The translations under genes were made by a program, and so were the position numbers. The notes below the pieces were generated by a model. That model was not told the DNA's origin. It ran no database searches and was given only the letters and a program-made list of their open reading frames with translations. A stretch of DNA of 59,958 nucleotides. It comes from Acidobacteriota bacterium. GTDB taxonomy: Bacteria; Acidobacteriota; Terriglobia; 2-12-FULL-54-10. Below are positions 1-59,958 of the stretch, piece after piece. The first letter of the stretch is position 1. The number at the start of each line of letters is the position of its first letter. The stretch is from assembly GCA_009691245.1 (NCBI GenBank), contig SHUM01000016.1, positions 1 to 59,958 on the forward strand, given 5' to 3'.

Positions 1-83
1 TGAATGTACTTCTTCACTTGATTCCCAAAATGTAGCTGATAGAGATTCCCGCCGCCGAAATCAATTGGCGTCGAGGGAGCCAT
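1..83 (-). CDS. 5' end of an unidentified protein, cut by the window edge
   Basis: An ATG at 83-81 on the minus strand is preceded by AAGGATA at good ribosome-binding distance and opens 27 codons that run off the left edge. The visible N-terminus begins MAPSTPIDFGGGNLYQLHFG. It has no signal peptide. The fragment is too short to assign to a family. The start context is the main support. Confidence 0.45.
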   Translation of the reverse strand, partial: MAPSTPIDFGGGNLYQLHFGNQVKKYI

Positions 84-424
84 TATCCTTCAGACTGAGC
101 ATTGTGAAACGGAAATGCTGGTTTTAATTTCGCAGGCCCAGTACATATAGGTCCAAACACTACTTTGTCGTGGAATCCCTTTTGCGCTACGCCCCGCAAG
201 TCCTGCCGAATCGGCAGGAACAAACCAGAAATGATCGGCCATATCTTTAAAGAGACCGAGTAGTAGTGGCATTTGACTTGCTATATGGGAGTAAGGGTAA
301 GACGCGAGGGGAGTGAGTTGGCGGGAACACGCGTTCCGCCGGGTGGAGAAATCGGGCGGAGAAATGAAGGAAGTGGAGGGGCGGAGAAGAATTTCCCGCG
401 CCCCAAATTCTGAGTCCAGACTTT
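84..424. other. Intergenic region, no gene recognised
   Basis: About 340 bases between the partial gene at the left edge and the Spy/CpxP-like gene. A 60-codon minus-strand ORF (90-272) has neither a ribosome-binding site nor recognisable content and is not called. The only structured feature is the short perfect dyad at 201-219. Confidence 0.5.
201..219. promoter_or_regulatory. Perfect 9-bp dyad, possible operator or hairpin
   Basis: TCCTGCCGAATCGGCAGGA is a perfect inverted repeat with arms of 9 bp and a single central base. Such tight symmetry suits a dimeric regulator site or a short hairpin. No T-tract follows on either side, so it is not a standard terminator. Function is not known. 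Confidence 0.3.
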
Positions 425-1009
425 TTAGTTTTGCGGAGGTGGACCACCGCGCATCATCATGCCGGGGCCGCCTTGGCCGCCGAACCCCTGGCCGGGGGCC
501 ATGCCCATGAATCCGCCGCGACCGCCGAGGACCGCTGTATCCAGCAAGCCGAACTGCATAAGTGCACCGGCGCTGGGCGCGAGCTTCAAGGCAGCTTCGA
601 TTGCGATAACTTTATCGCGCTGCGTGGCGGTCAGCAGAGCCAGTGAGCCAATGTGGTAGGCCTCGTTCTCCTGCTGGATCATCTGGGTCAGCGCGTCCTG
701 GCGCAGGGTGATGGAGCCGATCTTGACGGGATCGGCGCCGGAGGCCTGCATGATGGCGCGCTTGCTCTGCTCCAGAGTGCGATTCTCGTCGCTGTACTCC
801 TTGAGCTTGGCCTGGTGCGCGTCGCGCAGCTCGGTCATCTCGGCGAACTGACGGTCGCTGAGATCGAGGACAGTCTTAATGGCGTCTTGGATGCGCTGCT
901 GCCCGCGCTGCTGTGGCGCGCCGGTAGGCGGCTGCTGCGCCCAACCCGCGGCGGCCAGCGTCAGCACCAGCGCCAGCGCTGCGGATAAAATGTGTTCTGT
1001 CGCCTTCAT
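425..1009 (-). CDS. Secreted Spy/CpxP-like LTxxQ-motif protein with Met/Gly-rich tail
   Basis: A 194-residue exported protein. The start at 1009 (MKATEHILSAALALVLTL) is preferred over the longer frame because GGGAG lies 8 bases upstream and a signal peptide ending near AQQ begins there. The mature part is highly charged and predicted helical, and contains LTATQ, like the LTxxQ motif of periplasmic Spy/CpxP/ZraP-type proteins. These sense or buffer envelope stress or metals. The last 35 residues are rich in Gly, Met and Pro (GMAPGQGFGGQGG), which could bind metal. Confidence in the family is moderate because the motif is short. Confidence 0.65.
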   Translation of the reverse strand: MKATEHILSAALALVLTLAAAGWAQQPPTGAPQQRGQQRIQDAIKTVLDLSDRQFAEMTELRDAHQAKLKEYSDENRTLEQSKRAIMQASGADPVKIGSITLRQDALTQMIQQENEAYHIGSLALLTATQRDKVIAIEAALKLAPSAGALMQFGLLDTAVLGGRGGFMGMAPGQGFGGQGGPGMMMRGGPPPQN

Positions 1010-1256
1010 GTTATTAGCTCCCATTGGTTCATCAAAATGGACCGGCGGTCGCACGTCCTGGCAACTGAAAACAAGTGGAAACCAGCCGTGTACGTGAACA
1101 TTAGACGCGACCGCCACGCCAACCGTTGCTTGATCGCTCGACTACTACACGATCGGCAAACATAAACATGGCGTGGGCGGACACACGACTACTATCTTCA
1201 TTATGAACCCTATGGCCCATGGAAAGTTGCGGAAAGAGTGAGAATCGCGAGCGCGA

Positions 1257-2066
1257 TCAATCGGCATGGGGGGAGCCGATCAGACGACGGGAGATGGCCT
1301 CGGCCTCCGCGCCCTTGCCCTGCGCGCGGTAGAGGTAAGAGAGCAACATCAGACGCTTGGTAATTTTGGGATGTACCGGGCCGTATTTCTCTTCCACCAA
1401 CGCGAGAGATTTCAAATACAGCGGCTCGGCATCGCTGTAGCGCTTCTGATCCGTAAACAGTCCCGCCAGATTGTTCAGAATGCTGGCCACTTCGCCCTGG
1501 TCAGCCTGGCCCGCTACCTCCGCGGCGGCGACTTCGAGAGCCTGCCGGTAGAACTTCTCGGCGGCGGCGAACTTAGCCTGCGAATGATAGAGTACCGCCA
1601 GCTTGTTCAGCATTCCCGCCGTGCGCGGCAAGGACTCCAGCATAGCCAGCGAATCCTGCTCCGGCAGCAAAATGACCAGTGCGTCGGGACGGCTGACGGA
1701 GGAAAATTGTGAGGAGAGCCAATGCAGAGGGCTGGTGGTAACGGTGAGTTCCTGTTTGCCGCCGGATTTGCCGGAATCAGAGGATGCGTCCAGCGGATCG
1801 CCGGCTTGCTTCAGCACCAGGATGTGGATGTCGTTGCAGGCTTCCACCAGCAACTTGCGAATTAAACCGGTGCCCGCCGCGCCGATGCGGGCGTCGGACA
1901 ACACCAAATCAAAACGCGGGGTTCCCACTTGGCCCGCTTGGCGCAACTGTTGCATGGCGGAGTGCAGGGTGGCGGCCTCGGCGCAACTGTGGCCAGCCAT
2001 CTCCAGCACCAGCGCCAGGCCCTGTCGCTCAACCGGGTGATTACCCAAAACAAGAATCCGCGCCAC
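1257..2066 (-). CDS. Receiver-like domain fused to TPR repeats
   Basis: A 269-residue cytoplasmic protein. The GTG start at 2066 is chosen because GGGGGGAA sits about 6 bases upstream, whereas the longer start at 2084 lacks a site. Residues 1-90 look like a response-regulator receiver (ARILVLGNHPVERQGLAL at the N-terminus, then FDLVLSDARIG with the putative phospho-acceptor Asp). The C-terminal half has Ala-rich TPR units (KFAAAEKFYRQALEVA; RYSDAEPLYLKSLALVEEKYG), the last of the Kinesin-light-chain/TPR_12 type. There is no DNA-binding or enzymatic output domain. It may be a scaffold responding to a histidine kinase, but no kinase is nearby. Confidence 0.6.
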   Translation of the reverse strand: MARILVLGNHPVERQGLALVLEMAGHSCAEAATLHSAMQQLRQAGQVGTPRFDLVLSDARIGAAGTGLIRKLLVEACNDIHILVLKQAGDPLDASSDSGKSGGKQELTVTTSPLHWLSSQFSSVSRPDALVILLPEQDSLAMLESLPRTAGMLNKLAVLYHSQAKFAAAEKFYRQALEVAAAEVAGQADQGEVASILNNLAGLFTDQKRYSDAEPLYLKSLALVEEKYGPVHPKITKRLMLLSYLYRAQGKGAEAEAISRRLIGSPHAD

Positions 2067-2185
2067 GACTGATTCCCCCCACACATTTGCTATGTGAGTC
2101 CAAGATACAAGAGAGATCGATTGAAATTCCTATCACGCCCAGAGGTGGGTAGCGGGTCCGATGAATATTTGGGAGGAAGGCCGTT

Positions 2186-3721
2186 TCAGCGAACGTAGAG
2201 TTTCTTGACGTACTCGGCAACCTCAGCGTTCAGGTCCGCGTAGGACAGCCGCAGCACGGTGCGCAGCGCCGCCTCCAGCGTCTGGCCATCGCGCAGGGCT
2301 TTGAGCAGCTCGGGAATCTGGTGCTCGCCGTATTTTTCGCGGATCATCTCCACGGTGGCCACGGACTGGCCATAGGCGACGATCGCGGTCGCCGAATTAA
2401 AGCGCGTGAAGCCGCCCTCCAGCGCCTGCATGGGCAGTTGCCGCGAGGCGGCGAAGATCCTCGACAGTGAACGGGCGTACTCGCTCGACCCTCTCCCCGA
2501 CTCGGCCTCCGCGATGCCCTCATTCAACCATACCGGGCAGTTTCCCTGGACAAACAGATGGACGAAGGAATGCACTAACTCGTGCTTCAGCACCCGGGAC
2601 AGCTCGGCGGTCATGCTGGTCAAGCCCTGCACGGGGACGCGAATCTTGCCGTCGTTCAGAGCCCCGGCCCAGCTCGGGGCCTGGGTGATGTCCTGGAACT
2701 GCTGGGCGGAATAGAGGATCACCGAGACCGGCTCGCGCGGCGTGAAGTTGAGCGAAATTTCGAGCGCGGTGTAATGTTGCTCCAGGGTCTCCAGCACCTG
2801 CTTGCCAAAGCGCTCCGACTCACCCGTGCCTTCCCACTTCAGCATGAAGTGATAGCTCTCCGCATCGCGTTGACCGCCCTCGACGGCGGCCTCCTTCTCC
2901 ACTTGGTCCATCAACGCGCGCAACTGCGCATCCGGCCTCAGAGCATAAGCCTGCTTCCAATAGTAGTTGGCTTTTTCGGCGCTCTCGGAGTAGTAGGCGG
3001 CGTAGCCCAGATAGGCGAGTATCTCCCACGATTCGGGATGATTGGCCTGCGCCACCAACAGATGCTCGCGCGCCTCGGAGTAGTTGCGACCAAGCAAGTC
3101 GATCTGCGCGGCCAGCAGGAGCGCCGTGCGATCCTGCGAGGAAAATACCAGCGCCTGCTCGGCCAATTTATTGGCCACCGCCGTGCGCCGCTGCCGGACT
3201 TCATACGCCGCCGCCAGCAGGTGCGCGTTCAGCGCGCTCTGGCGCTGCACGTCGCCGCTCCACGCCTCGCGCGCCAGATCGGAGAGCAGTCGCTCATTGA
3301 TGGCGCCATTGAGCAGGATGGTATTGTCATTGCCCGTGGGCAGCCATAGCGTCATCGGCAGTTGGTTAGTTATACGCGGCGATTGCGCATTGCCGAAGGC
3401 GGCGAACGATCTGGGACTGGATGAAGTCGCGCTGGGCCGCGGCGGCAGCGACCCGCCGCGCTCGATACGTTCCACCTGCGTGCGCGGAATGGTAACCGAA
3501 CCGTACGTGCCTTCGTAGGTGATTTTATCGCCCTGCTCGACGATGGATTCGGCCACAATGCGACTACCGTTCTTCAAGACGATGGTGTCGGCCCGGGCGG
3601 GCAGGACCATGAAGACAGGCTCGGCAATCAGAGCCGCCAGCAATAGCAGGGGCACGGCGGAAAGCGAGCTACCCAGCGACACCCCATGTTGCCGCCGGTT
3701 ATTTTGGCATGAATGACGCAA
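2186..3721 (-). CDS. Secreted peptidase MA-like zinc metalloprotease with TPR region
   Basis: A 511-residue protein with an N-terminal membrane or signal segment (AVPLLLLAALIAEPVFMVLP) ending near residue 44. Next comes a small SH3-like segment (TIVLKNGSRIVAESIVEQGD) common in acidobacterial secreted proteins. A TPR-like helical region covers about residues 160-275. The C-terminal catalytic part carries H380-E381-L-V-H384, with a candidate third zinc ligand in WLNEG at E401, as in gluzincin peptidase-MA-like proteins. The substrate is unknown. Loss of signal from the longer N-terminus cannot be excluded, because the start ATG has no strong ribosome-binding site. Confidence 0.65.
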   Translation of the reverse strand: MRHSCQNNRRQHGVSLGSSLSAVPLLLLAALIAEPVFMVLPARADTIVLKNGSRIVAESIVEQGDKITYEGTYGSVTIPRTQVERIERGGSLPPRPSATSSSPRSFAAFGNAQSPRITNQLPMTLWLPTGNDNTILLNGAINERLLSDLAREAWSGDVQRQSALNAHLLAAAYEVRQRRTAVANKLAEQALVFSSQDRTALLLAAQIDLLGRNYSEAREHLLVAQANHPESWEILAYLGYAAYYSESAEKANYYWKQAYALRPDAQLRALMDQVEKEAAVEGGQRDAESYHFMLKWEGTGESERFGKQVLETLEQHYTALEISLNFTPREPVSVILYSAQQFQDITQAPSWAGALNDGKIRVPVQGLTSMTAELSRVLKHELVHSFVHLFVQGNCPVWLNEGIAEAESGRGSSEYARSLSRIFAASRQLPMQALEGGFTRFNSATAIVAYGQSVATVEMIREKYGEHQIPELLKALRDGQTLEAALRTVLRLSYADLNAEVAEYVKKLYVR

Positions 3722-3874
3722 GCGCGGAAGCCCCTCTCCCTGACCCTCAATCCCTGATGAGAATCAGGACGATCGCTCTACAGAAAGCATACCCCAATCT
3801 CCTCACCTCGCGAGGAAGAATCGGCTCCTGTGAACCGCGTCGGTAACGGCATCTGTCCGCTGACTGTTTGGTCC

Positions 3875-3902
3875 TTGACATCGCCGGGGAAAGCACGATA
3901 AT
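3875..3902 (+). promoter_or_regulatory. Sigma-70-type promoter upstream of the Oar-like receptor
   Basis: TTGACA at 3875-3880 and GATAAT at 3897-3902 are separated by 16 bases, close to the housekeeping consensus, about 200 bases before the receptor start. It is the only clear signal in the 3722-4103 intergenic stretch. The rest of that stretch shows no gene or repeat. Confidence 0.5.
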
Positions 3903-4103
3903 GGGCGCGAGAAGTCATATTGTGTTGGGTCAGTAATTATCAGGAATCGCAAGGAGATGGGAGCAGGTTAGTCGGCGCGCTGCCGCTTTTCCCGCCCATA
4001 AGTACTCTCCTTCCAGCCATGTCCCTAGCGAGTTAAGCGAGAGTCAGGCGCGAGTTATTTAAGAATGCGAATTGAGTTCCGTACCGCTCCCAAAGGAGGG
4101 AAT

Positions 4104-7100
4104 ATGCGTCATCGGATTAACGTACTTCGGGTGATTAACGTACTTCGGCGCGGTGCATCAGCCTTGCTGCTGACGGCTTTGGCCACAGCACTGTTTTCCA
4201 TGTCGCCCGCCTATAGCCAGTCCACCACGGCGAACGTTCTCGGCGTGGTGACGGATGATTCCGGCGCCGTGGTGCCCGGCGCGAACGTGGTGGCGACCAA
4301 CACCCAGACCGGCGCCTCGCGCGCCGCCGTCACCGACACCGCGGGACGCTATCGCCTGCCGGGCTTGCAAGTGGGCGAATATAGAGTGGACGCCTCCTTC
4401 GCCGGCTTCAAGACCGTTACGCGCAGCGGCATCACCTTGGTCATCGGCCAGGACGCGGTGGTGGACATCGCCCTGCAAGTGGGCGCGGTTACCGAGATGG
4501 TGGAAGTAACCGGTGAAGTCCCTCTGCTGGAGACCACGACAGCGGTACTCGGCAGCGTGGTCGAGCAGAAACAGATTCTCGAGTTGCCGCTCAACGGGCG
4601 CAGCTTCACCGAACTGGCCACCTTGCAGGCCGGCGCGGTGGTCTCGCAGACCGGCGGCGTCAGCGTCTCGCAGGGCTATGGTTCAAAGATCAGCATCGGC
4701 GGCGGACGATTCACGTCGAACCTCTTTATGCTGGACGGCACGGTGTTGAATGACAGCTACAACTCGGCTGGCTCGGCCGCGGGCGGCGTGGTCTCCGGCG
4801 TCGAGGCCATTCGCGAATTCAAGGTGATCACCAACGCCTACAGCGCCGAGTACGGCCAGCACACCGGAGGCGTGATCAATGCCATCTCGAAGAGCGGCAC
4901 GAACAACTTTCACGGCTCGGTGTACGACTTCCTCCGCAACGACAATCTCGACGCGCCGCGCTGGGAAGACAACGCCTTCAACCGCGGCGAGAAGCCGGAG
5001 TTCCGCCGCAATCAGTTCGGCGCAGCCATCGGCGGACCGATCAAGCATGACCAGACTTTCTTTTTTGCCAACTATGAGGGACTGCGCTCCAACCTCGGCA
5101 ACATCTCCATTGTCGGCGTGCCCGATGCTCAGGCCCGGGCAGGCATTTTTAACGGCCAGAATTATGCTGGTACGGCGGGCTTCGCGGTGGTCAAGCCGTT
5201 GATTGATAAGCTGTGGCCGTTGCCTCCGGGAACCGGGCGTCCAGCGGCAGCCGGCGTGGTGGAATTTACACGCGTGGAAGATCAACCCTCCGAGCAGAAT
5301 TACCTGACCGGCCGCGTGGATCACAAGCTGTCCGACAACGACTCCATCTTTGGCCGCTACACGGTTGACCGCGGCAGCACGCAGCCGTATGCCAGCATGA
5401 ACGCCTTCTTCAACCAGTCCACGAGAAATCAATTCGTAACTTTCCAGTACGACAAGGTGGTCTCGCCCACGGTTCTAAACACCGTGAATCTCGGCTACAC
5501 GCGCGCCCACACGGCCAGTCTTGGATTGATTGCGCCGGGCTTTGATCGCGTCAGCTTTACTGATTCCCCGTTCGGCATCGGCGTGGTTACTGTGGCCGGC
5601 GGCGTCCGCTCCACCGGCAGCGGCAACAGCGATCCGCGCACCTTCATTCTGAACAATTATCAGGTGAAGGACGACCTGAGCTGGTCGCACGGCAGCCACT
5701 CGATGAAAGTTGGATTCAGCGTCTCGCGGCTGGTGCACAATGACAATGCGCCGCGCCAGCCCTCCGGACAGTTTGATTTCCCCAACATGTCCGCGTTGCT
5801 GCGCAATGAGCCCAGTAACGCGCTGATCACTTTTAACGAAGACGCTTCGCGCTACATCCGCCAGAATGTCCTCGGCGCGTACTTCCAGGATGATATGCAG
5901 TTGAGTCCCACGCTGATGCTGAATACCGGCGTCCGCTGGGAGGCCTTCAGCCTGCCCCGCGAGCTTCGTGGCAAAGGGCACATCGCGCTGGAAGACAATT
6001 TCTACGCGCTGAATGCCGCCGGCACAAACGCTTTCGGACCGAGTGACATCGCCATCCAGAATTCGAACTTCACCTCCAACCCGTCGCTGAACAGCTTTTC
6101 GCCGCGCATCGGCCTGGCCTGGACACCCGGCAACGGCAAGACCACTTTCCGCGCCGGCACCGGCTTCTTCTTCGAGCCGCTGGTTTACTGGACCTATCGC
6201 ATCACCATCCTGACCACCGCGCCTCTGGCCATCGAGAACCGCTTCCAGGATACCGACAGCACCAACGCCACCACTCCGGCGCTGGGCGGCGGCGCGGCGC
6301 TGATCGATTTCCCCAACGCCTACTTCTCGCAGAGGGCCGCCATTCAAGGCTCGTTGGCCGAACCGCGCTACGAATCCATTGACCCGACGCCGAATCATCC
6401 CTATTCCATCAAGTACAGCTTTGACATTCAGCATCAGTTGAGCAACTCGTTCCTGCTGCGCGTCGGCTATTCGGGCACGCACGGAGTGCATCAGGGCATC
6501 GTCTATGAGAACAACGGACGCCGCCCCGACATTCGCAATGACGGCGTACTGTCCTTCGTGGGCGCCAACGCCAATCAGAACACGCGCTTTGGACGTTCGC
6601 GCCATCGCGAGTTTTTCGGCAATCAGTTTTACAATTCGCTGCGTCTGGAAACCGAGCAGCGCGTGACCCGCGGCCTGCAATTCCGCATGGCTTACACCTG
6701 GGCGAAGAACATTGACGACGGCACGTCCATCACCGGCGGCACCGATTTTGACAGCGACGGCGCAGCGCGTTATTGGACGCTGCGCGAGCGCGGCCCCTCC
6801 GCGCTGGATACGCGCCATGCTTTCACCTTCAACTCTGTGTATCAACTGCCTGGTGAGAATGTAGGAGGCGTGGCGGGCAAAGTACTTGGCGGATGGAGCC
6901 TCAGCGGACTGATGCGCCTGTCCTCGGGCCAGCCTATTACTCCGGTGATGGGATTTGACCGCTCACGCACCGTGGTGGGCACGCGCTACCCCAGCCTCGC
7001 TTCAAGCGCCGACAACAATCCCACCAGCGGGACTTCGGCTGGCTGCGGCATCATCGCCCCCGGCACCACGCTGGGCACGCCGGACCGTTGGTTTGATCCG

Positions 7101-7421
7101 TGCGCCTTCGCAATGCCTGCCAACGGCTTCCTCGGCAACCTGGGTCGCAATACGGTTTCCGGTCCGGGAATCGCCACGGTGGATTTGGGCCTGTCGAAAA
7201 ACTTCAAGCTGGCCATGCTCGGCGAATCAGGCGGCCTGAATTTCCGCGGCGAATTTTTCAACGTCCTGAATCGGCCCAACTTCGATACCCCGGGGGTGAG
7301 CCTGTACAACTCCGTCGGCGCCACTGTGAACGTGCCCTCGATTCTGCCCAATGCCGCGCGCGTAACCGGCACGGCCACCTCGGCGCGGCAGGTGCAGTTG
7401 GCGCTCAAGCTGGTCTTCTAA
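4104..7421 (+). CDS. Oar-like TonB-dependent outer-membrane receptor
   Basis: A 1105-residue outer-membrane protein. The start at 4104 follows a near-perfect AAAGGAGG site 5 bases upstream; the in-frame ATG at 4065 lacks one. A signal peptide (ALLLTALATALFSMSPAYS) is followed by a carboxypeptidase-regulatory-like Ig-fold domain (about residues 35-115; GVVTDDSGAVVPGANVVATN). Then comes a plug domain with LPLNGRSFTELATLQAGAV and a conserved AYSAEYGQHTGGVINAISK segment. The remainder is a 22-strand-type barrel ending in QLALKLVF, a C-terminal aromatic signature for BAM insertion. Acidobacteria have dozens of such paralogues, thought to import oligosaccharides or other large substrates. The actual ligand cannot be told. 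It is a single-gene unit with its own promoter and terminator. Confidence 0.9.
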   Translation: MRHRINVLRVINVLRRGASALLLTALATALFSMSPAYSQSTTANVLGVVTDDSGAVVPGANVVATNTQTGASRAAVTDTAGRYRLPGLQVGEYRVDASFAGFKTVTRSGITLVIGQDAVVDIALQVGAVTEMVEVTGEVPLLETTTAVLGSVVEQKQILELPLNGRSFTELATLQAGAVVSQTGGVSVSQGYGSKISIGGGRFTSNLFMLDGTVLNDSYNSAGSAAGGVVSGVEAIREFKVITNAYSAEYGQHTGGVINAISKSGTNNFHGSVYDFLRNDNLDAPRWEDNAFNRGEKPEFRRNQFGAAIGGPIKHDQTFFFANYEGLRSNLGNISIVGVPDAQARAGIFNGQNYAGTAGFAVVKPLIDKLWPLPPGTGRPAAAGVVEFTRVEDQPSEQNYLTGRVDHKLSDNDSIFGRYTVDRGSTQPYASMNAFFNQSTRNQFVTFQYDKVVSPTVLNTVNLGYTRAHTASLGLIAPGFDRVSFTDSPFGIGVVTVAGGVRSTGSGNSDPRTFILNNYQVKDDLSWSHGSHSMKVGFSVSRLVHNDNAPRQPSGQFDFPNMSALLRNEPSNALITFNEDASRYIRQNVLGAYFQDDMQLSPTLMLNTGVRWEAFSLPRELRGKGHIALEDNFYALNAAGTNAFGPSDIAIQNSNFTSNPSLNSFSPRIGLAWTPGNGKTTFRAGTGFFFEPLVYWTYRITILTTAPLAIENRFQDTDSTNATTPALGGGAALIDFPNAYFSQRAAIQGSLAEPRYESIDPTPNHPYSIKYSFDIQHQLSNSFLLRVGYSGTHGVHQGIVYENNGRRPDIRNDGVLSFVGANANQNTRFGRSRHREFFGNQFYNSLRLETEQRVTRGLQFRMAYTWAKNIDDGTSITGGTDFDSDGAARYWTLRERGPSALDTRHAFTFNSVYQLPGENVGGVAGKVLGGWSLSGLMRLSSGQPITPVMGFDRSRTVVGTRYPSLASSADNNPTSGTSAGCGIIAPGTTLGTPDRWFDPCAFAMPANGFLGNLGRNTVSGPGIATVDLGLSKNFKLAMLGESGGLNFRGEFFNVLNRPNFDTPGVSLYNSVGATVNVPSILPNAARVTGTATSARQVQLALKLVF

Positions 7422-7440
7422 CTGAACTCACCAACCAACC

Positions 7441-7485
7441 AAGAAGGCTCCCGACAACGGGAGCCTTCTTGCATTTTGTTTTGCT
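7441..7485 (+). terminator. Rho-independent terminator after the Oar-like receptor
   Basis: A perfect 13-bp stem (AAGAAGGCTCCCG with its complement) closes a 4-base ACAA loop at 7454-7457. A T-rich tail (GCATTTTGTTTTGCTTTTG) follows. It begins 20 bases after the receptor stop codon. Confidence 0.9.
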
Positions 7486-7494
7486 TTTGTTGTG

Positions 7495-7650
7495 ATCCGA
7501 GCCGCGACAGTCATGGAGCGTCCACCATGCGGATGAACGCGCCCAGGTTGGTATCGCCGGAATGCAATATTGCGATTGGGCTTATCGTGAACGCCGACAT
7601 TGTCGCGTTATCGAGCATGGTGGTCGCTCCATGACTGTCGCGGCTCGGAT
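7495..7650. repeat. MITE-like palindromic element, copy 1 (ATCCGAGCCGCGACAGT family)
   Basis: A 156-bp element bounded by 36-bp inverted arms (7495-7530 and 7615-7650) that differ at one base. The arms begin ATCCGAGCCGCGACAGT. The interior (about 85 bp) has no ORF of note. The same arms with a different interior occur at 36783-36900. It sits between the receptor terminator and the 3' end of the DNA glycosylase gene. Confidence 0.8.
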
Positions 7651-7654
7651 TAAA

Positions 7655-8323
7655 TTAACTCGCGCCGTTGTCGACGCTGGCCCACAGGTACCACGAAGCG
7701 ATGGAACGATACGGCTGCCAGCGCAGGCCGTGCCGCGCGACGGTGCTGAAGGCGGGCAGGGATTTGTATCCGTAGGCGCGCTGCACGGCTTTGCGGATGG
7801 CCAGATCGCCGGTCGAGAGCACGTCGGGGCGACCGAGCGTGAAGATCAGGAACATCTCGGAGGTCCAGCGGCCGATGCCCTTTACTTGGGTGAGATGCGT
7901 GATCACTTCCGCGTCCGCCATGCGCGAGACGCGGCGCAGCGGAAAGGAGCCGTCCTCCACGCGCTCGGCCAGATCGCGGATGTAGGATATTTTCTGACGC
8001 GACAGTCCCACCGCTCGCATCCGTTCTAAAGGCATGGCCAGAATCTGCTGTGTAGTGGGAAATCGGTGTGAGGGAAACAGTTCGCGGAAACGGCGCAGGA
8101 TGGTTCCGGCGGCCTTGCCGCTCAATTGTTGATAGATGATGGCCTCAACCAGCGCGCGAAAGTAGTGGCTGCGCCCGGGCTTTCCGCTCTGAGTGAGGCC
8201 GAGCTGGCAGGGGCCGATCCTGGCGATCAGCCCCGCCATGACTTTGTCAGCGCGCGATAGCTCCGTGACGGCTTCGTCGAGCAGGCCTTCCATCCGAATG
8301 TTGCGCCGCGTGTCGAAGATCAT
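7655..8323 (-). CDS. DNA-3-methyladenine glycosylase II family (AlkA-like, HhH-GPD)
   Basis: A 222-residue base-excision repair enzyme that removes alkylated purines from DNA. The helix-hairpin-helix is VKGIGRWTSEMFLIF (about residues 147-161). The catalytic Asp is D173 in STGDLAIRKAV, the usual 20 or so residues after the hairpin. YFRALVEAIIYQQLSGKAA matches the conserved N-terminal helices. An in-frame extension to 8503 consists of translated repeat sequence and is not coding; the ATG at 8323 is taken as the start, although its ribosome-binding site is weak. It lacks the N-terminal TBP-like domain of E. coli AlkA and so resembles the shorter bacterial form. Confidence 0.85.
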   Translation of the reverse strand: MIFDTRRNIRMEGLLDEAVTELSRADKVMAGLIARIGPCQLGLTQSGKPGRSHYFRALVEAIIYQQLSGKAAGTILRRFRELFPSHRFPTTQQILAMPLERMRAVGLSRQKISYIRDLAERVEDGSFPLRRVSRMADAEVITHLTQVKGIGRWTSEMFLIFTLGRPDVLSTGDLAIRKAVQRAYGYKSLPAFSTVARHGLRWQPYRSIASWYLWASVDNGAS

Positions 8324-8331
8324 ATTCGTGA

Positions 8332-8513
8332 CAGAGCCGCGTGACAGTGCCGCGCGCGTCAGCAAGCGGGCCAATGGAAAAACCAAACCCCGGCCGCGAT
8401 GCTTTCTACACGCACGAACAGAACAGCAGATCGTAATCCAACCGTCCTCGTCCGGGGCGGTGTGTTCCGTCGGCCCGCTCGCTGACGCGCGCGGCACTGT
8501 CACGCGGCACTGT
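8332..8513. repeat. Palindromic interspersed element, full copy (GACAGTGCCGCGCGCGTCAG family)
   Basis: Inverted arms of about 40 bp at 8341-8379 and 8471-8513 share the core CCGCGCGCGTCAGCAAGCGG (one arm has CTCGC in place of CTTGC). The central region is about 90 bp. The right end touches the stop codon of the matrixin gene. A second full copy lies at 49312-49497, single arms at 53657-53706 and 57967-58013, and a divergent copy at 43768-43876. It lies immediately upstream of the DNA glycosylase start. Confidence 0.8.
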
Positions 8514-10648
8514 TAATTTATGGCGATGGTCACCGTATTGCTCACCTGGCCTTCGGCGGTGGTGATGGTCAGCGGGACGGCGGCGCCGAGCGTGGCGCCC
8601 GCCGGGACGCGCGCGTTCACTTGATACAAGCCTACAAACCCAGGCGCGAGTCCGGCGAAGTCGAGCGGCGCGACAACGCCGCCGATGCGCACGGTGGGAT
8701 TGCCGGCCAGCACGGGTATCGACGTGCCATTCACGCCCGCGGGCAATCCGCTGGGCAGCGCGGGAGTAACCCGTCCCAGTCCAGAAGCAAAGATGATGAC
8801 CACATCGCCGCGCCGGGCGGGCCGCGCTACGCTTAGGGGCACGCTGCCCGCTGGAGCCGCGAAGCTCGCATCGGGATTCTGTACAGCTCCCTGCCCGGAA
8901 CCAGCCTGGTTCAGAGCGAAAATGCCTGGAGCGGACGGACTCAACGGAACGATCACCGTGTTGCCCGCCGCGCCCGGTCCGGCAAATACGGTGATATTGG
9001 CCGTGGCGCCCGTGGTCTCAAAGGGAATCATGGCGTTAATCTGGCCGGGGCCAGCAAAGAATAGCGGCGCGTAGCGGTCATTCACCATCACGCTGATCGA
9101 CGACAGATCCGTCGGCAGAGGCGTGGCCACGGCGACATTGGATCGGGGCGCGAGATCCTGTGTGGCGGTGGAAAAGATGGACACGAACGCCCCCGGCGCG
9201 AGAGGGGTCCAAAATCCCGCTCCATCGCGTAGCGGCGTGGCCACCTGCGGATTGACGGTAATAACCGCGCCGCCCACCATGGTGGTAAATCCAGTGGCAT
9301 TGGAGAGTGTCATGTTGGATGTTCCGGGCGCGGCGGTGGCGGGGATACTGATATCCTGCCCACGAACCGGCGTGCCACCCACCGTGGCTCTAAAAGTGGC
9401 GGCGGTGGGAATATCCGGAGTACTGAAGTTCAGGTTGGTGTCGGTGAGTCGCGTGGTCTCCGAAGCAACGATCGTGTGGAGCCTGCCGCGAGGCAAGAAC
9501 AGGGGATCACCGGAGAGCCTTACCAGACCGTTAACCACTGCTCCCACGCGATCAAAGTTCAGCAGCGCCAGTGGCTGCGGCGGCAGCGCCAGAATGGCCA
9601 GGGCAGACTGACCAGCCACCAGATTCAGCGTGACGGGAGTGGTTTGCCCGCCAAAGAAGGTGCTGGAAAAATTAGCCACGCCAGCCTCATAGAACCCGCC
9701 GATATCCGCGAGAGCTACCGGGCCGTCGAGCGATTCGACCAGAACGCGGTAGCTACCCGACGGCAGTCCATCGATACGATAGTTTCCGGTTGCGTTGGTC
9801 AATTGCGAAGCCAACGGCGTGCCGCCCGGAACGCTCACCGCCACCACATGCGCCGACTGCACCGGCCCTCCCCCTGAATTGGTGATGGTCCCCGAGATGC
9901 TGGCCGTGGACGGCGCGAAGGTGGGCAGAGGATACAGCGCCGCCATGCTGATGGCGTCATCGGAGGATAGCTGACGGTTGGACACCGAGCCGACACGCGT
10001 TACCGAGGACTTCATAATTGACGCGCTGACGCCGCTGTGATCCAGGCCCAGCAGGTGGCCAATTTCATGCACGGCCACCGCGACGATATCGAAGGAGTTG
10101 GGACCAGCCACCGGCGAGAATACAAGGCCCGGAAAGGGCGTAGGATTAAATGCGATGTCAGAATCCACGATCTGCCCCGTGGACGCAATGAAGCGTGTCG
10201 CGGTGCTAGCCAGCACGCCCGGAGGGCTGTTGAATGTAGTGGGCGAGAAGCTCACATGGCTGATACCATCAGCCCCCGCCGCCGGATCGGGGCTGGCGGT
10301 CAGCCCCAGATCGCTGAAGTTGATCGCCGCGCCGGGTATCTGCGTCCAGACGCGGAAGGAATCGCGCACCACGCCGGCTACCACCAAGCGCTCCAGCTCT
10401 CCCGTAAATCCGGGCACTCCGTTGGGATTGATGATGAATCGCAATGACGTTCCCTGCGGCCAGCGTAGCGGCGTGCCCGCGCTGGTTACCAAGTTTGTGC
10501 CCGCCTGCAGATTCCTCGGCGCGAACAGAGTGAGGCCGACGAAGAAATTAATAACCAAAATGGCAGTCGCCATCAAGAACTTTGGTGATACGCGGGTGGG
10601 TGAAGAGTGAGTGGATACCGATGTGTTTGTATGTTGAGTCATGGTCAT
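8513..10648 (-). CDS. Secreted matrixin-type metalloprotease with Solibacter-type C-terminal domain
   Basis: A 711-residue exported protein. The hydrophobic segment at residues 25-43 (LMATAILVINFFVGLTLFA) is the signal or anchor. The matrixin zinc site is H194-EIGHLLGLDH, with H194, H198 and H204 as ligands and M212 in the Met-turn (ASIM). A carboxypeptidase-regulatory-like Ig domain follows (about 245-320; ISGTITNSGGGPVQSAHVVA). The last 230 residues (APRSNVAVA, INAMIPFETTG, APGIFALNQAGSGQGAV, VIIFASGLG, YQVNARVPAG) match the C-terminal domain described from Solibacter proteins. The start could be 10648 or 10642; the GAGGAG/CAGGAG stretch fits either. It lies 14 bases after the neighbouring secreted-protein gene, so the two probably form an operon. 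Confidence 0.85.
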   Translation of the reverse strand: MTMTQHTNTSVSTHSSPTRVSPKFLMATAILVINFFVGLTLFAPRNLQAGTNLVTSAGTPLRWPQGTSLRFIINPNGVPGFTGELERLVVAGVVRDSFRVWTQIPGAAINFSDLGLTASPDPAAGADGISHVSFSPTTFNSPPGVLASTATRFIASTGQIVDSDIAFNPTPFPGLVFSPVAGPNSFDIVAVAVHEIGHLLGLDHSGVSASIMKSSVTRVGSVSNRQLSSDDAISMAALYPLPTFAPSTASISGTITNSGGGPVQSAHVVAVSVPGGTPLASQLTNATGNYRIDGLPSGSYRVLVESLDGPVALADIGGFYEAGVANFSSTFFGGQTTPVTLNLVAGQSALAILALPPQPLALLNFDRVGAVVNGLVRLSGDPLFLPRGRLHTIVASETTRLTDTNLNFSTPDIPTAATFRATVGGTPVRGQDISIPATAAPGTSNMTLSNATGFTTMVGGAVITVNPQVATPLRDGAGFWTPLAPGAFVSIFSTATQDLAPRSNVAVATPLPTDLSSISVMVNDRYAPLFFAGPGQINAMIPFETTGATANITVFAGPGAAGNTVIVPLSPSAPGIFALNQAGSGQGAVQNPDASFAAPAGSVPLSVARPARRGDVVIIFASGLGRVTPALPSGLPAGVNGTSIPVLAGNPTVRIGGVVAPLDFAGLAPGFVGLYQVNARVPAGATLGAAVPLTITTAEGQVSNTVTIAIN

Positions 10649-10662
10649 CTCCTGCTCCTCTT

Positions 10663-11286
10663 CTATTCGTTCGGCAGGGCCGGCTGCGTGCGGGCCACCG
10701 AGATTCGTATCTGATTCATCAGCAAATTCAGAGAGCGCTCCGAAAAAGTAACCTGCGAATTTTGCCGGAGGGCGGAGGCCTCCACGGAGCCAACCGAGTC
10801 CACCAGCGTATGCGCGGTCTGGCCCGCCGCCGCGGTGCCCAGCGGAATGGAGCGGGCGGCCACCTTGGCTCCGCTCGCCGGATCAGCCGCTACCGCCACA
10901 GTGCCCTGCTCGAAAGCAGTCACTTGATGCTGTCCCGCGGGGTCGGTCCAGACAAACAGAATCGCTTCCTGGCCCACCTGGAACTTTGGCACGGAGGCGA
11001 TGGACATGCCTTCGTCGCCGATCTCCCCGCCGGGTTCGCGCAACTCGAACGAGCCGCCCAGTCCGCCCTTCAGATATCGCAAAGGCTGCACGCTATAAAT
11101 GGTGTAGATCATGCGATGCGCGGAGTCCCACTCCACGCGCTTGGCGATAACGGCGCCATAGACCACGGTCTGCGACGCGCCCGTCAGGTCATCCATATAC
11201 ATGGGGGCCATTACCGTGGCGTGTTGCGGCACGGGGAAGGCCAGCAAGAGAATTCCCAGCAAAAATATCACATGTGTTCTCATCAT
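10663..11286 (-). CDS. Secreted protein of unknown function, partner of the matrixin
   Basis: A 207-residue exported protein. The ATG at 11286 has GGAG 6-7 bases upstream and begins a clear signal peptide (HVIFLLGILLLAFPVPQHA). The mature part has the pattern VVYGAVIAKRVEWDSAHRMIYTIYS, then FQVGQEAILFVW. This is a beta-rich fold seen beside many acidobacterial matrixins and may be OB- or Ig-like. No catalytic motif is visible. It is the first gene of a two-gene unit with the protease, so roles as chaperone, inhibitor or substrate adaptor are possible, but these are inference from position only. Confidence 0.7.
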   Translation of the reverse strand: MMRTHVIFLLGILLLAFPVPQHATVMAPMYMDDLTGASQTVVYGAVIAKRVEWDSAHRMIYTIYSVQPLRYLKGGLGGSFELREPGGEIGDEGMSIASVPKFQVGQEAILFVWTDPAGQHQVTAFEQGTVAVAADPASGAKVAARSIPLGTAAAGQTAHTLVDSVGSVEASALRQNSQVTFSERSLNLLMNQIRISVARTQPALPNE

Positions 11287-11594
11287 GCTTTTCTCCAATA
11301 CTTGAAGGATCGGCTTGCCGTTGTTAAACCTATGTTGAACCTATGTTGAATAAAATAACAGCATCCAGGATGCGCTGGCCAGGGGGGAGCACCAAACTTA
11401 TCACAGTGGCCACAATTTGTTGCCAACCAACTGAATGTCTGTTCTTCTTTTGACACGCACAGGACTGCCCCGGCGCGCCGTGGGAGCAAGCCATCTGCTC
11501 GATTCATTGAAAAGTCTGCTGGATGGTGTAACTGAGCCACAACCGATAGGGAGAGATCGCGGCTCGGTTACGGTCCGCCGTCAATCATTTGGCT
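11287..11594. other. Intergenic region with an 11-bp direct repeat
   Basis: About 308 bases between two minus-strand genes. It contains a tandem pair of AACCTATGTTG at 11327-11348, upstream of the secreted-protein/matrixin unit, where it could be part of the promoter or an operator. No gene or strong terminator was seen. An 85-codon minus-strand ORF (11283-11540) is rejected as unsupported. Confidence 0.4.
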
Positions 11595-12374
11595 CTAGTT
11601 CGTTGCGCGGGCGTCGATCCAGTCCTGGGCCATGTTGCCGGCTTGAATGATCTGTGCCTGGGTCATGCGCTCTTTCAAAATCTCCATGCTGCGCTCGGCG
11701 TTGCCGCGCGCGTTCTCATCTCCGGTGGTCTTGGCCATGATGGTGAACCATTTATAGGCCTGCGTCAGATCAGCAGTTACCCCTTTGCCGCCGATGTGGA
11801 GATTGCCCAGCACATACTGCGCGACAGCGGAGCCCTGGTCGGCGGCCAGACTGTACCACTTGGCCGCTTCGTTCTGATCGCCAGCCACGCCCTGCCCCTT
11901 CAGATACATGTCGGCCAGCATAATCTGCGCCTGTAGATACCCGGACTCGCCCGCCATTTTGTACCAACGCACGGCCTGCGTGAAGTCGCGGGCCACGCCC
12001 TTGCCCTCCATGTGCGCCAAGCCCAGATTAAACTGCGCGTCGGGATAGCCCTGCATGGCCGCGATGCGGTACCAGCGCAGCGCCTCCTGATAGTTGGGCG
12101 CATCGAGGCCGCGGCCCTGGTAATACATCACGCCGAGATTAGTCTGCGCGCTGGGATTGCCGTCCTCGGCGAGCGGCTTCCACTTCTTCATGGCGGTGGC
12201 GAAGTCGCCGCGCGCGTAAGCGTCCATGCCCTCCTGAAAGTCGGCCTCGGTGACGTTGCTGCAACCGGTGAGGAGGACCGCCAGTAGGAATGCAAAAAAT
12301 GAGTGCGCCAAAGGCCAAGCGGGCCGGCAGGCACGGCGAATCCCTGAATCGGAATTAGGTTTTACTCTTTTCAT
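11595..12374 (-). CDS. Sel1-like repeat lipoprotein
   Basis: A 259-residue lipoprotein. The N-terminus ends in a lipobox (LLAVLLTGC, Cys at about 38), so the mature protein is anchored in the outer or inner membrane. Five Sel1-type repeats follow (ADGNPSAQTNLGVMYYQGRG; QGYPDAQFNLGLAHMEGKG; SGYLQAQIMLADMYLKGQG; and two more) at a period of about 36 residues. Sel1 repeats are solenoids for protein-protein contacts. It is divergent from prmC with a 150-bp spacer. No enzymatic domain is present. Confidence 0.85.
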   Translation of the reverse strand: MKRVKPNSDSGIRRACRPAWPLAHSFFAFLLAVLLTGCSNVTEADFQEGMDAYARGDFATAMKKWKPLAEDGNPSAQTNLGVMYYQGRGLDAPNYQEALRWYRIAAMQGYPDAQFNLGLAHMEGKGVARDFTQAVRWYKMAGESGYLQAQIMLADMYLKGQGVAGDQNEAAKWYSLAADQGSAVAQYVLGNLHIGGKGVTADLTQAYKWFTIMAKTTGDENARGNAERSMEILKERMTQAQIIQAGNMAQDWIDARATN

Positions 12375-12524
12375 GCCAGATCAATATACCGCCTTCCCGG
12401 CCAATTCTAAAGCCTCTCGTGGCCCGTGACCGGGCGGCTGGGGGATGCCAACAATAAGATGGCTGGTTTTTTGTGTCGTTCGTCGCCCTACTCACCGTCG
12501 TGAAATTGCTCTACACTGGATGTC

Positions 12525-13415
12525 ATGCGCATGGATACTTTATTGAAGCAGGGAATTGAACAACTGGAGAAGGCGGGCGTGGGCTCGCCGCGCTTGAATG
12601 CCGAGCTGCTCTTGATGCACGCGGCCGGGTGTGATCGCACGGCGCTGCTGGCGCATCCCGAACGCGAGCTGACGGCGGGGCAGTCGGCGACTTACGAAGC
12701 CTGGCTCCATGAGCGCGCGGCGGGCAAGCCGGCGCAGTACATCACGGGGCATCAGGAATTCTGGGGCCTCGAGTTTCTGGTCAATCCCTCGGTGCTGATC
12801 CCGCGGCCCGAGACGGAACTGCTGGTGGAGACGGCGCTGGAGTTTGCGCGCGCCGCCGGAAATTCCGGCAAGGAAATCAACATCGCCGATGTGGGCACCG
12901 GCTCCGGCTGCATCGCGGTGGCGCTGGCCAAGGAGTTGCCCGAGGCGCGCATCTACGCGCTGGACAATTCTCAGGAAGCGCTGGCCACCGCGCGCCGCAA
13001 CGCCGAGAGGAACCTTAATTCCGGGAACATTGGCGGAAATAATGGCGCACGTATCAACTTCCTGCACTCTGATTTATTGAAGCCCGTCTCCGGCGAAGTG
13101 CTGCCCACTTTCGATCTGATCGTCTCCAATCCGCCCTACGTCTCCGAGCGCGATTTCCCGTATGTGATGGTGGAGGTGCGCAAGTACGAGCCGCCCTCGG
13201 CGGTCTTTGCGGGCGAGTCGGGCGTTGAAGTGTACGAGCGGCTGATTCCGCAGGCAGTGCAAGCGCTGCGCAAAGATGGGCTGATGATTCTGGAACTCGG
13301 CTACGATGTGCGCGAGCGCGTGCGCAGTCTTCTGCTGCCCGAACACTGGACCGACATCGACTGGCGCAAGGACCTGGCTGGGATTATTCGCGCTGTGATT
13401 GCACGGCGGAAGTGA
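12525..13415 (+). CDS. prmC: Peptide chain release factor N5-glutamine methyltransferase
   Basis: A 296-residue methyltransferase that modifies the Gln of the GGQ motif in RF1 and RF2, using S-adenosylmethionine. The N-terminal helical substrate domain is residues 1-90. The SAM motif is DVGTGSGCIAVALA (122-135), and the diagnostic N202-P-P-Y205 tetrapeptide contacts the glutamine. Length and motif order match the HemK/PrmC family. The usual upstream neighbour prfA is not here. The start could be 12525 or 12531; the upstream site is weak. Confidence 0.92.
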   Translation: MRMDTLLKQGIEQLEKAGVGSPRLNAELLLMHAAGCDRTALLAHPERELTAGQSATYEAWLHERAAGKPAQYITGHQEFWGLEFLVNPSVLIPRPETELLVETALEFARAAGNSGKEINIADVGTGSGCIAVALAKELPEARIYALDNSQEALATARRNAERNLNSGNIGGNNGARINFLHSDLLKPVSGEVLPTFDLIVSNPPYVSERDFPYVMVEVRKYEPPSAVFAGESGVEVYERLIPQAVQALRKDGLMILELGYDVRERVRSLLLPEHWTDIDWRKDLAGIIRAVIARRK

Positions 13416-13416
13416 G

Positions 13417-13499
13417 TTAGGGATTGGGGGATGGGGATTAGGGGATGGGAAAACCCAGGATCGGACCACTTTGCCCTAATCCCCAACCCCTAATCCCTA
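13417..13499. repeat. G-rich inverted repeat between convergent genes
   Basis: The left arm contains five to six G-runs (TAGGGATTGGGGGATGGGG, then ATTAGGGGATGGG). The right arm is its approximate complement (CCCCAACCCCTAATCCCTAC). Either strand could fold as a hairpin, and the plus strand satisfies the four-G-run pattern of a quadruplex. It spans the prmC 3' end and the stop codon of the TlpA-like gene, so it may act as a two-way terminator. Function is inferred. Confidence 0.6.
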
Positions 13500-14072
13500 C
13501 TTTTGTGGCTTCGGAAGATGACTGACCAGCGGTTCGGGCGCCTTCTTCCCTACGCGCAGGCCCAGCAACCACTCGACGCGCTCGAAGACTTCCTTCTTGC
13601 GTGCTTCCCCCAAAATGCGGCTGAAGACTCGGCCCTGCTGGTCGATGATGATCGTACCCGGCAGGCTCTCCCCCATTGCAAATTGAGTCATGTGATCCAA
13701 GGTGGTGCCGGTGAGGATGGGGAAACTCATCTTGAGTTTCTTCGCGAAGGCGGGAATGTTCGGCTGAGTTTCCGGCGCGTCGAGCGAGGCGGCCAGGACC
13801 ACTACTCCCTGAGCCTCGTACTTCTTGGTTAGCTCGACGAAGATGGGCATCTCCTTAACGCACGGTCCGCACCATGTGGCCCAAAAGTTCAGCACGACAA
13901 TCTTGCCGGAATAATCGGAGAGCTTCTGCTCTTTGCCCGATTGGTCGGAGAGTTCCAGCGGCGGCGCGGCTTCCTGCGCGCGAACGGCACTGGCTAGTGC
14001 CACAATCAACAGCAAGGACCGCGCGGCGGAAACTGCGCTGAATTTCAAGACTGGCCGATAGATCGCATACAT
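13497..14072 (-). CDS. TlpA/ResA-like thiol:disulfide oxidoreductase
   Basis: A 191-residue periplasmic thioredoxin-fold protein. The start at 14072 is preferred because GAGGAGG lies 9 bases upstream; the longer ATG at 14090 overlaps that site. The signal peptide (ARSLLLIVALASAVRA) is followed by FWATWCGPCVKEMP, with redox Cys 68 and 71, and a cis-Pro region near SLPGTIIID. It likely reduces disulfides, for example in cytochrome c maturation or other exported thiol proteins. No ccm or ccs genes are nearby, so the partner is not known. The stop codon lies inside the G-rich repeat. Confidence 0.88.
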   Translation of the reverse strand: MYAIYRPVLKFSAVSAARSLLLIVALASAVRAQEAAPPLELSDQSGKEQKLSDYSGKIVVLNFWATWCGPCVKEMPIFVELTKKYEAQGVVVLAASLDAPETQPNIPAFAKKLKMSFPILTGTTLDHMTQFAMGESLPGTIIIDQQGRVFSRILGEARKKEVFERVEWLLGLRVGKKAPEPLVSHLPKPQK

Positions 14073-14148
14073 TCGGCGAATCCTCCTCATTATAACCAGG
14101 GCTGCCGGTACAGTGTCCCGTGAGCACTGTGAAAAACCCTCACGACGT

Positions 14149-14229
14149 TGTCATCCTGAGCGGAGCGAAGGACCTGCTTTTCCCCGCAGGAAAACTAAAG
14201 CAGGTCCCTCGCTCCGCTCGGGATGACGA
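14149..14229. repeat. Palindromic intergenic repeat, TCATCCTGAGCGGAGCGAAG family
   Basis: An 81-bp inverted repeat with arms GTCATCCTGAGCGGAGCGAA and their complement, extending through CCTGCTTT. Related copies lie at 30554-30638 and, as a fragment, at 57830-57860. It sits between two minus-strand genes. Such hairpins can stop transcription or protect mRNA 3' ends. Confidence 0.75.
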
Positions 14230-14263
14230 CGCAGCGGGAGTTTCAAGTAATTCCAGACCACCC

Positions 14264-15286
14264 CTAGAATGAACGTGAATAACCGACCAGCATCAGCCAG
14301 TCAGCAAAGGCGGCGTCCCCGTGCGAGTTGTTCCGAACGTCCGGCACGCTGCGGGTGCGGTCGCGGTGTACCGCGATGGGAGCGCTGACCGACCAAGTGT
14401 CATGACCGCGCGAGTACATGATTCCCGGGGCCAGCGAGACCCCGTAGCCGGGACGGCGAAAGCCATCTTCGCGTCCGATCAGGTCGCGCGCTGGCACGCC
14501 TTCCATGCGAGCGGTACCGGTAAACGCCAGACCCACCAGCTTGGGAACGGCGTAGCCCATTCCCGTCTGCCACAGATATTGGTCCGAAACCGAGAAGATC
14601 GTTCCCGGCTGCGAGAATCCCTGATAGCCGATGCCAGGCGTGGGTGGACCGTTGCGTACCCAACCCTCGGGGACGTAGCTGTTCTTCGGATTGAACAGGT
14701 AGACGCCGGCGGAAAATACCGTGAAGCGCCGAATGGACTTGTAGGCCATGTAGTCGAGAGAAACGCCCGTGCCGGAGTCGCCTTGCTGAATGGATTGGTC
14801 CACATTAATAGTGTTGGGCGCCACGAAGGCGGTCACATTAGGATTGCCCGTGGGCAGCTTCAACGAAAAACCAAACTGGATGTTTTGATGGTTCTCCGAA
14901 GGCGGACGGAAAAGCCAGAACTTTGCGCCAATCGACATATCCCCGATGCCCGTGCTATTGGTAACCGTGTCGTTGCGATGCGAGGTCCGCTTAACGTCCA
15001 TGAACGGGGCGCTGACGCTGACACTCCAGCGCGGGTTGATTTGATAGCTCAACCCGAAGTCAAACAGGTTCAGGTTGTTCTCCACCTGCGTCTCTTCCGC
15101 GAGACGATCCGTTTCCTCATGGTCGCCGCGGAAATGGCGGAATGAATTCTGGTAGCGATAGCCAAACGAGACGTTCCATTTCGAAGCCCCGGTTAGTGTG
15201 GACGTGACCACGCCGCCACCTTCGCCGCCATCTTGCCCCGCACTACAGATCGCACCAATCACGGGCGCGCCTTGCCGGGCCGCCAC
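14264..15286 (-). CDS. Outer-membrane beta-barrel protein, apparently without signal peptide
   Basis: A 340-residue protein made of alternating beta strands with aromatic girdles (WNVSFGYRYQNSFRHF; LNLFDFGLSYQINPRWSVSV; IQFGFSLKLPTGNP). It ends in MLVGYSRSF, with a terminal Phe typical of BAM-inserted barrels. It resembles the family of putative channel or transporter barrels found near phenol or hydrocarbon genes, but no such genes are here. Oddly, the GTG at 15286 is directly preceded by an in-frame TGA, and no hydrophobic export signal is found in this frame, so the 5' end may be lost or frameshifted. It is divergent from cca, 104 bp apart. Confidence 0.65.
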   Translation of the reverse strand: MAARQGAPVIGAICSAGQDGGEGGGVVTSTLTGASKWNVSFGYRYQNSFRHFRGDHEETDRLAEETQVENNLNLFDFGLSYQINPRWSVSVSAPFMDVKRTSHRNDTVTNSTGIGDMSIGAKFWLFRPPSENHQNIQFGFSLKLPTGNPNVTAFVAPNTINVDQSIQQGDSGTGVSLDYMAYKSIRRFTVFSAGVYLFNPKNSYVPEGWVRNGPPTPGIGYQGFSQPGTIFSVSDQYLWQTGMGYAVPKLVGLAFTGTARMEGVPARDLIGREDGFRRPGYGVSLAPGIMYSRGHDTWSVSAPIAVHRDRTRSVPDVRNNSHGDAAFADWLMLVGYSRSF

Positions 15287-15390
15287 TCAGCCTTGACCAA
15301 AGGACTCGGCAAGGTGCTCAAGCTCGGTTCGATTAGGATGTCACGAGCGCAGCCTGGCGATGCAACTTGCGATATGATGGTCTCGATTCA

Positions 15391-16770
15391 ATGAATGCTC
15401 AGACGGACAACTCGCGCCAACGGCAGGCGGAATCGCCGCGGCAGCTTGCCGCCAGCATCGCTCTGCGGCTGCGCGACAACGGATATCAAGCCTACTTCGT
15501 CGGTGGTTGCGTCCGGGATATCATGCGCAGCCAAGCCCGGGAAGATGTCCGCGAAGAGTTCCCCATCAAGGACTACGACATCGCCACCGACGCGCTTCCC
15601 GAACAGGTCCAGAGGATATTCCCGCACTCGCTCGCCATCGGCGCGCAGTTCGGCGTAGTGATGGTGATTGAGGGCGGGCAGCGCATTGAGGTCGCCACCT
15701 TTCGCAACGATGGACTCTACACCGATGGCCGCCGTCCCGACTCAGTCCGCTACAGCACTGAGGCGCGCGAGGACGTGCAGCGGCGCGACTTCACCGTGAA
15801 CGGGCTGCTCATGGACCCGCTCACTGGCGAAGTACTCGACTACGTGGAGGGCCAGCGCGACATCCAGCGCCGCCTGATCCGGGCCATCGGCGAGCCTGCT
15901 CGTCGCTTCCGCGAGGATCGCCTGCGTATGTTGCGCGCGGTGCGCTTCGCTTGCACACTAAACTTTGAGCTTGACCGCGAAACCTTCGAGGCCATCCCGC
16001 CGCTGGCCGCACAGATCGCCTCGGTCAGCGCCGAGCGCGTGCGCGACGAACTGCTGCGCATCCTCACCAGCGGACACCCGCGGCGCGGCTTTGAGTTGCT
16101 GGACTCGACGGGCCTGTTGCCGCACATCCTTCCCGAGATCGCGGCGATGAAGGGCGTGGCACAGCCGCCGCAGTTTCATCCAGAAGGCGATGTCTGGACA
16201 CACACGCTGCTCATGCTGGAGATGCTGCCAGCCAATTGCGCCAGCACGCTTGCGCTCGGCGTGTTGCTGCATGACGTCGGCAAGCCGCCCACGTTTCGCG
16301 TGGCCCAGGATCGCATTCGTTTTGACCAGCACGTTCCCGTGGGCACGCGCATGGCCGAAGTTATCTGCCAACGGCTGCGGCTGGCCAACGACGAGCAGGC
16401 GCAGATCTCCGCGCTGGTCGCCAACCATCTGCGCTGGATGGACGTGCCTCAAATGCGTCCGAGCACGCTGAAACGATTTTTCCGGTTGGATCGCTTCGAA
16501 GAACATTTAGAATTGCATCGTCTCGATTGCCTTTCCAGCCACCGCGATCTGGAAAATTATGAGTGGGTGCGGACGCACCTAGCGCAGATGTCCGCCGCGG
16601 AGATCCGTCCGGAGCGGCTGCTCAGCGGAGAAGACCTGGTAGTGCTCGGCCACGCGCCAGGCCCGCTCTTCCGCGAGATTCTGCAAGCGGTGGAGGACGC
16701 GCAACTCGATGGCAACCTGGATTCGCGCAACGCAGCGCTAAACTTTGTTCGTGAACACTATCCGACTTAG
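15391..16770 (+). CDS. cca: CCA tRNA nucleotidyltransferase / poly(A) polymerase family with HD domain
   Basis: A 459-residue class II nucleotidyltransferase that adds or repairs the 3' CCA of tRNA. The head domain has YFVGGCVRDIM and the metal-binding DYDIATDALP. RRDFTVNGLLMDP and the helix EDRLRMLRAVRFACTLNF belong to the nucleotide-recognition region. The C-terminal half carries an HD motif (LGVLLHDVGKPPTF), often linked to phosphatase or phosphodiesterase activity. The ATG at 15391 starts the homologous region; an in-frame ATG at 15367 would add eight residues. The absence of a strong ribosome-binding site leaves the start uncertain. Whether it makes CCA or poly(A) cannot be decided from sequence alone. 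Confidence 0.88.
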   Translation: MNAQTDNSRQRQAESPRQLAASIALRLRDNGYQAYFVGGCVRDIMRSQAREDVREEFPIKDYDIATDALPEQVQRIFPHSLAIGAQFGVVMVIEGGQRIEVATFRNDGLYTDGRRPDSVRYSTEAREDVQRRDFTVNGLLMDPLTGEVLDYVEGQRDIQRRLIRAIGEPARRFREDRLRMLRAVRFACTLNFELDRETFEAIPPLAAQIASVSAERVRDELLRILTSGHPRRGFELLDSTGLLPHILPEIAAMKGVAQPPQFHPEGDVWTHTLLMLEMLPANCASTLALGVLLHDVGKPPTFRVAQDRIRFDQHVPVGTRMAEVICQRLRLANDEQAQISALVANHLRWMDVPQMRPSTLKRFFRLDRFEEHLELHRLDCLSSHRDLENYEWVRTHLAQMSAAEIRPERLLSGEDLVVLGHAPGPLFREILQAVEDAQLDGNLDSRNAALNFVREHYPT

Positions 16771-16824
16771 TCCCCGCGTAGGAATATTATCGACCGGCCG
16801 AACCGGGAAAGTATCGATACTTTA

Positions 16825-18408
16825 ATGTTAATGCCTGAATCTCCCAATCGACTTGTTCCGCTTGAGCAGATGCTCGAAGACGCAGCGCGAAGTCTCCGCG
16901 AATTTCGCGAGCTGCGCGCGCGGGACGCACTGTGCGTGGAAGGCAACGAACTACTGTCCAGCACCGCCGCCGAGACCTTCCTCGCGGCATACAACATGCA
17001 CGGCGAGTACCTCAGCGACGCCATCACTCTGCTGACGGAGATATCCACGCTGGACGATCCCTGCCTGGCCGAGCCCGGACAGCGCGCCACTTTCCCTCGC
17101 TTAATCGAACAGCTCAGCGACTCCTTCGATCCAGATTACGGATTGCTCTACGACCGCGCCTTCGCGCAGATGATCGACATCACCCGGCGTCTGCCCAAAG
17201 CCGCCGCGCTGAACGCCGCGCTGCTGCGCTTCGAGACCGGAGACGCCCGCAGCCTGCTGCTGCGCAAGGCCCGTCTGCGCGACCCTGGCAAACTTCTGAC
17301 TGCGTCGGCACGCGGGGGAGTCCGCAAAGTATTGGTGCTTTCCCGTGTGACGATCGGTGCCGATGTAGCCATTACCAGCGTGGTCCTGCACAAAACCGGC
17401 AGGATATTCTCCAACGCCGAGCGCATCCTGATCGGCCCGGCCAAAACCGTCGAGCTCTTCGGCGGCGACCCCACATTGCGCTTCCTGCCTATCTCCTACA
17501 AGAGCAATGGCGGCCTGATTGATCGTCTGCTGAATTGGCTGGCGGTCCTTGACGCGGTGGAGTGCGAAATCGCGGGCCTGATTGAGGACGCGTACGTCAT
17601 CATCGATCCGGACTCGCGCCTGTTGCAGCTCGGTATGCTGCCCGTGGTGAAAGGCGATGCGCGCTATTTCTTCTTTGAGAGCCGGCGTTGGGAGGACACC
17701 TTTAATGATCCGATGGGCGTGAACACCGCCAAGTGGCTCGGCCAAACCTTCGGCGACGAGATCGCCATTCTGCCCGCGGTGTGGTTGCGCGAAGCCGACC
17801 GACGACTGGGCAGCGACCTGGTTCAGCGGATGCGGGACAGCGAAGGAGCATCCGCCACTTCCCGTCGCCAGATTGCCGCGATCAGCTTCGGCAACGGCGG
17901 CAACTCCGCCAAGCGCGCCCCCGATCCCTTTGAGTCCGCCTTGCTGCTGCGCCTGCTCTCGAGCGGCGTGAGCGTTGTGCTCGACAAGGGATACGGCGAA
18001 GAGGAGGCGCAGCGCGCCGATCAGCTCATCGCTGCGGCCCGCGAGAAGGGTTATCCCGTAACGGTGGCCTCGGAGACGTCAGCAGCAGACATCACCCATA
18101 CGGGAGCACACGGGAAGGCTTGGATGCTGGTGTGGCAGGGCGGCATCGGCGTATGGGCGGGACTGATCGCGGCTAGCGATGAGTTCATCGGCTACGACTC
18201 GTCGGGACAGCACATCGCCGCGGCACTGCGCGTCCCTCTGACGGACATCTTCATCGAACCCTCCACCGCCAAGTTCCGCAGCCGCTGGCGCCCCTCCGGA
18301 CGAGGCCTGATCCGGATCATCGACCGCGCCAGCCAGTCTGTTGACCCGCACCAGTTGGTCGAAGATGTGATGAGGGCGCGCGCCACCCCGGATACTAAAA
18401 CCGAGTAG
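16825..18408 (+). CDS. GT9 (heptosyltransferase)-like protein of unknown role
   Basis: A 527-residue protein. The N-terminal 300 residues are not recognised. The C-terminal part looks like the second Rossmann half of a GT-B ADP-heptose-type glycosyltransferase. It has AAISFGNGGNSAKRAPDPFE, then LLRLLSSGVSVVLDKGYGEEE, then VWAGLIAASDEFIGYDSSGQ followed by HIAAALRVPLTDIFIEP, which parallels the nucleotide-sugar pocket (DSGPMHLAAALGVPTV) of heptosyltransferases. The acidic Asp of that pocket is kept (YDSSG). No lipopolysaccharide genes are beside it. It lies 54 bases after cca on the same strand and may be co-transcribed. Its substrate is unknown. Confidence 0.55.
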   Translation: MLMPESPNRLVPLEQMLEDAARSLREFRELRARDALCVEGNELLSSTAAETFLAAYNMHGEYLSDAITLLTEISTLDDPCLAEPGQRATFPRLIEQLSDSFDPDYGLLYDRAFAQMIDITRRLPKAAALNAALLRFETGDARSLLLRKARLRDPGKLLTASARGGVRKVLVLSRVTIGADVAITSVVLHKTGRIFSNAERILIGPAKTVELFGGDPTLRFLPISYKSNGGLIDRLLNWLAVLDAVECEIAGLIEDAYVIIDPDSRLLQLGMLPVVKGDARYFFFESRRWEDTFNDPMGVNTAKWLGQTFGDEIAILPAVWLREADRRLGSDLVQRMRDSEGASATSRRQIAAISFGNGGNSAKRAPDPFESALLLRLLSSGVSVVLDKGYGEEEAQRADQLIAAAREKGYPVTVASETSAADITHTGAHGKAWMLVWQGGIGVWAGLIAASDEFIGYDSSGQHIAAALRVPLTDIFIEPSTAKFRSRWRPSGRGLIRIIDRASQSVDPHQLVEDVMRARATPDTKTE

Positions 18409-18678
18409 CGAAGTCGGTTGCTAGCTGGAGAAATTGGGGCCGAAAATCGCCCCTCGCCCCCAGCACAAAACTCGCGGAATTCGCGGTTCCGCCCAAAGTG
18501 CAAACGTTCGCGGTTCTGACCACCCTGACCAGATTGACAAACCGGAAAATCGGCCCGGGGTTGGTTCGAGATTAGCCCAGCAATGGGAGTCGGCGGTGGG
18601 CAGTCGGGCAACCCCGGAGCGCCAACCTAACCACTCTGCCCACAAATTCCACAGCATCCAAATTTTCCAATTAATCAG
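18409..18678. other. Intergenic region before the IS element
   Basis: About 270 bases between the GT9-like gene and the left end of the IS. A 98-codon minus-strand ORF (18421-18717) crosses the IS boundary and has no ribosome-binding site, so it is not called. No ftsZ fragment is present on this side of the IS, which matters for the history of the dcw cluster. Confidence 0.4.
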
Positions 18679-18701
18679 GGCGATTATCCCCTTGACAAAA
18701 G
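18679..18701 (+). repeat. Left terminal inverted repeat of the IS
   Basis: 23 bases identical to the reverse complement of 20484-20506; core GATTATCCCCTTGACAAAAG. It contains TTGACA, which could serve as an outward or inward -35 box. Confidence 0.9.
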
Positions 18702-18807
18702 CTGCGCGCGGGTGCAATTATCGGATAGCGAATTACAGGAGCCGCCGTGGATTTCAATCCGCCGAGTATTCAGCGGAGTTCCGAAGCACCGGCGCGACAA
18801 GAGAATT

Positions 18808-19589
18808 GTGATTGTACTGCAGGCTTTCGCGGATGACAGCGGTAGCGATAACGGCTCCGAGGTTTATGCTCTCACTGGATACCTGCTCCCTTCGCATACG
18901 TGGGACGATTTTTCAGTCGCGTGGGAGGCTACATGCCGCGCGCCACGCGGGATTCAGTATTACAAGACCAACGAGGCCATCGCATTAAAGCGTCAGTTTG
19001 CTGGCTGGACACATGCACAAAGAGATAAGAAGCTAATTCAACTTGCCAATGTAATCGCTGAGTTTCGACCGATAGAAATTGGGGCAACGATACGCCGGTC
19101 GTTGTTCGAGTCGGCGCTATCTGAATCGAACTTCACGGACCAATTTATGTCCGATCCGTACTATCTTCTCGCGACGTATCTGTGTGCTCGTACCGATGTT
19201 CTAGCCCTTCGCTTTCAGAACAATTCTGGATTAAAAGTGGATAAGGTCGACTTTTTTTTGACAATCATGGCGCGGTTGGCTATCACTTCAAACAGCACTT
19301 CAACTCGCATATTAAGCAACACATGGACCTTGCCGGTGAATGTTTCCATGTCGATGACAAAGACTTCTTGCCGCTTCAGGCAGCAGACATGAGTGCCGGG
19401 AGGAACAGGCGGGATGCGCAAAAGATCGCCCTATGGACTGCGGCGGATCGTGTTCTTGGTTCGTTGCCCTCGAAGGTTTTTTCTATCGATGCCAGTTGGT
19501 TGAGGGAAACTGCTCTTGGTGCCCGCCAAGCTGCGAAGGGTATGCGTCGGCCTAGTGGCACAGGTTCAAAACCCGATCCATCATGTTGA
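18808..19589 (+). pseudogene. DUF3800-like passenger protein, split by a frameshift at a run of eight T
   Basis: The GTG at 18808 opens IVLQAFADDSGSDNGSEVYA, the acidic N-terminal signature (DDSGS) of DUF3800, a family with an RNase H-like look often found in mobile or defence contexts. The reading frame is good to the T8 tract at 19252-19259. After it, the original frame degenerates and stops at 19392. The -1 frame continues FDNHGAVGYHFKQHFNSHI and then DDKDFLPLQAADM, the expected C-terminal acidic motif, and ends at 19589. One missing T, a sequencing error or slippage on the T tract could each explain this. Together the two frames give about 260 residues, normal for the family. Confidence 0.7.
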
Positions 19590-20442
19590 ACTCATCACGG
19601 TTGTTAAAGCGGAAAGAGAATTCATTCAAATAGAGAGGTAGATATTTCGCTGAAACCTTATGGAATACTCCAACAATCCCACGCTTGAAGAGGGACCAAA
19701 CATTCTCCACGCCGTTGGTATGAACAGCCTTCCCGTCCTCATAGCGAACATACGTTTCACCATGATTGACGGCGCGGTGCGTGAACTGGGAGCTATCCAA
19801 CCACAAGTAGGAAGAGAATTCGTCTGTGTGAATTTCGCTTCCGGGTTCCGCGTGTTCTCGGATGAAATTCTTGAGGACCGATGCTGAACAATTCTCAACA
19901 GCCTGCATCCGAATCTTCCCAGTGGTCCGCTCTTTTATGCCAACTACGGGAACTTTATTGGCGGCTCCTCTGCCGCGGGGACCTTTTCTTGATCCGCCTA
20001 CATAAGTTTCGTCAACTTCGAGGACACCGGAAAGTTTCCCAATCAAAGCATCATCCTCTTTCATAGCCAGACGAATACGATGAGCCATGTACCATGCAGT
20101 TTTGTAAGTAGTATCAAGTTGCCGCTGAAGTTCTTTCGCAGAGATACCTTTTTTTGCAGAGCACATGAGGTAGATTGCCAAAAACCACTTAGTGAGCGAA
20201 AGGTGCGAATCGTGAAAGATCGTTCCCACAGTCACAGAGTATTGATAGTCGCAATCGGCGCAATAGTACAGATGCCGCTCTTTGCCGGTTTTCCCTTGAG
20301 ATGCGAGCCGAGACACGCGGTCTCCATCGCAGCGCACACATCGCAAACCCTTCGGCCAGCGGATGCGCTCAAAGTGAGCGGTGCAAGTTTCCTCAGAGTT
20401 GAACTTAGAAACGATCGCGAAAATACTGGGCTGCTGTTTCAT
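19552..20442 (-). CDS. IS1595-family transposase (ISXO2-like)
   Basis: A 296-residue DDE transposase that appears intact. The N-terminal zinc ribbon uses C35, C38, C61 and C64 (CVRC and CADC). An HTH-like linker follows (ISAKELQRQLDTTYKTAWYM). The catalytic domain has D144 (LEVDETYVGG), D207 (IHTDEFSSY) and N243/E246 (HTNGVENVWSLFKRG), the last being the characteristic ISXO2 HxNxxE region. Cut-and-paste or copy-out activity is plausible since no key residue is missing. Confidence 0.93.
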   Translation of the reverse strand: MKQQPSIFAIVSKFNSEETCTAHFERIRWPKGLRCVRCDGDRVSRLASQGKTGKERHLYYCADCDYQYSVTVGTIFHDSHLSLTKWFLAIYLMCSAKKGISAKELQRQLDTTYKTAWYMAHRIRLAMKEDDALIGKLSGVLEVDETYVGGSRKGPRGRGAANKVPVVGIKERTTGKIRMQAVENCSASVLKNFIREHAEPGSEIHTDEFSSYLWLDSSQFTHRAVNHGETYVRYEDGKAVHTNGVENVWSLFKRGIVGVFHKVSAKYLPLYLNEFSFRFNNRDEFNMMDRVLNLCH

Positions 20443-20483
20443 GATTCCCCCTACTTACAACCCAATCATATCAGCCTTTTGGG

Positions 20484-20506
20484 CTTTTGTCAAGGGGATA
20501 ATCGCC
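20484..20506 (-). repeat. Right terminal inverted repeat of the IS
   Basis: 23 bases, the exact reverse complement of the left end. Its inner edge lies about 40 bases upstream of the transposase start, so the TTGACA in the repeat may be the -35 box of the transposase promoter. Confidence 0.9.
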
Positions 20507-20706
20507 AAGTTTTTTTGGCAGTCACTTTCTAGTCATTTGAGTACCGCAAGTTGTTGACTCTTCGTTCGAGCAACTACCGCAATTGTCAATTTGAAGGCTC
20601 TGGAAATCATTTTTCAACAAGCTGCTAAACATTGCATCGGCCCAGTTCGCGTGGGACTACGCGACTCGTAAGCTCAGTTCCTGGGATGTGTAAAGTGGAA
20701 ATCGTA
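20507..20706. other. Spacer between the IS and ftsA, where ftsZ is expected
   Basis: 200 bases of relatively AT-rich sequence downstream of ftsA. No ATG with a ftsZ-like N-terminus and no ftsZ fragment is present. It holds no recognisable gene. Confidence 0.5.
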
Positions 20707-21957
20707 TTACTTGTTCCACTCAAACAGGTTCTTCCAGGGACTGGCGGAGCGGGACCCTTGCGGAGCGCGATGTCGGCGCACGCGCAGCGCATAGTGCAGA
20801 AGGCTGAGCAATACCGTGTACTGTGGGGCGTCGAGCGATTCGGGCAGGCCCAGCACGCGGGGCGGCAGGCCGATGCGGGCGGGCATGAGCAAAACGCGTT
20901 CGGCCAGATCACACATGCCCGGTAGATTGGCGCCGCCGCCGCACAGGACAATCCCCGCCTCCAGATGGTCCTCCAACTTCTCGGGTAGGGACGTGTGGCG
21001 CAACTCATTCAGGACGAGTGAGAACAACTCCATGCCGCGCGCTTCGAGTATCTCACGCAACAGACTTTGCTGAATGAGTCGCGAGGTGGGCCGACCGAGT
21101 TCGGGCACTTCAAAAGTTGTGCCGGTGTGTCGCCATCCGGCGGTAACCGCGCCAAAGGTCTGCTTGATGCTCTCGGCGTCGACGCGGGCCGTGTGCAGGC
21201 CGATCATCAAGTCACTCGTGAAGTGATCGCCACCCACGGCAATCGATGCACTCATGACCACGCCACCGTGGCGATATACAATCATCTCCGAGCTGGCGCC
21301 GCCGATCACCACCACCATCACGCCGCTGGCACGCTCGTCCACGGAGGTGGCCGCCTCGCCGACGGCGTAGGATTCGGCGGCCATGGTCTCCACCATGACG
21401 CTGGAACGATTCACAGCGGCAACGAGATTCCGTCCCACCGCGGCGGATCCAGTCAGCACGTAGCCGTGCACAGCCAGTTGGATGCCGAGCAGTCCTACCG
21501 GATCGCGGATGCCGCCGCGCGAGTCGAGCACAAACTCACGCGGCAGCACATGGATGATTTCGCGGTCGGCGGCGAGCGGCACGCCGCGGACCTCGTCCAT
21601 CAATTGCACCACATCGTTGTTGGCAACTTCGCGCGGCTGTGAGTGCGAGAGAAACATGCCATCATGGCTGCCGATGGAGTGCAGGTGCGACCCACCTGTG
21701 CCAATAACGGCGGACTCGATGACCAGCCCGTCGGCCATCTGCTCAGCCTGGGCGACGGCTTCGCGCACGCTGGCGACGACGGCTTCCATGTCCACGAGAT
21801 TGCCTTTGACCCAGCCATTGGAGGAGGCCTCGCCGACGCCGAACAGACGCAGGCGCGTGCCGTCATCCGTGCCGCCCGCGGGTGCTTCGGCGATGGCGGC
21901 GCGCGTGTGCGCATGGCCGAGATCGATCGCGGCTACGTACTCCGCTTTGTTGCTCAT
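20707..21957 (-). CDS. ftsA: Cell division protein FtsA
   Basis: A 416-residue actin-like ATPase that links FtsZ filaments to the membrane and recruits late divisome proteins. The N-terminal phosphate-1 motif is YVAAIDLGHAHTRAAIAE. The SHS2-like 1C domain covers about residues 85-165 (VIGTGGSHLHSIGSHDGMF). Phosphate 2 is MVVVIGGASSEMIVY and the adenosine motif is AGIVLCGGGANLPGM. The C-terminus is short and ends SPWKNLFEWNK, a small version of the membrane-binding amphipathic helix. It is the last gene of the dcw cluster here; ftsZ does not follow. Confidence 0.92.
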   Translation of the reverse strand: MSNKAEYVAAIDLGHAHTRAAIAEAPAGGTDDGTRLRLFGVGEASSNGWVKGNLVDMEAVVASVREAVAQAEQMADGLVIESAVIGTGGSHLHSIGSHDGMFLSHSQPREVANNDVVQLMDEVRGVPLAADREIIHVLPREFVLDSRGGIRDPVGLLGIQLAVHGYVLTGSAAVGRNLVAAVNRSSVMVETMAAESYAVGEAATSVDERASGVMVVVIGGASSEMIVYRHGGVVMSASIAVGGDHFTSDLMIGLHTARVDAESIKQTFGAVTAGWRHTGTTFEVPELGRPTSRLIQQSLLREILEARGMELFSLVLNELRHTSLPEKLEDHLEAGIVLCGGGANLPGMCDLAERVLLMPARIGLPPRVLGLPESLDAPQYTVLLSLLHYALRVRRHRAPQGSRSASPWKNLFEWNK

Positions 21958-21975
21958 TGTGCTCCGCCTTGTTGC

Positions 21976-22977
21976 CTATTGTCCGATGACCGGGGCCATG
22001 CCGGCTTCCTGCATGGGCGCGGAGGGAGTCGGCGATCCTGCGGCGCGAGTAGCGGGTGGCGATGGGGGCTTCAACGGGCGCGGGGACTGCGTGGGTTTGT
22101 CAATACGTACAGTCTGCGGCTCACCCGAGTGAATCACGGCTTGCCCTTCGTAGCGCAGATCAATCGATTGAATTTCCGTGAACTGCTGACGCCAATCATC
22201 AATGTGAGTCAGGTAAGTTTGGAAGCGCTCGGCGTAGCTCTCCTCACCGAAGTGCAACAGCACCGAGTGATCGCCATCGGTGGCGATGGCGCGAAGATTG
22301 CGGGGATCGGCAAGATTCACTTCGGATATTTGCTCGACAGCCGTCCGTCCGGAATTCTCAATGGCGGCGGAAAACTGGACCAGTCGCTGAAGCTTTTCGC
22401 GCCGGTTCGGCTCCGGCTCGTCGAGTGTAACGCCGCGCAAAACAGGCAGCGATAATAGCGTCTCCGGCGGTGCGTCCAGCACGACGCCTTCGGCGTCAAT
22501 CAGGCTGACACCCTTGGGCGACCAGAGAAATGCCACCGGCTGGCGCTCCTCGACGCGAACCCATATCTCACCCGGCAGCACGCGCGTAACGCTGGCGTGA
22601 TGGACCAAGGAAATTTCCTCGATCTGACGCCGCCTCTCGTCAAGAGGAATGTCATAGATGCTGTGGCCCTGGTCAGCGCGAAAAACTTCGTTCACCTCGC
22701 TGCGTCCCAGATGCTTTTCCCCGCGCAACTCAATCGTCGCCAGGCGATAGCGAGAATTACTTTTGAAGTAATTCGCGAGCAGCCAGGCGGCGGCTCCGAC
22801 GATGGCCAGCGCCATCGCCAGGGTAATCGCGCTGCGAATCATATGGGCGCGCCGCGTGATGCGGGCTCCACGCAGCACGGCCGTGTTGCGACGGCGAGGC
22901 GTTGACTCACTCGACGATTCGGGTGCGTCCGTGTCGGGAATTACATCTTCAAACGGGTTGTTACTCTTAGTAGCCAA
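21976..22977 (-). CDS. ftsQ: Cell division protein FtsQ/DivIB
   Basis: A 333-residue bitopic divisome protein that bridges early and late division proteins. A 46-residue basic cytoplasmic tail precedes one membrane helix (ITLAMALAIVGAAAWLLANY). The POTRA domain begins RLATIELRGEKHLGRSEV, and the beta domain includes LPVLRGVTLDEPEPN. The C-terminal 45 residues are Pro-rich and low-complexity. It lies 18 bases before ftsA and 9 bases after murB. Confidence 0.9.
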   Translation of the reverse strand: MATKSNNPFEDVIPDTDAPESSSESTPRRRNTAVLRGARITRRAHMIRSAITLAMALAIVGAAAWLLANYFKSNSRYRLATIELRGEKHLGRSEVNEVFRADQGHSIYDIPLDERRRQIEEISLVHHASVTRVLPGEIWVRVEERQPVAFLWSPKGVSLIDAEGVVLDAPPETLLSLPVLRGVTLDEPEPNRREKLQRLVQFSAAIENSGRTAVEQISEVNLADPRNLRAIATDGDHSVLLHFGEESYAERFQTYLTHIDDWRQQFTEIQSIDLRYEGQAVIHSGEPQTVRIDKPTQSPRPLKPPSPPATRAAGSPTPSAPMQEAGMAPVIGQ

Positions 22978-22986
22978 GTTGTTTTC

Positions 22987-23907
22987 CTAGTTCTTCCAGA
23001 CGATCACTTCTTCCTCCAACTCGATGCCGTGCGCCTTGCGAATACGGTCGCGGATGCGATCCATCAGGCGAAAAATGTCCGCCGCGGTGGCGTGGTCGCG
23101 ATTGACGATGAAGTTGGCGTGCCGCTCGCTGATGACCGCGCCACCTTCGCGGGTTCCCTTCAGGCCGAGGTCGTCGATCAATTTACCCGTCGAGAGTCCC
23201 GGCGGATTCTTGAAGATACAGCCCGCGCTTTTTTCCTTCACGGGTTGCGACGCGCGGCGCTTCTCGTTGCAGCGCTTGATGTCCTCCATGATCTCCGCGA
23301 ACGGCCGCTCGTTCAGTTCGAGGCGCACGGCCAGCATGATGTCATCAGGCGCAAAGCTCGAGTGGCGATACTGGAAACCGATGCGATCGGCAGTGAGTTC
23401 CTCGATCTTTCCACTCACTCCGCGAAAAACAGTAACCGAGCGAACCACCGCGCCGATCTGCGTGCCATAGGCTCCGGCGTTCATGCGCAGCGCGCCACCG
23501 ACTGAGCCGGGCACGCCGGCCAGCCCCTCGATGCCGCCGAGATTATTCTTGGCGCAGCAAGTAACTGTTCGGCCGAGCGACGCGGCGGCGGAGACACTCA
23601 CATTGCGTCCCTCGATAATCACATCATTCTTACTCGGCGCAAGCTGGAGAAAGACGCGCGTGAACGGCTCGTCCACGGGAAGGATATTCGTCCCACCGCC
23701 GATCAGTTGCCAGGCGATGCCGCGCTCGCGCAACGCTGCTGCCAGCGGCTCCAGTGAGTCATGCTGGCGTAGTACGATCAAATCAGCCGCGCCGCCCACG
23801 CCGAGCGACGCGTAATCAGCGAGCCGCTCGTCAGGCTTGTACTCCGCCTGCCAGCCGGCCATCCGGCGTAGAAGCTCGGGATCGTTGCGTAGTGTTGAGT
23901 TACTCAC
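22987..23907 (-). CDS. murB: UDP-N-acetylenolpyruvoylglucosamine reductase
   Basis: A 306-residue FAD enzyme that reduces the enolpyruvyl group to make UDP-MurNAc. The FAD-binding region contains IGGGTNILPVDEPF and GIEGLAGVPGSVGGALRMNAGAYG. The catalytic Ser is in SAGCIFKNPPG, and the C-terminal Glu lies in ELEEEVIVW. The arrangement is type II MurB, lacking the Tyr loop. Its start overlaps the murC stop by 4 bases (ATGA type), which indicates translational coupling. Confidence 0.94.
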   Translation of the reverse strand: MSNSTLRNDPELLRRMAGWQAEYKPDERLADYASLGVGGAADLIVLRQHDSLEPLAAALRERGIAWQLIGGGTNILPVDEPFTRVFLQLAPSKNDVIIEGRNVSVSAAASLGRTVTCCAKNNLGGIEGLAGVPGSVGGALRMNAGAYGTQIGAVVRSVTVFRGVSGKIEELTADRIGFQYRHSSFAPDDIMLAVRLELNERPFAEIMEDIKRCNEKRRASQPVKEKSAGCIFKNPPGLSTGKLIDDLGLKGTREGGAVISERHANFIVNRDHATAADIFRLMDRIRDRIRKAHGIELEEEVIVWKN

Positions 23908-25340
23908 TTCGCTTTACTCACTTCCTGACTCACTGACATCGTAGTTACAGTTGCCTGGTTCCGGGAACGCAGCCGTGTCAGTAACTCCTCACCCACCTGC
24001 CAGACATTGCCCGCGCCAAGAGTGAGTACTAAGTCACCGGGTTGAGTGAATGCAGCCAGCCGATCCATCAGCGCGGGGACGGACGGCGCGTACTCGACAT
24101 TGCTCTGCGCTTGGGGTTGGGAAACCGCGCGGATGCGCTCCACAATCTTCGATGCCGTGATGCCCTCGATGGCCGGCTCGCCGGCGCCGTAGATGTCCAG
24201 CACGAACAGTGCATCGCAATCGGCGAAGCACGCGGCGAACTCGTCCATCAGCGCGGCACTGCGCGTATAGCGATGGGGCTGAAAGACGACGATGACGCGA
24301 CGGTAGCTGCACTGCTTCGCGGCGCGCAGGGTGGCGCGAATCTCGGTGGGATGGTGGCCGTAATCGTCCACGACGGCAACGCCGGCCTCTTCGCCGCGCA
24401 ACTGGAAGCGCCGTTCGACGCCGCCGAATTCACTGAGTCCCGCGCGAATCGTCTCGATGGGAACATTGAGTTCCAGACCCACGGCGACGGCGGCCATGGC
24501 GTTCAGCACGTTGTGCTCGCCGGGGATGCGCAGATTAAACTCACCCAAGTCCAGGTCTTTCCGGCGCAGCGAGAAACGTGACTCATGGTGGCCGCAGGTC
24601 ACTTTCGAGGCCGCCAGGTCCGCGTCGGGTGCGCCGTAAGTAATGATGCGGCGGCGCAGCGCGGGCAGCATCGCGCGCACATTCTCATCAGCGATGCAGA
24701 CGATGTCCGCGCCGTAAAACGGAACCTTGTTGGCGAACTCCGCGTAGGCGTTCATCAGATTGCCGAATGTCCCGTAGTGATCGAGATGCTCGTGATCAAT
24801 GTTGGTGATGACGGCGAGAATCGGCGCCAGCAACAGGAAGGAGCGGTCGCTCTCATCCGATTCGACCACCATGAAATCGCCTTTGCCGAGGTGCGCGGAG
24901 GAGCCTACGCTGTTGAGCTTGCCGCCCACTACCAGCGTCGGGTCCATGTGGGCCGCGCCGAGCACGGCGGCGACCATCGAGGTGGTGGTGGTCTTGCCGT
25001 GGCTGCCCGCGATGGCGATGCCAAACTTCAGGCGCATCAACTCGGCCAGCATCTCGCCGCGCGGGATGACGGGAATCTGCCGCCGCCGCGCTTCGATCAC
25101 TTCGGGGTTGTCAGCCGTTACGGCGGAGGAGACCACCACGGCTTCGGCTCCATCAACGTGGCGGGCCTGATGACCTTCCCAAATTTTTGCTCCCAGCGAT
25201 TGCAGACGCTCCGTTACTGCCGACAACTTCTGATCGGAGCCGGAGACTTCATAGCGCAGGTTCACCAGCACCTCGGCGATACCGCTCATGCCGCTGCCGC
25301 CGATGCCGATGAAGTGAACGCGCCGTGCCTGAAAAAACAT
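23904..25340 (-). CDS. murC: UDP-N-acetylmuramate-L-alanine ligase
   Basis: A 478-residue ATP-dependent ligase that adds the first amino acid of the stem peptide. The N-terminal UDP-binding motif is HFIGIGGSGMSGIAEVLVN. The P-loop is IAGSHGKTTTTSMVAAVLG. The central ligase motif is ITNIDHEHLDHYG, and the C-terminal domain has DDYGHHPTEIRATLRAAK. It is separated from murG by a palindromic repeat that contains the murG stop codon. Confidence 0.95.
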   Translation of the reverse strand: MFFQARRVHFIGIGGSGMSGIAEVLVNLRYEVSGSDQKLSAVTERLQSLGAKIWEGHQARHVDGAEAVVVSSAVTADNPEVIEARRRQIPVIPRGEMLAELMRLKFGIAIAGSHGKTTTTSMVAAVLGAAHMDPTLVVGGKLNSVGSSAHLGKGDFMVVESDESDRSFLLLAPILAVITNIDHEHLDHYGTFGNLMNAYAEFANKVPFYGADIVCIADENVRAMLPALRRRIITYGAPDADLAASKVTCGHHESRFSLRRKDLDLGEFNLRIPGEHNVLNAMAAVAVGLELNVPIETIRAGLSEFGGVERRFQLRGEEAGVAVVDDYGHHPTEIRATLRAAKQCSYRRVIVVFQPHRYTRSAALMDEFAACFADCDALFVLDIYGAGEPAIEGITASKIVERIRAVSQPQAQSNVEYAPSVPALMDRLAAFTQPGDLVLTLGAGNVWQVGEELLTRLRSRNQATVTTMSVSQEVSKAK

Positions 25341-25388
25341 AGTGAGTAATTACCTGCTCCGATAAGCGCTGTACATCGCATCCGCACT

Positions 25389-25474
25389 GGTAGCCACGGT
25401 GAGCGATCTTCTCGCCGTGGGCCTTCCCGTGAGATCGCAAGCCCACGGCGAGAAAATCACTCACCGTGGCTACC
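25389..25474. repeat. Palindromic repeat between murG and murC (GGTAGCCACGGTGAG family)
   Basis: An 86-bp inverted repeat with arms GGTAGCCACGGTGAGCGAT and CTCACCGTGGCTACC plus inner CTCGCCGTGGGC/GCCCACGGCGAG. It fills most of the murG-murC spacer and supplies the TAG stop of murG. A single arm with a short hairpin occurs at 53567-53600. Confidence 0.8.
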
Positions 25475-26645
25475 CAGGCATGGCTGCCAGTTTTTCCAAC
25501 TCATTCACGATGCGCTCGGTGGCGTCGGGATGAGCTTCCTGCCGAATGGCGTTTTCCATGGACGCCAGCCGCGCAGGATCATTCAACAATTCCGTGATCA
25601 GCTCGCAGATGCGCTCACCGCTCAGATCACGATCCAACAATAAGCGCGCGGCTCCGAGTTGTTCGAGCGCCTCGGCGTTGCGCAACTGGTGCTGATTCGC
25701 GGCGGTGGGAAACGGCACCAGCACGGCAGCGCAACCTGCCGCCGCCAATTCGGCAACCGTAGTCGCGCCCGCGCGGCAGATCACCAGATCGGCCTGCGCG
25801 TAGGCATCCCACATGCGATCCATGAAGGCGGAAACTTCGTGGCCCGCGCCGGCCAGGCCTGGATGCCTCTCCACCGCTTCTCTCACTCGATTATATTCGC
25901 TTTGTCCGGTCTGGAGCAGCAGGCGCACGGGAGTTTGCGCCGAAGATTGCGAATGATCCAAAAGGGGCAACGCCTCCACCATCGCACGGTTCAATGAGCG
26001 CGCGCCCTGACTGCCGCCAAAGACCAGCACGGTAAACGGCGGGGCGTGCGGTTTCGCAGGGATGGCGAAGAACTCATCGCGCACGGGAATTCCAGTATGC
26101 AGAGTCTTCTCCGTCCCGAAGAATTTACCCGCCTCGGCGAAGTTGACAAATGCCCGCGCGACAAATCGCGCGACCCAGCGGTTGACCAGGCCGGGGTAGG
26201 CGTTCGGCTCGTAGACGGCCAGCGGCACTCGGCGCCGCCCGCCGGGCAGCAGCGTCGCCAGCAGCGTCGCTAACATCATGGGGCCAGCCGCGTAGCCACC
26301 CACGCCGAGCACGACATCAGGCCGAAACTTTTTCAGGATTTTCAGGGATTGCAGAATCGCCAGAGGTAGTCCCGCCAGTGTTTTCAAACGAGCGACGGCG
26401 TTCTGCCCTTGCAACGCGCCGACCTCCAGCAGTTCCAGCGGGAAGCCCGCGGCGGGAATCATGCGGGATTCAACGCCGCGCGCGGTGCCAACGAAGAGCA
26501 CTTCCCGGCCCGGCGCGCGACGGCAGAATTCGCGCGCCAATACCAGCGCGGGAATGACATGGCCTCCCGTGCCGCCGCCGGCGACCAGGAGCTTCAGTGG
26601 CGGGTTTATTGGTCGCCCTCGATCGAGCGTAGTTTCTCGCCCCAT
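25470..26645 (-). CDS. murG: UDP-GlcNAc:lipid I N-acetylglucosaminyltransferase
   Basis: A 391-residue GT28 enzyme that converts lipid I to lipid II on the inner face of the membrane. The N-terminal glycine loop is LLVAGGGTGGHVIPALVLA. The second loop is LVFGGSQGARSLNRAMVEA, and the donor site is CRAGATTVAELAAAG with PFPTAANQHQLRNAEAL. The ATG at 26645 overlaps ftsW by 40 bases; no better start is visible. The C-terminus ends KLAAMPG because the stop lies in an inserted repeat, so the last residues may not be ancestral. Confidence 0.94.
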   Translation of the reverse strand: MGRETTLDRGRPINPPLKLLVAGGGTGGHVIPALVLAREFCRRAPGREVLFVGTARGVESRMIPAAGFPLELLEVGALQGQNAVARLKTLAGLPLAILQSLKILKKFRPDVVLGVGGYAAGPMMLATLLATLLPGGRRRVPLAVYEPNAYPGLVNRWVARFVARAFVNFAEAGKFFGTEKTLHTGIPVRDEFFAIPAKPHAPPFTVLVFGGSQGARSLNRAMVEALPLLDHSQSSAQTPVRLLLQTGQSEYNRVREAVERHPGLAGAGHEVSAFMDRMWDAYAQADLVICRAGATTVAELAAAGCAAVLVPFPTAANQHQLRNAEALEQLGAARLLLDRDLSGERICELITELLNDPARLASMENAIRQEAHPDATERIVNELEKLAAMPG

Positions 26646-27811
26646 TGTGCACGCCGGGAAATACTGAGCAGAATGCCTGTAGCCGCCAAACAGAAAAACA
26701 GCGAACTGCCGCCGTAACTCAGGAACGGCAGTGGAATACCTTTGGGGGGGATGAGCGCGAGTACGACGCTCATGTTGATCAGACTCTGACAGAAGATCAT
26801 CAGCGTCAGCCCGGCGGCGAGATAGCAGCCGTAATCATCGGGAGCCATCATGCTGGTCCGCCAACCGCGCCAGAAGTAGAGTATGAAGAGGCCGATCAGC
26901 AACAAGGCTCCCCACAGACCCAACTCTTCAGCGGTAACCGCGAAGATGAAGTCGGTGTGCGGAGCGGGCAGGAAGAAGAGCTTCTGCCGCCCATTCATCA
27001 AGCCCTGTCCGGCAACGCCGCCGGTGGACACCGAGATCATGGATTGAATCACCTGAAAGCCGCTTCCGAGCGGGTCCGCGTAAGGATCGAGAAACGATTC
27101 GATGCGCGCGCGGCGATAGGGAATGCGCCAGACCAGCAGGTAAAACGCGGGCGCGGAGATGGCGGCGAGCGCGCCCAGGTACCGTATAGGCAGCCCCGCA
27201 ATGAAGAACATGGCCACGGTTACCAGACCGATGGCGATGGGCGTTCCCAGGTCCGGCTCTTTCAGAATCAGCAGAACAACAATGGTGATAACGGAGAGCG
27301 GTGGAACGATGTCCTGCCAGAAGTTGGCCACCCTACCCGAGCGCTTGTCCAGCCAGTAAGCGAGAAAGATGATCACCATCAGCTTGGCAAATTCGGAGGG
27401 TTGGAACGAGATGATCCCGAAGCGTAGCCAGCGATTGGTATTCTGCACGGGCGCGGCAAACAGGACCGCCACCAGCAGCACGATGGCGATAAAAATTCCG
27501 GGAAACAAAACGGCGGGATGACTCAGATATCGATAGTCCATGCGCATCAGCAGGAGCATCATGCCGAGCCCCAAAATGGCCCAGGCGACTTGCCGCCAGA
27601 AATAGGCCGTGGAGCTGCCCAAGTCTTCGCTGGCCATGGGGGCGGAGCTGGAAAAAACCATCAACAGCCCGAAAAACACCAGGGTAAGCGTCACGCCAAA
27701 CAGCACGCGATCAGCGGAAAAGCGGCCTATGTTTGATCCCTGCACGCCTGTCGATGTCCCCTTAAAATTTGCGGACCGAAATTCGCGGAAGCCGCCAGTG
27801 GCCTCCCCCAT
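26606..27811 (-). CDS. ftsW: SEDS-family peptidoglycan polymerase FtsW
   Basis: A 401-residue protein with about ten membrane helices that polymerises septal glycan strands from lipid II together with FtsI. Family landmarks are FGLLMVFSSSAP, a long periplasmic loop with FQVIQSMISVSTGGVAGQGL, DFIFAVTAEELGLWG, and GIPLPFLSYGGSSLFF near the end. The 25-residue N-terminal tail is not conserved. Normally murD lies between mraY and ftsW; here only an 18-base gap separates them. Confidence 0.93.
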   Translation of the reverse strand: MGEATGGFREFRSANFKGTSTGVQGSNIGRFSADRVLFGVTLTLVFFGLLMVFSSSAPMASEDLGSSTAYFWRQVAWAILGLGMMLLLMRMDYRYLSHPAVLFPGIFIAIVLLVAVLFAAPVQNTNRWLRFGIISFQPSEFAKLMVIIFLAYWLDKRSGRVANFWQDIVPPLSVITIVVLLILKEPDLGTPIAIGLVTVAMFFIAGLPIRYLGALAAISAPAFYLLVWRIPYRRARIESFLDPYADPLGSGFQVIQSMISVSTGGVAGQGLMNGRQKLFFLPAPHTDFIFAVTAEELGLWGALLLIGLFILYFWRGWRTSMMAPDDYGCYLAAGLTLMIFCQSLINMSVVLALIPPKGIPLPFLSYGGSSLFFCLAATGILLSISRRAQWGEKLRSIEGDQ

Positions 27812-27829
27812 TTCAGGATCGCATCCCGC

Positions 27830-28963
27830 TTAGCGCAGCTTTAGAGTCGAGAGCGAAAAAAGCGCCAGGATCAGCGCCGAAATCCAAAACCGGATGATGA
27901 CCTTGGACTCGCTCCACCCCAACAACTCGAAGTGATGATGCAGTGGCGCCATCTTGAAGATGCGCTTGCCACGCAGCTTGAACGAGGCCACTTGCAGGAT
28001 CACCGAAAGTGCCTCGGCGACAAACACCCCGCCGATGGAGATCAGCAAAATCTCCTGCTTGATAATCACTGCCACGGTGCCGATGCCGCCGCCCAGAGCC
28101 AGCGAACCGACATCCCCCATGAATACTTCGGCAGGATGTGCGTTGTACCAAAGAAAGCCCAGCGAGGCGCCCACCATGGCGCCGCAAAAAATCGTCACCT
28201 CGCCCACCTGCGGCAGATACTGAATCTCCAGATAGCGCGCGAATACAGCGTGTCCGGTAACATAAGTCAGCACCGTGAGCGCGCCGGCCGCAATGATGGT
28301 GCAGCCGATGGCCAGCCCGTCCAGACCGTCCGTCAGATTCACGGCGTTGCTGGAGCCGACGATTACCAGAATAACGAATAGAAAAAAGAAAACAAAGGCC
28401 GCCGGGTAAGTATAGGGCGAATTCATCAGACTATCGATAAGCAGATCGGGCGTGAACTGTTTGAAAAATGGTACGCTCAGGTGCGTCGAGTAACTCTCCG
28501 TGGCTGTCAGCGCCAGCAAACTGACGCCCACGCCTAGGCTAATCACCGCCTGCAATCCCAGCTTGCCGCGCGTCGAAAGACCCTGATTGCGGCGGCCGGT
28601 GATCTTGCGATAGTCGTCGATAAAGCCCACCGCGCCGAAGGCCAGCGTGGCCAGCATCACCAACCAGATCAGGGAATTGCTCAGGTCGGCCCACAGCAGC
28701 GTGGGAACCAGAATCGCCACGTGAATGAGCAAGCCACCCATGGTGGGCGTGCCGGCCTTTTTTTGATGCGATTGCGGCCCCTCTTCGCGGATGTACTGCC
28801 CAATCTGAAAGTCCTGTAGACGCCGAATCAGCCACGGGCCCAGCACCAGGCAGATCACCAGGGCGGTGATCGAAGCGAACGCGGTGCGAAAGGTCAGGTA
28901 GCGGAATACGCGGAACGGGCTGAACAGCGGAAACAACTGCTCATAAAAGAGATAGTACAGCAT
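27830..28963 (-). CDS. mraY: Phospho-N-acetylmuramoyl-pentapeptide transferase
   Basis: A 377-residue polytopic enzyme that makes lipid I from UDP-MurNAc-pentapeptide and undecaprenyl phosphate. It has [15 protein letters not shown], the DD motif [17 protein letters not shown], the [12 protein letters not shown] segment and the cytoplasmic loop [26 protein letters not shown] is the C-terminal HHH motif. All catalytic acidic residues appear present. Confidence 0.95.
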
Positions 28964-28973
28964 GGCGTTTCTT

Positions 28974-29070
28974 CCCTTAATTAATACCCTGTCTAATTAA
29001 CTTAATCTAATGACATTGCCTATTGACTCACTCAATTAGTGACTCAATAGTACCGTATTACAGTAACTCA
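28974..29070. other. AT-rich spacer with imperfect dyad between murF and mraY
   Basis: About 100 bases, much richer in A and T than the operon around it, with repeated TAATTA, GACTCA and TTACT words. TATTGACTCA and TGACTCAATA form an imperfect inverted repeat. It could hold an internal promoter for the distal half of the cluster, but no clear -35/-10 pair is seen. Confidence 0.4.
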
Positions 29071-30525
29071 CTAGTTACTATTAATGATCTCCCAGACCCG
29101 CTCCAGCCGCACCGCCCGCGAGGCTTTCAGTAGCGCTACGTCGCCCGCGCCGAGCATTCCGCGGAGACGCTCACCTGCTTCCTCCGGTGTCTGCATCATC
29201 TCCACGGCATTGGTCGACATACCCGCCGCCACTGCGCCGTCCCGCAGCGAACGCGCATCTTCGCCAACCACGATGAGATGATGGATGCCGGCTTGCTGCA
29301 CTCGTTCACCACAACGGAAATGGAGCGCCGCGCTGGACTCGCCCAGTTCCTTCATGCCGCCCAACACTGCGATGCGGCGCTGCGCGGGCAACTCGGCGAC
29401 GGCCTCCAGCATGGCCTCCAGCGCGGTGGGGCTGGAGTTATAGCAATCCAGCACAACACGCGCGCCATTCGCCAGCACAGTCACTTCGCCGCGCATGGGC
29501 AAAGGCTGCAACTCACTCACCGCCTGCTCCAGCGTTTCCGGCTCAATCCCAAACAGACGGCAGACCGCCGCCGCCGCCAGCACGTTGCTAATATTATGGC
29601 GGCCCAGCAGAGGCATGTGAAATACCGCATCACGCGGCTTGCCGGAAACCGGCGGCGGACCGCCCTTATGACCGTTCCAGACGGCGCCGCAAGGCATGTC
29701 CTTCATCGGCGCGACGGGCAGACGGAAGCGGTATCCGCCCGTCTCGATTGGTTTAATTTCACGCGCCTTCACATGGGCGTCCTGATTCGTTCCGTAGTAA
29801 ATGACTTGTGCCCGCGCCAACGGCCCAAATCCACTTACACGGTAGTCATCGGCATTGAGTACGGCCCAGGCGGTGGAGTCCAGTGAGTCAATCAGTTCGA
29901 ACTTGGCCTCGGCAATCTCCTCAACGCTCGAAAAGAATTCGAGATGAGCTTCGCCGACGTTAGTAACTACGCCGACGTCCGGACGAGCCAGGCTGGAAAG
30001 AAAACGGATCTCGCCCGCAGCCGACATGCCCAGCTCAAAAACACCAATCTGGGAATCGCCCTCCAGCTTGAGCAGAGAAAGCGGCAGCCCAAATTGATTA
30101 TTCAGATTCCCCTCGTTCTGATGCACACGGAAGCGCGTGGAAAGCAGCGACGAGATCATCTGCTTCGTGGTGGTTTTTCCGGTACTGCCGGTGATGGCCA
30201 CTACAGGCCCGGCCCACTTGCGGCGCACGTGCGCGGCCAGACGCTGCAAGCCCAGGGCGGGGTCGGGGACAGCGATCAGCCGGGCGCGCAACTCCTGTGG
30301 ATATTCGCTGAGTTTTTCCGAAGCGATCACGGCGGCGCATGCCCCTGATTCGAGCGCCGCGCGGACAAACTCATGTCCGTCAAAGCGAAGGCCGCGCACG
30401 GCGAAAAAGCATTGGCCCGAGGTGATGGTGCGCGAATCAATCGAATAACCCTTGGCGACAGCCAGCGATGAATCACTGGTTGCAGCGCCGAGCGTGGCCG
30501 AGATTTCCTGTAGGCTAAGTTGCAT
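29071..30525 (-). CDS. murF: UDP-MurNAc-tripeptide-D-alanyl-D-alanine ligase
   Basis: A 484-residue ligase that adds D-Ala-D-Ala to the stem peptide. The P-loop is AITGSTGKTTTKQMISSLL, followed by a KLEG region and VTNVGEAHLEFFSS. The C-terminal domain has LDCYNSSPTALEAML, where family members have DxYNANP. No ddl gene for D-Ala-D-Ala synthesis is in the cluster. A repeat of about 85 bp separates it from murE. Confidence 0.93.
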   Translation of the reverse strand: MQLSLQEISATLGAATSDSSLAVAKGYSIDSRTITSGQCFFAVRGLRFDGHEFVRAALESGACAAVIASEKLSEYPQELRARLIAVPDPALGLQRLAAHVRRKWAGPVVAITGSTGKTTTKQMISSLLSTRFRVHQNEGNLNNQFGLPLSLLKLEGDSQIGVFELGMSAAGEIRFLSSLARPDVGVVTNVGEAHLEFFSSVEEIAEAKFELIDSLDSTAWAVLNADDYRVSGFGPLARAQVIYYGTNQDAHVKAREIKPIETGGYRFRLPVAPMKDMPCGAVWNGHKGGPPPVSGKPRDAVFHMPLLGRHNISNVLAAAAVCRLFGIEPETLEQAVSELQPLPMRGEVTVLANGARVVLDCYNSSPTALEAMLEAVAELPAQRRIAVLGGMKELGESSAALHFRCGERVQQAGIHHLIVVGEDARSLRDGAVAAGMSTNAVEMMQTPEEAGERLRGMLGAGDVALLKASRAVRLERVWEIINSN

Positions 30526-30553
30526 AATTCTATTACCAATTATCAGCGATGGG

Positions 30554-30638
30554 ATGTCATTCCGAGCGTAGCGAGGAATCTGTTTTCCGCGGCATGATTA
30601 CCGCAAAGCAGATTCCTCGCTACGCTCGGAATGACATA
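30554..30638. repeat. Perfect palindromic repeat between murE and murF
   Basis: Arms of 29 bp (ATGTCATTCCGAGCGTAGCG and onward) are perfect complements around a loop of about 27 bases. It is the same family as 14149-14229. It lies inside the essential dcw operon, so read-through must be possible. Confidence 0.8.
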
Positions 30639-30667
30639 CGTGGAACTTTTGCAGCCAACAGCTAAAA

Positions 30668-32212
30668 TCAATCTCCTCGCAGTATCGCTCTGGCGACTTC
30701 GCGGTCATCAAACTTAAGCCGGTCGGAGCCGATGATCTGATAGTCTTCATGACCTTTGCCGGCGATCAGCACGGTGTCGCCGGACCGGGCCTCGCGCAGC
30801 GCGCGGGCGATGGCGACGGCGCGGTCCGGCTCGATCACATATTTCGCACCGGCTTTTTGCAGGCCGACCTGCACGTCATTGATGATCTGCAAGGGGTCCT
30901 CCGAGCGCGGATTGTCCGATGTCAGGATGACTTGATCCGCAGCGGCGGCAGCCTGACCCATAGCCGGTCGTTTCGAGCGGTCGCGATCACCGCCACAACC
31001 GAAGACCAGGCTTAATGAGCCTTCCTTCGTCATCTCGCGGGCGGCGGCAACTACGGAGCGCAAGGCCTCTTCGGTGTGCGCGTAATCCACCAGAACGGCA
31101 AACGGCTGGCCCTCCTGAATGGCCTCCAATCGTCCGGGCACGGTAACTTCGGCCAGGCCGGCATGAATGGCCTCAGGCGAAATTTCCATTGATGTCGCGG
31201 CGGCTATGGCCGCCAACAGATTGCTGGCGTTATGCCGGCCAGGCAGACGCGATTGAATTTCCATTTCTCCGAACGGCGTTTTTACGGTCATTTTGATTCC
31301 TTCGGCGGAGGATATCCAATTGCGTGCGCTGACATCGGCCGGATGATCCATGCCGAAGGAGATGATCCGCGCAGTGAGTCCTTCACGCATTTCGTTGAAC
31401 CGCGGATCGTCGGCGTTCAAAACCACTACCTTTGGCGCGAGCCAGCCGCTGGAATCCCCGGCATCCCGTGTATCCGATGATGCGGGCTGAAATAGTTTTT
31501 TCTTAGCCATAAAGTAGTCGTCCACGGTGGGATGAAAGTCCAGATGGTCGCGCGCGAAATTGGTCCAGACCGCGGTGTGAAAACGCGATCCGGCAACGCG
31601 ATCCATCGCCAGCGAGTGCGAGGAGACCTCCATCACGGCGGCCATCGCGCTGGACCGTCCGCCCAGATCGAGCGCCTCGCGCAGCCAGCGTTGCAGGTCC
31701 AGCGATTCCGGCGTAGTCTGCAGCGCGGCAATTTTCCTGGCGCTATCGCTGAAGCGCAGGCGATTCTCGATGGTGCCAAACAGCGCGGGAGTGCGGCCGG
31801 CAGCTTCCAGAATAGAGGCGATCAGGAACGCAGTGGTGGTCTTACCGTTGGTCCCGGTTACACCCATCAGATCCAGTTCCCGCGTGGGATGCTGGTAGAA
31901 TTCACAGGCCGCTTGCGCGAGTGCAAAGCGGATGGCGGGCACCTGAATCCAGGCAATCGCGGAAGGAAGTTCAAATTGCTCGCGGGGCAGCTCGGAAACA
32001 ATCGCCACGGCTCCGCGCGCGATGGCGTCGGCAATGTACTTTGCGCCGTCGTCGCGGTATCCGCGGATGGCGAAGAATAGGTGTCCGGCCGCAACGCGAC
32101 CGGAGTGATAGGCCAGCCCGGCGGCCTCGCGCCGCAGGTCTCCGGTCACGATGGTTCCCCGCACATGGTGGAAGAGTCTCGGCAGCGCAATGGGCATGGG
32201 TGGCACGATCAA
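30668..32212 (-). CDS. murE: UDP-MurNAc-tripeptide synthetase, probably meso-diaminopimelate-adding
   Basis: A 514-residue ATP-dependent ligase for the third stem-peptide residue. The P-loop is GVTGTNGKTTTAFLIASIL. FARDHLDFHPTVDDYFMAKK holds the carbamylated Lys region. SDNPRSEDPLQI is the motif typical of enzymes using meso-diaminopimelate rather than lysine, which fits a Gram-negative-type wall. Its first codon overlaps the ftsI stop (ATGA type). Confidence 0.94.
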   Translation of the reverse strand: MIVPPMPIALPRLFHHVRGTIVTGDLRREAAGLAYHSGRVAAGHLFFAIRGYRDDGAKYIADAIARGAVAIVSELPREQFELPSAIAWIQVPAIRFALAQAACEFYQHPTRELDLMGVTGTNGKTTTAFLIASILEAAGRTPALFGTIENRLRFSDSARKIAALQTTPESLDLQRWLREALDLGGRSSAMAAVMEVSSHSLAMDRVAGSRFHTAVWTNFARDHLDFHPTVDDYFMAKKKLFQPASSDTRDAGDSSGWLAPKVVVLNADDPRFNEMREGLTARIISFGMDHPADVSARNWISSAEGIKMTVKTPFGEMEIQSRLPGRHNASNLLAAIAAATSMEISPEAIHAGLAEVTVPGRLEAIQEGQPFAVLVDYAHTEEALRSVVAAAREMTKEGSLSLVFGCGGDRDRSKRPAMGQAAAAADQVILTSDNPRSEDPLQIINDVQVGLQKAGAKYVIEPDRAVAIARALREARSGDTVLIAGKGHEDYQIIGSDRLKFDDREVARAILRGD

Positions 32213-34362
32213 CCGCTCGCGGCTTTGGCCAGTACGCCAGGCGAGGGCTTGCTGGAACTTTCAGGCGCCGGCGAGGACTGCGCGGCCGAGCCAATGCGAA
32301 ACTTGACGAGTATGGAAGCACCCTCCTGGATAACCGTGCCCGGAGCCGGGTACTGGTCAAAGGCCACGCCGCTTCCCACCAGTTGAACTTTCATATCCTG
32401 CGCCAGCGCTTGGGATGTAACCGCGCGCACCGAAGAGCCCAAGAAGTTCGGGACCACTCTTCTCGGCACGTCCCCCGCGGAAAGGTCGGCCGGATCGGAA
32501 AGATCCAAATCCACGGATCGAACTGCCGGGCTACGATTCGCCTCGGTACTCTCCTCATTGAACTGGGCTGCTTCGGATTTCCCCGTGGCGGGCTTGCGCA
32601 GCGCGGCACGTTGCGAAGTCGACAGAGGCACGGCAGTGCCGGGCAGATTTCGATAGGCGAGAATTTGTTCGGCGATGCGGCCAAACACCGGAGCGGCAAT
32701 CGATCCACCGTGATTGAGCCCGCGCGGTGAGTCCAGCACCACCAAGATGGCGAACATGGGATCTTCTACTGGAGTGATGCCCACGAAGGATGCGATATTA
32801 TCCGTGCGGGAGTAAGTACCCGTGGCCGGGTCCAACTTTTGCGCTGTCCCGGTTTTACCACCGGCAGAGTAACCCTTCGGCAATGCGGCCTTGCCCGTTC
32901 CGGCAATGACCGTCTCAGCCATCATGCGCTGCATTTTGCTGGCCGTCGCGGGGCTAATCACGCGGCGCATATCCCCGGGCTTGATATCCGGCTCCGAGGT
33001 AGATGGCTCGCCCCTTCCCGCAACAAAGTTGCCGTTCCTGATGGCGGCCGCGTTGTTGGCGGGATCATCGAGCAGGATGCGGGGACGAATCCAAACGCCG
33101 TCATTGGCTATAACCGACGCCGTGGAAACGATCTGCAACGGAGTAACGCCTATCTCCTGACCCATGGCGATGGCGCCAATCGAGGCCTTCCACCAGCGCT
33201 CCGGCGGCTTGGTTAGGCCGCGGGCTTCGCCGGGCATCTCAATGCCGGTGGGAACACCGAAGCCGAAGCTGCGGATATATTGATAGAACTTCTCATTGCC
33301 CAGGCGCAGGGCCAGCTTGATGGAGCACACGTCGCTGGATTGCTGAAAGGTCTCCGAAACCGTCAGGATGCCAAATTTCATGTGGTCGCGGATGGTGTGC
33401 CCGGCAATATTGATGGAGCCCATCTGGCAGTCGATACGCTCGCCAGGTTCGGCCAGACCGGCCTCGATGGCCGCGGCAATCGTGACAATCTTGAAGGTGG
33501 AACCCGGCTCATAAATACCGCCAATGGCTGTGTTGCGGTGGGCTTCGGCATGAGCTTCTGAAAACTTGTTGGGGTTGAATGTGGGCCGGTTGACCATGGC
33601 CAGGATTTCGCCGGTGTGGGGGTCCTGCACAATGACGGTGCCGGTCTTGGATCGGGAGAGAGCCATGACCGCGTCCAATTCTCGCTCAGCGATGAATTGG
33701 ATATTCTCATCGAGTGTCAGCACCAGATCGTGTCCCGGCTGCGACTCGCTGCCTTTGCTGGAGTAGCGTCTGCTGCGCGCGTCGCGCTCAATCAACAGCT
33801 TACCCGGAATGCCGCGGATCAGGTCGTCGTACTTCATCTCCAGGCCGGCCAGGCCTTCGCCATCCATGCCCACATAGCCGAGAACATGCGCCGCCAGCTC
33901 GCGCTTAGGGTAGAAGCGTTTGTTTTCCTTCTGAAAGTAGATGCCTTTCAGATTCAGTTGGCGGATTCTGTCCGCCTCGCGCGCGGTTACTTTGCGCTTC
34001 ACCCAAGCGAAGGAGTTTGTGCCCGTCAGTTTTTTTTCCAACTCCGCCCGCTTCATGGCCAGGACCGGGGCCAGCAGACGAGCCGCCGGCTTGGGGTCGC
34101 CCACCTCGGCCGGGTCCGCGTAGACGGACTCCACCTCGACGGTCATGGCCAGGGGACGGTGGTTGCGATCATAGATATTGCCGCGCGCCGGGCTCACTTC
34201 AATGGTGCGCTCCTGCTGGCGACGGGCCTGCTCGGTGAAGTTGCGATACTGAAATACCTGGAAATAGAAAAGGCGGGCGATGACGACGAGGGTCCAGCAG
34301 CCTAAGGCGATGGTCAGGTAAAGCGCGCGGCGGGCATAGAATGGCGGTTTATGATTGGGCAT
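32209..34362 (-). CDS. ftsI: Septal transpeptidase FtsI (class B PBP) with one PASTA domain
   Basis: A 717-residue bitopic penicillin-binding protein that cross-links septal peptidoglycan. There is one membrane helix at residues 14-34. The pedestal contains RGNIYDRNHRPLA (60-72). The catalytic site is S288-T-F-K291 (GSTFK), S342-S-D344 and K503-T-G505. A PASTA domain lies near residues 626-690 (RRVVPNFLGSSVRAVTSQAL; YPAPGTVIQEGASILVKF). PASTA on FtsI is usual in Gram-positives and some acidobacteria, and binds muropeptide or other divisome parts. The C-terminal tail is Ser/Pro-rich. Confidence 0.94.
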   Translation of the reverse strand: MPNHKPPFYARRALYLTIALGCWTLVVIARLFYFQVFQYRNFTEQARRQQERTIEVSPARGNIYDRNHRPLAMTVEVESVYADPAEVGDPKPAARLLAPVLAMKRAELEKKLTGTNSFAWVKRKVTAREADRIRQLNLKGIYFQKENKRFYPKRELAAHVLGYVGMDGEGLAGLEMKYDDLIRGIPGKLLIERDARSRRYSSKGSESQPGHDLVLTLDENIQFIAERELDAVMALSRSKTGTVIVQDPHTGEILAMVNRPTFNPNKFSEAHAEAHRNTAIGGIYEPGSTFKIVTIAAAIEAGLAEPGERIDCQMGSINIAGHTIRDHMKFGILTVSETFQQSSDVCSIKLALRLGNEKFYQYIRSFGFGVPTGIEMPGEARGLTKPPERWWKASIGAIAMGQEIGVTPLQIVSTASVIANDGVWIRPRILLDDPANNAAAIRNGNFVAGRGEPSTSEPDIKPGDMRRVISPATASKMQRMMAETVIAGTGKAALPKGYSAGGKTGTAQKLDPATGTYSRTDNIASFVGITPVEDPMFAILVVLDSPRGLNHGGSIAAPVFGRIAEQILAYRNLPGTAVPLSTSQRAALRKPATGKSEAAQFNEESTEANRSPAVRSVDLDLSDPADLSAGDVPRRVVPNFLGSSVRAVTSQALAQDMKVQLVGSGVAFDQYPAPGTVIQEGASILVKFRIGSAAQSSPAPESSSKPSPGVLAKAASG

Positions 34363-34497
34363 CGGCTCTCGCTGACCTCCAGTGGTTCAAAGCTCGGGCC
34401 TTGCATTCTTGCAACGAGACTCTTGCAACGAGATTCTGGCAATAAGCCGCGACCGAAAGAGGGCGGTTGCATTAGGCACTGCATCAGCAACAGACTG

Positions 34498-34920
34498 CTA
34501 GCGAGCTGCGGATACAGGCTGAATTCGTGCCGTAAGGACCAGGGTGTTGCCCGGACCAACCGGGGCGGCCAACGTCGCTGGGGGCAGCGGTTCGGCGCGG
34601 AAAATTTGATTGGGAGCCAGCGTCCTCATGCCCAGCTCATTACGCGCGATCCAGTCGATGCGCAGCGGGTCGCCCAGCGAAGCCTCCTCCAACTGGAGTT
34701 TGCGGTTGGCTTCCAGAGCAATTTTCTTCTCGCGTTCCAGCCGCTCGATCCTGTAGCCGTTCTCAAGGGTCTGGAATCGCCCCATGGCGGAGAACAGCAG
34801 GGCGCCGAGCAGCACGACTCCCAGCAGAGTGCTTATGAGATATTGACGCGGCTCGCCGGGCCGTGCCAGCGGCACGAGTCTCGAATTATCCACCGATTTC
34901 ACGTAGTAAATGGCCTGCAT
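34498..34920 (-). CDS. ftsL: Cell division protein FtsL
   Basis: A 140-residue bitopic protein from the start at 34920 (MQAIYYVKSVDNSRLV), which has CGGAGA just upstream; the frame extends to 34971 without a better site. One membrane helix (LISTLLGVVLLGALLFSAM) is followed by a coiled coil (YRIERLEREKKIALEANRKL). FtsL makes a complex with FtsQ and FtsB and activates FtsWI. The call rests on size, topology and position between rsmH and ftsI, since the family diverges quickly. Confidence 0.85.
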   Translation of the reverse strand: MQAIYYVKSVDNSRLVPLARPGEPRQYLISTLLGVVLLGALLFSAMGRFQTLENGYRIERLEREKKIALEANRKLQLEEASLGDPLRIDWIARNELGMRTLAPNQIFRAEPLPPATLAAPVGPGNTLVLTARIQPVSAAR

Positions 34921-34976
34921 GGGATCTCCGGACCTCGAAGTGATCTGATTTCTTATGAATGTAAACTGCAAAACTT

Positions 34977-35990
34977 TTATTGCGGCTGGTCCGTATGGTC
35001 CGCCATCGGCTTCATGGCCGCTCTTAATTTTGCGCTGCGGGAGCGACGATTGGCGATGATCTCGGGGTCTCCCGGCTTGATCACCTTACGCGTCAGATTC
35101 TCCATGACGCCATCGCGATCCCAACGCTGCATCTGCTGTTTTACGATGCGATCTTCCAGTGAATGAAAACTGATTACCACTAATCTGCCGCCCGGTGTCA
35201 GGCATTCCGGGACTTGGTTCAGGAATTGAGTGAGCTGCTCCAGTTCCTGATTCACGGCGATGCGCAGGGCCTGAAACACGCGCGTCGCGGGATGCACAAA
35301 AGTACCAGTAGTCCGGGCACCGTCCCAATGAGCCGAGTGGCGCCGTCTTGCATTGCTCCGCTCGGCCTCGCGTCTGCCCCCCAGGCAAGCCGCGATGATT
35401 TCAGCCAATCTCACCGTTGTGGTGATGGGCCGGGCCCGAACTATCGCTCTGGCGATTCTCTGTGACCTCCTTTCTTCTCCATATTCGTATATCACGCGGG
35501 CCAGCTCGCGCTCGTCCCAGCGATTTACAACCTCGTCTGCCGTCAGCTCCTGATCCGGGTCCATGCGCATGTCCAGTGGCCCGGCGGCCTTCAGGCTAAA
35601 TCCTCTTTGCGGATCATCCAGCATCATTTGAGAGAGGCCGATGTCCGCCAGTATCCCGTCCACCGCCCTAATGGGCGGGGAAAGGGATAACTGCTGCAAA
35701 CCTTGTGCGATTCCGACGCTCAGTCCGGCGAAGTCCTGCCGCACTAACGTGAAGCGTCCGGCCAAGCCGGGACCGCGTAGGCCCGGTAAGGACGATAATT
35801 TTTCGCGCGCCAGTTCGAGCGCCGACGGGTCGCGATCCATCGCGATCAGACAGCCCCTCGCCGCTAATGTCAGCCGTTCCAGAATCGCCCTGGAATGCCC
35901 AGCGCCCCCAACCGTCGTGTCGAGGTAGAGTCCCCCGGGCCGCACCGCCAGCCAGTCCATGATCTCGGCGGTCATTACGGGGATGTGCAT
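34977..35990 (-). CDS. rsmH: 16S rRNA (cytosine(1402)-N4)-methyltransferase
   Basis: A 337-residue SAM-dependent methyltransferase acting on C1402 in the decoding centre of 16S rRNA. The start HIPVMTAEIMDWLAV and the SAM motif LDTTVGGAGHSRAILE are typical. GILADIGLSQMMLDDPQRGFS and VVISFHSLEDRIVKQ are the conserved catalytic-region motifs. It is 32 bases after mraZ, as in most dcw clusters. Confidence 0.95.
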   Translation of the reverse strand: MHIPVMTAEIMDWLAVRPGGLYLDTTVGGAGHSRAILERLTLAARGCLIAMDRDPSALELAREKLSSLPGLRGPGLAGRFTLVRQDFAGLSVGIAQGLQQLSLSPPIRAVDGILADIGLSQMMLDDPQRGFSLKAAGPLDMRMDPDQELTADEVVNRWDERELARVIYEYGEERRSQRIARAIVRARPITTTVRLAEIIAACLGGRREAERSNARRRHSAHWDGARTTGTFVHPATRVFQALRIAVNQELEQLTQFLNQVPECLTPGGRLVVISFHSLEDRIVKQQMQRWDRDGVMENLTRKVIKPGDPEIIANRRSRSAKLRAAMKPMADHTDQPQ

Positions 35991-36022
35991 CTGGCGCCCC
36001 TGCGGTCATGGTGATAACTGAT

Positions 36023-36466
36023 TTAGATACCAAGTTCATCGAGCACCTTCCCATCTTCCGCCGTCATGGGATTGCTGTTCATTTCGGCCAGGAACCGTTC
36101 GTTGTTCCAGACCGCCAGCCAGTTCACGTGCCCCAACACGGCCACCTCGCCTTTGATCTCTGCTTTGTCGCGTAAGACTGAAGGAATAAGAATGCGGCCC
36201 TGTTTATCCCAGTTCACCACTTGGCCGTAATAGTTCAGGCGATCCATGAGTTTGCGGCGGGAAGTGTTGAAACTGCCCCCTTGGGCCAGCTTTGCTTCAA
36301 CTTGGGCCCACTCTTCCATGGGATAGATCCGGGCATATTGGCCGTCCAGGCTGGTCACCCAGAATTCGGCGCTGCCATAGCGATCTTCGAGACCCTTCTT
36401 GAAGGTCTCGGGAACCTTCAGACGGCCCTTTTCGTCGATGCGAGCTAGGTGGTTGCCTCTAAGCAT
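36023..36466 (-). CDS. mraZ: Transcriptional regulator MraZ
   Basis: A 147-residue protein with two SpoVT/AbrB-like swapped-hairpin repeats. The first has NHLARIDEKGRLKVPETF and ILIPSVLR lies in the second (WDKQGRILIPSVLRDKA). MraZ forms a ring and binds direct repeats upstream of its own gene, usually repressing the dcw operon. Matching repeats are found just upstream at 36491-36555. It is the first gene of the cluster. Confidence 0.95.
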   Translation of the reverse strand: MLRGNHLARIDEKGRLKVPETFKKGLEDRYGSAEFWVTSLDGQYARIYPMEEWAQVEAKLAQGGSFNTSRRKLMDRLNYYGQVVNWDKQGRILIPSVLRDKAEIKGEVAVLGHVNWLAVWNNERFLAEMNSNPMTAEDGKVLDELGI

Positions 36467-36490
36467 ATCGAATCACGGTAACAACTGCGC

Positions 36491-36555
36491 TCCACAGTCC
36501 TTCACAGTAGGCCACTGTCAGCAAAAAAACTCTACTAATTTCCACTTGGCTCCAC
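36491..36555 (-). promoter_or_regulatory. MraZ-box-like direct repeats upstream of mraZ
   Basis: Reading toward mraZ, GTGGA occurs at 36555-36551 and 36545-36541. A second group follows: GTGGC at 36515-36511, GTGAA at 36505-36501 and GTGGA at 36495-36491. Within each group the spacing is exactly 10 bp. This matches the known architecture of MraZ operators (short boxes repeated every 10 bp). All boxes lie between the predicted -10 box and the mraZ start. Confidence 0.7.
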
Positions 36556-36556
36556 A

Positions 36557-36586
36557 TTTTTACATTAAGAGCTGAATCCTTGTCAA
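36557..36586 (-). promoter_or_regulatory. Promoter of the dcw cluster
   Basis: TTGACA at 36586-36581 and TAAAAA at 36562-36557 with an 18-base spacer, in an AT-rich stretch. The MraZ-like boxes begin right after the -10 box, so bound MraZ would block initiation or clearance. Confidence 0.6.
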
Positions 36587-36782
36587 GAACTTTGTGATGG
36601 AAAGTGAAGATAACTATGAAATATTTTTAGTGGACTGGTTGGACCTAACCACAATCTGTTGTGGCCATAAATTGGACAGCCGCATATATGGAGGTATTAG
36701 TAGAAAAGATACAATTTAGTCCAGGGCAGCGGTGCGGAGTTTGGCCATTTCTGCAAAGGCGATGCCTCTTACGATGACCCCT

Positions 36783-36900
36783 AACCGAGCCGCGACAGTA
36801 ATGGAGCGTCCACGATGCCCGAAAACCTGAATGTTGCTCAACGCGGGACAGAGTCGCGCGCTCGCCTCTATGGACGCTCCATCACTGTCGCGGCTCGGAT
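36783..36900. repeat. MITE-like palindromic element, copy 2 (CCGAGCCGCGACAGT family)
   Basis: Inverted arms of about 28-30 bp (36783-36812 and 36871-36900), beginning CCGAGCCGCGACAGT and ending GGAGCGTCCA, around a 58-bp interior unrelated to copy 1 at 7495-7650. It occupies the gap between the dcw promoter region and the 2H phosphoesterase gene. The remaining bases 36587-36782 show no gene. Confidence 0.75.
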
Positions 36901-36922
36901 ACACCATCGGGGAAATACCTGG

Positions 36923-37480
36923 CTAACTCGAGGAGAGTGAATAGCTTCCGAGAGGAATGGGAGCGATGTCCACCCAATGGTCGGGGGTGTCCTGACCGAC
37001 CAGCACTAGCGAATCCACGCGGAAGCGAATCGGCTGGGGCAGCTCAGTCCAGGCCAGCGAAACTTCCTTGAGTGCATCTTGAGTGGCGACCTCGTCAAGG
37101 GCCTGAACGACGGTCACATGAGGAACGTAGGCATACGGCTCCGCGGAGTACATTCCGTTATGGTTCAACAGACTATGCAGCTCAGCAAGCTGCGTCAGCC
37201 CTTCGGCGACTCTCAGGTAGACCACCCCGTTCACAGGCCAGAAGGTGGATACTCCATCAAGGGAAACTTCGAATGGAGCGATCTGGCGGCATCGCTCGCG
37301 TAGATGGGCCAGCCGGTTATCGCGGTCGCCGACCGTCCATGACAATAAGCGCGGCGGCAGGACGCTTACGTGAGCTAGCCAGTCCCCATAGATCGGATTC
37401 AAACGTCGGCGCAAGCCGCTCACAAAATCCGCGATGGGTCCGGTGAGATACGAAACGACAGCGTAGGTGGAATCGAGCAT
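36923..37480 (-). CDS. 2'-5' RNA ligase-like 2H phosphoesterase
   Basis: A 185-residue cytoplasmic protein with the two histidine motifs of the 2H superfamily: H37 in HVSVL and H121 in HVTVV, in a duplicated alpha/beta fold. Members hydrolyse 2',3'-cyclic phosphate or 2'-5' linkages in RNA or small nucleotides. The motif form HV[ST]V with a final Phe/Val is close to the LigT/YjcG branch. No RNA repair genes are near it. The substrate is unknown. Confidence 0.75.
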   Translation of the reverse strand: MLDSTYAVVSYLTGPIADFVSGLRRRLNPIYGDWLAHVSVLPPRLLSWTVGDRDNRLAHLRERCRQIAPFEVSLDGVSTFWPVNGVVYLRVAEGLTQLAELHSLLNHNGMYSAEPYAYVPHVTVVQALDEVATQDALKEVSLAWTELPQPIRFRVDSLVLVGQDTPDHWVDIAPIPLGSYSLSSS

Positions 37481-37853
37481 ACTGCTTCCAGACTATCCAA
37501 TTCATTCGCAAAGGTTCAAGTCCCAAATAAGGAGAAGACAGAAGTCAGCACATTTGCGGAAGCTAATGTCTCTAGTTCTGTATTCTGCCTCCTGAATTCT
37601 GCCTTCTTTCTCCTTCAGCCCATAAATGATACTTATGATGTTAGAATATTTATGAACTTTACAAATAGCTGTTTCTGTCGTCTAATGTACGATGCCCTTG
37701 GGCGTGGCAGCGGATTATCAGGCTGTCCGGGCATATGTGGAGATCAGGAACTGGCGGTTTGCCGGCATTCACCTGGCATGCGTTTCGTGGGCAATTTCCC
37801 GCGCTGGTCTCCCGCCCATCAAGCCATTTTAGGATCAGGAGAGGAACGATTTC
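37481..37853. other. Leader region upstream of ilvC with a palindromic repeat
   Basis: About 370 bases. At 37531-37614 there is an imperfect inverted repeat built from GACAGAAGTCAG-type words and their complements, related to 40857-40958. The next 240 bases are a possible ilvC leader containing short G/C hairpins. I do not see a leader peptide with runs of branched-chain codons, nor a T-box, so attenuation is not supported. Confidence 0.4.
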
Positions 37854-38855
37854 ATGGAGATCTTTTACGAACAGAACGCCAAGCCGGAACTGCTGAAGGG
37901 CAAGACCATTGCCATGATCGGCTACGGCAGCCAGGGCCACGCCCAGGCGCAAAACCTCCGCGACAGCGGATTCACTGTTGTGATTGGACTCGACCCCGGC
38001 CGCGGCTCGGCCCAGCAGGCCACCGCCGACGGCTTCAAAGTTCTGCCCGTCCCCGCAGCCGTGCGCGAGGCCGACTTCGTGCAGATTCTGGTGCCAGATG
38101 AGCATCACCGGAAACTGTTCGAGACAGAAATCCAGCCCAACCTGAAGCCCAACGCCATTCTCTCCGTCTCCCACGGCTTCTCCATCCACTTCAAGCAGAT
38201 TGTTCCCCCGTCCACCATCGACGTGGTGATGATCGCGCCCAAGGGGCCGGGCCATTTGGTGCGCCGCGTCTACACGCAGGGCGGCGGCGTGCCCGCGCTG
38301 ATCGCCGTGTCGCAAGACGCCTCCGGCAAGGCGCAGGATTACGCATTGGCATACGCCTATGGCATCGGCGCCACACGCGCCGGTGTCGTGAAGACCACCT
38401 TCCGTGACGAGACCGAGACGGATCTATTCGGTGAGCAGGCTGTGCTCTGCGGCGGACTTACCTCGCTGATGAAGGCCGGCTACGAGACACTGATCGAGGC
38501 CGGCTATCCGCCGGAGATGGCCTACTTCGAGTGCATCCATGAAGTGAAGCTGATCGTGGACCTGATCTATGAAGGCGGCTTGGCGCGCATGCGCTATTCG
38601 ATCAGCAATACCGCCGAGTACGGCGACCTCACCCGCGGCCCGCGCGTGCTGGGGCCGGAAGTGAAAGAGCGCATGAAGAAGATTCTCAGCGAGATTCAGT
38701 CCGGCCAGTTCGCCAAGGAATTCATCGACGAGAATGAAAAAGGCAAGCCGAACTTTGATCGCCTGCGCGAGGCCGAGAAGCATCACCCGGTGGAGGCTAT
38801 CGGCGCGGAGCTGCGCGAGATGATGTCCTGGCTCAAGCAGCCCAAGAAGAGCTAA
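37854..38855 (+). CDS. ilvC: Ketol-acid reductoisomerase
   Basis: A 333-residue class I enzyme that converts acetolactate or acetohydroxybutyrate to the dihydroxy acid in branched-chain amino acid synthesis. The NAD(P) fold begins [35 protein letters not shown] and [17 protein letters not shown] are the metal-site motifs, and the C-terminal domain contains [26 protein letters not shown] lies upstream of the start. Here ilvC precedes ilvB and ilvN, unlike the common ilvBNC order. Confidence 0.95.
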
Positions 38856-38879
38856 GGCGCAACTGCGAAACCCGTATTG

Positions 38880-39058
38880 AGCCACCGTCAGGGCACGGTT
38901 TCAACCGTGCCGTCACGACGGCTCAATACCAGCGGTTTTTACCGCTGGGGCACGGTGAACGGACCACACCATGCGCTCGACATGGCTGGGAACCTCAGGG
39001 GTTAAAACCCCTGACATTTGGGGCGACTAACCGGCGCGGTTGAAACCGTGCCCTGACG
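38880..39058. repeat. Chain of nested palindromes between ilvC and ilvB
   Basis: Four linked palindromes: GGCACGGTTTCAACCGTGCC at about 38893-38912, CCAGCGGTTTTTACCGCTGG at about 38929-38948, TCAGGGGTTAAAACCCCTGA around 39000, and a final GGCGCGGTTGAAACCGTGCC. The first and last are flanked by CGTCAGGGC/GCCCTGACG, so they also pair with each other across the region. This is a strong multi-stem RNA within a probable operon. Confidence 0.75.
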
Positions 39059-39161
39059 CAAAATTGAAGTTGTCGCACAGACTCTGCAGTCGTGCCCTGA
39101 CGGTGCTCCGAAACGCTTTGCAACAGAGTCTAAGGCGTACCAGAAAAATAAAGGAGACAGA

Positions 39162-40856
39162 ATGTCCATCACTGGCGCTGAGATTTTGCTGGAAGCGTTG
39201 AAGCGGGAAGGCGTGGAGGTCATCTTCGGCTATCCCGGCGGGGCCAACATCCCCATCTACGATGCGCTCTACAACAGCCCCATCAAGCATGTTCTGGTGC
39301 GCCACGAGCAGGGAGCGGCGTTTGCCGCCGAAGGATACGCGCGCGCCAGCGGACGCGTAGGCGTGGCGCTGGCCACCTCCGGCCCCGGCGCGACGAATCT
39401 GGTAACCGGCATCGCCGATGCCAAGATGGATGGCATCCCTCTGGTCTGCCTGACCGGACAAGTGCGCCAGAACGTGATCGGCACTGACGCGTTTCAGGAG
39501 ACCGACGTGGTCGGACTCACGCTGCCGGTAACCAAGTGGAACGCCATGATCACCTCCACACGCGACATTCCCACGCTCATCGCGCAGGCGTTCTACGTAG
39601 CCCGCAGCGGACGCCCCGGCCCTGTGCTGATCGACATCCCAGTCAACTTTGTCCGCGAGAAGATTGACGACCCCGCTTCCATTCACTATCCCGATTCCGT
39701 TTCCGTCCCCGGTTACACGCCAGATAAACCGACTGCACGTCCCATCGCCAAGCTGATTGAGATGTTGCAGCACGCAAAGCGGCCCGTGGTCATGGTGGGC
39801 GGCGGAGTGAAGTGGGCCGGCGCGGTGAAGCAGGTACGCGACCTGCTCGACACTTTGAAGATTCCGGTGATCTCCACCGTCCACGGACTCGGCACCGTTT
39901 CCGAGGACCGCGACTACTACCTCGGCATGGTCGGGATGCACGGCACGCGGCAGTCCAACATGGCCGTGAGCCACTCGGACCTGCTCATCGTCTTCGGCGC
40001 GCGTCTCGATGACCGCGTTACCGGCGACGCGGCCAGCTTCGCGCGCCACGCCAAGATCGCGCACTTCGAGATCGACACGGCGCAGTTGAGCCGCGTGCGC
40101 CCCTGCGATCTGCCCGTGGTGGGTGACCTGAAGTTCACCGCCGATGAGTTCCACGAGTCGCTGCCAGCCAATCTTCCTGACTGGTCTGAGTGGCGCAAGG
40201 AAACCACGGCCACGCCAAACCCGGCGGAGAAGGTTCACGTCGGCACGGGAAAGCCTTCGCCGACCAAAATATTGGAGATGCTGTTCGACATGATGGACCC
40301 TGACGCGCTGATGACCACCGACGTCGGCCAGCACCAGATGTGGGCCGCGCAGCGCGCCAGCGGCATCGCCAACCCGCGCCAACACATTACTTCGGGCGGC
40401 CTCGGTGCGATGGGCTTCTCGCTGCCCGCCGCGATTGGCGCGCAGATGGCCTACCCACATCGCCAGGTCATCTCCGTCTCCGGCGATGGCGGCTTCCAGA
40501 TGAACATTCAGGAGCTGGCCACCATCCAGCGCTACTCGCTGCCGATTAAAGTCGTCATCATCGACAACAAATATCTGGGCATGGTGCGCCAGTGGCAGCA
40601 ACTGTTCTGGGATCGCCGCTACTCGGAAGTCGATCTCTACGACAACCCGGACTTCATCAAGATATCTGAAGCCTACGGCATCCCCGGCGTCCTGATGAGC
40701 AAGGCCGAGAGCATGGAAGCACAGCTCAAGGAATTCCTGGCCATGCCCGGCTCCGCCACGCTGGTGGTCGAGTGCCCGGCGGAAGCGAACGTTTACCCGA
40801 TGGTGCCCGCAGGCGCGGCGCTGACCGACATGGTATGGGAAGAGAAAAAGAAGTAG
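39162..40856 (+). CDS. ilvB: Acetolactate synthase, large (catalytic) subunit
   Basis: A 564-residue thiamine-diphosphate enzyme for the first common step of branched-chain amino acid synthesis. The cofactor-activating Glu is in VRHEQGAAFAAEGYARASG. The FAD region includes MVGMHGTRQSNMAVSHSDLL. The ThDP motif is VSGDGGFQMNIQELATIQRY, then IIDNKYLGMVRQWQ. AAAGGAGA is upstream of the ATG. Length and motifs are normal for an AHAS that needs a small subunit. Confidence 0.95.
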   Translation: MSITGAEILLEALKREGVEVIFGYPGGANIPIYDALYNSPIKHVLVRHEQGAAFAAEGYARASGRVGVALATSGPGATNLVTGIADAKMDGIPLVCLTGQVRQNVIGTDAFQETDVVGLTLPVTKWNAMITSTRDIPTLIAQAFYVARSGRPGPVLIDIPVNFVREKIDDPASIHYPDSVSVPGYTPDKPTARPIAKLIEMLQHAKRPVVMVGGGVKWAGAVKQVRDLLDTLKIPVISTVHGLGTVSEDRDYYLGMVGMHGTRQSNMAVSHSDLLIVFGARLDDRVTGDAASFARHAKIAHFEIDTAQLSRVRPCDLPVVGDLKFTADEFHESLPANLPDWSEWRKETTATPNPAEKVHVGTGKPSPTKILEMLFDMMDPDALMTTDVGQHQMWAAQRASGIANPRQHITSGGLGAMGFSLPAAIGAQMAYPHRQVISVSGDGGFQMNIQELATIQRYSLPIKVVIIDNKYLGMVRQWQQLFWDRRYSEVDLYDNPDFIKISEAYGIPGVLMSKAESMEAQLKEFLAMPGSATLVVECPAEANVYPMVPAGAALTDMVWEEKKK

Positions 40857-40958
40857 ACAGAAGTTAGGAGTCAGGAGCTAGAAGTTAAGAGTTGGAAGGT
40901 CCGGAATATTCTGGCTCCTAACTCCTTCTCTTCTAACTTCTGTCTTCTAACTTCCACT
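40857..40958. repeat. Inverted repeat in the ilvB-ilvN spacer
   Basis: AGACAGAAGTTAGGAGTCAG and GCTAGAAGTTAAG are mirrored by CTCCTTCTCTTCTAACTTCT and GTCTTCTAACTTCC. The arms are about 40 bp around a short loop. Related words occur at 37531-37614 and 57781-57812. It may tune ilvN expression relative to ilvB. Confidence 0.7.
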
Positions 40959-40974
40959 TTTTAAGGAGTTGAAA

Positions 40975-41259
40975 ATGACCGCAACCGCAGCACCGGCACT
41001 GACCGGCCTGACCGTGGACTTCCACAACATTCCCGGCGCGATGATGCGCGTGCTGAACTCCTTCACGCGCCGCGGCCTGGTCATTCAGGCCGTGCAGTGC
41101 GGCCCGGCGGGCGATCACCACCGCGCGCACGTCGTCGTCGAGGCTCTGCCCATCACCATGGAGCAGACTATCAGAGAACTCGAGAGCACCGTCGGCGTGG
41201 ACTCCGTCGCGCCCATCGAGACCGCGCAGATCACCAAACTTCTCAACGCCACCCGCTAA
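40975..41259 (+). CDS. ilvN: Acetolactate synthase small subunit, short ACT-only form
   Basis: A 94-residue regulatory subunit with a single ACT domain (LTVDFHNIPGAMMRVLNSFT; GLVIQAVQCGPA). It binds valine-like effectors and stimulates the large subunit. A good AAGGAG lies 6 bases before the ATG at 40975. It is shorter than the usual 160-residue IlvH, lacking the C-terminal domain, and so resembles the small IlvN/IlvM type. Confidence 0.88.
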   Translation: MTATAAPALTGLTVDFHNIPGAMMRVLNSFTRRGLVIQAVQCGPAGDHHRAHVVVEALPITMEQTIRELESTVGVDSVAPIETAQITKLLNATR

Positions 41260-41663
41260 TCTCACTCCTGAAATACCGCGGCATTCCATCGCACGTTTAA
41301 CAATTGCGTCGGGCGTAACCGAGATGTGTCCGCGCTAATCAATTTGCGTTGCGCGCCGATGAACTTCAGTGAGACGGCACGCGCGCACGCCGGCACTCAC
41401 CGTGGACCAATTCCCCCCAATTGGCTTTGTCGGCATTTTGACGAAACCCCTGTCAATAGACATTATATTGACGATTTTGTGCTTGCCTCAAACACCGATT
41501 TGCCCCTAATCAACTGAATCCAATAGACCCCGCTGTTTGGCCTTCCCCTTGCCTTTAGTAGGCCGTGCGCTGGCGAAAAGACAACGCCGGACATGAGCAA
41601 GACATGAGCAAGCGAAAAAATCCACGCCGGTGAATCCGGCAAAGTGCGACGCAGGGGGAGATC
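41260..41663. other. Intergenic region before the sigma-TPR gene
   Basis: About 400 bases. It holds the inverted repeat CCAATTCCCCCCAATTGG near 41407-41424 and the TTGAC/GTCAA array at 41438-41472. A short tandem of GACATGAGCAA occurs near 41590-41612. There is no convincing gene. Confidence 0.4.
41438..41472 (+). promoter_or_regulatory. Promoter with alternating TTGAC/GTCAA half-sites
   Basis: TTGACG (41438-41443) and CATTAT (41461-41466) with a 17-base spacer form a sigma-70-type promoter. TTGAC (41438-41442), GTCAA (41452-41456) and TTGAC (41468-41472) alternate in orientation. They make one dyad over the -35/spacer (TTGACGAAACCCCTGTCAA) and a second over the -10 (GTCAATA/TATTGAC). This arrangement suits a repressor or autoregulator. 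The promoter is about 190 bases before the sigma-TPR gene. Confidence 0.5.
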
Positions 41664-43391
41664 ATGACGGTAGCGGAACCAGCAGTTTCCTGGATGATGC
41701 GGCAGGACGAAATTCCGGTGGACATCCAGAGCGCGAGCTTCATGGAGAATCTGGTAAACGAAGCAAAGGATAGTGTGCGTTATCTCGCCAAACGGTTGGC
41801 CTCGCGCCTGCCTGCGCATGTGGACGTGGAAGACCTCTACCAGATGGGCATGATCGGCCTGCTGCAATCCGTCGATCGTTTCGACGACTCGCGCGGCATC
41901 AAGTTCCAGACCTACGCCAACCGCCGCGTGCAGGGCGCCATGCTGGACTATCTGCGTTCGCTCGACTGGCGCCCGCGCTCGGTGCGCCGCCGCAATCGCG
42001 AGATCGCTGTGGCCGTCTCCACCGTCGAGCAACGCCTGGGCGGCTCGGCCAGCACCGAAGAGATCACCGCGCAGATGGACATCAGCATGGACGAGTATCA
42101 CCAGTGGATGAGCGAAGGCTCCATCCCGCGCGCCGGCGAGTTCATCCACGCCGACGCACACTCCAGCAGCAGCGTGGATGACTTCATGAACACCATCGCC
42201 GACACCGCCGCCACGCCGGAACAGGCCGTGCTCAGTATTGACGTGAGCAGGAACTTCGGCGGCGATCTGGCTGCGGCGGTCCTTCGGGACATTCCTCCAC
42301 ACAAGATCAGGTCTTCACAGAAGAACGGGCCATCGCCAACGATAGGGACGAAATTGGGTCTGATGCTTTGGGGGATCGATACTCTCCTCTACCAAGATAA
42401 GCGAGACTCTATATCGGGCCCACGCCAGCGCCCTCCGTTTGCTGCCCAATTGAACTTTGATCGGGAACGACTGGCGGAACTGCTTCCCTATCCGGTGGTG
42501 TTCTGGGTAGCCGATGAAACTTATGCGCTGCTCTTGAAGCAGGCTCCTGATCTGATCCGCTGGGTGTCGGCGAGTTTCGTATTTGATGCGCCAACGCCTG
42601 CCCGGGAATTGCTCGGACCAGTCGTTTCGAGCTTCGACGCCGGTGGCGAGGCGACGAAGGAAGCGAAGCCCGGGCCGGATCGCAGTACAGCGCTGCTCCT
42701 GGAAGAGTTGAAAATAACTCCGGCATCGGGTGGGCCGGAATCTGCCGCAAAGCGCCTCTCCCTGCTCACCGCAATTGTCGAGCGTCTGTTGGACGCGGCG
42801 AATTTCCGCCAAGGCAAGTTGTTTGCTCAAGAAGGTCTCGAACTATCCAGGCTGCTCAACAACCGCCGCGGTGAAGGCAACGCCCTCGGCAACCTCGGCA
42901 TCGCCTACGCAGCCCTCGGCGAGACCCGCCGCGCCATCGACTTCTACGAGCAACGCTTGGTGATCGCGCGCGAGATCGGCGACCGCCTCGGTGAAGGCAA
43001 CGCCCTGGGCAACCTGGGCATCGCGTACGCCGGCCTGGGGGAGACACGCCGCGCCATCGAGTACCACGAGAAGGCGCTGGTCATTGATAGCGAGATCGGC
43101 GACCGGCGAGGCGAAGGCAACGGCCTGGGCAACCTGGGCATCGCCTACGCCGACCTGGGGGAGACACGCCGCGCCATCGACTTCTTCGAGCAACGCCTAG
43201 TCATCGCGCGCGAGATCGGCGACCGCCGCGGTGAAGGCAACGCGCTTGGGAACATGAGCCTGGCGCTGGACAAGCTTGGTGAGCGCAAGCAGGCCATCGA
43301 ACGTGCCGAAGCTGCGCTGAAAATATTCGAGCAGACCGAAGACCCGAACGCCGCCAAGGTGAGCGACGTGTTGGAGCAATGGAAGAAGTAG
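41664..43391 (+). CDS. Chimeric protein: FliA-like sigma factor regions 2-3 fused to a TPR/NLR-like C-terminus
   Basis: A 575-residue ORF. Residues 28-195 are a FliA/WhiG-type sigma factor: region 2 (RLPAHVDVEDLYQMGMIGLL; FDDSRGIKFQTYANRRVQGA) and region 3 (STEEITAQMDISMDEYHQWM). Region 4, needed to read -35 boxes, is missing. After about residue 195 the sequence changes to a segment (about 230-310) with ERLAELLPYPVVFWVADETY and LKQAPDLIRWVSASFVFD. This matches the part of bacterial NB-ARC/STAND-like TPR proteins just before their repeats, without its P-loop. Residues 400-560 hold four nearly identical 40-residue TPRs (GEGNALGNLGIAYAALGETR). The fusion is in frame with no stop. It could be a real novel regulator, a deletion product or an assembly chimera. 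GGGGGAG precedes the start. Confidence 0.6.
   Translation: MTVAEPAVSWMMRQDEIPVDIQSASFMENLVNEAKDSVRYLAKRLASRLPAHVDVEDLYQMGMIGLLQSVDRFDDSRGIKFQTYANRRVQGAMLDYLRSLDWRPRSVRRRNREIAVAVSTVEQRLGGSASTEEITAQMDISMDEYHQWMSEGSIPRAGEFIHADAHSSSSVDDFMNTIADTAATPEQAVLSIDVSRNFGGDLAAAVLRDIPPHKIRSSQKNGPSPTIGTKLGLMLWGIDTLLYQDKRDSISGPRQRPPFAAQLNFDRERLAELLPYPVVFWVADETYALLLKQAPDLIRWVSASFVFDAPTPARELLGPVVSSFDAGGEATKEAKPGPDRSTALLLEELKITPASGGPESAAKRLSLLTAIVERLLDAANFRQGKLFAQEGLELSRLLNNRRGEGNALGNLGIAYAALGETRRAIDFYEQRLVIAREIGDRLGEGNALGNLGIAYAGLGETRRAIEYHEKALVIDSEIGDRRGEGNGLGNLGIAYADLGETRRAIDFFEQRLVIAREIGDRRGEGNALGNMSLALDKLGERKQAIERAEAALKIFEQTEDPNAAKVSDVLEQWKK
42863..43340 (+). repeat. Four 120-bp direct repeats encoding TPR units
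   Basis: Near-identical 120-bp units (40 codons each) inside the sigma-TPR gene, beginning at about 42863, 42983, 43103 and 43223, each starting CGCCGCGGTGAAGGCAACGC or a close variant. The low divergence suggests recent expansion or gene conversion. The period is fully explained by the TPR protein repeat, so this is not a CRISPR. Confidence 0.8.
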
Positions 43392-43409
43392 AGTTTCCGA
43401 GTTCCAGTC

Positions 43410-43610
43410 GCAGCCCCGGAGGGGCGATAGATAGTAGCCCACGGCGCGAGCCGTGGGTGGCGGACACAACGGTAGCGCCAGCCCCGGAAGGGGCGAAAGA
43501 AAACAGCGCAGCCCTCTTTCGCCCCTGCCGGGGCTGCCTGTTCTTCACTTACGTAAACCACGGGCTTACGCCCGGGGCTACTTTCTACCGCCCCTGCCGG
43601 GGCTGAGCAA
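43410..43610. repeat. Cluster of GCCCCGG-GGGGC palindromes
   Basis: Several copies of AGCCCCGGAAGGGGCGAAAG and its complement, plus GTAGCCCACGGCGCGAGCCG-type and CACGGGCTTACGCCCGGGGC units, fill the gap between the sigma-TPR gene and tRNA-Sec. Further copies occur at 47990-48050, 48364-48432 and near 49555. These are strong GC hairpins and may end transcription from the sigma-TPR gene. Confidence 0.7.
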
Positions 43611-43633
43611 CCGGGAGGCGCTCGCGGCGCGCG

Positions 43634-43642
43634 TGATATAAT
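43634..43642 (+). promoter_or_regulatory. Extended -10 promoter of tRNA-Sec
   Basis: TGATATAAT is an extended -10 element with a perfect TATAAT at 43637-43642, ending 7 bases before the mature tRNA. No good -35 box is seen, which is tolerated with an extended -10. Confidence 0.6.
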
Positions 43643-43649
43643 TTTTGAC

Positions 43650-43747
43650 GGAAGCGAAACTGGTCTGGTGACTGGCCCGGCCTTCAAAGCCGGTGGTTCT
43701 TCTCCTTGGAGGGGAACGATGGGTTCGATTCCCATACGCTTCCGCCA
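43650..43747 (+). tRNA. selC: Selenocysteine tRNA, anticodon UCA
   Basis: A 98-base tRNA with encoded CCA. The acceptor strand GGAAGCG pairs with CGCTTCC. The long D stem is CTGGTC/GACTGG with a TGGT loop. The anticodon arm CCGGC-CTTCAAA-GCCGG carries TCA. A 10-bp variable arm (GTTCTTCTCC/GGAGGGGAAC) and the T arm ATGGG-TTCGATT-CCCAT complete the fold. The UCA anticodon, long variable arm and six-pair D stem are diagnostic. The eighth acceptor pair appears to be A-A. The organism therefore probably makes selenoproteins; selA, selB and selD are outside the window. Confidence 0.95.
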
Positions 43748-43767
43748 ATTTTCAACCAATTCCCCAA

Positions 43768-43876
43768 CAGTGCCGCGCGCGTAAGCAAGCGGACCTGCTT
43801 CGCGGGCAAGCGGACCTGCTTCGTGAGCGGCTTGACCGTTGAACGGGTCCGCTTGCATACGCGCGCGGCACTGTTA
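43768..43876. repeat. Divergent copy of the GTGCCGCGCGCG palindromic element
   Basis: Outer arms ACAGTGCCGCGCGCGTAAGC and its near complement ending GCGCGCGGCACTGT. Inside is a tandem of GCAAGCGGACCTGCTTCG and an inverted GGTCCGCTTGC. It has the same ends as the elements at 8332 and 49312 but a different, shorter core. It separates tRNA-Sec from cimA. Confidence 0.7.
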
Positions 43877-43922
43877 ATCCATCGCGGCGCGATTCATTCG
43901 TCGCGGCGCGGTGGCGCGTTTA

Positions 43923-45515
43923 TTATTTTTGATTTTGTGAGCGGATCAACAAGTTGGCGTATTGGTAGCTCTCCACCAGCGCCTGCCAGCTTGCTTCCAC
44001 GATGTTGTCGTGGACGCCGACGGTGCCGAAGCGCTTGCCCTTCACCGAGGACTCGATCAGCACGCGCACTTTCGCCGCCGTGCCGCTCTGCTCGGGACTC
44101 TCGACGGGGATGATGCGGACCTTGTAGTCTTCCAAGCGCAACCCGGCCAGCTGGGGATATTTGCTGGTCAGCGCCGCGCGCAGCGCGACGTCCAACGCGT
44201 TCACCGGGCCGTCGCCGTAACCCATCTGCGTAACTTCCTCGCCGTTCACGCGGATGCGCACCACGGCCACCGACTCGCCGACTGCGGCGCTCTTGCGCAC
44301 CACTTCGCTGCGGTACTCGATCAGCTCGAACAGGGCCAATTGCTCGCCGCGCAGCGTGCGGATCAATAGTTCCAGCGACCCTTCGGCGGCCTCGAAGGCA
44401 TAGCCCTGGTGCTCGAGCTGCTTGATGCGGTCCACGATCTGCCGCGCAATGGGGTCTTTCTTCTTGATGCCGAAATTCTCGAGCGACTCGACGTGCGCCG
44501 TCCCCGCAAGATCAGACACCAGGAAGTGCCGCTGATTGCCGAACGTCTCGGGCTGGATGTGCTCGTAGAGCCGGGGATTCTTCAGCACCGCGTCCACGTG
44601 AATGCCGCCCTTGTGCGCGAAGGCGGCGTCGCCCACGTAGGGCTGGCGGATGTCGGGCGGCAGGTTGGCCAGCTCGTAGATCAGGCTCGACAGCGACTTG
44701 AGTTGCGCCACGTCAATGTTGCCGCGCGTGGGATATTCATTCTTGAAAATGTTGGCGATGATGGTGATGAGGTTGGCGTTGCCCACGCGCTCGCCGATGC
44801 CGTTCACGGTGCCCTGCACCATGTCCACGCCCTCGAAGACGGCAGCCATCGAGTTGGCCACCCCATACCCCATGTCGTTATGCGCGTGGATGCCCAGCCG
44901 CGCGTTGGGAAATTCCTGGCGCACCTCGCGCACGATCTCCTGCAGGCGCGGGAAGTCGGTGCCGCCGTTGGTGTCGCACATCACGAGATAATGCGCGCCA
45001 TTGGCGAACGCCGCGCGCAGCGTGCACAGCGCGTAGGCGCGATCCTCCTCGTATCCGTCGAAGAAATGTTCAGCGTCGTAGATCACCTCGCGGCCATTCT
45101 TCTTGAGAAAGCCGACCGAGTCGCCGATCATGCGCAGATTTTCTTCCGGCGTGGTCTGCAAGGCCTCCTTAACCTGGAAAGGCGAAGTCTTGCCGAAGAT
45201 GGTTACGGCCGGAGTGTTGGACTCGACCAGCAGGCGCAGATTGGCGTCGTTCTCCGCTGGAGTATCCTTCTTGCAGGTCGAGCCGAACGCGGCGATCTTG
45301 GCGTGCTTCATGGGCACTTGCTGGATGCGCTGGAAGAACTCAATGTCCTTGGGATTGGAGCCGGGCCAGCCACCCTCGATGTAATCGAAGCGCAGCTCGT
45401 CCAGCTTGATGGCGGCCTTCACTTTGTCTTCCACCGACAGGGTCATGCCGCTGCCCTGCGTGCCGTCGCGCAGTGTGGTGTCGTACACGGCGAGAGTTTT
45501 CTTTTTGGCGTCCAT
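43923..45515 (-). CDS. cimA: (R)-citramalate synthase
   Basis: A 530-residue enzyme that condenses pyruvate and acetyl-CoA to citramalate, opening the threonine-independent route to isoleucine. The catalytic start is YDTTLRDGTQGSGMTLSVED. FDYIEGGWPGSNPKD and the metal motif LGIHAHNDMGYGVANSM are typical of the family. HKGGIHVDAVLKN lies in the linker, and a C-terminal regulatory LeuA dimer domain covers about residues 400-525. It sits 4 kb from ilvCBN and supports the same pathway. Confidence 0.92.
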   Translation of the reverse strand: MDAKKKTLAVYDTTLRDGTQGSGMTLSVEDKVKAAIKLDELRFDYIEGGWPGSNPKDIEFFQRIQQVPMKHAKIAAFGSTCKKDTPAENDANLRLLVESNTPAVTIFGKTSPFQVKEALQTTPEENLRMIGDSVGFLKKNGREVIYDAEHFFDGYEEDRAYALCTLRAAFANGAHYLVMCDTNGGTDFPRLQEIVREVRQEFPNARLGIHAHNDMGYGVANSMAAVFEGVDMVQGTVNGIGERVGNANLITIIANIFKNEYPTRGNIDVAQLKSLSSLIYELANLPPDIRQPYVGDAAFAHKGGIHVDAVLKNPRLYEHIQPETFGNQRHFLVSDLAGTAHVESLENFGIKKKDPIARQIVDRIKQLEHQGYAFEAAEGSLELLIRTLRGEQLALFELIEYRSEVVRKSAAVGESVAVVRIRVNGEEVTQMGYGDGPVNALDVALRAALTSKYPQLAGLRLEDYKVRIIPVESPEQSGTAAKVRVLIESSVKGKRFGTVGVHDNIVEASWQALVESYQYANLLIRSQNQK

Positions 45516-45629
45516 CCATCAAGGATACGACAGACAGGGCCGCAGGCTCAAGCCGGTGGCGTGTTGATCCGAGCCGTCCCGGCAAAACCCTTAAGGTTCT
45601 GATATTCAGTAAGGGATGGGTCGCGCGAA

Positions 45630-45878
45630 CTAGTCGGTTTGATTGTGCAGATCGCTGCAAAGCGGAAGGCTGCTCAACGGGGCGTCGGTAATCGTCCAAC
45701 TCCATGTCTTACACAACTGACCCGTCTTGGTATCCAGCGCAAAATCGCGGTCCGAAGTGGCCACTGGAACGAATCGTTGATAGGGCTGTGGCAAGGGCAC
45801 CGGAGCGGGCGTCTGGGACGAACTAGTGCATCCCTGCAAGATGAGCGCCAGCATGAGCGTAAACGCGACCTTGTTCAT
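45630..45878 (-). CDS. Small lipoprotein of unknown function
   Basis: An 82-residue lipoprotein: signal MNKVAFTLMLALILQGCTSS with lipobox LILQGC. The mature part is about 65 residues and has FALDTKTGQLCKTW, a short motif seen in small secreted proteins of acidobacteria that looks like the tip of a beta-propeller-type strand. It has two Cys besides the lipid anchor. The role is not known. Confidence 0.7.
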   Translation of the reverse strand: MNKVAFTLMLALILQGCTSSSQTPAPVPLPQPYQRFVPVATSDRDFALDTKTGQLCKTWSWTITDAPLSSLPLCSDLHNQTD

Positions 45879-45942
45879 AGGCTTTAATTTAGCAAAATAC
45901 CAAGCAAAGCTCCAGAATAAATAATCCTTGGGTCGTGGTCAC

Positions 45943-46911
45943 TTACCGCGACTCCAGGACGAACTTCACGTTGCGCTCTTTGTTTAACTGCTGCGTCAGA
46001 GTCAAATCAAGTTGCGAGATCGAGATCGGTGTGCGCAGGCCGTCCGTTGTCTCATACCAGACTGTCTCGCCCTCCAGCCAATACGACTTCACCAGCACGA
46101 TGGTGCGATCCTTGAAGACCAGCAGCGTGAGATTTGCGGTGGAGGATTGAGTGGAAGCTCCCGTGGAACTGCTCACCGAGCCATACGGGCCGGGCTGCGG
46201 GAGCGGCTGCGCGGCGAGGCCTGTCTGCTGAGCGGGCTGATTCGGATTGCCTACGGACGGTGTCTGCCCCTCGGTGCCCTGCGTATTGATTACGTAAGGG
46301 ACGTAATACGGAAGCAGATAGTAAGTGGGCGCGTAGCCATTCGGAGGCCAGTGACGTTGATCCCGGCTGGCGCCGCCACGCGGGCCGTTGCGTCCGCCGT
46401 CGGGGTCCCACGGGACGATGCCGGGGCCGTCCGATGACGACCAGCCGGGAAATGGTCCGGTGGCGCCGCCGGGGTTATTCACATCGCGATAGCCGCCGAA
46501 GGGTGCCATGCGCGGATCGGCGGGCGAAGCCGGGGAAGGTTGTGGCGTCAATGGCAGGGGTTGCTTGCCGGGCATGATGCCGGGCTGGCCCGCCTGACCC
46601 GCCTGGCCCGGTTGACCTGGTTGGCCCGGATGATTCACGCCGCGCGCGCCGGGCAGCACTCCCGGCGATGGCTGGATGCGCCAGCCCACATTGTCACCCA
46701 GGCGATTGGGAAAGTTGGGCGCAGGGACCGGGGTGGCCGCTGGAGTCGTCGCGGGGGCATCGTCGCCTGGCGGCTTGGCGTTGGGATCGCTGGACACACC
46801 GCCGGGCCGATTGATGGCGCGGCCACCGGAAGATTGCGCGAAACCCGGCAGCGCAGCGAGCGCCGACAGCAAGACCAGAATGAGAGCGTAAAATGAAACA
46901 GGATGAGTCAT
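45943..46911 (-). CDS. Secreted Pro/Gly-rich protein of unknown function
   Basis: A 322-residue exported protein. The ATG at 46911 has a GGGGG run about 8 bases upstream and begins the signal peptide (FYALILVLLSALAALPGFA). A long low-complexity Pro/Gly/Ala region (residues about 25-255) includes GQPGQPGQAGQAGQPG, a collagen-like stretch. The C-terminal 70 residues look folded (LTLLVFKDRTIVLVKSYWL; YETTDGLRTPISISQLDL). No enzyme motif is seen. It may be cell-surface or linker-rich. Confidence 0.65.
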   Translation of the reverse strand: MTHPVSFYALILVLLSALAALPGFAQSSGGRAINRPGGVSSDPNAKPPGDDAPATTPAATPVPAPNFPNRLGDNVGWRIQPSPGVLPGARGVNHPGQPGQPGQAGQAGQPGIMPGKQPLPLTPQPSPASPADPRMAPFGGYRDVNNPGGATGPFPGWSSSDGPGIVPWDPDGGRNGPRGGASRDQRHWPPNGYAPTYYLLPYYVPYVINTQGTEGQTPSVGNPNQPAQQTGLAAQPLPQPGPYGSVSSSTGASTQSSTANLTLLVFKDRTIVLVKSYWLEGETVWYETTDGLRTPISISQLDLTLTQQLNKERNVKFVLESR

Positions 46912-46963
46912 GACCAGCACCCCCTTATGGTTCCAGCCTACGCCAGTCAGGACGGCATCTCAA

Positions 46964-46999
46964 TGGCGCGAACCCTGGCGCGAACCCTGGCGCGAACAG
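46964..46999. repeat. Three tandem 12-bp units
   Basis: TGGCGCGAACCC is repeated twice, then TGGCGCGAACAG, between two minus-strand secreted-protein genes. It is a small VNTR-like array with no visible function. Confidence 0.6.
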
Positions 47000-47006
47000 A
47001 GCCGCG

Positions 47007-47912
47007 CTACTGCTGCACGGGCGGGGTGGTGGCTTCGTCGCCGTAGGTGATGTTGACGTCGGTCTTGAACTGCTTGTAGTCCTGGTAGCGGACAATCATG
47101 CGGATGCGCACCGGACCGGTCTTGAAGTGCAGGGTGTCGTCGGCGCCGGTCCATGTGGGGAACCAGTATTTGCCGTCAATCTGCTCGCGGTAGGTCTCAA
47201 AGCGCGGGAAGAGATTCTCCGCGCTGCCGCGAATGTCCGGCACGGCCTTGCCGTAGCTCTTTACGATCTGCAGGTCGCGCTCATCCACCCACACGATGCC
47301 GTCAAAGTAGCGCTCGCCCTTCTCCATCACCTTGGGACTGACGCGAAAGGCATAGGTATCCAGCTCGTCCACCTTCTGGCGGCCCTGATAGCGCACGTCG
47401 TACTTCAGCAGGTCCGCGGAGTTGAGCACGAAGGGCTGGATGCCGCGCAAGTCGCGCTCATCCTCCGGGCTGATGCTGATGCGGCGCAAAGTGGAGATGG
47501 GCGCAAACACCACCTTCTCGGTGCGCCGGCCCTGCGCGGAAAAAATGATGTCCGACTCGACCGTGTACATGCGCCCGCCGCCCTTGCCCTCATCGTCCAA
47601 CTCCTCCACTTTGATGATCTGGCGGTAGGTGTAGTTCTCTCGCGCGCGGGCGAAGGCATCTTCATGCTCGGCGAACTTGCGGATGATCTCCTGTATCTCG
47701 GGGGCCGAAGGCGCGGGACGCGCCTGAGCTGCGGCGGATTTGGCAGGCTCGGCTGGGGGCGTCGCGGCAGCGGGAGCGGCCTCTACCGCCGCGGGGGGCG
47801 CGGGTGGGTCCTGCGCGAGCAGCGGCGTGGGCAGCGTCAGGCCAGGCAATCCCACAATCATACCCAGCGCCAATGCGCTGCCAGCTAGAAATTGCTTGCG
47901 AATCTTCATCAT
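47007..47912 (-). CDS. Secreted protein, LolA/outer-membrane lipoprotein-sorting-like fold
   Basis: A 301-residue exported protein with a signal peptide (AGSALALGMIVGLPGLTLPT) and an Ala/Pro linker. The folded part starts near EIIRKFAEHEDAFARARENY. The region TYAFRVSPKVMEKGERYFDG, then IVWVDERDLQIVKSYGKAV and YWFPTWTGADD, resembles the half-barrel found in LolA-like and MucB/RseB-like proteins, which bind lipids. A large acidobacterial family shares this layout. No lol genes are nearby. The function is unproved. Confidence 0.6.
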   Translation of the reverse strand: MMKIRKQFLAGSALALGMIVGLPGLTLPTPLLAQDPPAPPAAVEAAPAAATPPAEPAKSAAAQARPAPSAPEIQEIIRKFAEHEDAFARARENYTYRQIIKVEELDDEGKGGGRMYTVESDIIFSAQGRRTEKVVFAPISTLRRISISPEDERDLRGIQPFVLNSADLLKYDVRYQGRQKVDELDTYAFRVSPKVMEKGERYFDGIVWVDERDLQIVKSYGKAVPDIRGSAENLFPRFETYREQIDGKYWFPTWTGADDTLHFKTGPVRIRMIVRYQDYKQFKTDVNITYGDEATTPPVQQ

Positions 47913-47989
47913 CCTAATCTTCCTCGACGCCCATCTGCCCCATAGGACGCCGCTACGCTGCCGCAGGTTGCATCAGAGCCGTAGCCTTC

Positions 47990-48050
47990 TGTCGCCCCTG
48001 CCGGGGCTAATCCCGCGATCGCATGTGGTACCCCGGGCTCACGCCCGGGT
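47990..48050. repeat. GCCCCGG-type palindromes
   Basis: CGCCCCTGCCGGGGCTAATC and CCCCGGGCTCACGCCCGGG, the same family as 43410-43610. They overlap the 3' end of the small TGA-interrupted ORF. Confidence 0.65.
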
Positions 48051-48324
48051 AGTGTCCTATATTTGATCTTTTTCTCAACAGCTCTATCGCCACAATCATT
48101 CCTACACCTACACACATGGACAAAATATTGAACGCGTTTATTGCGGAATATACTTCACAATGAAAACTATCATGTATCGCTTGGTAAGTCCGATATCACA
48201 AATCAGACTGATACTGCATACGGCAGTCTGCGAATGCTGACATCCGCTTTATCGTGAGTGCGCCGCCAGCGCCCAAAACAATGGCAATGCCACCAATTAA
48301 GAAAATAGTTCCTGATTTACCCAC
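48007..48324 (-). pseudogene. Small two-helix membrane ORF interrupted by one in-frame TGA
   Basis: A frame of 105 codons from the GTG at 48324 (AGGTGG upstream) to the TAG at 48007, with a single TGA at 48198-48196 (codon 43). Before the TGA is a membrane helix (SGTIFLIGGIAIVLGAGGAL); after it comes YRTYQAIHDSFHCEVYSAIN, a second helix (ILSMCVGVGMIVAIELL) and a basic RKRS tail. The last 15 codons run into a repeat. Base composition is AT-richer than the neighbours, suggesting acquisition. Either it is decayed, or the TGA is read as selenocysteine. The sequence after the TGA (TATCG...CGATA) can form a small hairpin but is not a convincing bacterial SECIS. Confidence 0.4.
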
Positions 48325-48363
48325 CCATCGCCACCTTCAAAACAGTCCGTATCCATCTTCCTG

Positions 48364-48432
48364 TAGGCCGCTCCTGCCGGGGCTCCGGCCTGTAAATTCG
48401 ATCTACTTACTCCTGTCTCCTGCCGGAGCTAC
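48364..48432. repeat. GCCGGGGCT-type repeats at the methyltransferase 3' end
   Basis: GCTCCTGCCGGGGCTCCGGC and CTCCTGCCGGAGCTAC are copies of the GCCCCGG family. The second contains the TAG stop codon of the methyltransferase gene (48429-48431). Bases 48051-48363 otherwise hold only the small interrupted ORF. Confidence 0.6.
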
Positions 48433-49241
48433 TTGCGCACAATGCAGACCATGCGCGTCAGCGAGAAGAAGTACGATTTGTTGTCGTAGGCCTCGCTCAA
48501 CTGTGCCGTCCAACGCTGCACGTCGGCCTCGCTCCAGCCTTTGCCGCGCAGCAGATAGTCTCGGATCACATAGCTCATCGGCCCGCCATATTTGCGGACC
48601 GAGTACTCCGCATTGGAAATGACATACGGGTGCACCTGAATGTCGCGCGCATTGGCCTGGCGGCAGATGGGGTAGAGCTTGCGGCCCATCCAGCCGTCGC
48701 CGTGATGGTCGGAGAAGTCCGCCGTTACGCGCCGTTGCAGTTCCTTGTCGGGAATATTGTAGGAGAGCGTGTCCCAGTCGGTCTCTGAAAGAAAGATGCG
48801 GCCCGTGGGCCTGACCACGCGGAGCAGCGACTTCAGCACGGCGACGGGGTCCGCCACGTAGTTGAACACCTGCGTGCAGACGATGCCGTCAAAGGTGTTC
48901 TCGGCAAACGGAATGTCCTCGACCGCCAATTGTTGATACTCGATATTGGGAGCCGCGGCTTTCTCGCGCGCCAGGGCCAGCATGGCCGGACTGGGGTCAA
49001 TGCCGATGATCTTGCCGGCCGGCCCCACCAGCTTGCTCAGCGCATGGGTGTTCACGCCGGTGCCGCAGCCTACATCCAGCAACACTTCCTCGGACCGCGG
49101 ATCAAACCACACGCGATACTGCCGCTGCGCTTCCTTAATATCGTCCGTCTGATAGATCATGCTCATCTGCCGCGCGGTCTTCTCGTCAAACCGCACTTCA
49201 GATGGCCGCACCGCTGCCGTGTTACTGACTGCATTCGCCAT
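48429..49241 (-). CDS. Class I SAM-dependent methyltransferase
   Basis: A 270-residue cytoplasmic methyltransferase. The start at 49241 (MANAVSNTAAVRPSEV) has GGGAG 5 bases upstream; the longer frame to 49289 lacks one. Motif I is VLLDVGCGTGVNTHALSKLV. The acidic end of beta 2 is IGIDPSPAMLALA, and motif II/III are EDIPFAENTFDGIVCTQVFN and VRPTGRIFLSETDWDTL. It resembles the UbiE/arsenite methyltransferase-like Methyltransf_11 group. The substrate is unknown and the neighbours give no clue. Confidence 0.8.
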   Translation of the reverse strand: MANAVSNTAAVRPSEVRFDEKTARQMSMIYQTDDIKEAQRQYRVWFDPRSEEVLLDVGCGTGVNTHALSKLVGPAGKIIGIDPSPAMLALAREKAAAPNIEYQQLAVEDIPFAENTFDGIVCTQVFNYVADPVAVLKSLLRVVRPTGRIFLSETDWDTLSYNIPDKELQRRVTADFSDHHGDGWMGRKLYPICRQANARDIQVHPYVISNAEYSVRKYGGPMSYVIRDYLLRGKGWSEADVQRWTAQLSEAYDNKSYFFSLTRMVCIVRK

Positions 49242-49311
49242 CGCCGACTCCCGCTTATGAGTAAATCGCCATCGCCGAAAACATAGCACGGTTGCGCATG
49301 GAGCGACAAGC

Positions 49312-49497
49312 CGCGACAGTGCCGCGTGACAGTGCCGCGCGCGTCAGCAAGCGGGCCAATGGAAAACCCACCCACCCCCCCCGATCACTCTCGCGCTCTC
49401 GCGCTCGAACACATTGTCGGATTGCAATCCGGGGCGGCACAATCCGGGACGTTGTGTTCCATCGGCCCGCTTGCTGACGCGCGCGGCACTGTCACGC
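49312..49497. repeat. Palindromic interspersed element, second full copy (GACAGTGCCGCGCGCGTCAG family)
   Basis: Inverted arms of about 40 bp with core CCGCGCGCGTCAGCAAGCGG at about 49335-49370 and 49461-49497. The interior shares short words with the 8332-8513 copy (ATTGCAATCCGGGGCGG against CCGTCCTCGTCCGGGGCGG). It lies between divergent genes and accounts for most of the 49242-49596 gap. Confidence 0.8.
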
Positions 49498-49596
49498 TAC
49501 GACCGGGCATATTCCCAAATCCGCGCACAGCGTGTATACTGCGGCGGATGGAGTCCCTGCCGGGGCTCCGTGAGCAGGCAGCGATGGAGGATGGCA

Positions 49597-50169
49597 ATGA
49601 AGCGTTATTTATGTGCGATGGTGTTGGTAACGGCAGGAGTGATCGCGGCAGGCCGGCTGCAGGCCGCCGACGCCGCCATCGCCGCGCCGCTGCGCGCGCA
49701 GTATGAGACCACCAGCTCGCTGATGCTGGGCATGGTCGAGGGCATTCCCGAGGATAAATATGACTTCAAGCCCACGCCCGAGGTGCGCAGCTTCCGCGAG
49801 CAGATGCAGCACGTCATCGCCGAGAACACCAATTATCTAAACCTGATGAACCAGCAGCCCACCGGCGATCAGGCGCGCTTTGCCGCCATAAAAACCAAAG
49901 CGCAGATCGTCGCGGCGCTCAAGGAGAGCATCGAGAACATCAAGAAGTCGCTGGCCACTATGACCGACGAGACCGGCGCACAGGTCATCGCCATCCCCCC
50001 TGACGCCCCCGCTGGCATTCGTGGCAGCACGCGCCCGCGCTGGTCCGTCATCATGGCCGTGCTGCTCGACAACATGGACCACTACGGCAATCTGGTCGTC
50101 TACGCGCGGCTGAACGGCATCACCCCGCCGCGCACGGCCGCACGCCAGCAACCCGCACCGCAAAAGTAA
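49597..50169 (+). CDS. Secreted DinB-like protein
   Basis: A 190-residue protein. The ATG at 49597 has GGAGG 6 bases upstream and begins a signal peptide (YLCAMVLVTAGVIAAGRLQA); an upstream in-frame extension is translated repeat. The mature protein is a four-helix DinB-like bundle (TTSSLMLGMVEGIPEDKYDF; FREQMQHVIAENTNYLNLM with His; VLLDNMDHYGNLVVYARLNG with His). The spaced His residues can form the metal site of the DinB/YfiT thiol-transferase fold. Exported members are common in acidobacteria; the activity is unknown. Confidence 0.8.
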   Translation: MKRYLCAMVLVTAGVIAAGRLQAADAAIAAPLRAQYETTSSLMLGMVEGIPEDKYDFKPTPEVRSFREQMQHVIAENTNYLNLMNQQPTGDQARFAAIKTKAQIVAALKESIENIKKSLATMTDETGAQVIAIPPDAPAGIRGSTRPRWSVIMAVLLDNMDHYGNLVVYARLNGITPPRTAARQQPAPQK

Positions 50170-50173
50170 CGTC

Positions 50174-50249
50174 TAATCCACAGATTCCGCGGATTGCTCA
50201 GATGGTTTTCTATCTGAGGAATCTGCGTAATCTGCGTAATCCGCGAATT
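50174..50249. repeat. AATCCGC-AGATT palindromic repeat
   Basis: An imperfect hairpin of AATCCACAGATTCCGCGGAT, CAGATGGTTTTCTATCTG and tandem AATCTGCGTAATCTGCG words. A related copy is at 51079-51137, and a short piece near 53606. Confidence 0.6.
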
Positions 50250-50337
50250 GATTTCCCGCGACGTTCCCCGGGCATTAATTCGTCCGATGAAGTATGATGA
50301 ATGAACCCGGAAAAAACTATTCTCGAAAGGACTGACT

Positions 50338-51054
50338 ATGCACCGTAACTACCGCGCACTGCTTGTGCTATCCGCCATTTTGCTTGTCTCCTCGCTGACC
50401 CCCGCTCAGGCCCAAGCCCAGGAGGAGGAAAAGATCCGCGCCGCTGCCGGAGGGGGCATCACCGTTGCCGGCTGGCAGGGCCAGGTAGACGCCGGCGAGG
50501 CGGCCAAGGGCGCCAAGCTCACTGACGCCAAGTTTTCCCAGGACGGCTCGACCATGCACTTCATCACCGGCCCCGCCGTTACCTACTGGAACCCGGCCAA
50601 TACCGCCAGCGGCAACTACACCGTGAAGGCAAAATTCACAGAGCCGAAGTACATGAACGTCAACGACCACCCGCACCCGTACGGCATCGTCATCGGCGGC
50701 AATGACCTCGGCACTCCGCAGATGAGCGCGCTGTACTGCTCGGCCTACGGCAGTGGAACATACATCGTCCGCGGCTTCGGCCCCGCCCCGTTCCGGCTGA
50801 GCGACGGCCGACCCGTGGCCCACGCCGCGGTGAATAAGGCCGCCGCACCCGGCGCGTCGGTAACGCAGGAGATCGCCATCGCGGTGTCGAGCGACAAAGT
50901 AGAGTGCATCGTCAACGGCACCGTCGTCGGCAGCTACCCCAAGTCCGACGCGATCGGCACGGGTAAACTGAAATCCACCGATGGCGTCTACGGCCTCCGC
51001 TTCGCCCACAACACCGAAGGCGAAGTCACTAACTTCACCATGACCAAGCAGTAA
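50338..51054 (+). CDS. Secreted protein with concanavalin-like/DUF1080-like fold
   Basis: A 238-residue exported protein; signal MHRNYRALLVLSAILLVSSL ends near AQAQ. The beta-rich mature part has FSQDGSTMHFITGPAVTYWN, ASGNYTVKAKFTEPK, HPHPYGIVIGGNDLG and VECIVNGTVVGSYPK, then GLRFAHNTEGEVTNF. This pattern (thin strands, a short amide-like 'NGTVVG' turn) is that of LamG/3-keto-glycoside hydrolase-like lectin folds. No catalytic set can be named. It may bind sugars. GAAAGGA precedes the start. Confidence 0.6.
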   Translation: MHRNYRALLVLSAILLVSSLTPAQAQAQEEEKIRAAAGGGITVAGWQGQVDAGEAAKGAKLTDAKFSQDGSTMHFITGPAVTYWNPANTASGNYTVKAKFTEPKYMNVNDHPHPYGIVIGGNDLGTPQMSALYCSAYGSGTYIVRGFGPAPFRLSDGRPVAHAAVNKAAAPGASVTQEIAIAVSSDKVECIVNGTVVGSYPKSDAIGTGKLKSTDGVYGLRFAHNTEGEVTNFTMTKQ

Positions 51055-51078
51055 CCAAGCCAGCACCAACGCAAAGCG

Positions 51079-51137
51079 TAATCCGCAGATTTCACAGATG
51101 TTTTTTAATCTGAGCAATCGGCGGAATCTGCGGATTA
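51079..51137. repeat. AATCCGC-AGATT palindromic repeat, second copy
   Basis: TAATCCGCAGATTTCACAGA and TCTGCGGATTA-type arms close a TTTTTT loop. The stem followed by T-rich loop could end transcription of the preceding secreted-protein gene. Confidence 0.7.
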
Positions 51138-51259
51138 CTTTCTCCTCGCGCGGCCCACGCAACATCCTGCAAAAACTCGTAGCCACCTGGGAAGTTTGCC
51201 GAGTCGTTACCCAAAGAAATTGGGGTTGTCAAACCATCTGCATGGTGTGCTACTTCGAG

Positions 51260-51288
51260 TTGCTAGTCAGTTGTTTCAAAAATACAAT
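51260..51288 (+). promoter_or_regulatory. Possible promoter of the LuxR-type HTH gene
   Basis: TTGCTA (51260-51265), a 17-base spacer and TACAAT (51283-51288). It ends only 13 bases before the ATG, so the transcript would start within or after the AAGGA site. This makes the assignment doubtful. Confidence 0.3.
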
Positions 51289-51301
51289 TTAAGGACTTCA
51301 T

Positions 51302-51568
51302 ATGCGGACCTCCCTGGATCTACTCCGCACAGCTGAAGTTCCCCCGACAGACGTATTCCCCCCGCAGCTAAGCGGCACGACGAGTCTCTCCCCACGCGAA
51401 GAACAGGCATTGCGCCTGATCACGTGCGGCAAGTGCAACAAGGAAACCGCCACGGAGATAGGCATCACCCCACGGACCGTGAAATTTCACGTGGCTAACC
51501 TGCTCACGAAGTTTTCCGTGACCAGTAAGCTGGAATTGTTCGCGGTTCTCCTGCACACCCTCAGGTAA
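51302..51568 (+). CDS. Stand-alone LuxR/GerE-type helix-turn-helix protein
   Basis: An 88-residue protein with a single GerE HTH (SPREEQALRLITCGKCNKET; ATEIGITPRTVKFHVANLL). The recognition helix is TPRTVKFHVANLLTKF at about residues 56-71. AAGGA lies 6 bases before the ATG. There is no receiver or autoinducer domain, unlike most LuxR-family regulators, so it resembles small NarL/GerE effectors or a truncated response regulator. Base content is lower in GC than in neighbours and the flanks hold decayed genes, so this may be an acquired stretch. The target is unknown. Confidence 0.75.
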   Translation: MRTSLDLLRTAEVPPTDVFPPQLSGTTSLSPREEQALRLITCGKCNKETATEIGITPRTVKFHVANLLTKFSVTSKLELFAVLLHTLR

Positions 51569-52077
51569 CTTAGCACCCCCACTTGTGTCGTCCTGTCTGA
51601 CTGCCGCCGCGCAGCTCTGGATCGGCTTGCAGCAATGCCCACCAGTGCAGCATCATTGCCCGCCCCAACAGCTGTACTCGGGTACAGATGTCCCTCTGTG
51701 CCGTTGTTTCCCCGCAGCCATGGAAATAGCATGGGCGGGTAGTTGGGAAACGCGGGAACAGAAGCGCAGCAGGAGTTGGCGATTGGCTACAAATCCGAAG
51801 GAATCAAGCCACGCATCCTCAGGACCACACCCTGGAGTGGGCCCATCGCTTCATTTCAACAATTGTTCCCGCGGGAAATTTGCCAATCATTTGCGCTAGA
51901 AAGGCCATCACCATGCAGCGATGAGAACGGGCATCCGATCTTCGCGATGCCCGAAACAGAAAGCGATGCGAGGACTGGATACGGAAGCGGTGCTTTCGCG
52001 GATGATTAATCCTTCCCACCACCGTGTAATGGCTGAAGTCAGGCAAATCAAAACGCAGCACAAAGGAGAAATATTTA
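51569..52077. other. Intergenic stretch of about 500 bases without a recognisable gene
   Basis: Several ORFs of 70-100 codons lie here (for example 51585-51899 and 51743-52009 on the plus strand), but none has a good ribosome-binding site or a recognisable motif. It may hold remnants of decayed genes, like the two broken genes that follow. Confidence 0.4.
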
Positions 52078-52586
52078 TGCACAAGACCACATCAATCATA
52101 GCAATCGCATTTTCACTGATCTGCTACACGTTAAGCTGCCACACATTGAGCGCGGAGACATCCGTGCCGCTGCTGGTGCATGTCGAGAGCGGAGTTGTTC
52201 AGTTCGAATCTCCCACCAATCTTCCGGTGACAACAGTCCATGGAAAAGCCTTGAGCCTCCACGCGGAGGTGCGAGCGAATTGCACGAGCGAGGCTCTGGA
52301 AATCTCGGACATTCAAGCCAGGGTGTCGGTGAAATCGATCACCACAGGCATGGGCCTGCGCGATGAACACATGCGCAAGCACATTTTCACCAAGACCGAT
52401 GGCTCGCAACCGGGTGATGTATCGCCATACGACGGAGCTGGGCAAAGGTTTTCGCGCTTCCGTGGTGGTTACGGGCGAAACACGCAGCCAGCCGCGGCCA
52501 AATCGCAGCTACGACCCTGCACTGGTTCCCGGCCAGATCACGCTGAGTTCTGCACTAGTGCAGTACAGGCCGAGAGAAGGTTTTGA
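52078..52586 (+). pseudogene. YceI-like lipid-binding protein, truncated
   Basis: The ATG at 52078 follows a strong AAAGGAG site and starts a signal peptide (IIAIAFSLICYTLSCHTLSA). Then come YceI-like strands: NLPVTTVHGKALSLHAEVRA and VKSITTGMGLRDEHMRKHIF, the conserved YceI helix turn. After about residue 110 (KTDGSQPG) the frame becomes unrelated and Arg-rich. The normal second half of the YceI barrel is absent, and the next gene fragment begins in another frame. A deletion or rearrangement joined two genes here. Confidence 0.6.
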
Positions 52587-52656
52587 GTTGGCTGCGGGCA
52601 AAGACCTGTTGCCCACGACAGGTCTGGCGATTCAGCTCTCCTTACCAGCCGCCTAG
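52414..52656 (+). pseudogene. Fragment of an outer-membrane barrel-like protein
   Basis: A frame of about 80 codons with VMYRHTTELGKGFRASVVVT, NRSYDPALVPGQITLSSALV and QYRPREGFELAAGKDLLPTT: alternating strands, as in outer-membrane barrels. It overlaps the 3' part of the YceI ORF in a different frame and has no start signal of its own. Both ends of the normal protein are missing. It is called as a gene remnant. Confidence 0.5.
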
Positions 52657-53029
52657 CCAAGCTGGCGCCTCGCAGGGCATCTGGCAGAATTGGGATGATC
52701 GAGTCGAAGGTCCCAGGCCCGGGAAATCACTGCCGGCGAAGCCCGGGGCGACTGCAAAAAAACAATCCGCAGAGCACCCAGAGTGAGGGGTGAGGTTGGA
52801 TAACTACAACGAGCAGCAATATGCTCTCGTGGCAGCTAGCTGTCAAACACATCCTGCGAGTCATGCGGGGGAGATAATGGGGCGGAGATACCCGGAAATA
52901 TCGTTGCCAGGCGGCAAGAAAATCCCGCAGCCAGGAAAGCACTGACTGTGGCAACAAAATCGGCAGGTTACTGCTGAGAGACTCGTGGAATCTGGTGTGC
53001 GGGGCTGGCGACCGCGCTAATCTATAGAC
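52657..53029. other. Intergenic region, nothing recognised
   Basis: 373 bases between the barrel fragment and the small membrane protein. Short ORFs (52583-52786 plus, 52727-52957 minus) lack start signals. No repeat family or tRNA was seen. Confidence 0.4.
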
Positions 53030-53557
53030 ATGGCAGCGATCTCGACCAAGTTGCAGCTCCAGTTGATTGGCGCGGGCTATGCGGTCGTGTTGTCTTTTGC
53101 GGCGGTGGTGATCTACCAGCGCTACGCATGGGCGGCGGCGAATCCTGAAATCGTTTTGGCGTCGAGCGGCATGTATGCCGGCGGCGACGGGATACTCGCT
53201 TTTTTCATCACGATTTGCCTGATGGTTCCCACTCTATTTCTGGTTCGCGTCGTGTCGCAGTTTGAAAGGCCCGCGACGATCTACGCCAAAGTGCTGGCGG
53301 CCATCGGGCTGACCACGCCGCTGTGCCTCGCCCTGTTCCGCCTGGGTTCTCCCCCCGTTCCAGAGTTGCTCTTGGCTGCCAGTTTTTTTCGGCTGGTGTG
53401 GTCACCATTCACTCTGGTGCTTATGATTGCCAGCCGCTTCATGGCCAAATATCCGCAGACGCGGCGGCTAACCAACTATGCGCTGTTGGCTGAGGGCGCG
53501 ACGATTGCTGCTGCGATCGTGATGATTGTCCTTGCGATGAATTCTCCCAAGCCATAG
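53030..53557 (+). CDS. Four-helix membrane protein of unknown function
   Basis: A 175-residue inner-membrane protein with four predicted helices: LQLIGAGYAVVLSFAAVVIY, ILAFFITICLMVPTLFLVRV, VPELLLAASFFRLVWSPFTL and LLAEGATIAAAIVMIVLAM. Loops are short and basic on the inside. No motif is recognised. Acidobacteria carry many such small proteins. The start is at an ATG preceded by TCTATAGAC, which is a weak context. Confidence 0.65.
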   Translation: MAAISTKLQLQLIGAGYAVVLSFAAVVIYQRYAWAAANPEIVLASSGMYAGGDGILAFFITICLMVPTLFLVRVVSQFERPATIYAKVLAAIGLTTPLCLALFRLGSPPVPELLLAASFFRLVWSPFTLVLMIASRFMAKYPQTRRLTNYALLAEGATIAAAIVMIVLAMNSPKP

Positions 53558-53566
53558 GAAAATACC

Positions 53567-53600
53567 CACGGCGAGAAATTCGCTCACCGTGGCTACCAAA
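53567..53600. repeat. Single arm of the GGTAGCCACGGTGAG repeat family
   Basis: ACCCACGGCGAGAAATTCGC followed by TCACCGTGGCTACC matches one arm of the murG-murC repeat (25389-25474). On its own it forms a hairpin with CCACGG/CCGTGG, just after the membrane-protein gene. Confidence 0.65.
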
Positions 53601-53656
53601 GCAACACCAAAGCAAATCCGCGGATTGTCTTTTCGTTCGAGGTTCTCGGGCGTTGG

Positions 53657-53706
53657 GTTCCATTGGCCCGCTTGCTGACGCGCGCGGCACTGTCACGCGG
53701 CACTGT
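53657..53706. repeat. Single arm of the GACAGTGCCGCGCGCGTCAG family
   Basis: GGTTCCATTGGCCCGCTTGC, then GACGCGCGCGGCACTGTCAC, as in the right arms of the full copies at 8332 and 49312. It ends about 17 bases from the rpoD stop codon. Confidence 0.75.
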
Positions 53707-53723
53707 AGCGCACACTGCTTGAG

Positions 53724-55802
53724 CTAGTCGCGCCAGCTTCCCAGCTCGAGGAAGGCGCGGAGCTTGCGGCTGCGCGAGGGGTGGCGCAGCTTGCGCAGCG
53801 CCTTGGCTTCGATCTGGCGGATACGTTCGCGCGTGACGGCGAAGCTCTGGCCGACTTCTTCGAGCGTGCGCTCGGAGCCGTCTTCCAAACCGAAGCGCAT
53901 CTTGATGACCTTCTCTTCGCGCGGCGTCAGCGTCTTCAGCACGCCGGAGGTCTGCTCTTTCAGGTTCACGTTGATGACCGCCTCGGCGGGCGAGATGGCG
54001 CCGTGATCCTCGATGAAGTCGCCGAGATGCGAGTCTTCCTCTTCGCCAATGGGCGTCTCCAGCGAGATGGGTTCCTGCGCGATCTTCATCACCTTGCGCA
54101 CCTTGGAAACAGGGATGTCCATGCGCTTGGCAACTTCTTCGCTGGTGGGCTCGCGGCCGTATTCCTGCACGAGCTGGCGCGAGGTGCGGATCAGCTTGTT
54201 GATGGTCTCGATCATATGCACCGGGATGCGGATGGTGCGCGCCTGATCGGCGATGGCGCGCGTGATGGCCTGGCGAATCCACCAGGTGGCGTAGGTCGAA
54301 AACTTGTAGCCGCGCCGGTATTCAAACTTGTCAACGGCCTTCATCAGGCCAATGTTGCCCTCCTGAATCAAGTCGAGGAACTGCAAGCCGCGGTTGGTAT
54401 ACTTCTTGGCGATGGAGACGACCAGGCGGAGGTTGGCTTCGGTGAGGTCCTTTTTCGCGGCCTCGGCCAGCTTATCGCCCTCCACGATGATCTGCATGAT
54501 GCGGCGCATCTCGGCGGTGGTGGCGCTGGCGACCTGCTCCATCGTCTGAATCTGCACGCGCAGCTTGGCGAAAGTTTTCTTGAGATCGCTGGCGGTGGCG
54601 CCCTTGGCTGTCTTGAGCTTGTCCTCCAGCGATGCCCGCTGCCGCGTCATCTCTTCCATCTTGCGCGCGACATTGGGGACCAACCCAATCAGGCGCTTCT
54701 TTTCGAGATTCGTGAACTCAATCGCGCGAATCTGCCGGGAGAGCAGAATGCGCTGACGCGCCAGCCCAATGCGGGCCTTGCGGTATTCCTTGGGCTTCTT
54801 GGTGCGCGGCACGGCGGTAAACTTCTGCCGGAACAGGATCACCTTCTTGTGCTGCTTGGCGATCTCGTCCATCTCGCCGCAGAACTCCTCAGCCTTCTCG
54901 CGCAGCATCTCTTCGCCCAGCTCTTCATCGCTGAATACGATGATTTCTTTAATGGAGCGGTCGCCGGCGCGGACTGCCCTGCCCAGGCTGATCATCTCGG
55001 CCACGATAATCGCCGAGCGCGACATGGTCTTGAGCACTGCGAGCTGCCCGCGCTCGATGCGCTTGGCAATCTCGACTTCACCCTCGCGCGTCAGCAGCGG
55101 CACGGTGCCCATCTCGCGCAGGTACATGCGGACGGGATCGGTGGTCTTTTCCAGAACGCCGGTGGGCACCTCGACTTCGCCGTCCTCCGACATCTCGTCC
55201 AGGCGATGGTCGTGGCTTTCATCCCCGGCGGCGCGCGGACTTTCATCCACCACTTCAATGCCGGCGGTGCCGATGGTGGCCAGAATGTCTTCAATCTCGT
55301 CGGAGTTCTGCACGTCGGGCGGCAGCAGATCGTTCACGTCGTCGTAGAGCAGGTAGCCCTTCTGCTTGCCGAGGTTAATGAGATCCATGAGCGGATCATC
55401 TTTTTCATCGCCTCCAGCATCGGCTCTGGCCGCGCCTTCCATCACGCGCATCTCGCCGTCGGAGTTCTTCTTTGCCCCGGCAGCTTTGCCCTTCGCGATC
55501 CACTTAGGCGCAACTCCGCCGGCTTTCGCGGTGGTTTCTGTAGCCGCCGCAGCATGATTTAATTTCGCAACCGGCGCAGCCGCGGGTGCTGCGATCTTCT
55601 TGCCCGCTGGAGCCGGAACGGGCTTGGCCACCAGCTTATTGGCAACGCCAGCAGTCATCTTCGAACTCTTGGCGGGGGATAACTTTACGGCGGCCTTCTT
55701 AGGAGCCTTTGCGGATTTCTTTAGAGCAGTTTTCACAGTCACCTTGGAAGTCTTGCGGGACGCCCCGGAAGCTACTTTTGATTTTTTCTGTTTTGATTTC
55801 AT
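53724..55802 (-). CDS. rpoD: Primary sigma factor RpoD with a long Lys/Ala-rich N-terminal extension
   Basis: A housekeeping sigma-70 factor of 692 residues from the ATG at 55802 (an in-frame ATG at 55811 is also possible). Residues 1-140 form an unusual Lys/Ala/Pro-rich, histone H1-like extension ([20 protein letters not shown]). Region 1.1 is [20 protein letters not shown]. Region 1.2 is [20 protein letters not shown]. After the non-conserved insert come region 2 ([39 protein letters not shown]), region 3 ([20 protein letters not shown]) and region 4 ([20 protein letters not shown]). It lies about 150 bases after dnaG, the common dnaG-rpoD order. Confidence 0.95.
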
Positions 55803-55949
55803 CGTTTGCATCCGGTACGAGTGCGTCGTCGGCCCAGCGGAATCGTAAGCTAACTTATTTGCCAGCCTATTGTTTGGATGATTCCAAAGGCTGCATGGAT
55901 TCACAACAATTTTATAGACATGCGAATAAAGCGGAACGAAATCTTCCTT

Positions 55950-57764
55950 TTATACTAGTTCTGTGAGTTTTCTGTCAAGTTGCTGCACCGCTTCCAGCAG
56001 TTCGCGCAGCGGCTGGCCAGCGGATTGGCCTTGGCTTTCCCGGATCGTTTGCAGTAACTGCTGACGCTGCTTCAGGAGCCGCTTGCGCTTCAAGGCGTTC
56101 AGGTAAACGCTTATTTCTTCATATGATACAGGTCTCGCCTCGGGGTCAAAGGCGATCTCCGCCAGCATCCGCTGCCGGGCTGAATCGAGCTTTTCAGAAA
56201 GCCCCGCATAGTCCAGCGCCCCTCCGGAATCGAGAATTCCCACCAGCTCCGCGACGATTGAGGCTGCCTCCATCTCACTGACCAAGTCCTGCTCGCCGTG
56301 CAACTGTTCCAGCACCTGCTCGCGGGCCTCGGCATCATCGAGCAACAACCGGATCAGCATGGTTTCCGCGGCGGGTAACCGTTGGATGGTCGCCTGACGG
56401 GTCCCACCGCCCGTGACGTGCGTCGTTGGCCCAACGGTTATGGGCAATGATTCGCGCCGTCCCAGCGTGGCCTTCTGGAAGCTGTCGCCGATCACTCCCA
56501 TATTTACATCGAGCTTCTGTGCTATATCGGCCATCAGCTCGGAACGTATGAGGGCGTTGGGAACTTTGCTCAAATAAGGCAGCACAAAATTCACCGCCGC
56601 CAGCTTCGCCTCCGGAGAACTCTTGCCGTGAATCTCCAGCGCGCGCGTGGCAAGATAGCGGAAGAAGGGGGCCGCCGCCGCCACCGCGGCCTGATAGGCC
56701 TCTGCCCCACGCTGCTTTACGAACTGGTCCGGGTCCAGCTTGTCCGGCAGGCGCACGATGCGCACGGCGAGATTTTCTTCGAGCAGCAGGACCAGCGAAC
56801 GGTCCGTGGCATTTGCTCCCGCCGTGTCCGGATCGTAGCTGACCACCACTTCCGTCGCCGAGCGCGCCAACAGCTTCACCTGCTGCGCCGTCAGCGCCGT
56901 GCCGCAACTGGCCACCACGTTCACCACGCCGGCCTGGTACGCCGCGATGGCGTCCATGTAGCCCTCCACCAGCACCGCTTGATTGGACTTGCGAATCGCC
57001 TCCCGGGCCCGCGCCAGATTGTAGAGCACGCGGCCCTTCGAGTAGATGGGCGTCTCCGGCGAATTCAGATACTTCGGCTGATCGTCGCCCAGCGCGCGCG
57101 CGCCAAAGGCCACCACGCGCCCCGTGTCGGAGGCGATGGGGAACACCCAACGGTGGCGGAAGCGATCATGCAATCGGTCATTTTCAGAATGGGCATCGCG
57201 GCGAATCACCAGTCCGCTGGTTTCGAGCAGCGCGGGATCAAAGCCTTCCTTGCGCAGCACATCGGCTAACGCGCTTCCCCGCCCCGGCGCATAACCCAGG
57301 CCAAACTCCTCGACCGACGCGCCGGTTACGCCGCGCTGCTTGATCAACTCGCGCACCGTCGCGGCCTCCGCCGACTGCAACTGCTCGCGGAAGAACTTCG
57401 CCGCGCGCTCATGCAATTCGTAGAGCGCGCCGCGCTGCTTCTCTTCAGGCGAGTCCGGCTGGCGCGGAACGTCGGCTGGAATGGGAATGCCGCTGCGCGT
57501 GGCCACTCGACGCACCGCTTCGGGAAACTCGACGCGCTCGGTCTCCTGCACGTATTTATACACGTCGCCCTTCGCGCCGCAGCCGAAGCAGTAATAAAAC
57601 TGCTTGGTTTGATGCACGTTGAACGACGGCGTCTTCTCCTGATGAAACGGGCACAGCCCGATCCAACTGTTGCCCGCCCTCTTCAGGCGCACCGACTCGC
57701 CGACGATGCGGACGATATCCGCCGTCGCCTTCACATGCTGCGCGAAATCTCGGGGAAGCGACAT
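55950..57764 (-). CDS. dnaG: DNA primase
   Basis: A 604-residue primase that makes RNA primers at the replication fork. The CHC2 zinc site uses C38, H41, C59 and C62 (CPFHQEKTPSF; YYCFGCGAKGD). The TOPRIM catalytic core has QAVLVEGYMDAIAAYQAGVV and SYDPDTAGANATD. The C-terminal helicase-binding region is helical and ends with a coiled coil (LNALKRKRLLKQRQQLLQTI). The start and length are normal. Confidence 0.95.
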   Translation of the reverse strand: MSLPRDFAQHVKATADIVRIVGESVRLKRAGNSWIGLCPFHQEKTPSFNVHQTKQFYYCFGCGAKGDVYKYVQETERVEFPEAVRRVATRSGIPIPADVPRQPDSPEEKQRGALYELHERAAKFFREQLQSAEAATVRELIKQRGVTGASVEEFGLGYAPGRGSALADVLRKEGFDPALLETSGLVIRRDAHSENDRLHDRFRHRWVFPIASDTGRVVAFGARALGDDQPKYLNSPETPIYSKGRVLYNLARAREAIRKSNQAVLVEGYMDAIAAYQAGVVNVVASCGTALTAQQVKLLARSATEVVVSYDPDTAGANATDRSLVLLLEENLAVRIVRLPDKLDPDQFVKQRGAEAYQAAVAAAAPFFRYLATRALEIHGKSSPEAKLAAVNFVLPYLSKVPNALIRSELMADIAQKLDVNMGVIGDSFQKATLGRRESLPITVGPTTHVTGGGTRQATIQRLPAAETMLIRLLLDDAEAREQVLEQLHGEQDLVSEMEAASIVAELVGILDSGGALDYAGLSEKLDSARQRMLAEIAFDPEARPVSYEEISVYLNALKRKRLLKQRQQLLQTIRESQGQSAGQPLRELLEAVQQLDRKLTELV

Positions 57765-57780
57765 GAAACGATTATAGAAG

Positions 57781-57860
57781 CCAGGAGACAGAAGTTAGAA
57801 GACAGAATGGAGCTAGTCAATTTTTTATGGTGTCATCCTGAGCGGAGCGCGTGGGGAAGC
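57781..57860. repeat. Fragments of two repeat families upstream of dnaG
   Basis: CCAGGAGACAGAAGTTAGAA (57781-57812) matches one arm of the 40857-40958 repeat. GTGTCATCCTGAGCGGAGCG (57831-57850) matches the 14149 family, here without its second arm. Confidence 0.55.
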
Positions 57861-57966
57861 GCCGAGCGGGGCGATGGAAACCCAACGCCCCGGACGGCGA
57901 CGGTTGGATTATAATTTGACGTTGTGTTCGGGCGAGGGAACATCATCGGCGGTCGGGGCAGGATTT

Positions 57967-58013
57967 TTCCATTGGCCCGCTTGCTGACGCGCGCGGCACG
58001 GTCACGCGGCACA
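57967..58013. repeat. Single arm of the GACAGTGCCGCGCGCGTCAG family
   Basis: TTCCATTGGCCCGCTTGCTG, then ACGCGCGCGGCACGGTCACG. It differs by one base from the copy at 53657. It lies between dnaG and the DinB-like gene. Confidence 0.7.
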
Positions 58014-58050
58014 GATAAATCTGGTGGCCCGGAAACGACGGGGAGGCTTC

Positions 58051-58494
58051 ATGCGGGAAGTGAGTGAGCGGTTGCGACGGGTGATTGCCGAGGCGGAGCC
58101 GAAGTTGCGCGGGACCACGGAGGAGGATAGTGGCAAGGCGGCGCTCAAGGGTGGGTGGTCGCGCAAGCAGGTGATTGGGCATTTGATCGACTCGGCGGCG
58201 AACAATCATCAGCGCTTCGTGCGCGCCGCGCTGCAAGGCTCCTACGAAGGGCCGGGTTACGCGCAGGACGACTGGGTGAGTCTGCAGGATTATCAAGGCC
58301 GCAAGTGGGCGGAGTTGCTGGCGTTCTGGTCGGCTTATAACCGGCACCTGGCACACGTGATCGCGCAACTGCCGGAGGATCAGGCGGGCGCGGTCTGCAC
58401 GATCGGCGCAGGCGAGCCGCATACGCTCGAGTGGCTGGCCACGGATTACGTGGACCACTTGGTCGGCCACCTGCGCCAGATCGGCGTGGCATGA
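58051..58494 (+). CDS. DinB-like protein (putative metal-dependent transferase or hydrolase)
   Basis: A 147-residue cytoplasmic four-helix DinB_2-type protein. The start at 58051 (MREVSERLRRVIAEAEPKLR) has GGGAGG 5 bases upstream. The metal-ligand histidines are in KQVIGHLIDSAANNHQRFV and in TDYVDHLVGHLRQIGVA. The HLxDSAANNH form is typical of the bacillithiol-transferase-like branch. The substrate is unknown. Confidence 0.82.
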   Translation: MREVSERLRRVIAEAEPKLRGTTEEDSGKAALKGGWSRKQVIGHLIDSAANNHQRFVRAALQGSYEGPGYAQDDWVSLQDYQGRKWAELLAFWSAYNRHLAHVIAQLPEDQAGAVCTIGAGEPHTLEWLATDYVDHLVGHLRQIGVA

Positions 58495-58518
58495 TCGAAT
58501 CTGTGCGATAATTCTGCC

Positions 58519-58740
58519 CTGAGAGATTACGAATTCACGGTCGTGGAGGAACAGGACGAGGATGGGCGATTCGTCGCGCTCTGTCCTGTACTACAGGGCT
58601 GTTACAGCGAAGGCGAGACGCAACAGGAAGCGCGCGAGTTAATTGAGGACGCCATCCGCCTGCACGTGGAAAGCCGCGTGGCGCGCAATGAACCCATCTA
58701 TCGCGAAGTAGGCTCCCACAAGGTGCGGGTTGCGATGTGA
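58519..58740 (+). CDS. hicB: HicB-family antitoxin
   Basis: A 73-residue antitoxin if read from CTG at 58519, which gives LRDYEFTVVEEQDEDGRFVA, the expected HicB N-terminus (usually MRDYEFTV). A shorter reading begins at the GTG at 58543. The core QDEDGRFVALCPVLQGCYSE is the partial RNase H fold of HicB. The C-terminal DNA-binding part is short. It overlaps hicA by 4 bases. HicB sequesters the HicA mRNA interferase and may repress its own operon. Confidence 0.75.
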   Translation: MRDYEFTVVEEQDEDGRFVALCPVLQGCYSEGETQQEARELIEDAIRLHVESRVARNEPIYREVGSHKVRVAM

Positions 58741-58957
58741 GTCCAAAACTTCCCTCACTCAATGCCCGTCAAGTAATCACCTTATTACACCAGCATGGTT
58801 TTGCTCTTGACCGCCAGTCGGGCAGCCATGCGATCTTCATCCACACTGATGGGCGCAGAACCACTGTACCGATACACGGAAACGTGATCCTGGCAAAGGC
58901 CTTCTGCGCCAAATTTTGAAAGATGCCGAGATCCATCCGGCGAAATTGATTTCGTGA
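58737..58957 (+). pseudogene. hicA: HicA-family mRNA interferase with a C-terminal frameshift
   Basis: The GTG start (GTG AGT CCA AAA) yields MSPKLPSLNARQVITLLHQH, then GFALDRQSGSHAIFIHTDGR with the catalytic His, and TTVPIHGNVILAKAFCAKF, stopping at 58919. The last eight residues are out of frame. A -1 shift after LAK gives GLLRQILKDAEIHPAKLIS, the normal HicA C-terminus, ending at 58957. This may be a true inactivating deletion or a sequence error. The truncated product probably lacks the last helix. Confidence 0.75.
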
Positions 58958-58960
58958 AAA

Positions 58961-59338
58961 TCAGGCCTTGGCGGGCTTGTTGCGGTTGATGATGACGCGG
59001 ACGTGGGTGCCTTCGCCGATTTTTTCTTTTTCGTTGTGGGCCTCGACGGCGAACGTTACGCGCCGGCCTTCGATGGATTCCACTTTGGAAATCACGCGCA
59101 CCTTCTGCCCGATGGGCGTGCCTGCGAGATGCGTGATGTTCACCTTGTAGCCAACCGAACTTTCTCCTTCTTCGAGATACGGCTTGAGCAGCGCGACGGA
59201 GCAGCGCTCCATGAAGCCGATCATGGAGGGCGTCGAGAAGACGAAGCGGCCTTCGGCGGCCAGATGCGGCGCGGCGTGCTTCTCCTCGGTGGGTTCGTCG
59301 ATCTCGTGCGAGACGCCGGGTTGCAGTTCAGGTTTCAT
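58961..59338 (-). CDS. Hot-dog fold thioesterase (FlK-like)
   Basis: A 125-residue thioesterase-like protein. The ATG at 59338 has GGAG 8 bases upstream (the frame extends to 59347). The sequence has [20 protein letters not shown], the helix that holds the catalytic Thr/Glu-type site, then [20 protein letters not shown] and [20 protein letters not shown]. This is the layout of fluoroacetyl-CoA-type thioesterases, although the real substrate is likely another acyl-CoA. It is 5 bases after ridA, so they are probably one operon. Confidence 0.82.
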
Positions 59339-59343
59339 GGGAT

Positions 59344-59814
59344 TCACTCCACTTCCACGATCATTTCCAGTTCCACACAGACGCCCAGCGGCAGCTCGTT
59401 GACGCCGACGGCGGCGCGGGCGTGCTTGCCGGCTTCACCGAACAGTTCGCCTAGCAATGTTGACGCCCCGTCCACCACTTTGGGTTGATCGTGGAATCCC
59501 GGAGCGGAGGCGACGTAGCCGGTTACTTTCACGATGCGGCGAACATGGTCGAGTGAGCCGGTAACCGACTTCACCGCGGCCAGCGCGTTCAGAGCGCAGA
59601 GGCGCGCAGCCTGCTGGCCCTGCCACAGCGTAATGTCGTCGCCCACGTGGCCGTTGTGCTTCAGCTCACCTTTTTCGCGCGGGACCTGGCCGGAAACAAA
59701 CACCAGGTTGCCGCTGCGCACGGCGGGGATGTAGGCCGCCACGGGAATCGGTGTCGCGGGGAGCGCCAGACCCATCTGCTCGAGTTTTCCTTCGATCAAT
59801 TTTTCTAAATCCAT
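59344..59814 (-). CDS. RidA-family enamine/imine deaminase
   Basis: A 156-residue YjgF/RidA protein. [20 protein letters not shown] is the N-terminal core. [20 protein letters not shown] and [13 protein letters not shown] follow, with [16 protein letters not shown] at the end. The family forms trimers; classical RidA releases ammonia from reactive 2-aminoacrylate, and the key Arg (usually in 'ARxxxxVxxLP') is replaced here by [11 protein letters not shown], so the catalytic Arg seems kept. It belongs to the longer, atypical YjgF branch. Confidence 0.88.
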
Positions 59815-59870
59815 TTCGAGGATCCTCCGCGTGGCGTCCGATGCTCCAGGGACGTCGCGCTCTGCAATCA

Positions 59871-59958
59871 GAGCCCCGACCGCCAGGGAGGGGCACGTCC
59901 AAAGGTTAGTGACAATCGGCGACTGTGCTCCCTCCCTAGCGGTCGGGGCTCTGATTAA
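59871..59958. repeat. Palindrome with AATCAGAGCCCCGACCGC arms at the right edge
   Basis: Arms CAATCAGAGCCCCGACCGCC and GCGGTCGGGGCTCTGATTAA with inner AGGGAGGG/CTCCCTCC close a loop of about 35 bases. It reaches the end of the window and may continue. It lies upstream of ridA. Confidence 0.7.

Follow-up and report, generated by a model that had tools for sequence, protein, structure and literature searches.

A sigma factor gene fragment fused in frame to a TPR protein gene in an acidobacterial genome: most likely the outcome of a chance deletion, or else of misassembly

Can a bacterial sigma factor exchange its promoter-reading region 4 for a TPR solenoid? This question is raised by an open reading frame on the forward strand of an acidobacterial contig, of which we analysed a stretch of 59,958 nucleotides (the window). 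The frame (41664-43391) begins with ATG, encodes 575 amino acids and contains no internal stop. Pfam assigns its front part to sigma regions 2 and 3 and finds no region 4; a segment with no match lies behind them, and TPRs follow. An initial annotation had seen in it a possible new kind of regulator and had named a deletion that fused two genes and an assembly chimera as alternatives. These two alternatives turn out to be the explanations best supported here: the fusion is most likely the product of a chance deletion (or of an assembly error) and no new kind of regulator.

The sigma part and the junction

The 5' part of the frame (41664-42236, forward strand) corresponds to codons 1-191 of a FliA/WhiG-type sigma factor gene and thus to regions 2 and 3. 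It shares 94% amino acid identity with the orthologue (L002/L084) from the same-genus MAG Candidatus Sulfopaludibacter sp. SbA3 (G001; sigma contig CAMBEY010000040.1). Sigma70_r2 is present at residues 30-103 (E 5.4e-17), and Sigma70_r3 at residues 112-187, with 24.9 bits, falls just short of its cut-off (25.3 bits), while the G001 orthologue reaches 27.5 bits. No Sigma70_r4 match was obtained in the frame by Pfam, whereas the G001 orthologue possesses regions 2, 3 and 4 (Sigma70_r4 E 3e-16). The closest NCBIfam model is that of the FliA/WhiG family (TIGR02479); the score of 147.2 bits stays below the cut-off of 189.6 bits because region 4 is missing, and full-length relatives score 231-238 bits. 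The description as a FliA-like sigma factor that has lost region 4 is correct.

The gene order at the locus is ilvC-ilvB-ilvN-sigma, and the window is collinear with G001 from 36925 to 42236, except for an additional segment of approximately 1.6 kb between ilvN and the sigma gene, which is found in G001 (L037:10920-12571) and not in the window. The comparison of the locus is limited by the G001 contig, which stops 860 bp past the sigma stop codon. The DNA of the window and of G001 is alike through GTGCTCAGT and diverges from 42237 onward, where G001 runs on as GTGCTCAGTGAGCAGATG... and the window as GTGCTCAGTATTGACGTG... The homology to G001 breaks, to the base, at 42236/42237 (codon 191/192), close to position 42250, near which an in-frame junction had been proposed. 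GC3 drops across this joint from approximately 0.88 to approximately 0.58 and goes up again in the TPRs. A duplicated junction motif was considered and rejected, since the 20-bp junction string occurs just once in the window. In an AlphaFold2 model of the fusion, most of the sigma and TPR residues outside 6-18 and 153-337 have a confidence of at least 70, and these two stretches are of low confidence; the underlying alignment has no rows for the middle part, about which the model therefore says little.

Two further observations concern the sigma factors of this lineage. The dS of the sigma fragment (41664-42236 against L037) is 0.07 and lies much below that of ilvC, ilvB and ilvN (0.23-0.44), which possibly reflects recombination or synonymous constraint. 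A second FliA/WhiG-like paralogue, whose regions 2 and 4 are separated by a long segment, is encoded on contig C8 of the same genome (L064:1168-2283) and has an orthologue in G001 (L065:736-1698); both are just under the TIGR02479 cut-off. A role as flagellar sigma-28 factor was considered and is unlikely: four control genomes were positive for FlhA, but it was not found in the genome under study (G000), G001, G003 or G005, which makes a non-flagellar sigma factor probable.

The TPR part and its donor module

Behind the junction, the frame continues with the N-terminal domain of a donor TPR protein (42237-42863, forward strand), followed by the TPR array and the C-terminus of this protein with its native stop (42864-43391, forward strand). 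The array begins at about residue 400 and matches TPR_12 with four stretches (E 3e-31), in agreement with the four repeats counted initially; it consists of three 120-bp units, which are 80-88% identical, and a diverged fourth one. Residues 192-400 have no Pfam match, and no P-loop family was detected there. The initial annotation had likened this segment to one that precedes TPR arrays in STAND/NB-ARC-like proteins. This holds insofar as the domain does precede TPR, nSTAND1, NACHT or TIR parts elsewhere, but neither an NB-ARC domain nor a P-loop NTPase was detected in the frame.

The closest donor homologue found, L054 of genome G103, shares 39% identity over query residues 1-208, with the alignment beginning at codon 192 of the fusion. 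The first 69 or so residues of the homologue have no counterpart in the fusion (alignment A3), and the match of the domain profile (A4) in the window sets in only at model position 57 of 243. The joint coincides with no domain boundary of the donor, whose N-terminal domain is cut short. In the homologues that we read, the TPR protein is a separate second gene with a gene for an AAA/KAP/ORC-like ATPase directly upstream. Residues 192-575 of the fusion align to the second protein of this two-gene module (homologues L054, L055, L057 and L058), but the fusion lacks the N-terminal 69 or so residues as well as the AAA partner.

In Acidobacteriota, this module (L054, L055, L056, L057, L058, L059, L074, L076, L078 and L082) is composed of an AAA/KAP/ORC-like ATPase and, behind it, a protein with the shared Pfam-blank N-terminal domain, whose C-terminal part is interchangeable (TPR, nSTAND1 or NACHT; a TIR version of the second protein is present in L083). 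The module resembles a conflict or signalling system, and its parts are matched only weakly by PADLOC.

Donor homologues were found in 6 of 399 genomes of the class by a single-sequence search and in 9 of 396 genomes of the phylum by a profile search, the two sets overlapping and both counts including G000; relatives of the donor were not found in GTDB genome contigs, plasmids, phages and viral contigs. None of the 12 proteins scanned with Pfam carries a sigma domain, the other donor homologues read have their own N-terminus, and no further sigma-TPR fusion was encountered among the homologues examined. Relatives do not share the fused architecture either: the sigma factor is of full length in G001, G003 and G005, the relatives within the family that possess a close orthologue, and in the homologues read the TPR protein is encoded separately beside the AAA ATPase. 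The sigma-TPR architecture is a singleton within the genomes searched. With the fusion seen only here and its halves kept as separate genes in relatives, the proposal of a new kind of regulator finds no support.

Deletion or assembly chimera

We consider it moderately probable that the fusion goes back to one deletion between two co-directional genes, which had once been separate and met in frame by chance. The original order would have been ilvC-ilvB-ilvN, a full-length FliA/WhiG-type sigma gene and then an acquired AAA-ATPase/TPR module of two genes. Region 4 of the sigma gene would have been lost together with the whole AAA gene and some 69 codons at the start of the TPR gene, and the probability that the remaining ends meet in frame would be about 1 in 3. 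We infer this event and the former gene order; a single deletion is the simplest event that explains the sharp joint, the losses (region 4, the sequence that follows the sigma gene in G001, the AAA gene and the 5' end of the TPR gene) and the intact 3' end of the TPR gene with its own stop. It also agrees with the state of the sigma part, which has no stops or frameshifts and shows no amino acid change at residues 59-162 in comparison to G001. What speaks against it is that the supposed intermediate, a sigma gene followed by the AAA-TPR module, was seen in no relative.

Less probable is an erroneous join made during assembly, by which the sigma contig was linked to a TPR gene that lies in another part of the genome or stems from another organism, so that no fused gene would exist in the cell. 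The singleton status of the arrangement is what one would see in such a case, and the same applies to the abrupt shift of codon composition at the joint. The G103 homologue has a similar pattern, with low GC3 in the N-terminal domain and high GC3 in the TPRs, but a weaker one; the low-GC3 middle part alone is therefore no proof of an artefact. Nor has the donor module been seen elsewhere in the family, which also counts against the deletion: searches of the other family genomes did not reveal the AAA-TPR module, and the AAA ATPase profile (A1) matched none of the seven family genomes, while all five positive-control genomes were matched. Moreover, the assembly is fragmented (96 contigs) with 3.25% contamination, and the nearest relative is itself a MAG.

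An incorrect join, however, should have left pieces behind, and these are absent although the genome is rated 100% complete. A search of G000 revealed no second copy of the donor segment, no AAA gene and no 5' end of the TPR gene, and the sequence following the sigma gene in G001 was not found either. For sigma region 4, the matches were limited to distant sigma paralogues, which lie on other contigs (best E 2.5e-10, compared to 3.3e-70 in G001). In addition, the joint is free of gaps and in frame, and the 3' flank of the TPR gene has the character of the genus: behind the TPR stop, GC-rich palindromic repeats (43412-43605, no strand assigned) resemble sequence found at many places in G001, and from 45630 on the window sequence is common to G001:C223. 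Between the TPR stop and cimA, palindromes are located at 43479-43605 and 43766-43875, with 22-nt arms that are 95% complementary and 46-nt arms that are 85% complementary; sequence like theirs is present on many G001 contigs.

Expected function and known sigma factor architectures

In sigma factors, sigma2 provides the main contact to core RNA polymerase and recognizes the -10 element, while sigma4 contacts the flap and the -35 element. The loss of sigma4 should abolish normal promoter use by a FliA/WhiG factor. If the fusion is expressed from the sigma start codon, its product would carry sigma2-sigma3, with the capacity for core binding and -10 contact, would lack sigma4 with its -35 and flap contacts, and would in addition contain part of a globular domain and the TPR solenoid. 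We expect such a protein either to lack activity or to compete weakly for core RNA polymerase.

Neither of two known arrangements, TPR-extended and split sigma factors, matches the architecture of the fusion, so that with sigma4 lost a loss of sigma function is to be expected, perhaps together with weak competition for core. With its own family (TIGR02479) the fusion shares region 2 and a region 3 that scores just under its cut-off, and it is 94% identical over 191 residues to a complete member from the same genus; region 4 is missing. TPR extensions are known from ECF42 sigma factors (PMC8999054, PMC8103513), in which a TPR solenoid likewise follows the sigma domain (PMC8999054). ECF42 proteins, however, have the sigma2-sigma4 make-up of ECF factors and carry their TPRs behind sigma4, whereas the fusion possesses region 3, has no sigma4 and contains a portion of an unrelated domain ahead of the TPRs. 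A split sigma factor is represented by SigO-RsoA of Bacillus subtilis, where a sigma polypeptide also lacks one promoter-recognition domain (PMC8103513); in contrast, the search for region 4 in the own genome revealed no adjacent gene for the missing region near the fusion.

Against this background, it is very unlikely that the fusion is a functional, selected regulator, in which sigma2-sigma3 melts -10 DNA and TPR partners replace region 4, or which acts as a regulated competitor. Such a function would agree with the presence of both halves in one open frame and with the unchanged sigma residues 59-162. Precedents can also be named, since TPR extensions control ECF42 factors (PMC8999054) and sigma domains may be distributed over separate proteins, SigO-RsoA (PMC8103513) being an example. 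The fusion has been seen only once, however, its orthologues retain region 4, and the joint truncates the donor domain. Furthermore, dN/dS of codons 1-191 against G001 is 0.44 (13 nonsynonymous and 9 synonymous changes, giving low power to tell decay from constraint) and exceeds the 0.05-0.18 of ilvC, ilvB and ilvN, although the sigma value is based on few changes and low dS. Even less probable is a recently born chimeric regulator in one acidobacterial lineage, which would use sigma2-sigma3 and a TPR solenoid in place of region 4, either together with a partner or in competition with the housekeeping sigma factor.

As it stands, the locus represents a one-off fusion that annotation pipelines could take for a new sigma factor architecture. 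Should the fused protein prove able to direct transcription, this would mean that region 4 of a sigma factor is replaceable by an interaction solenoid.
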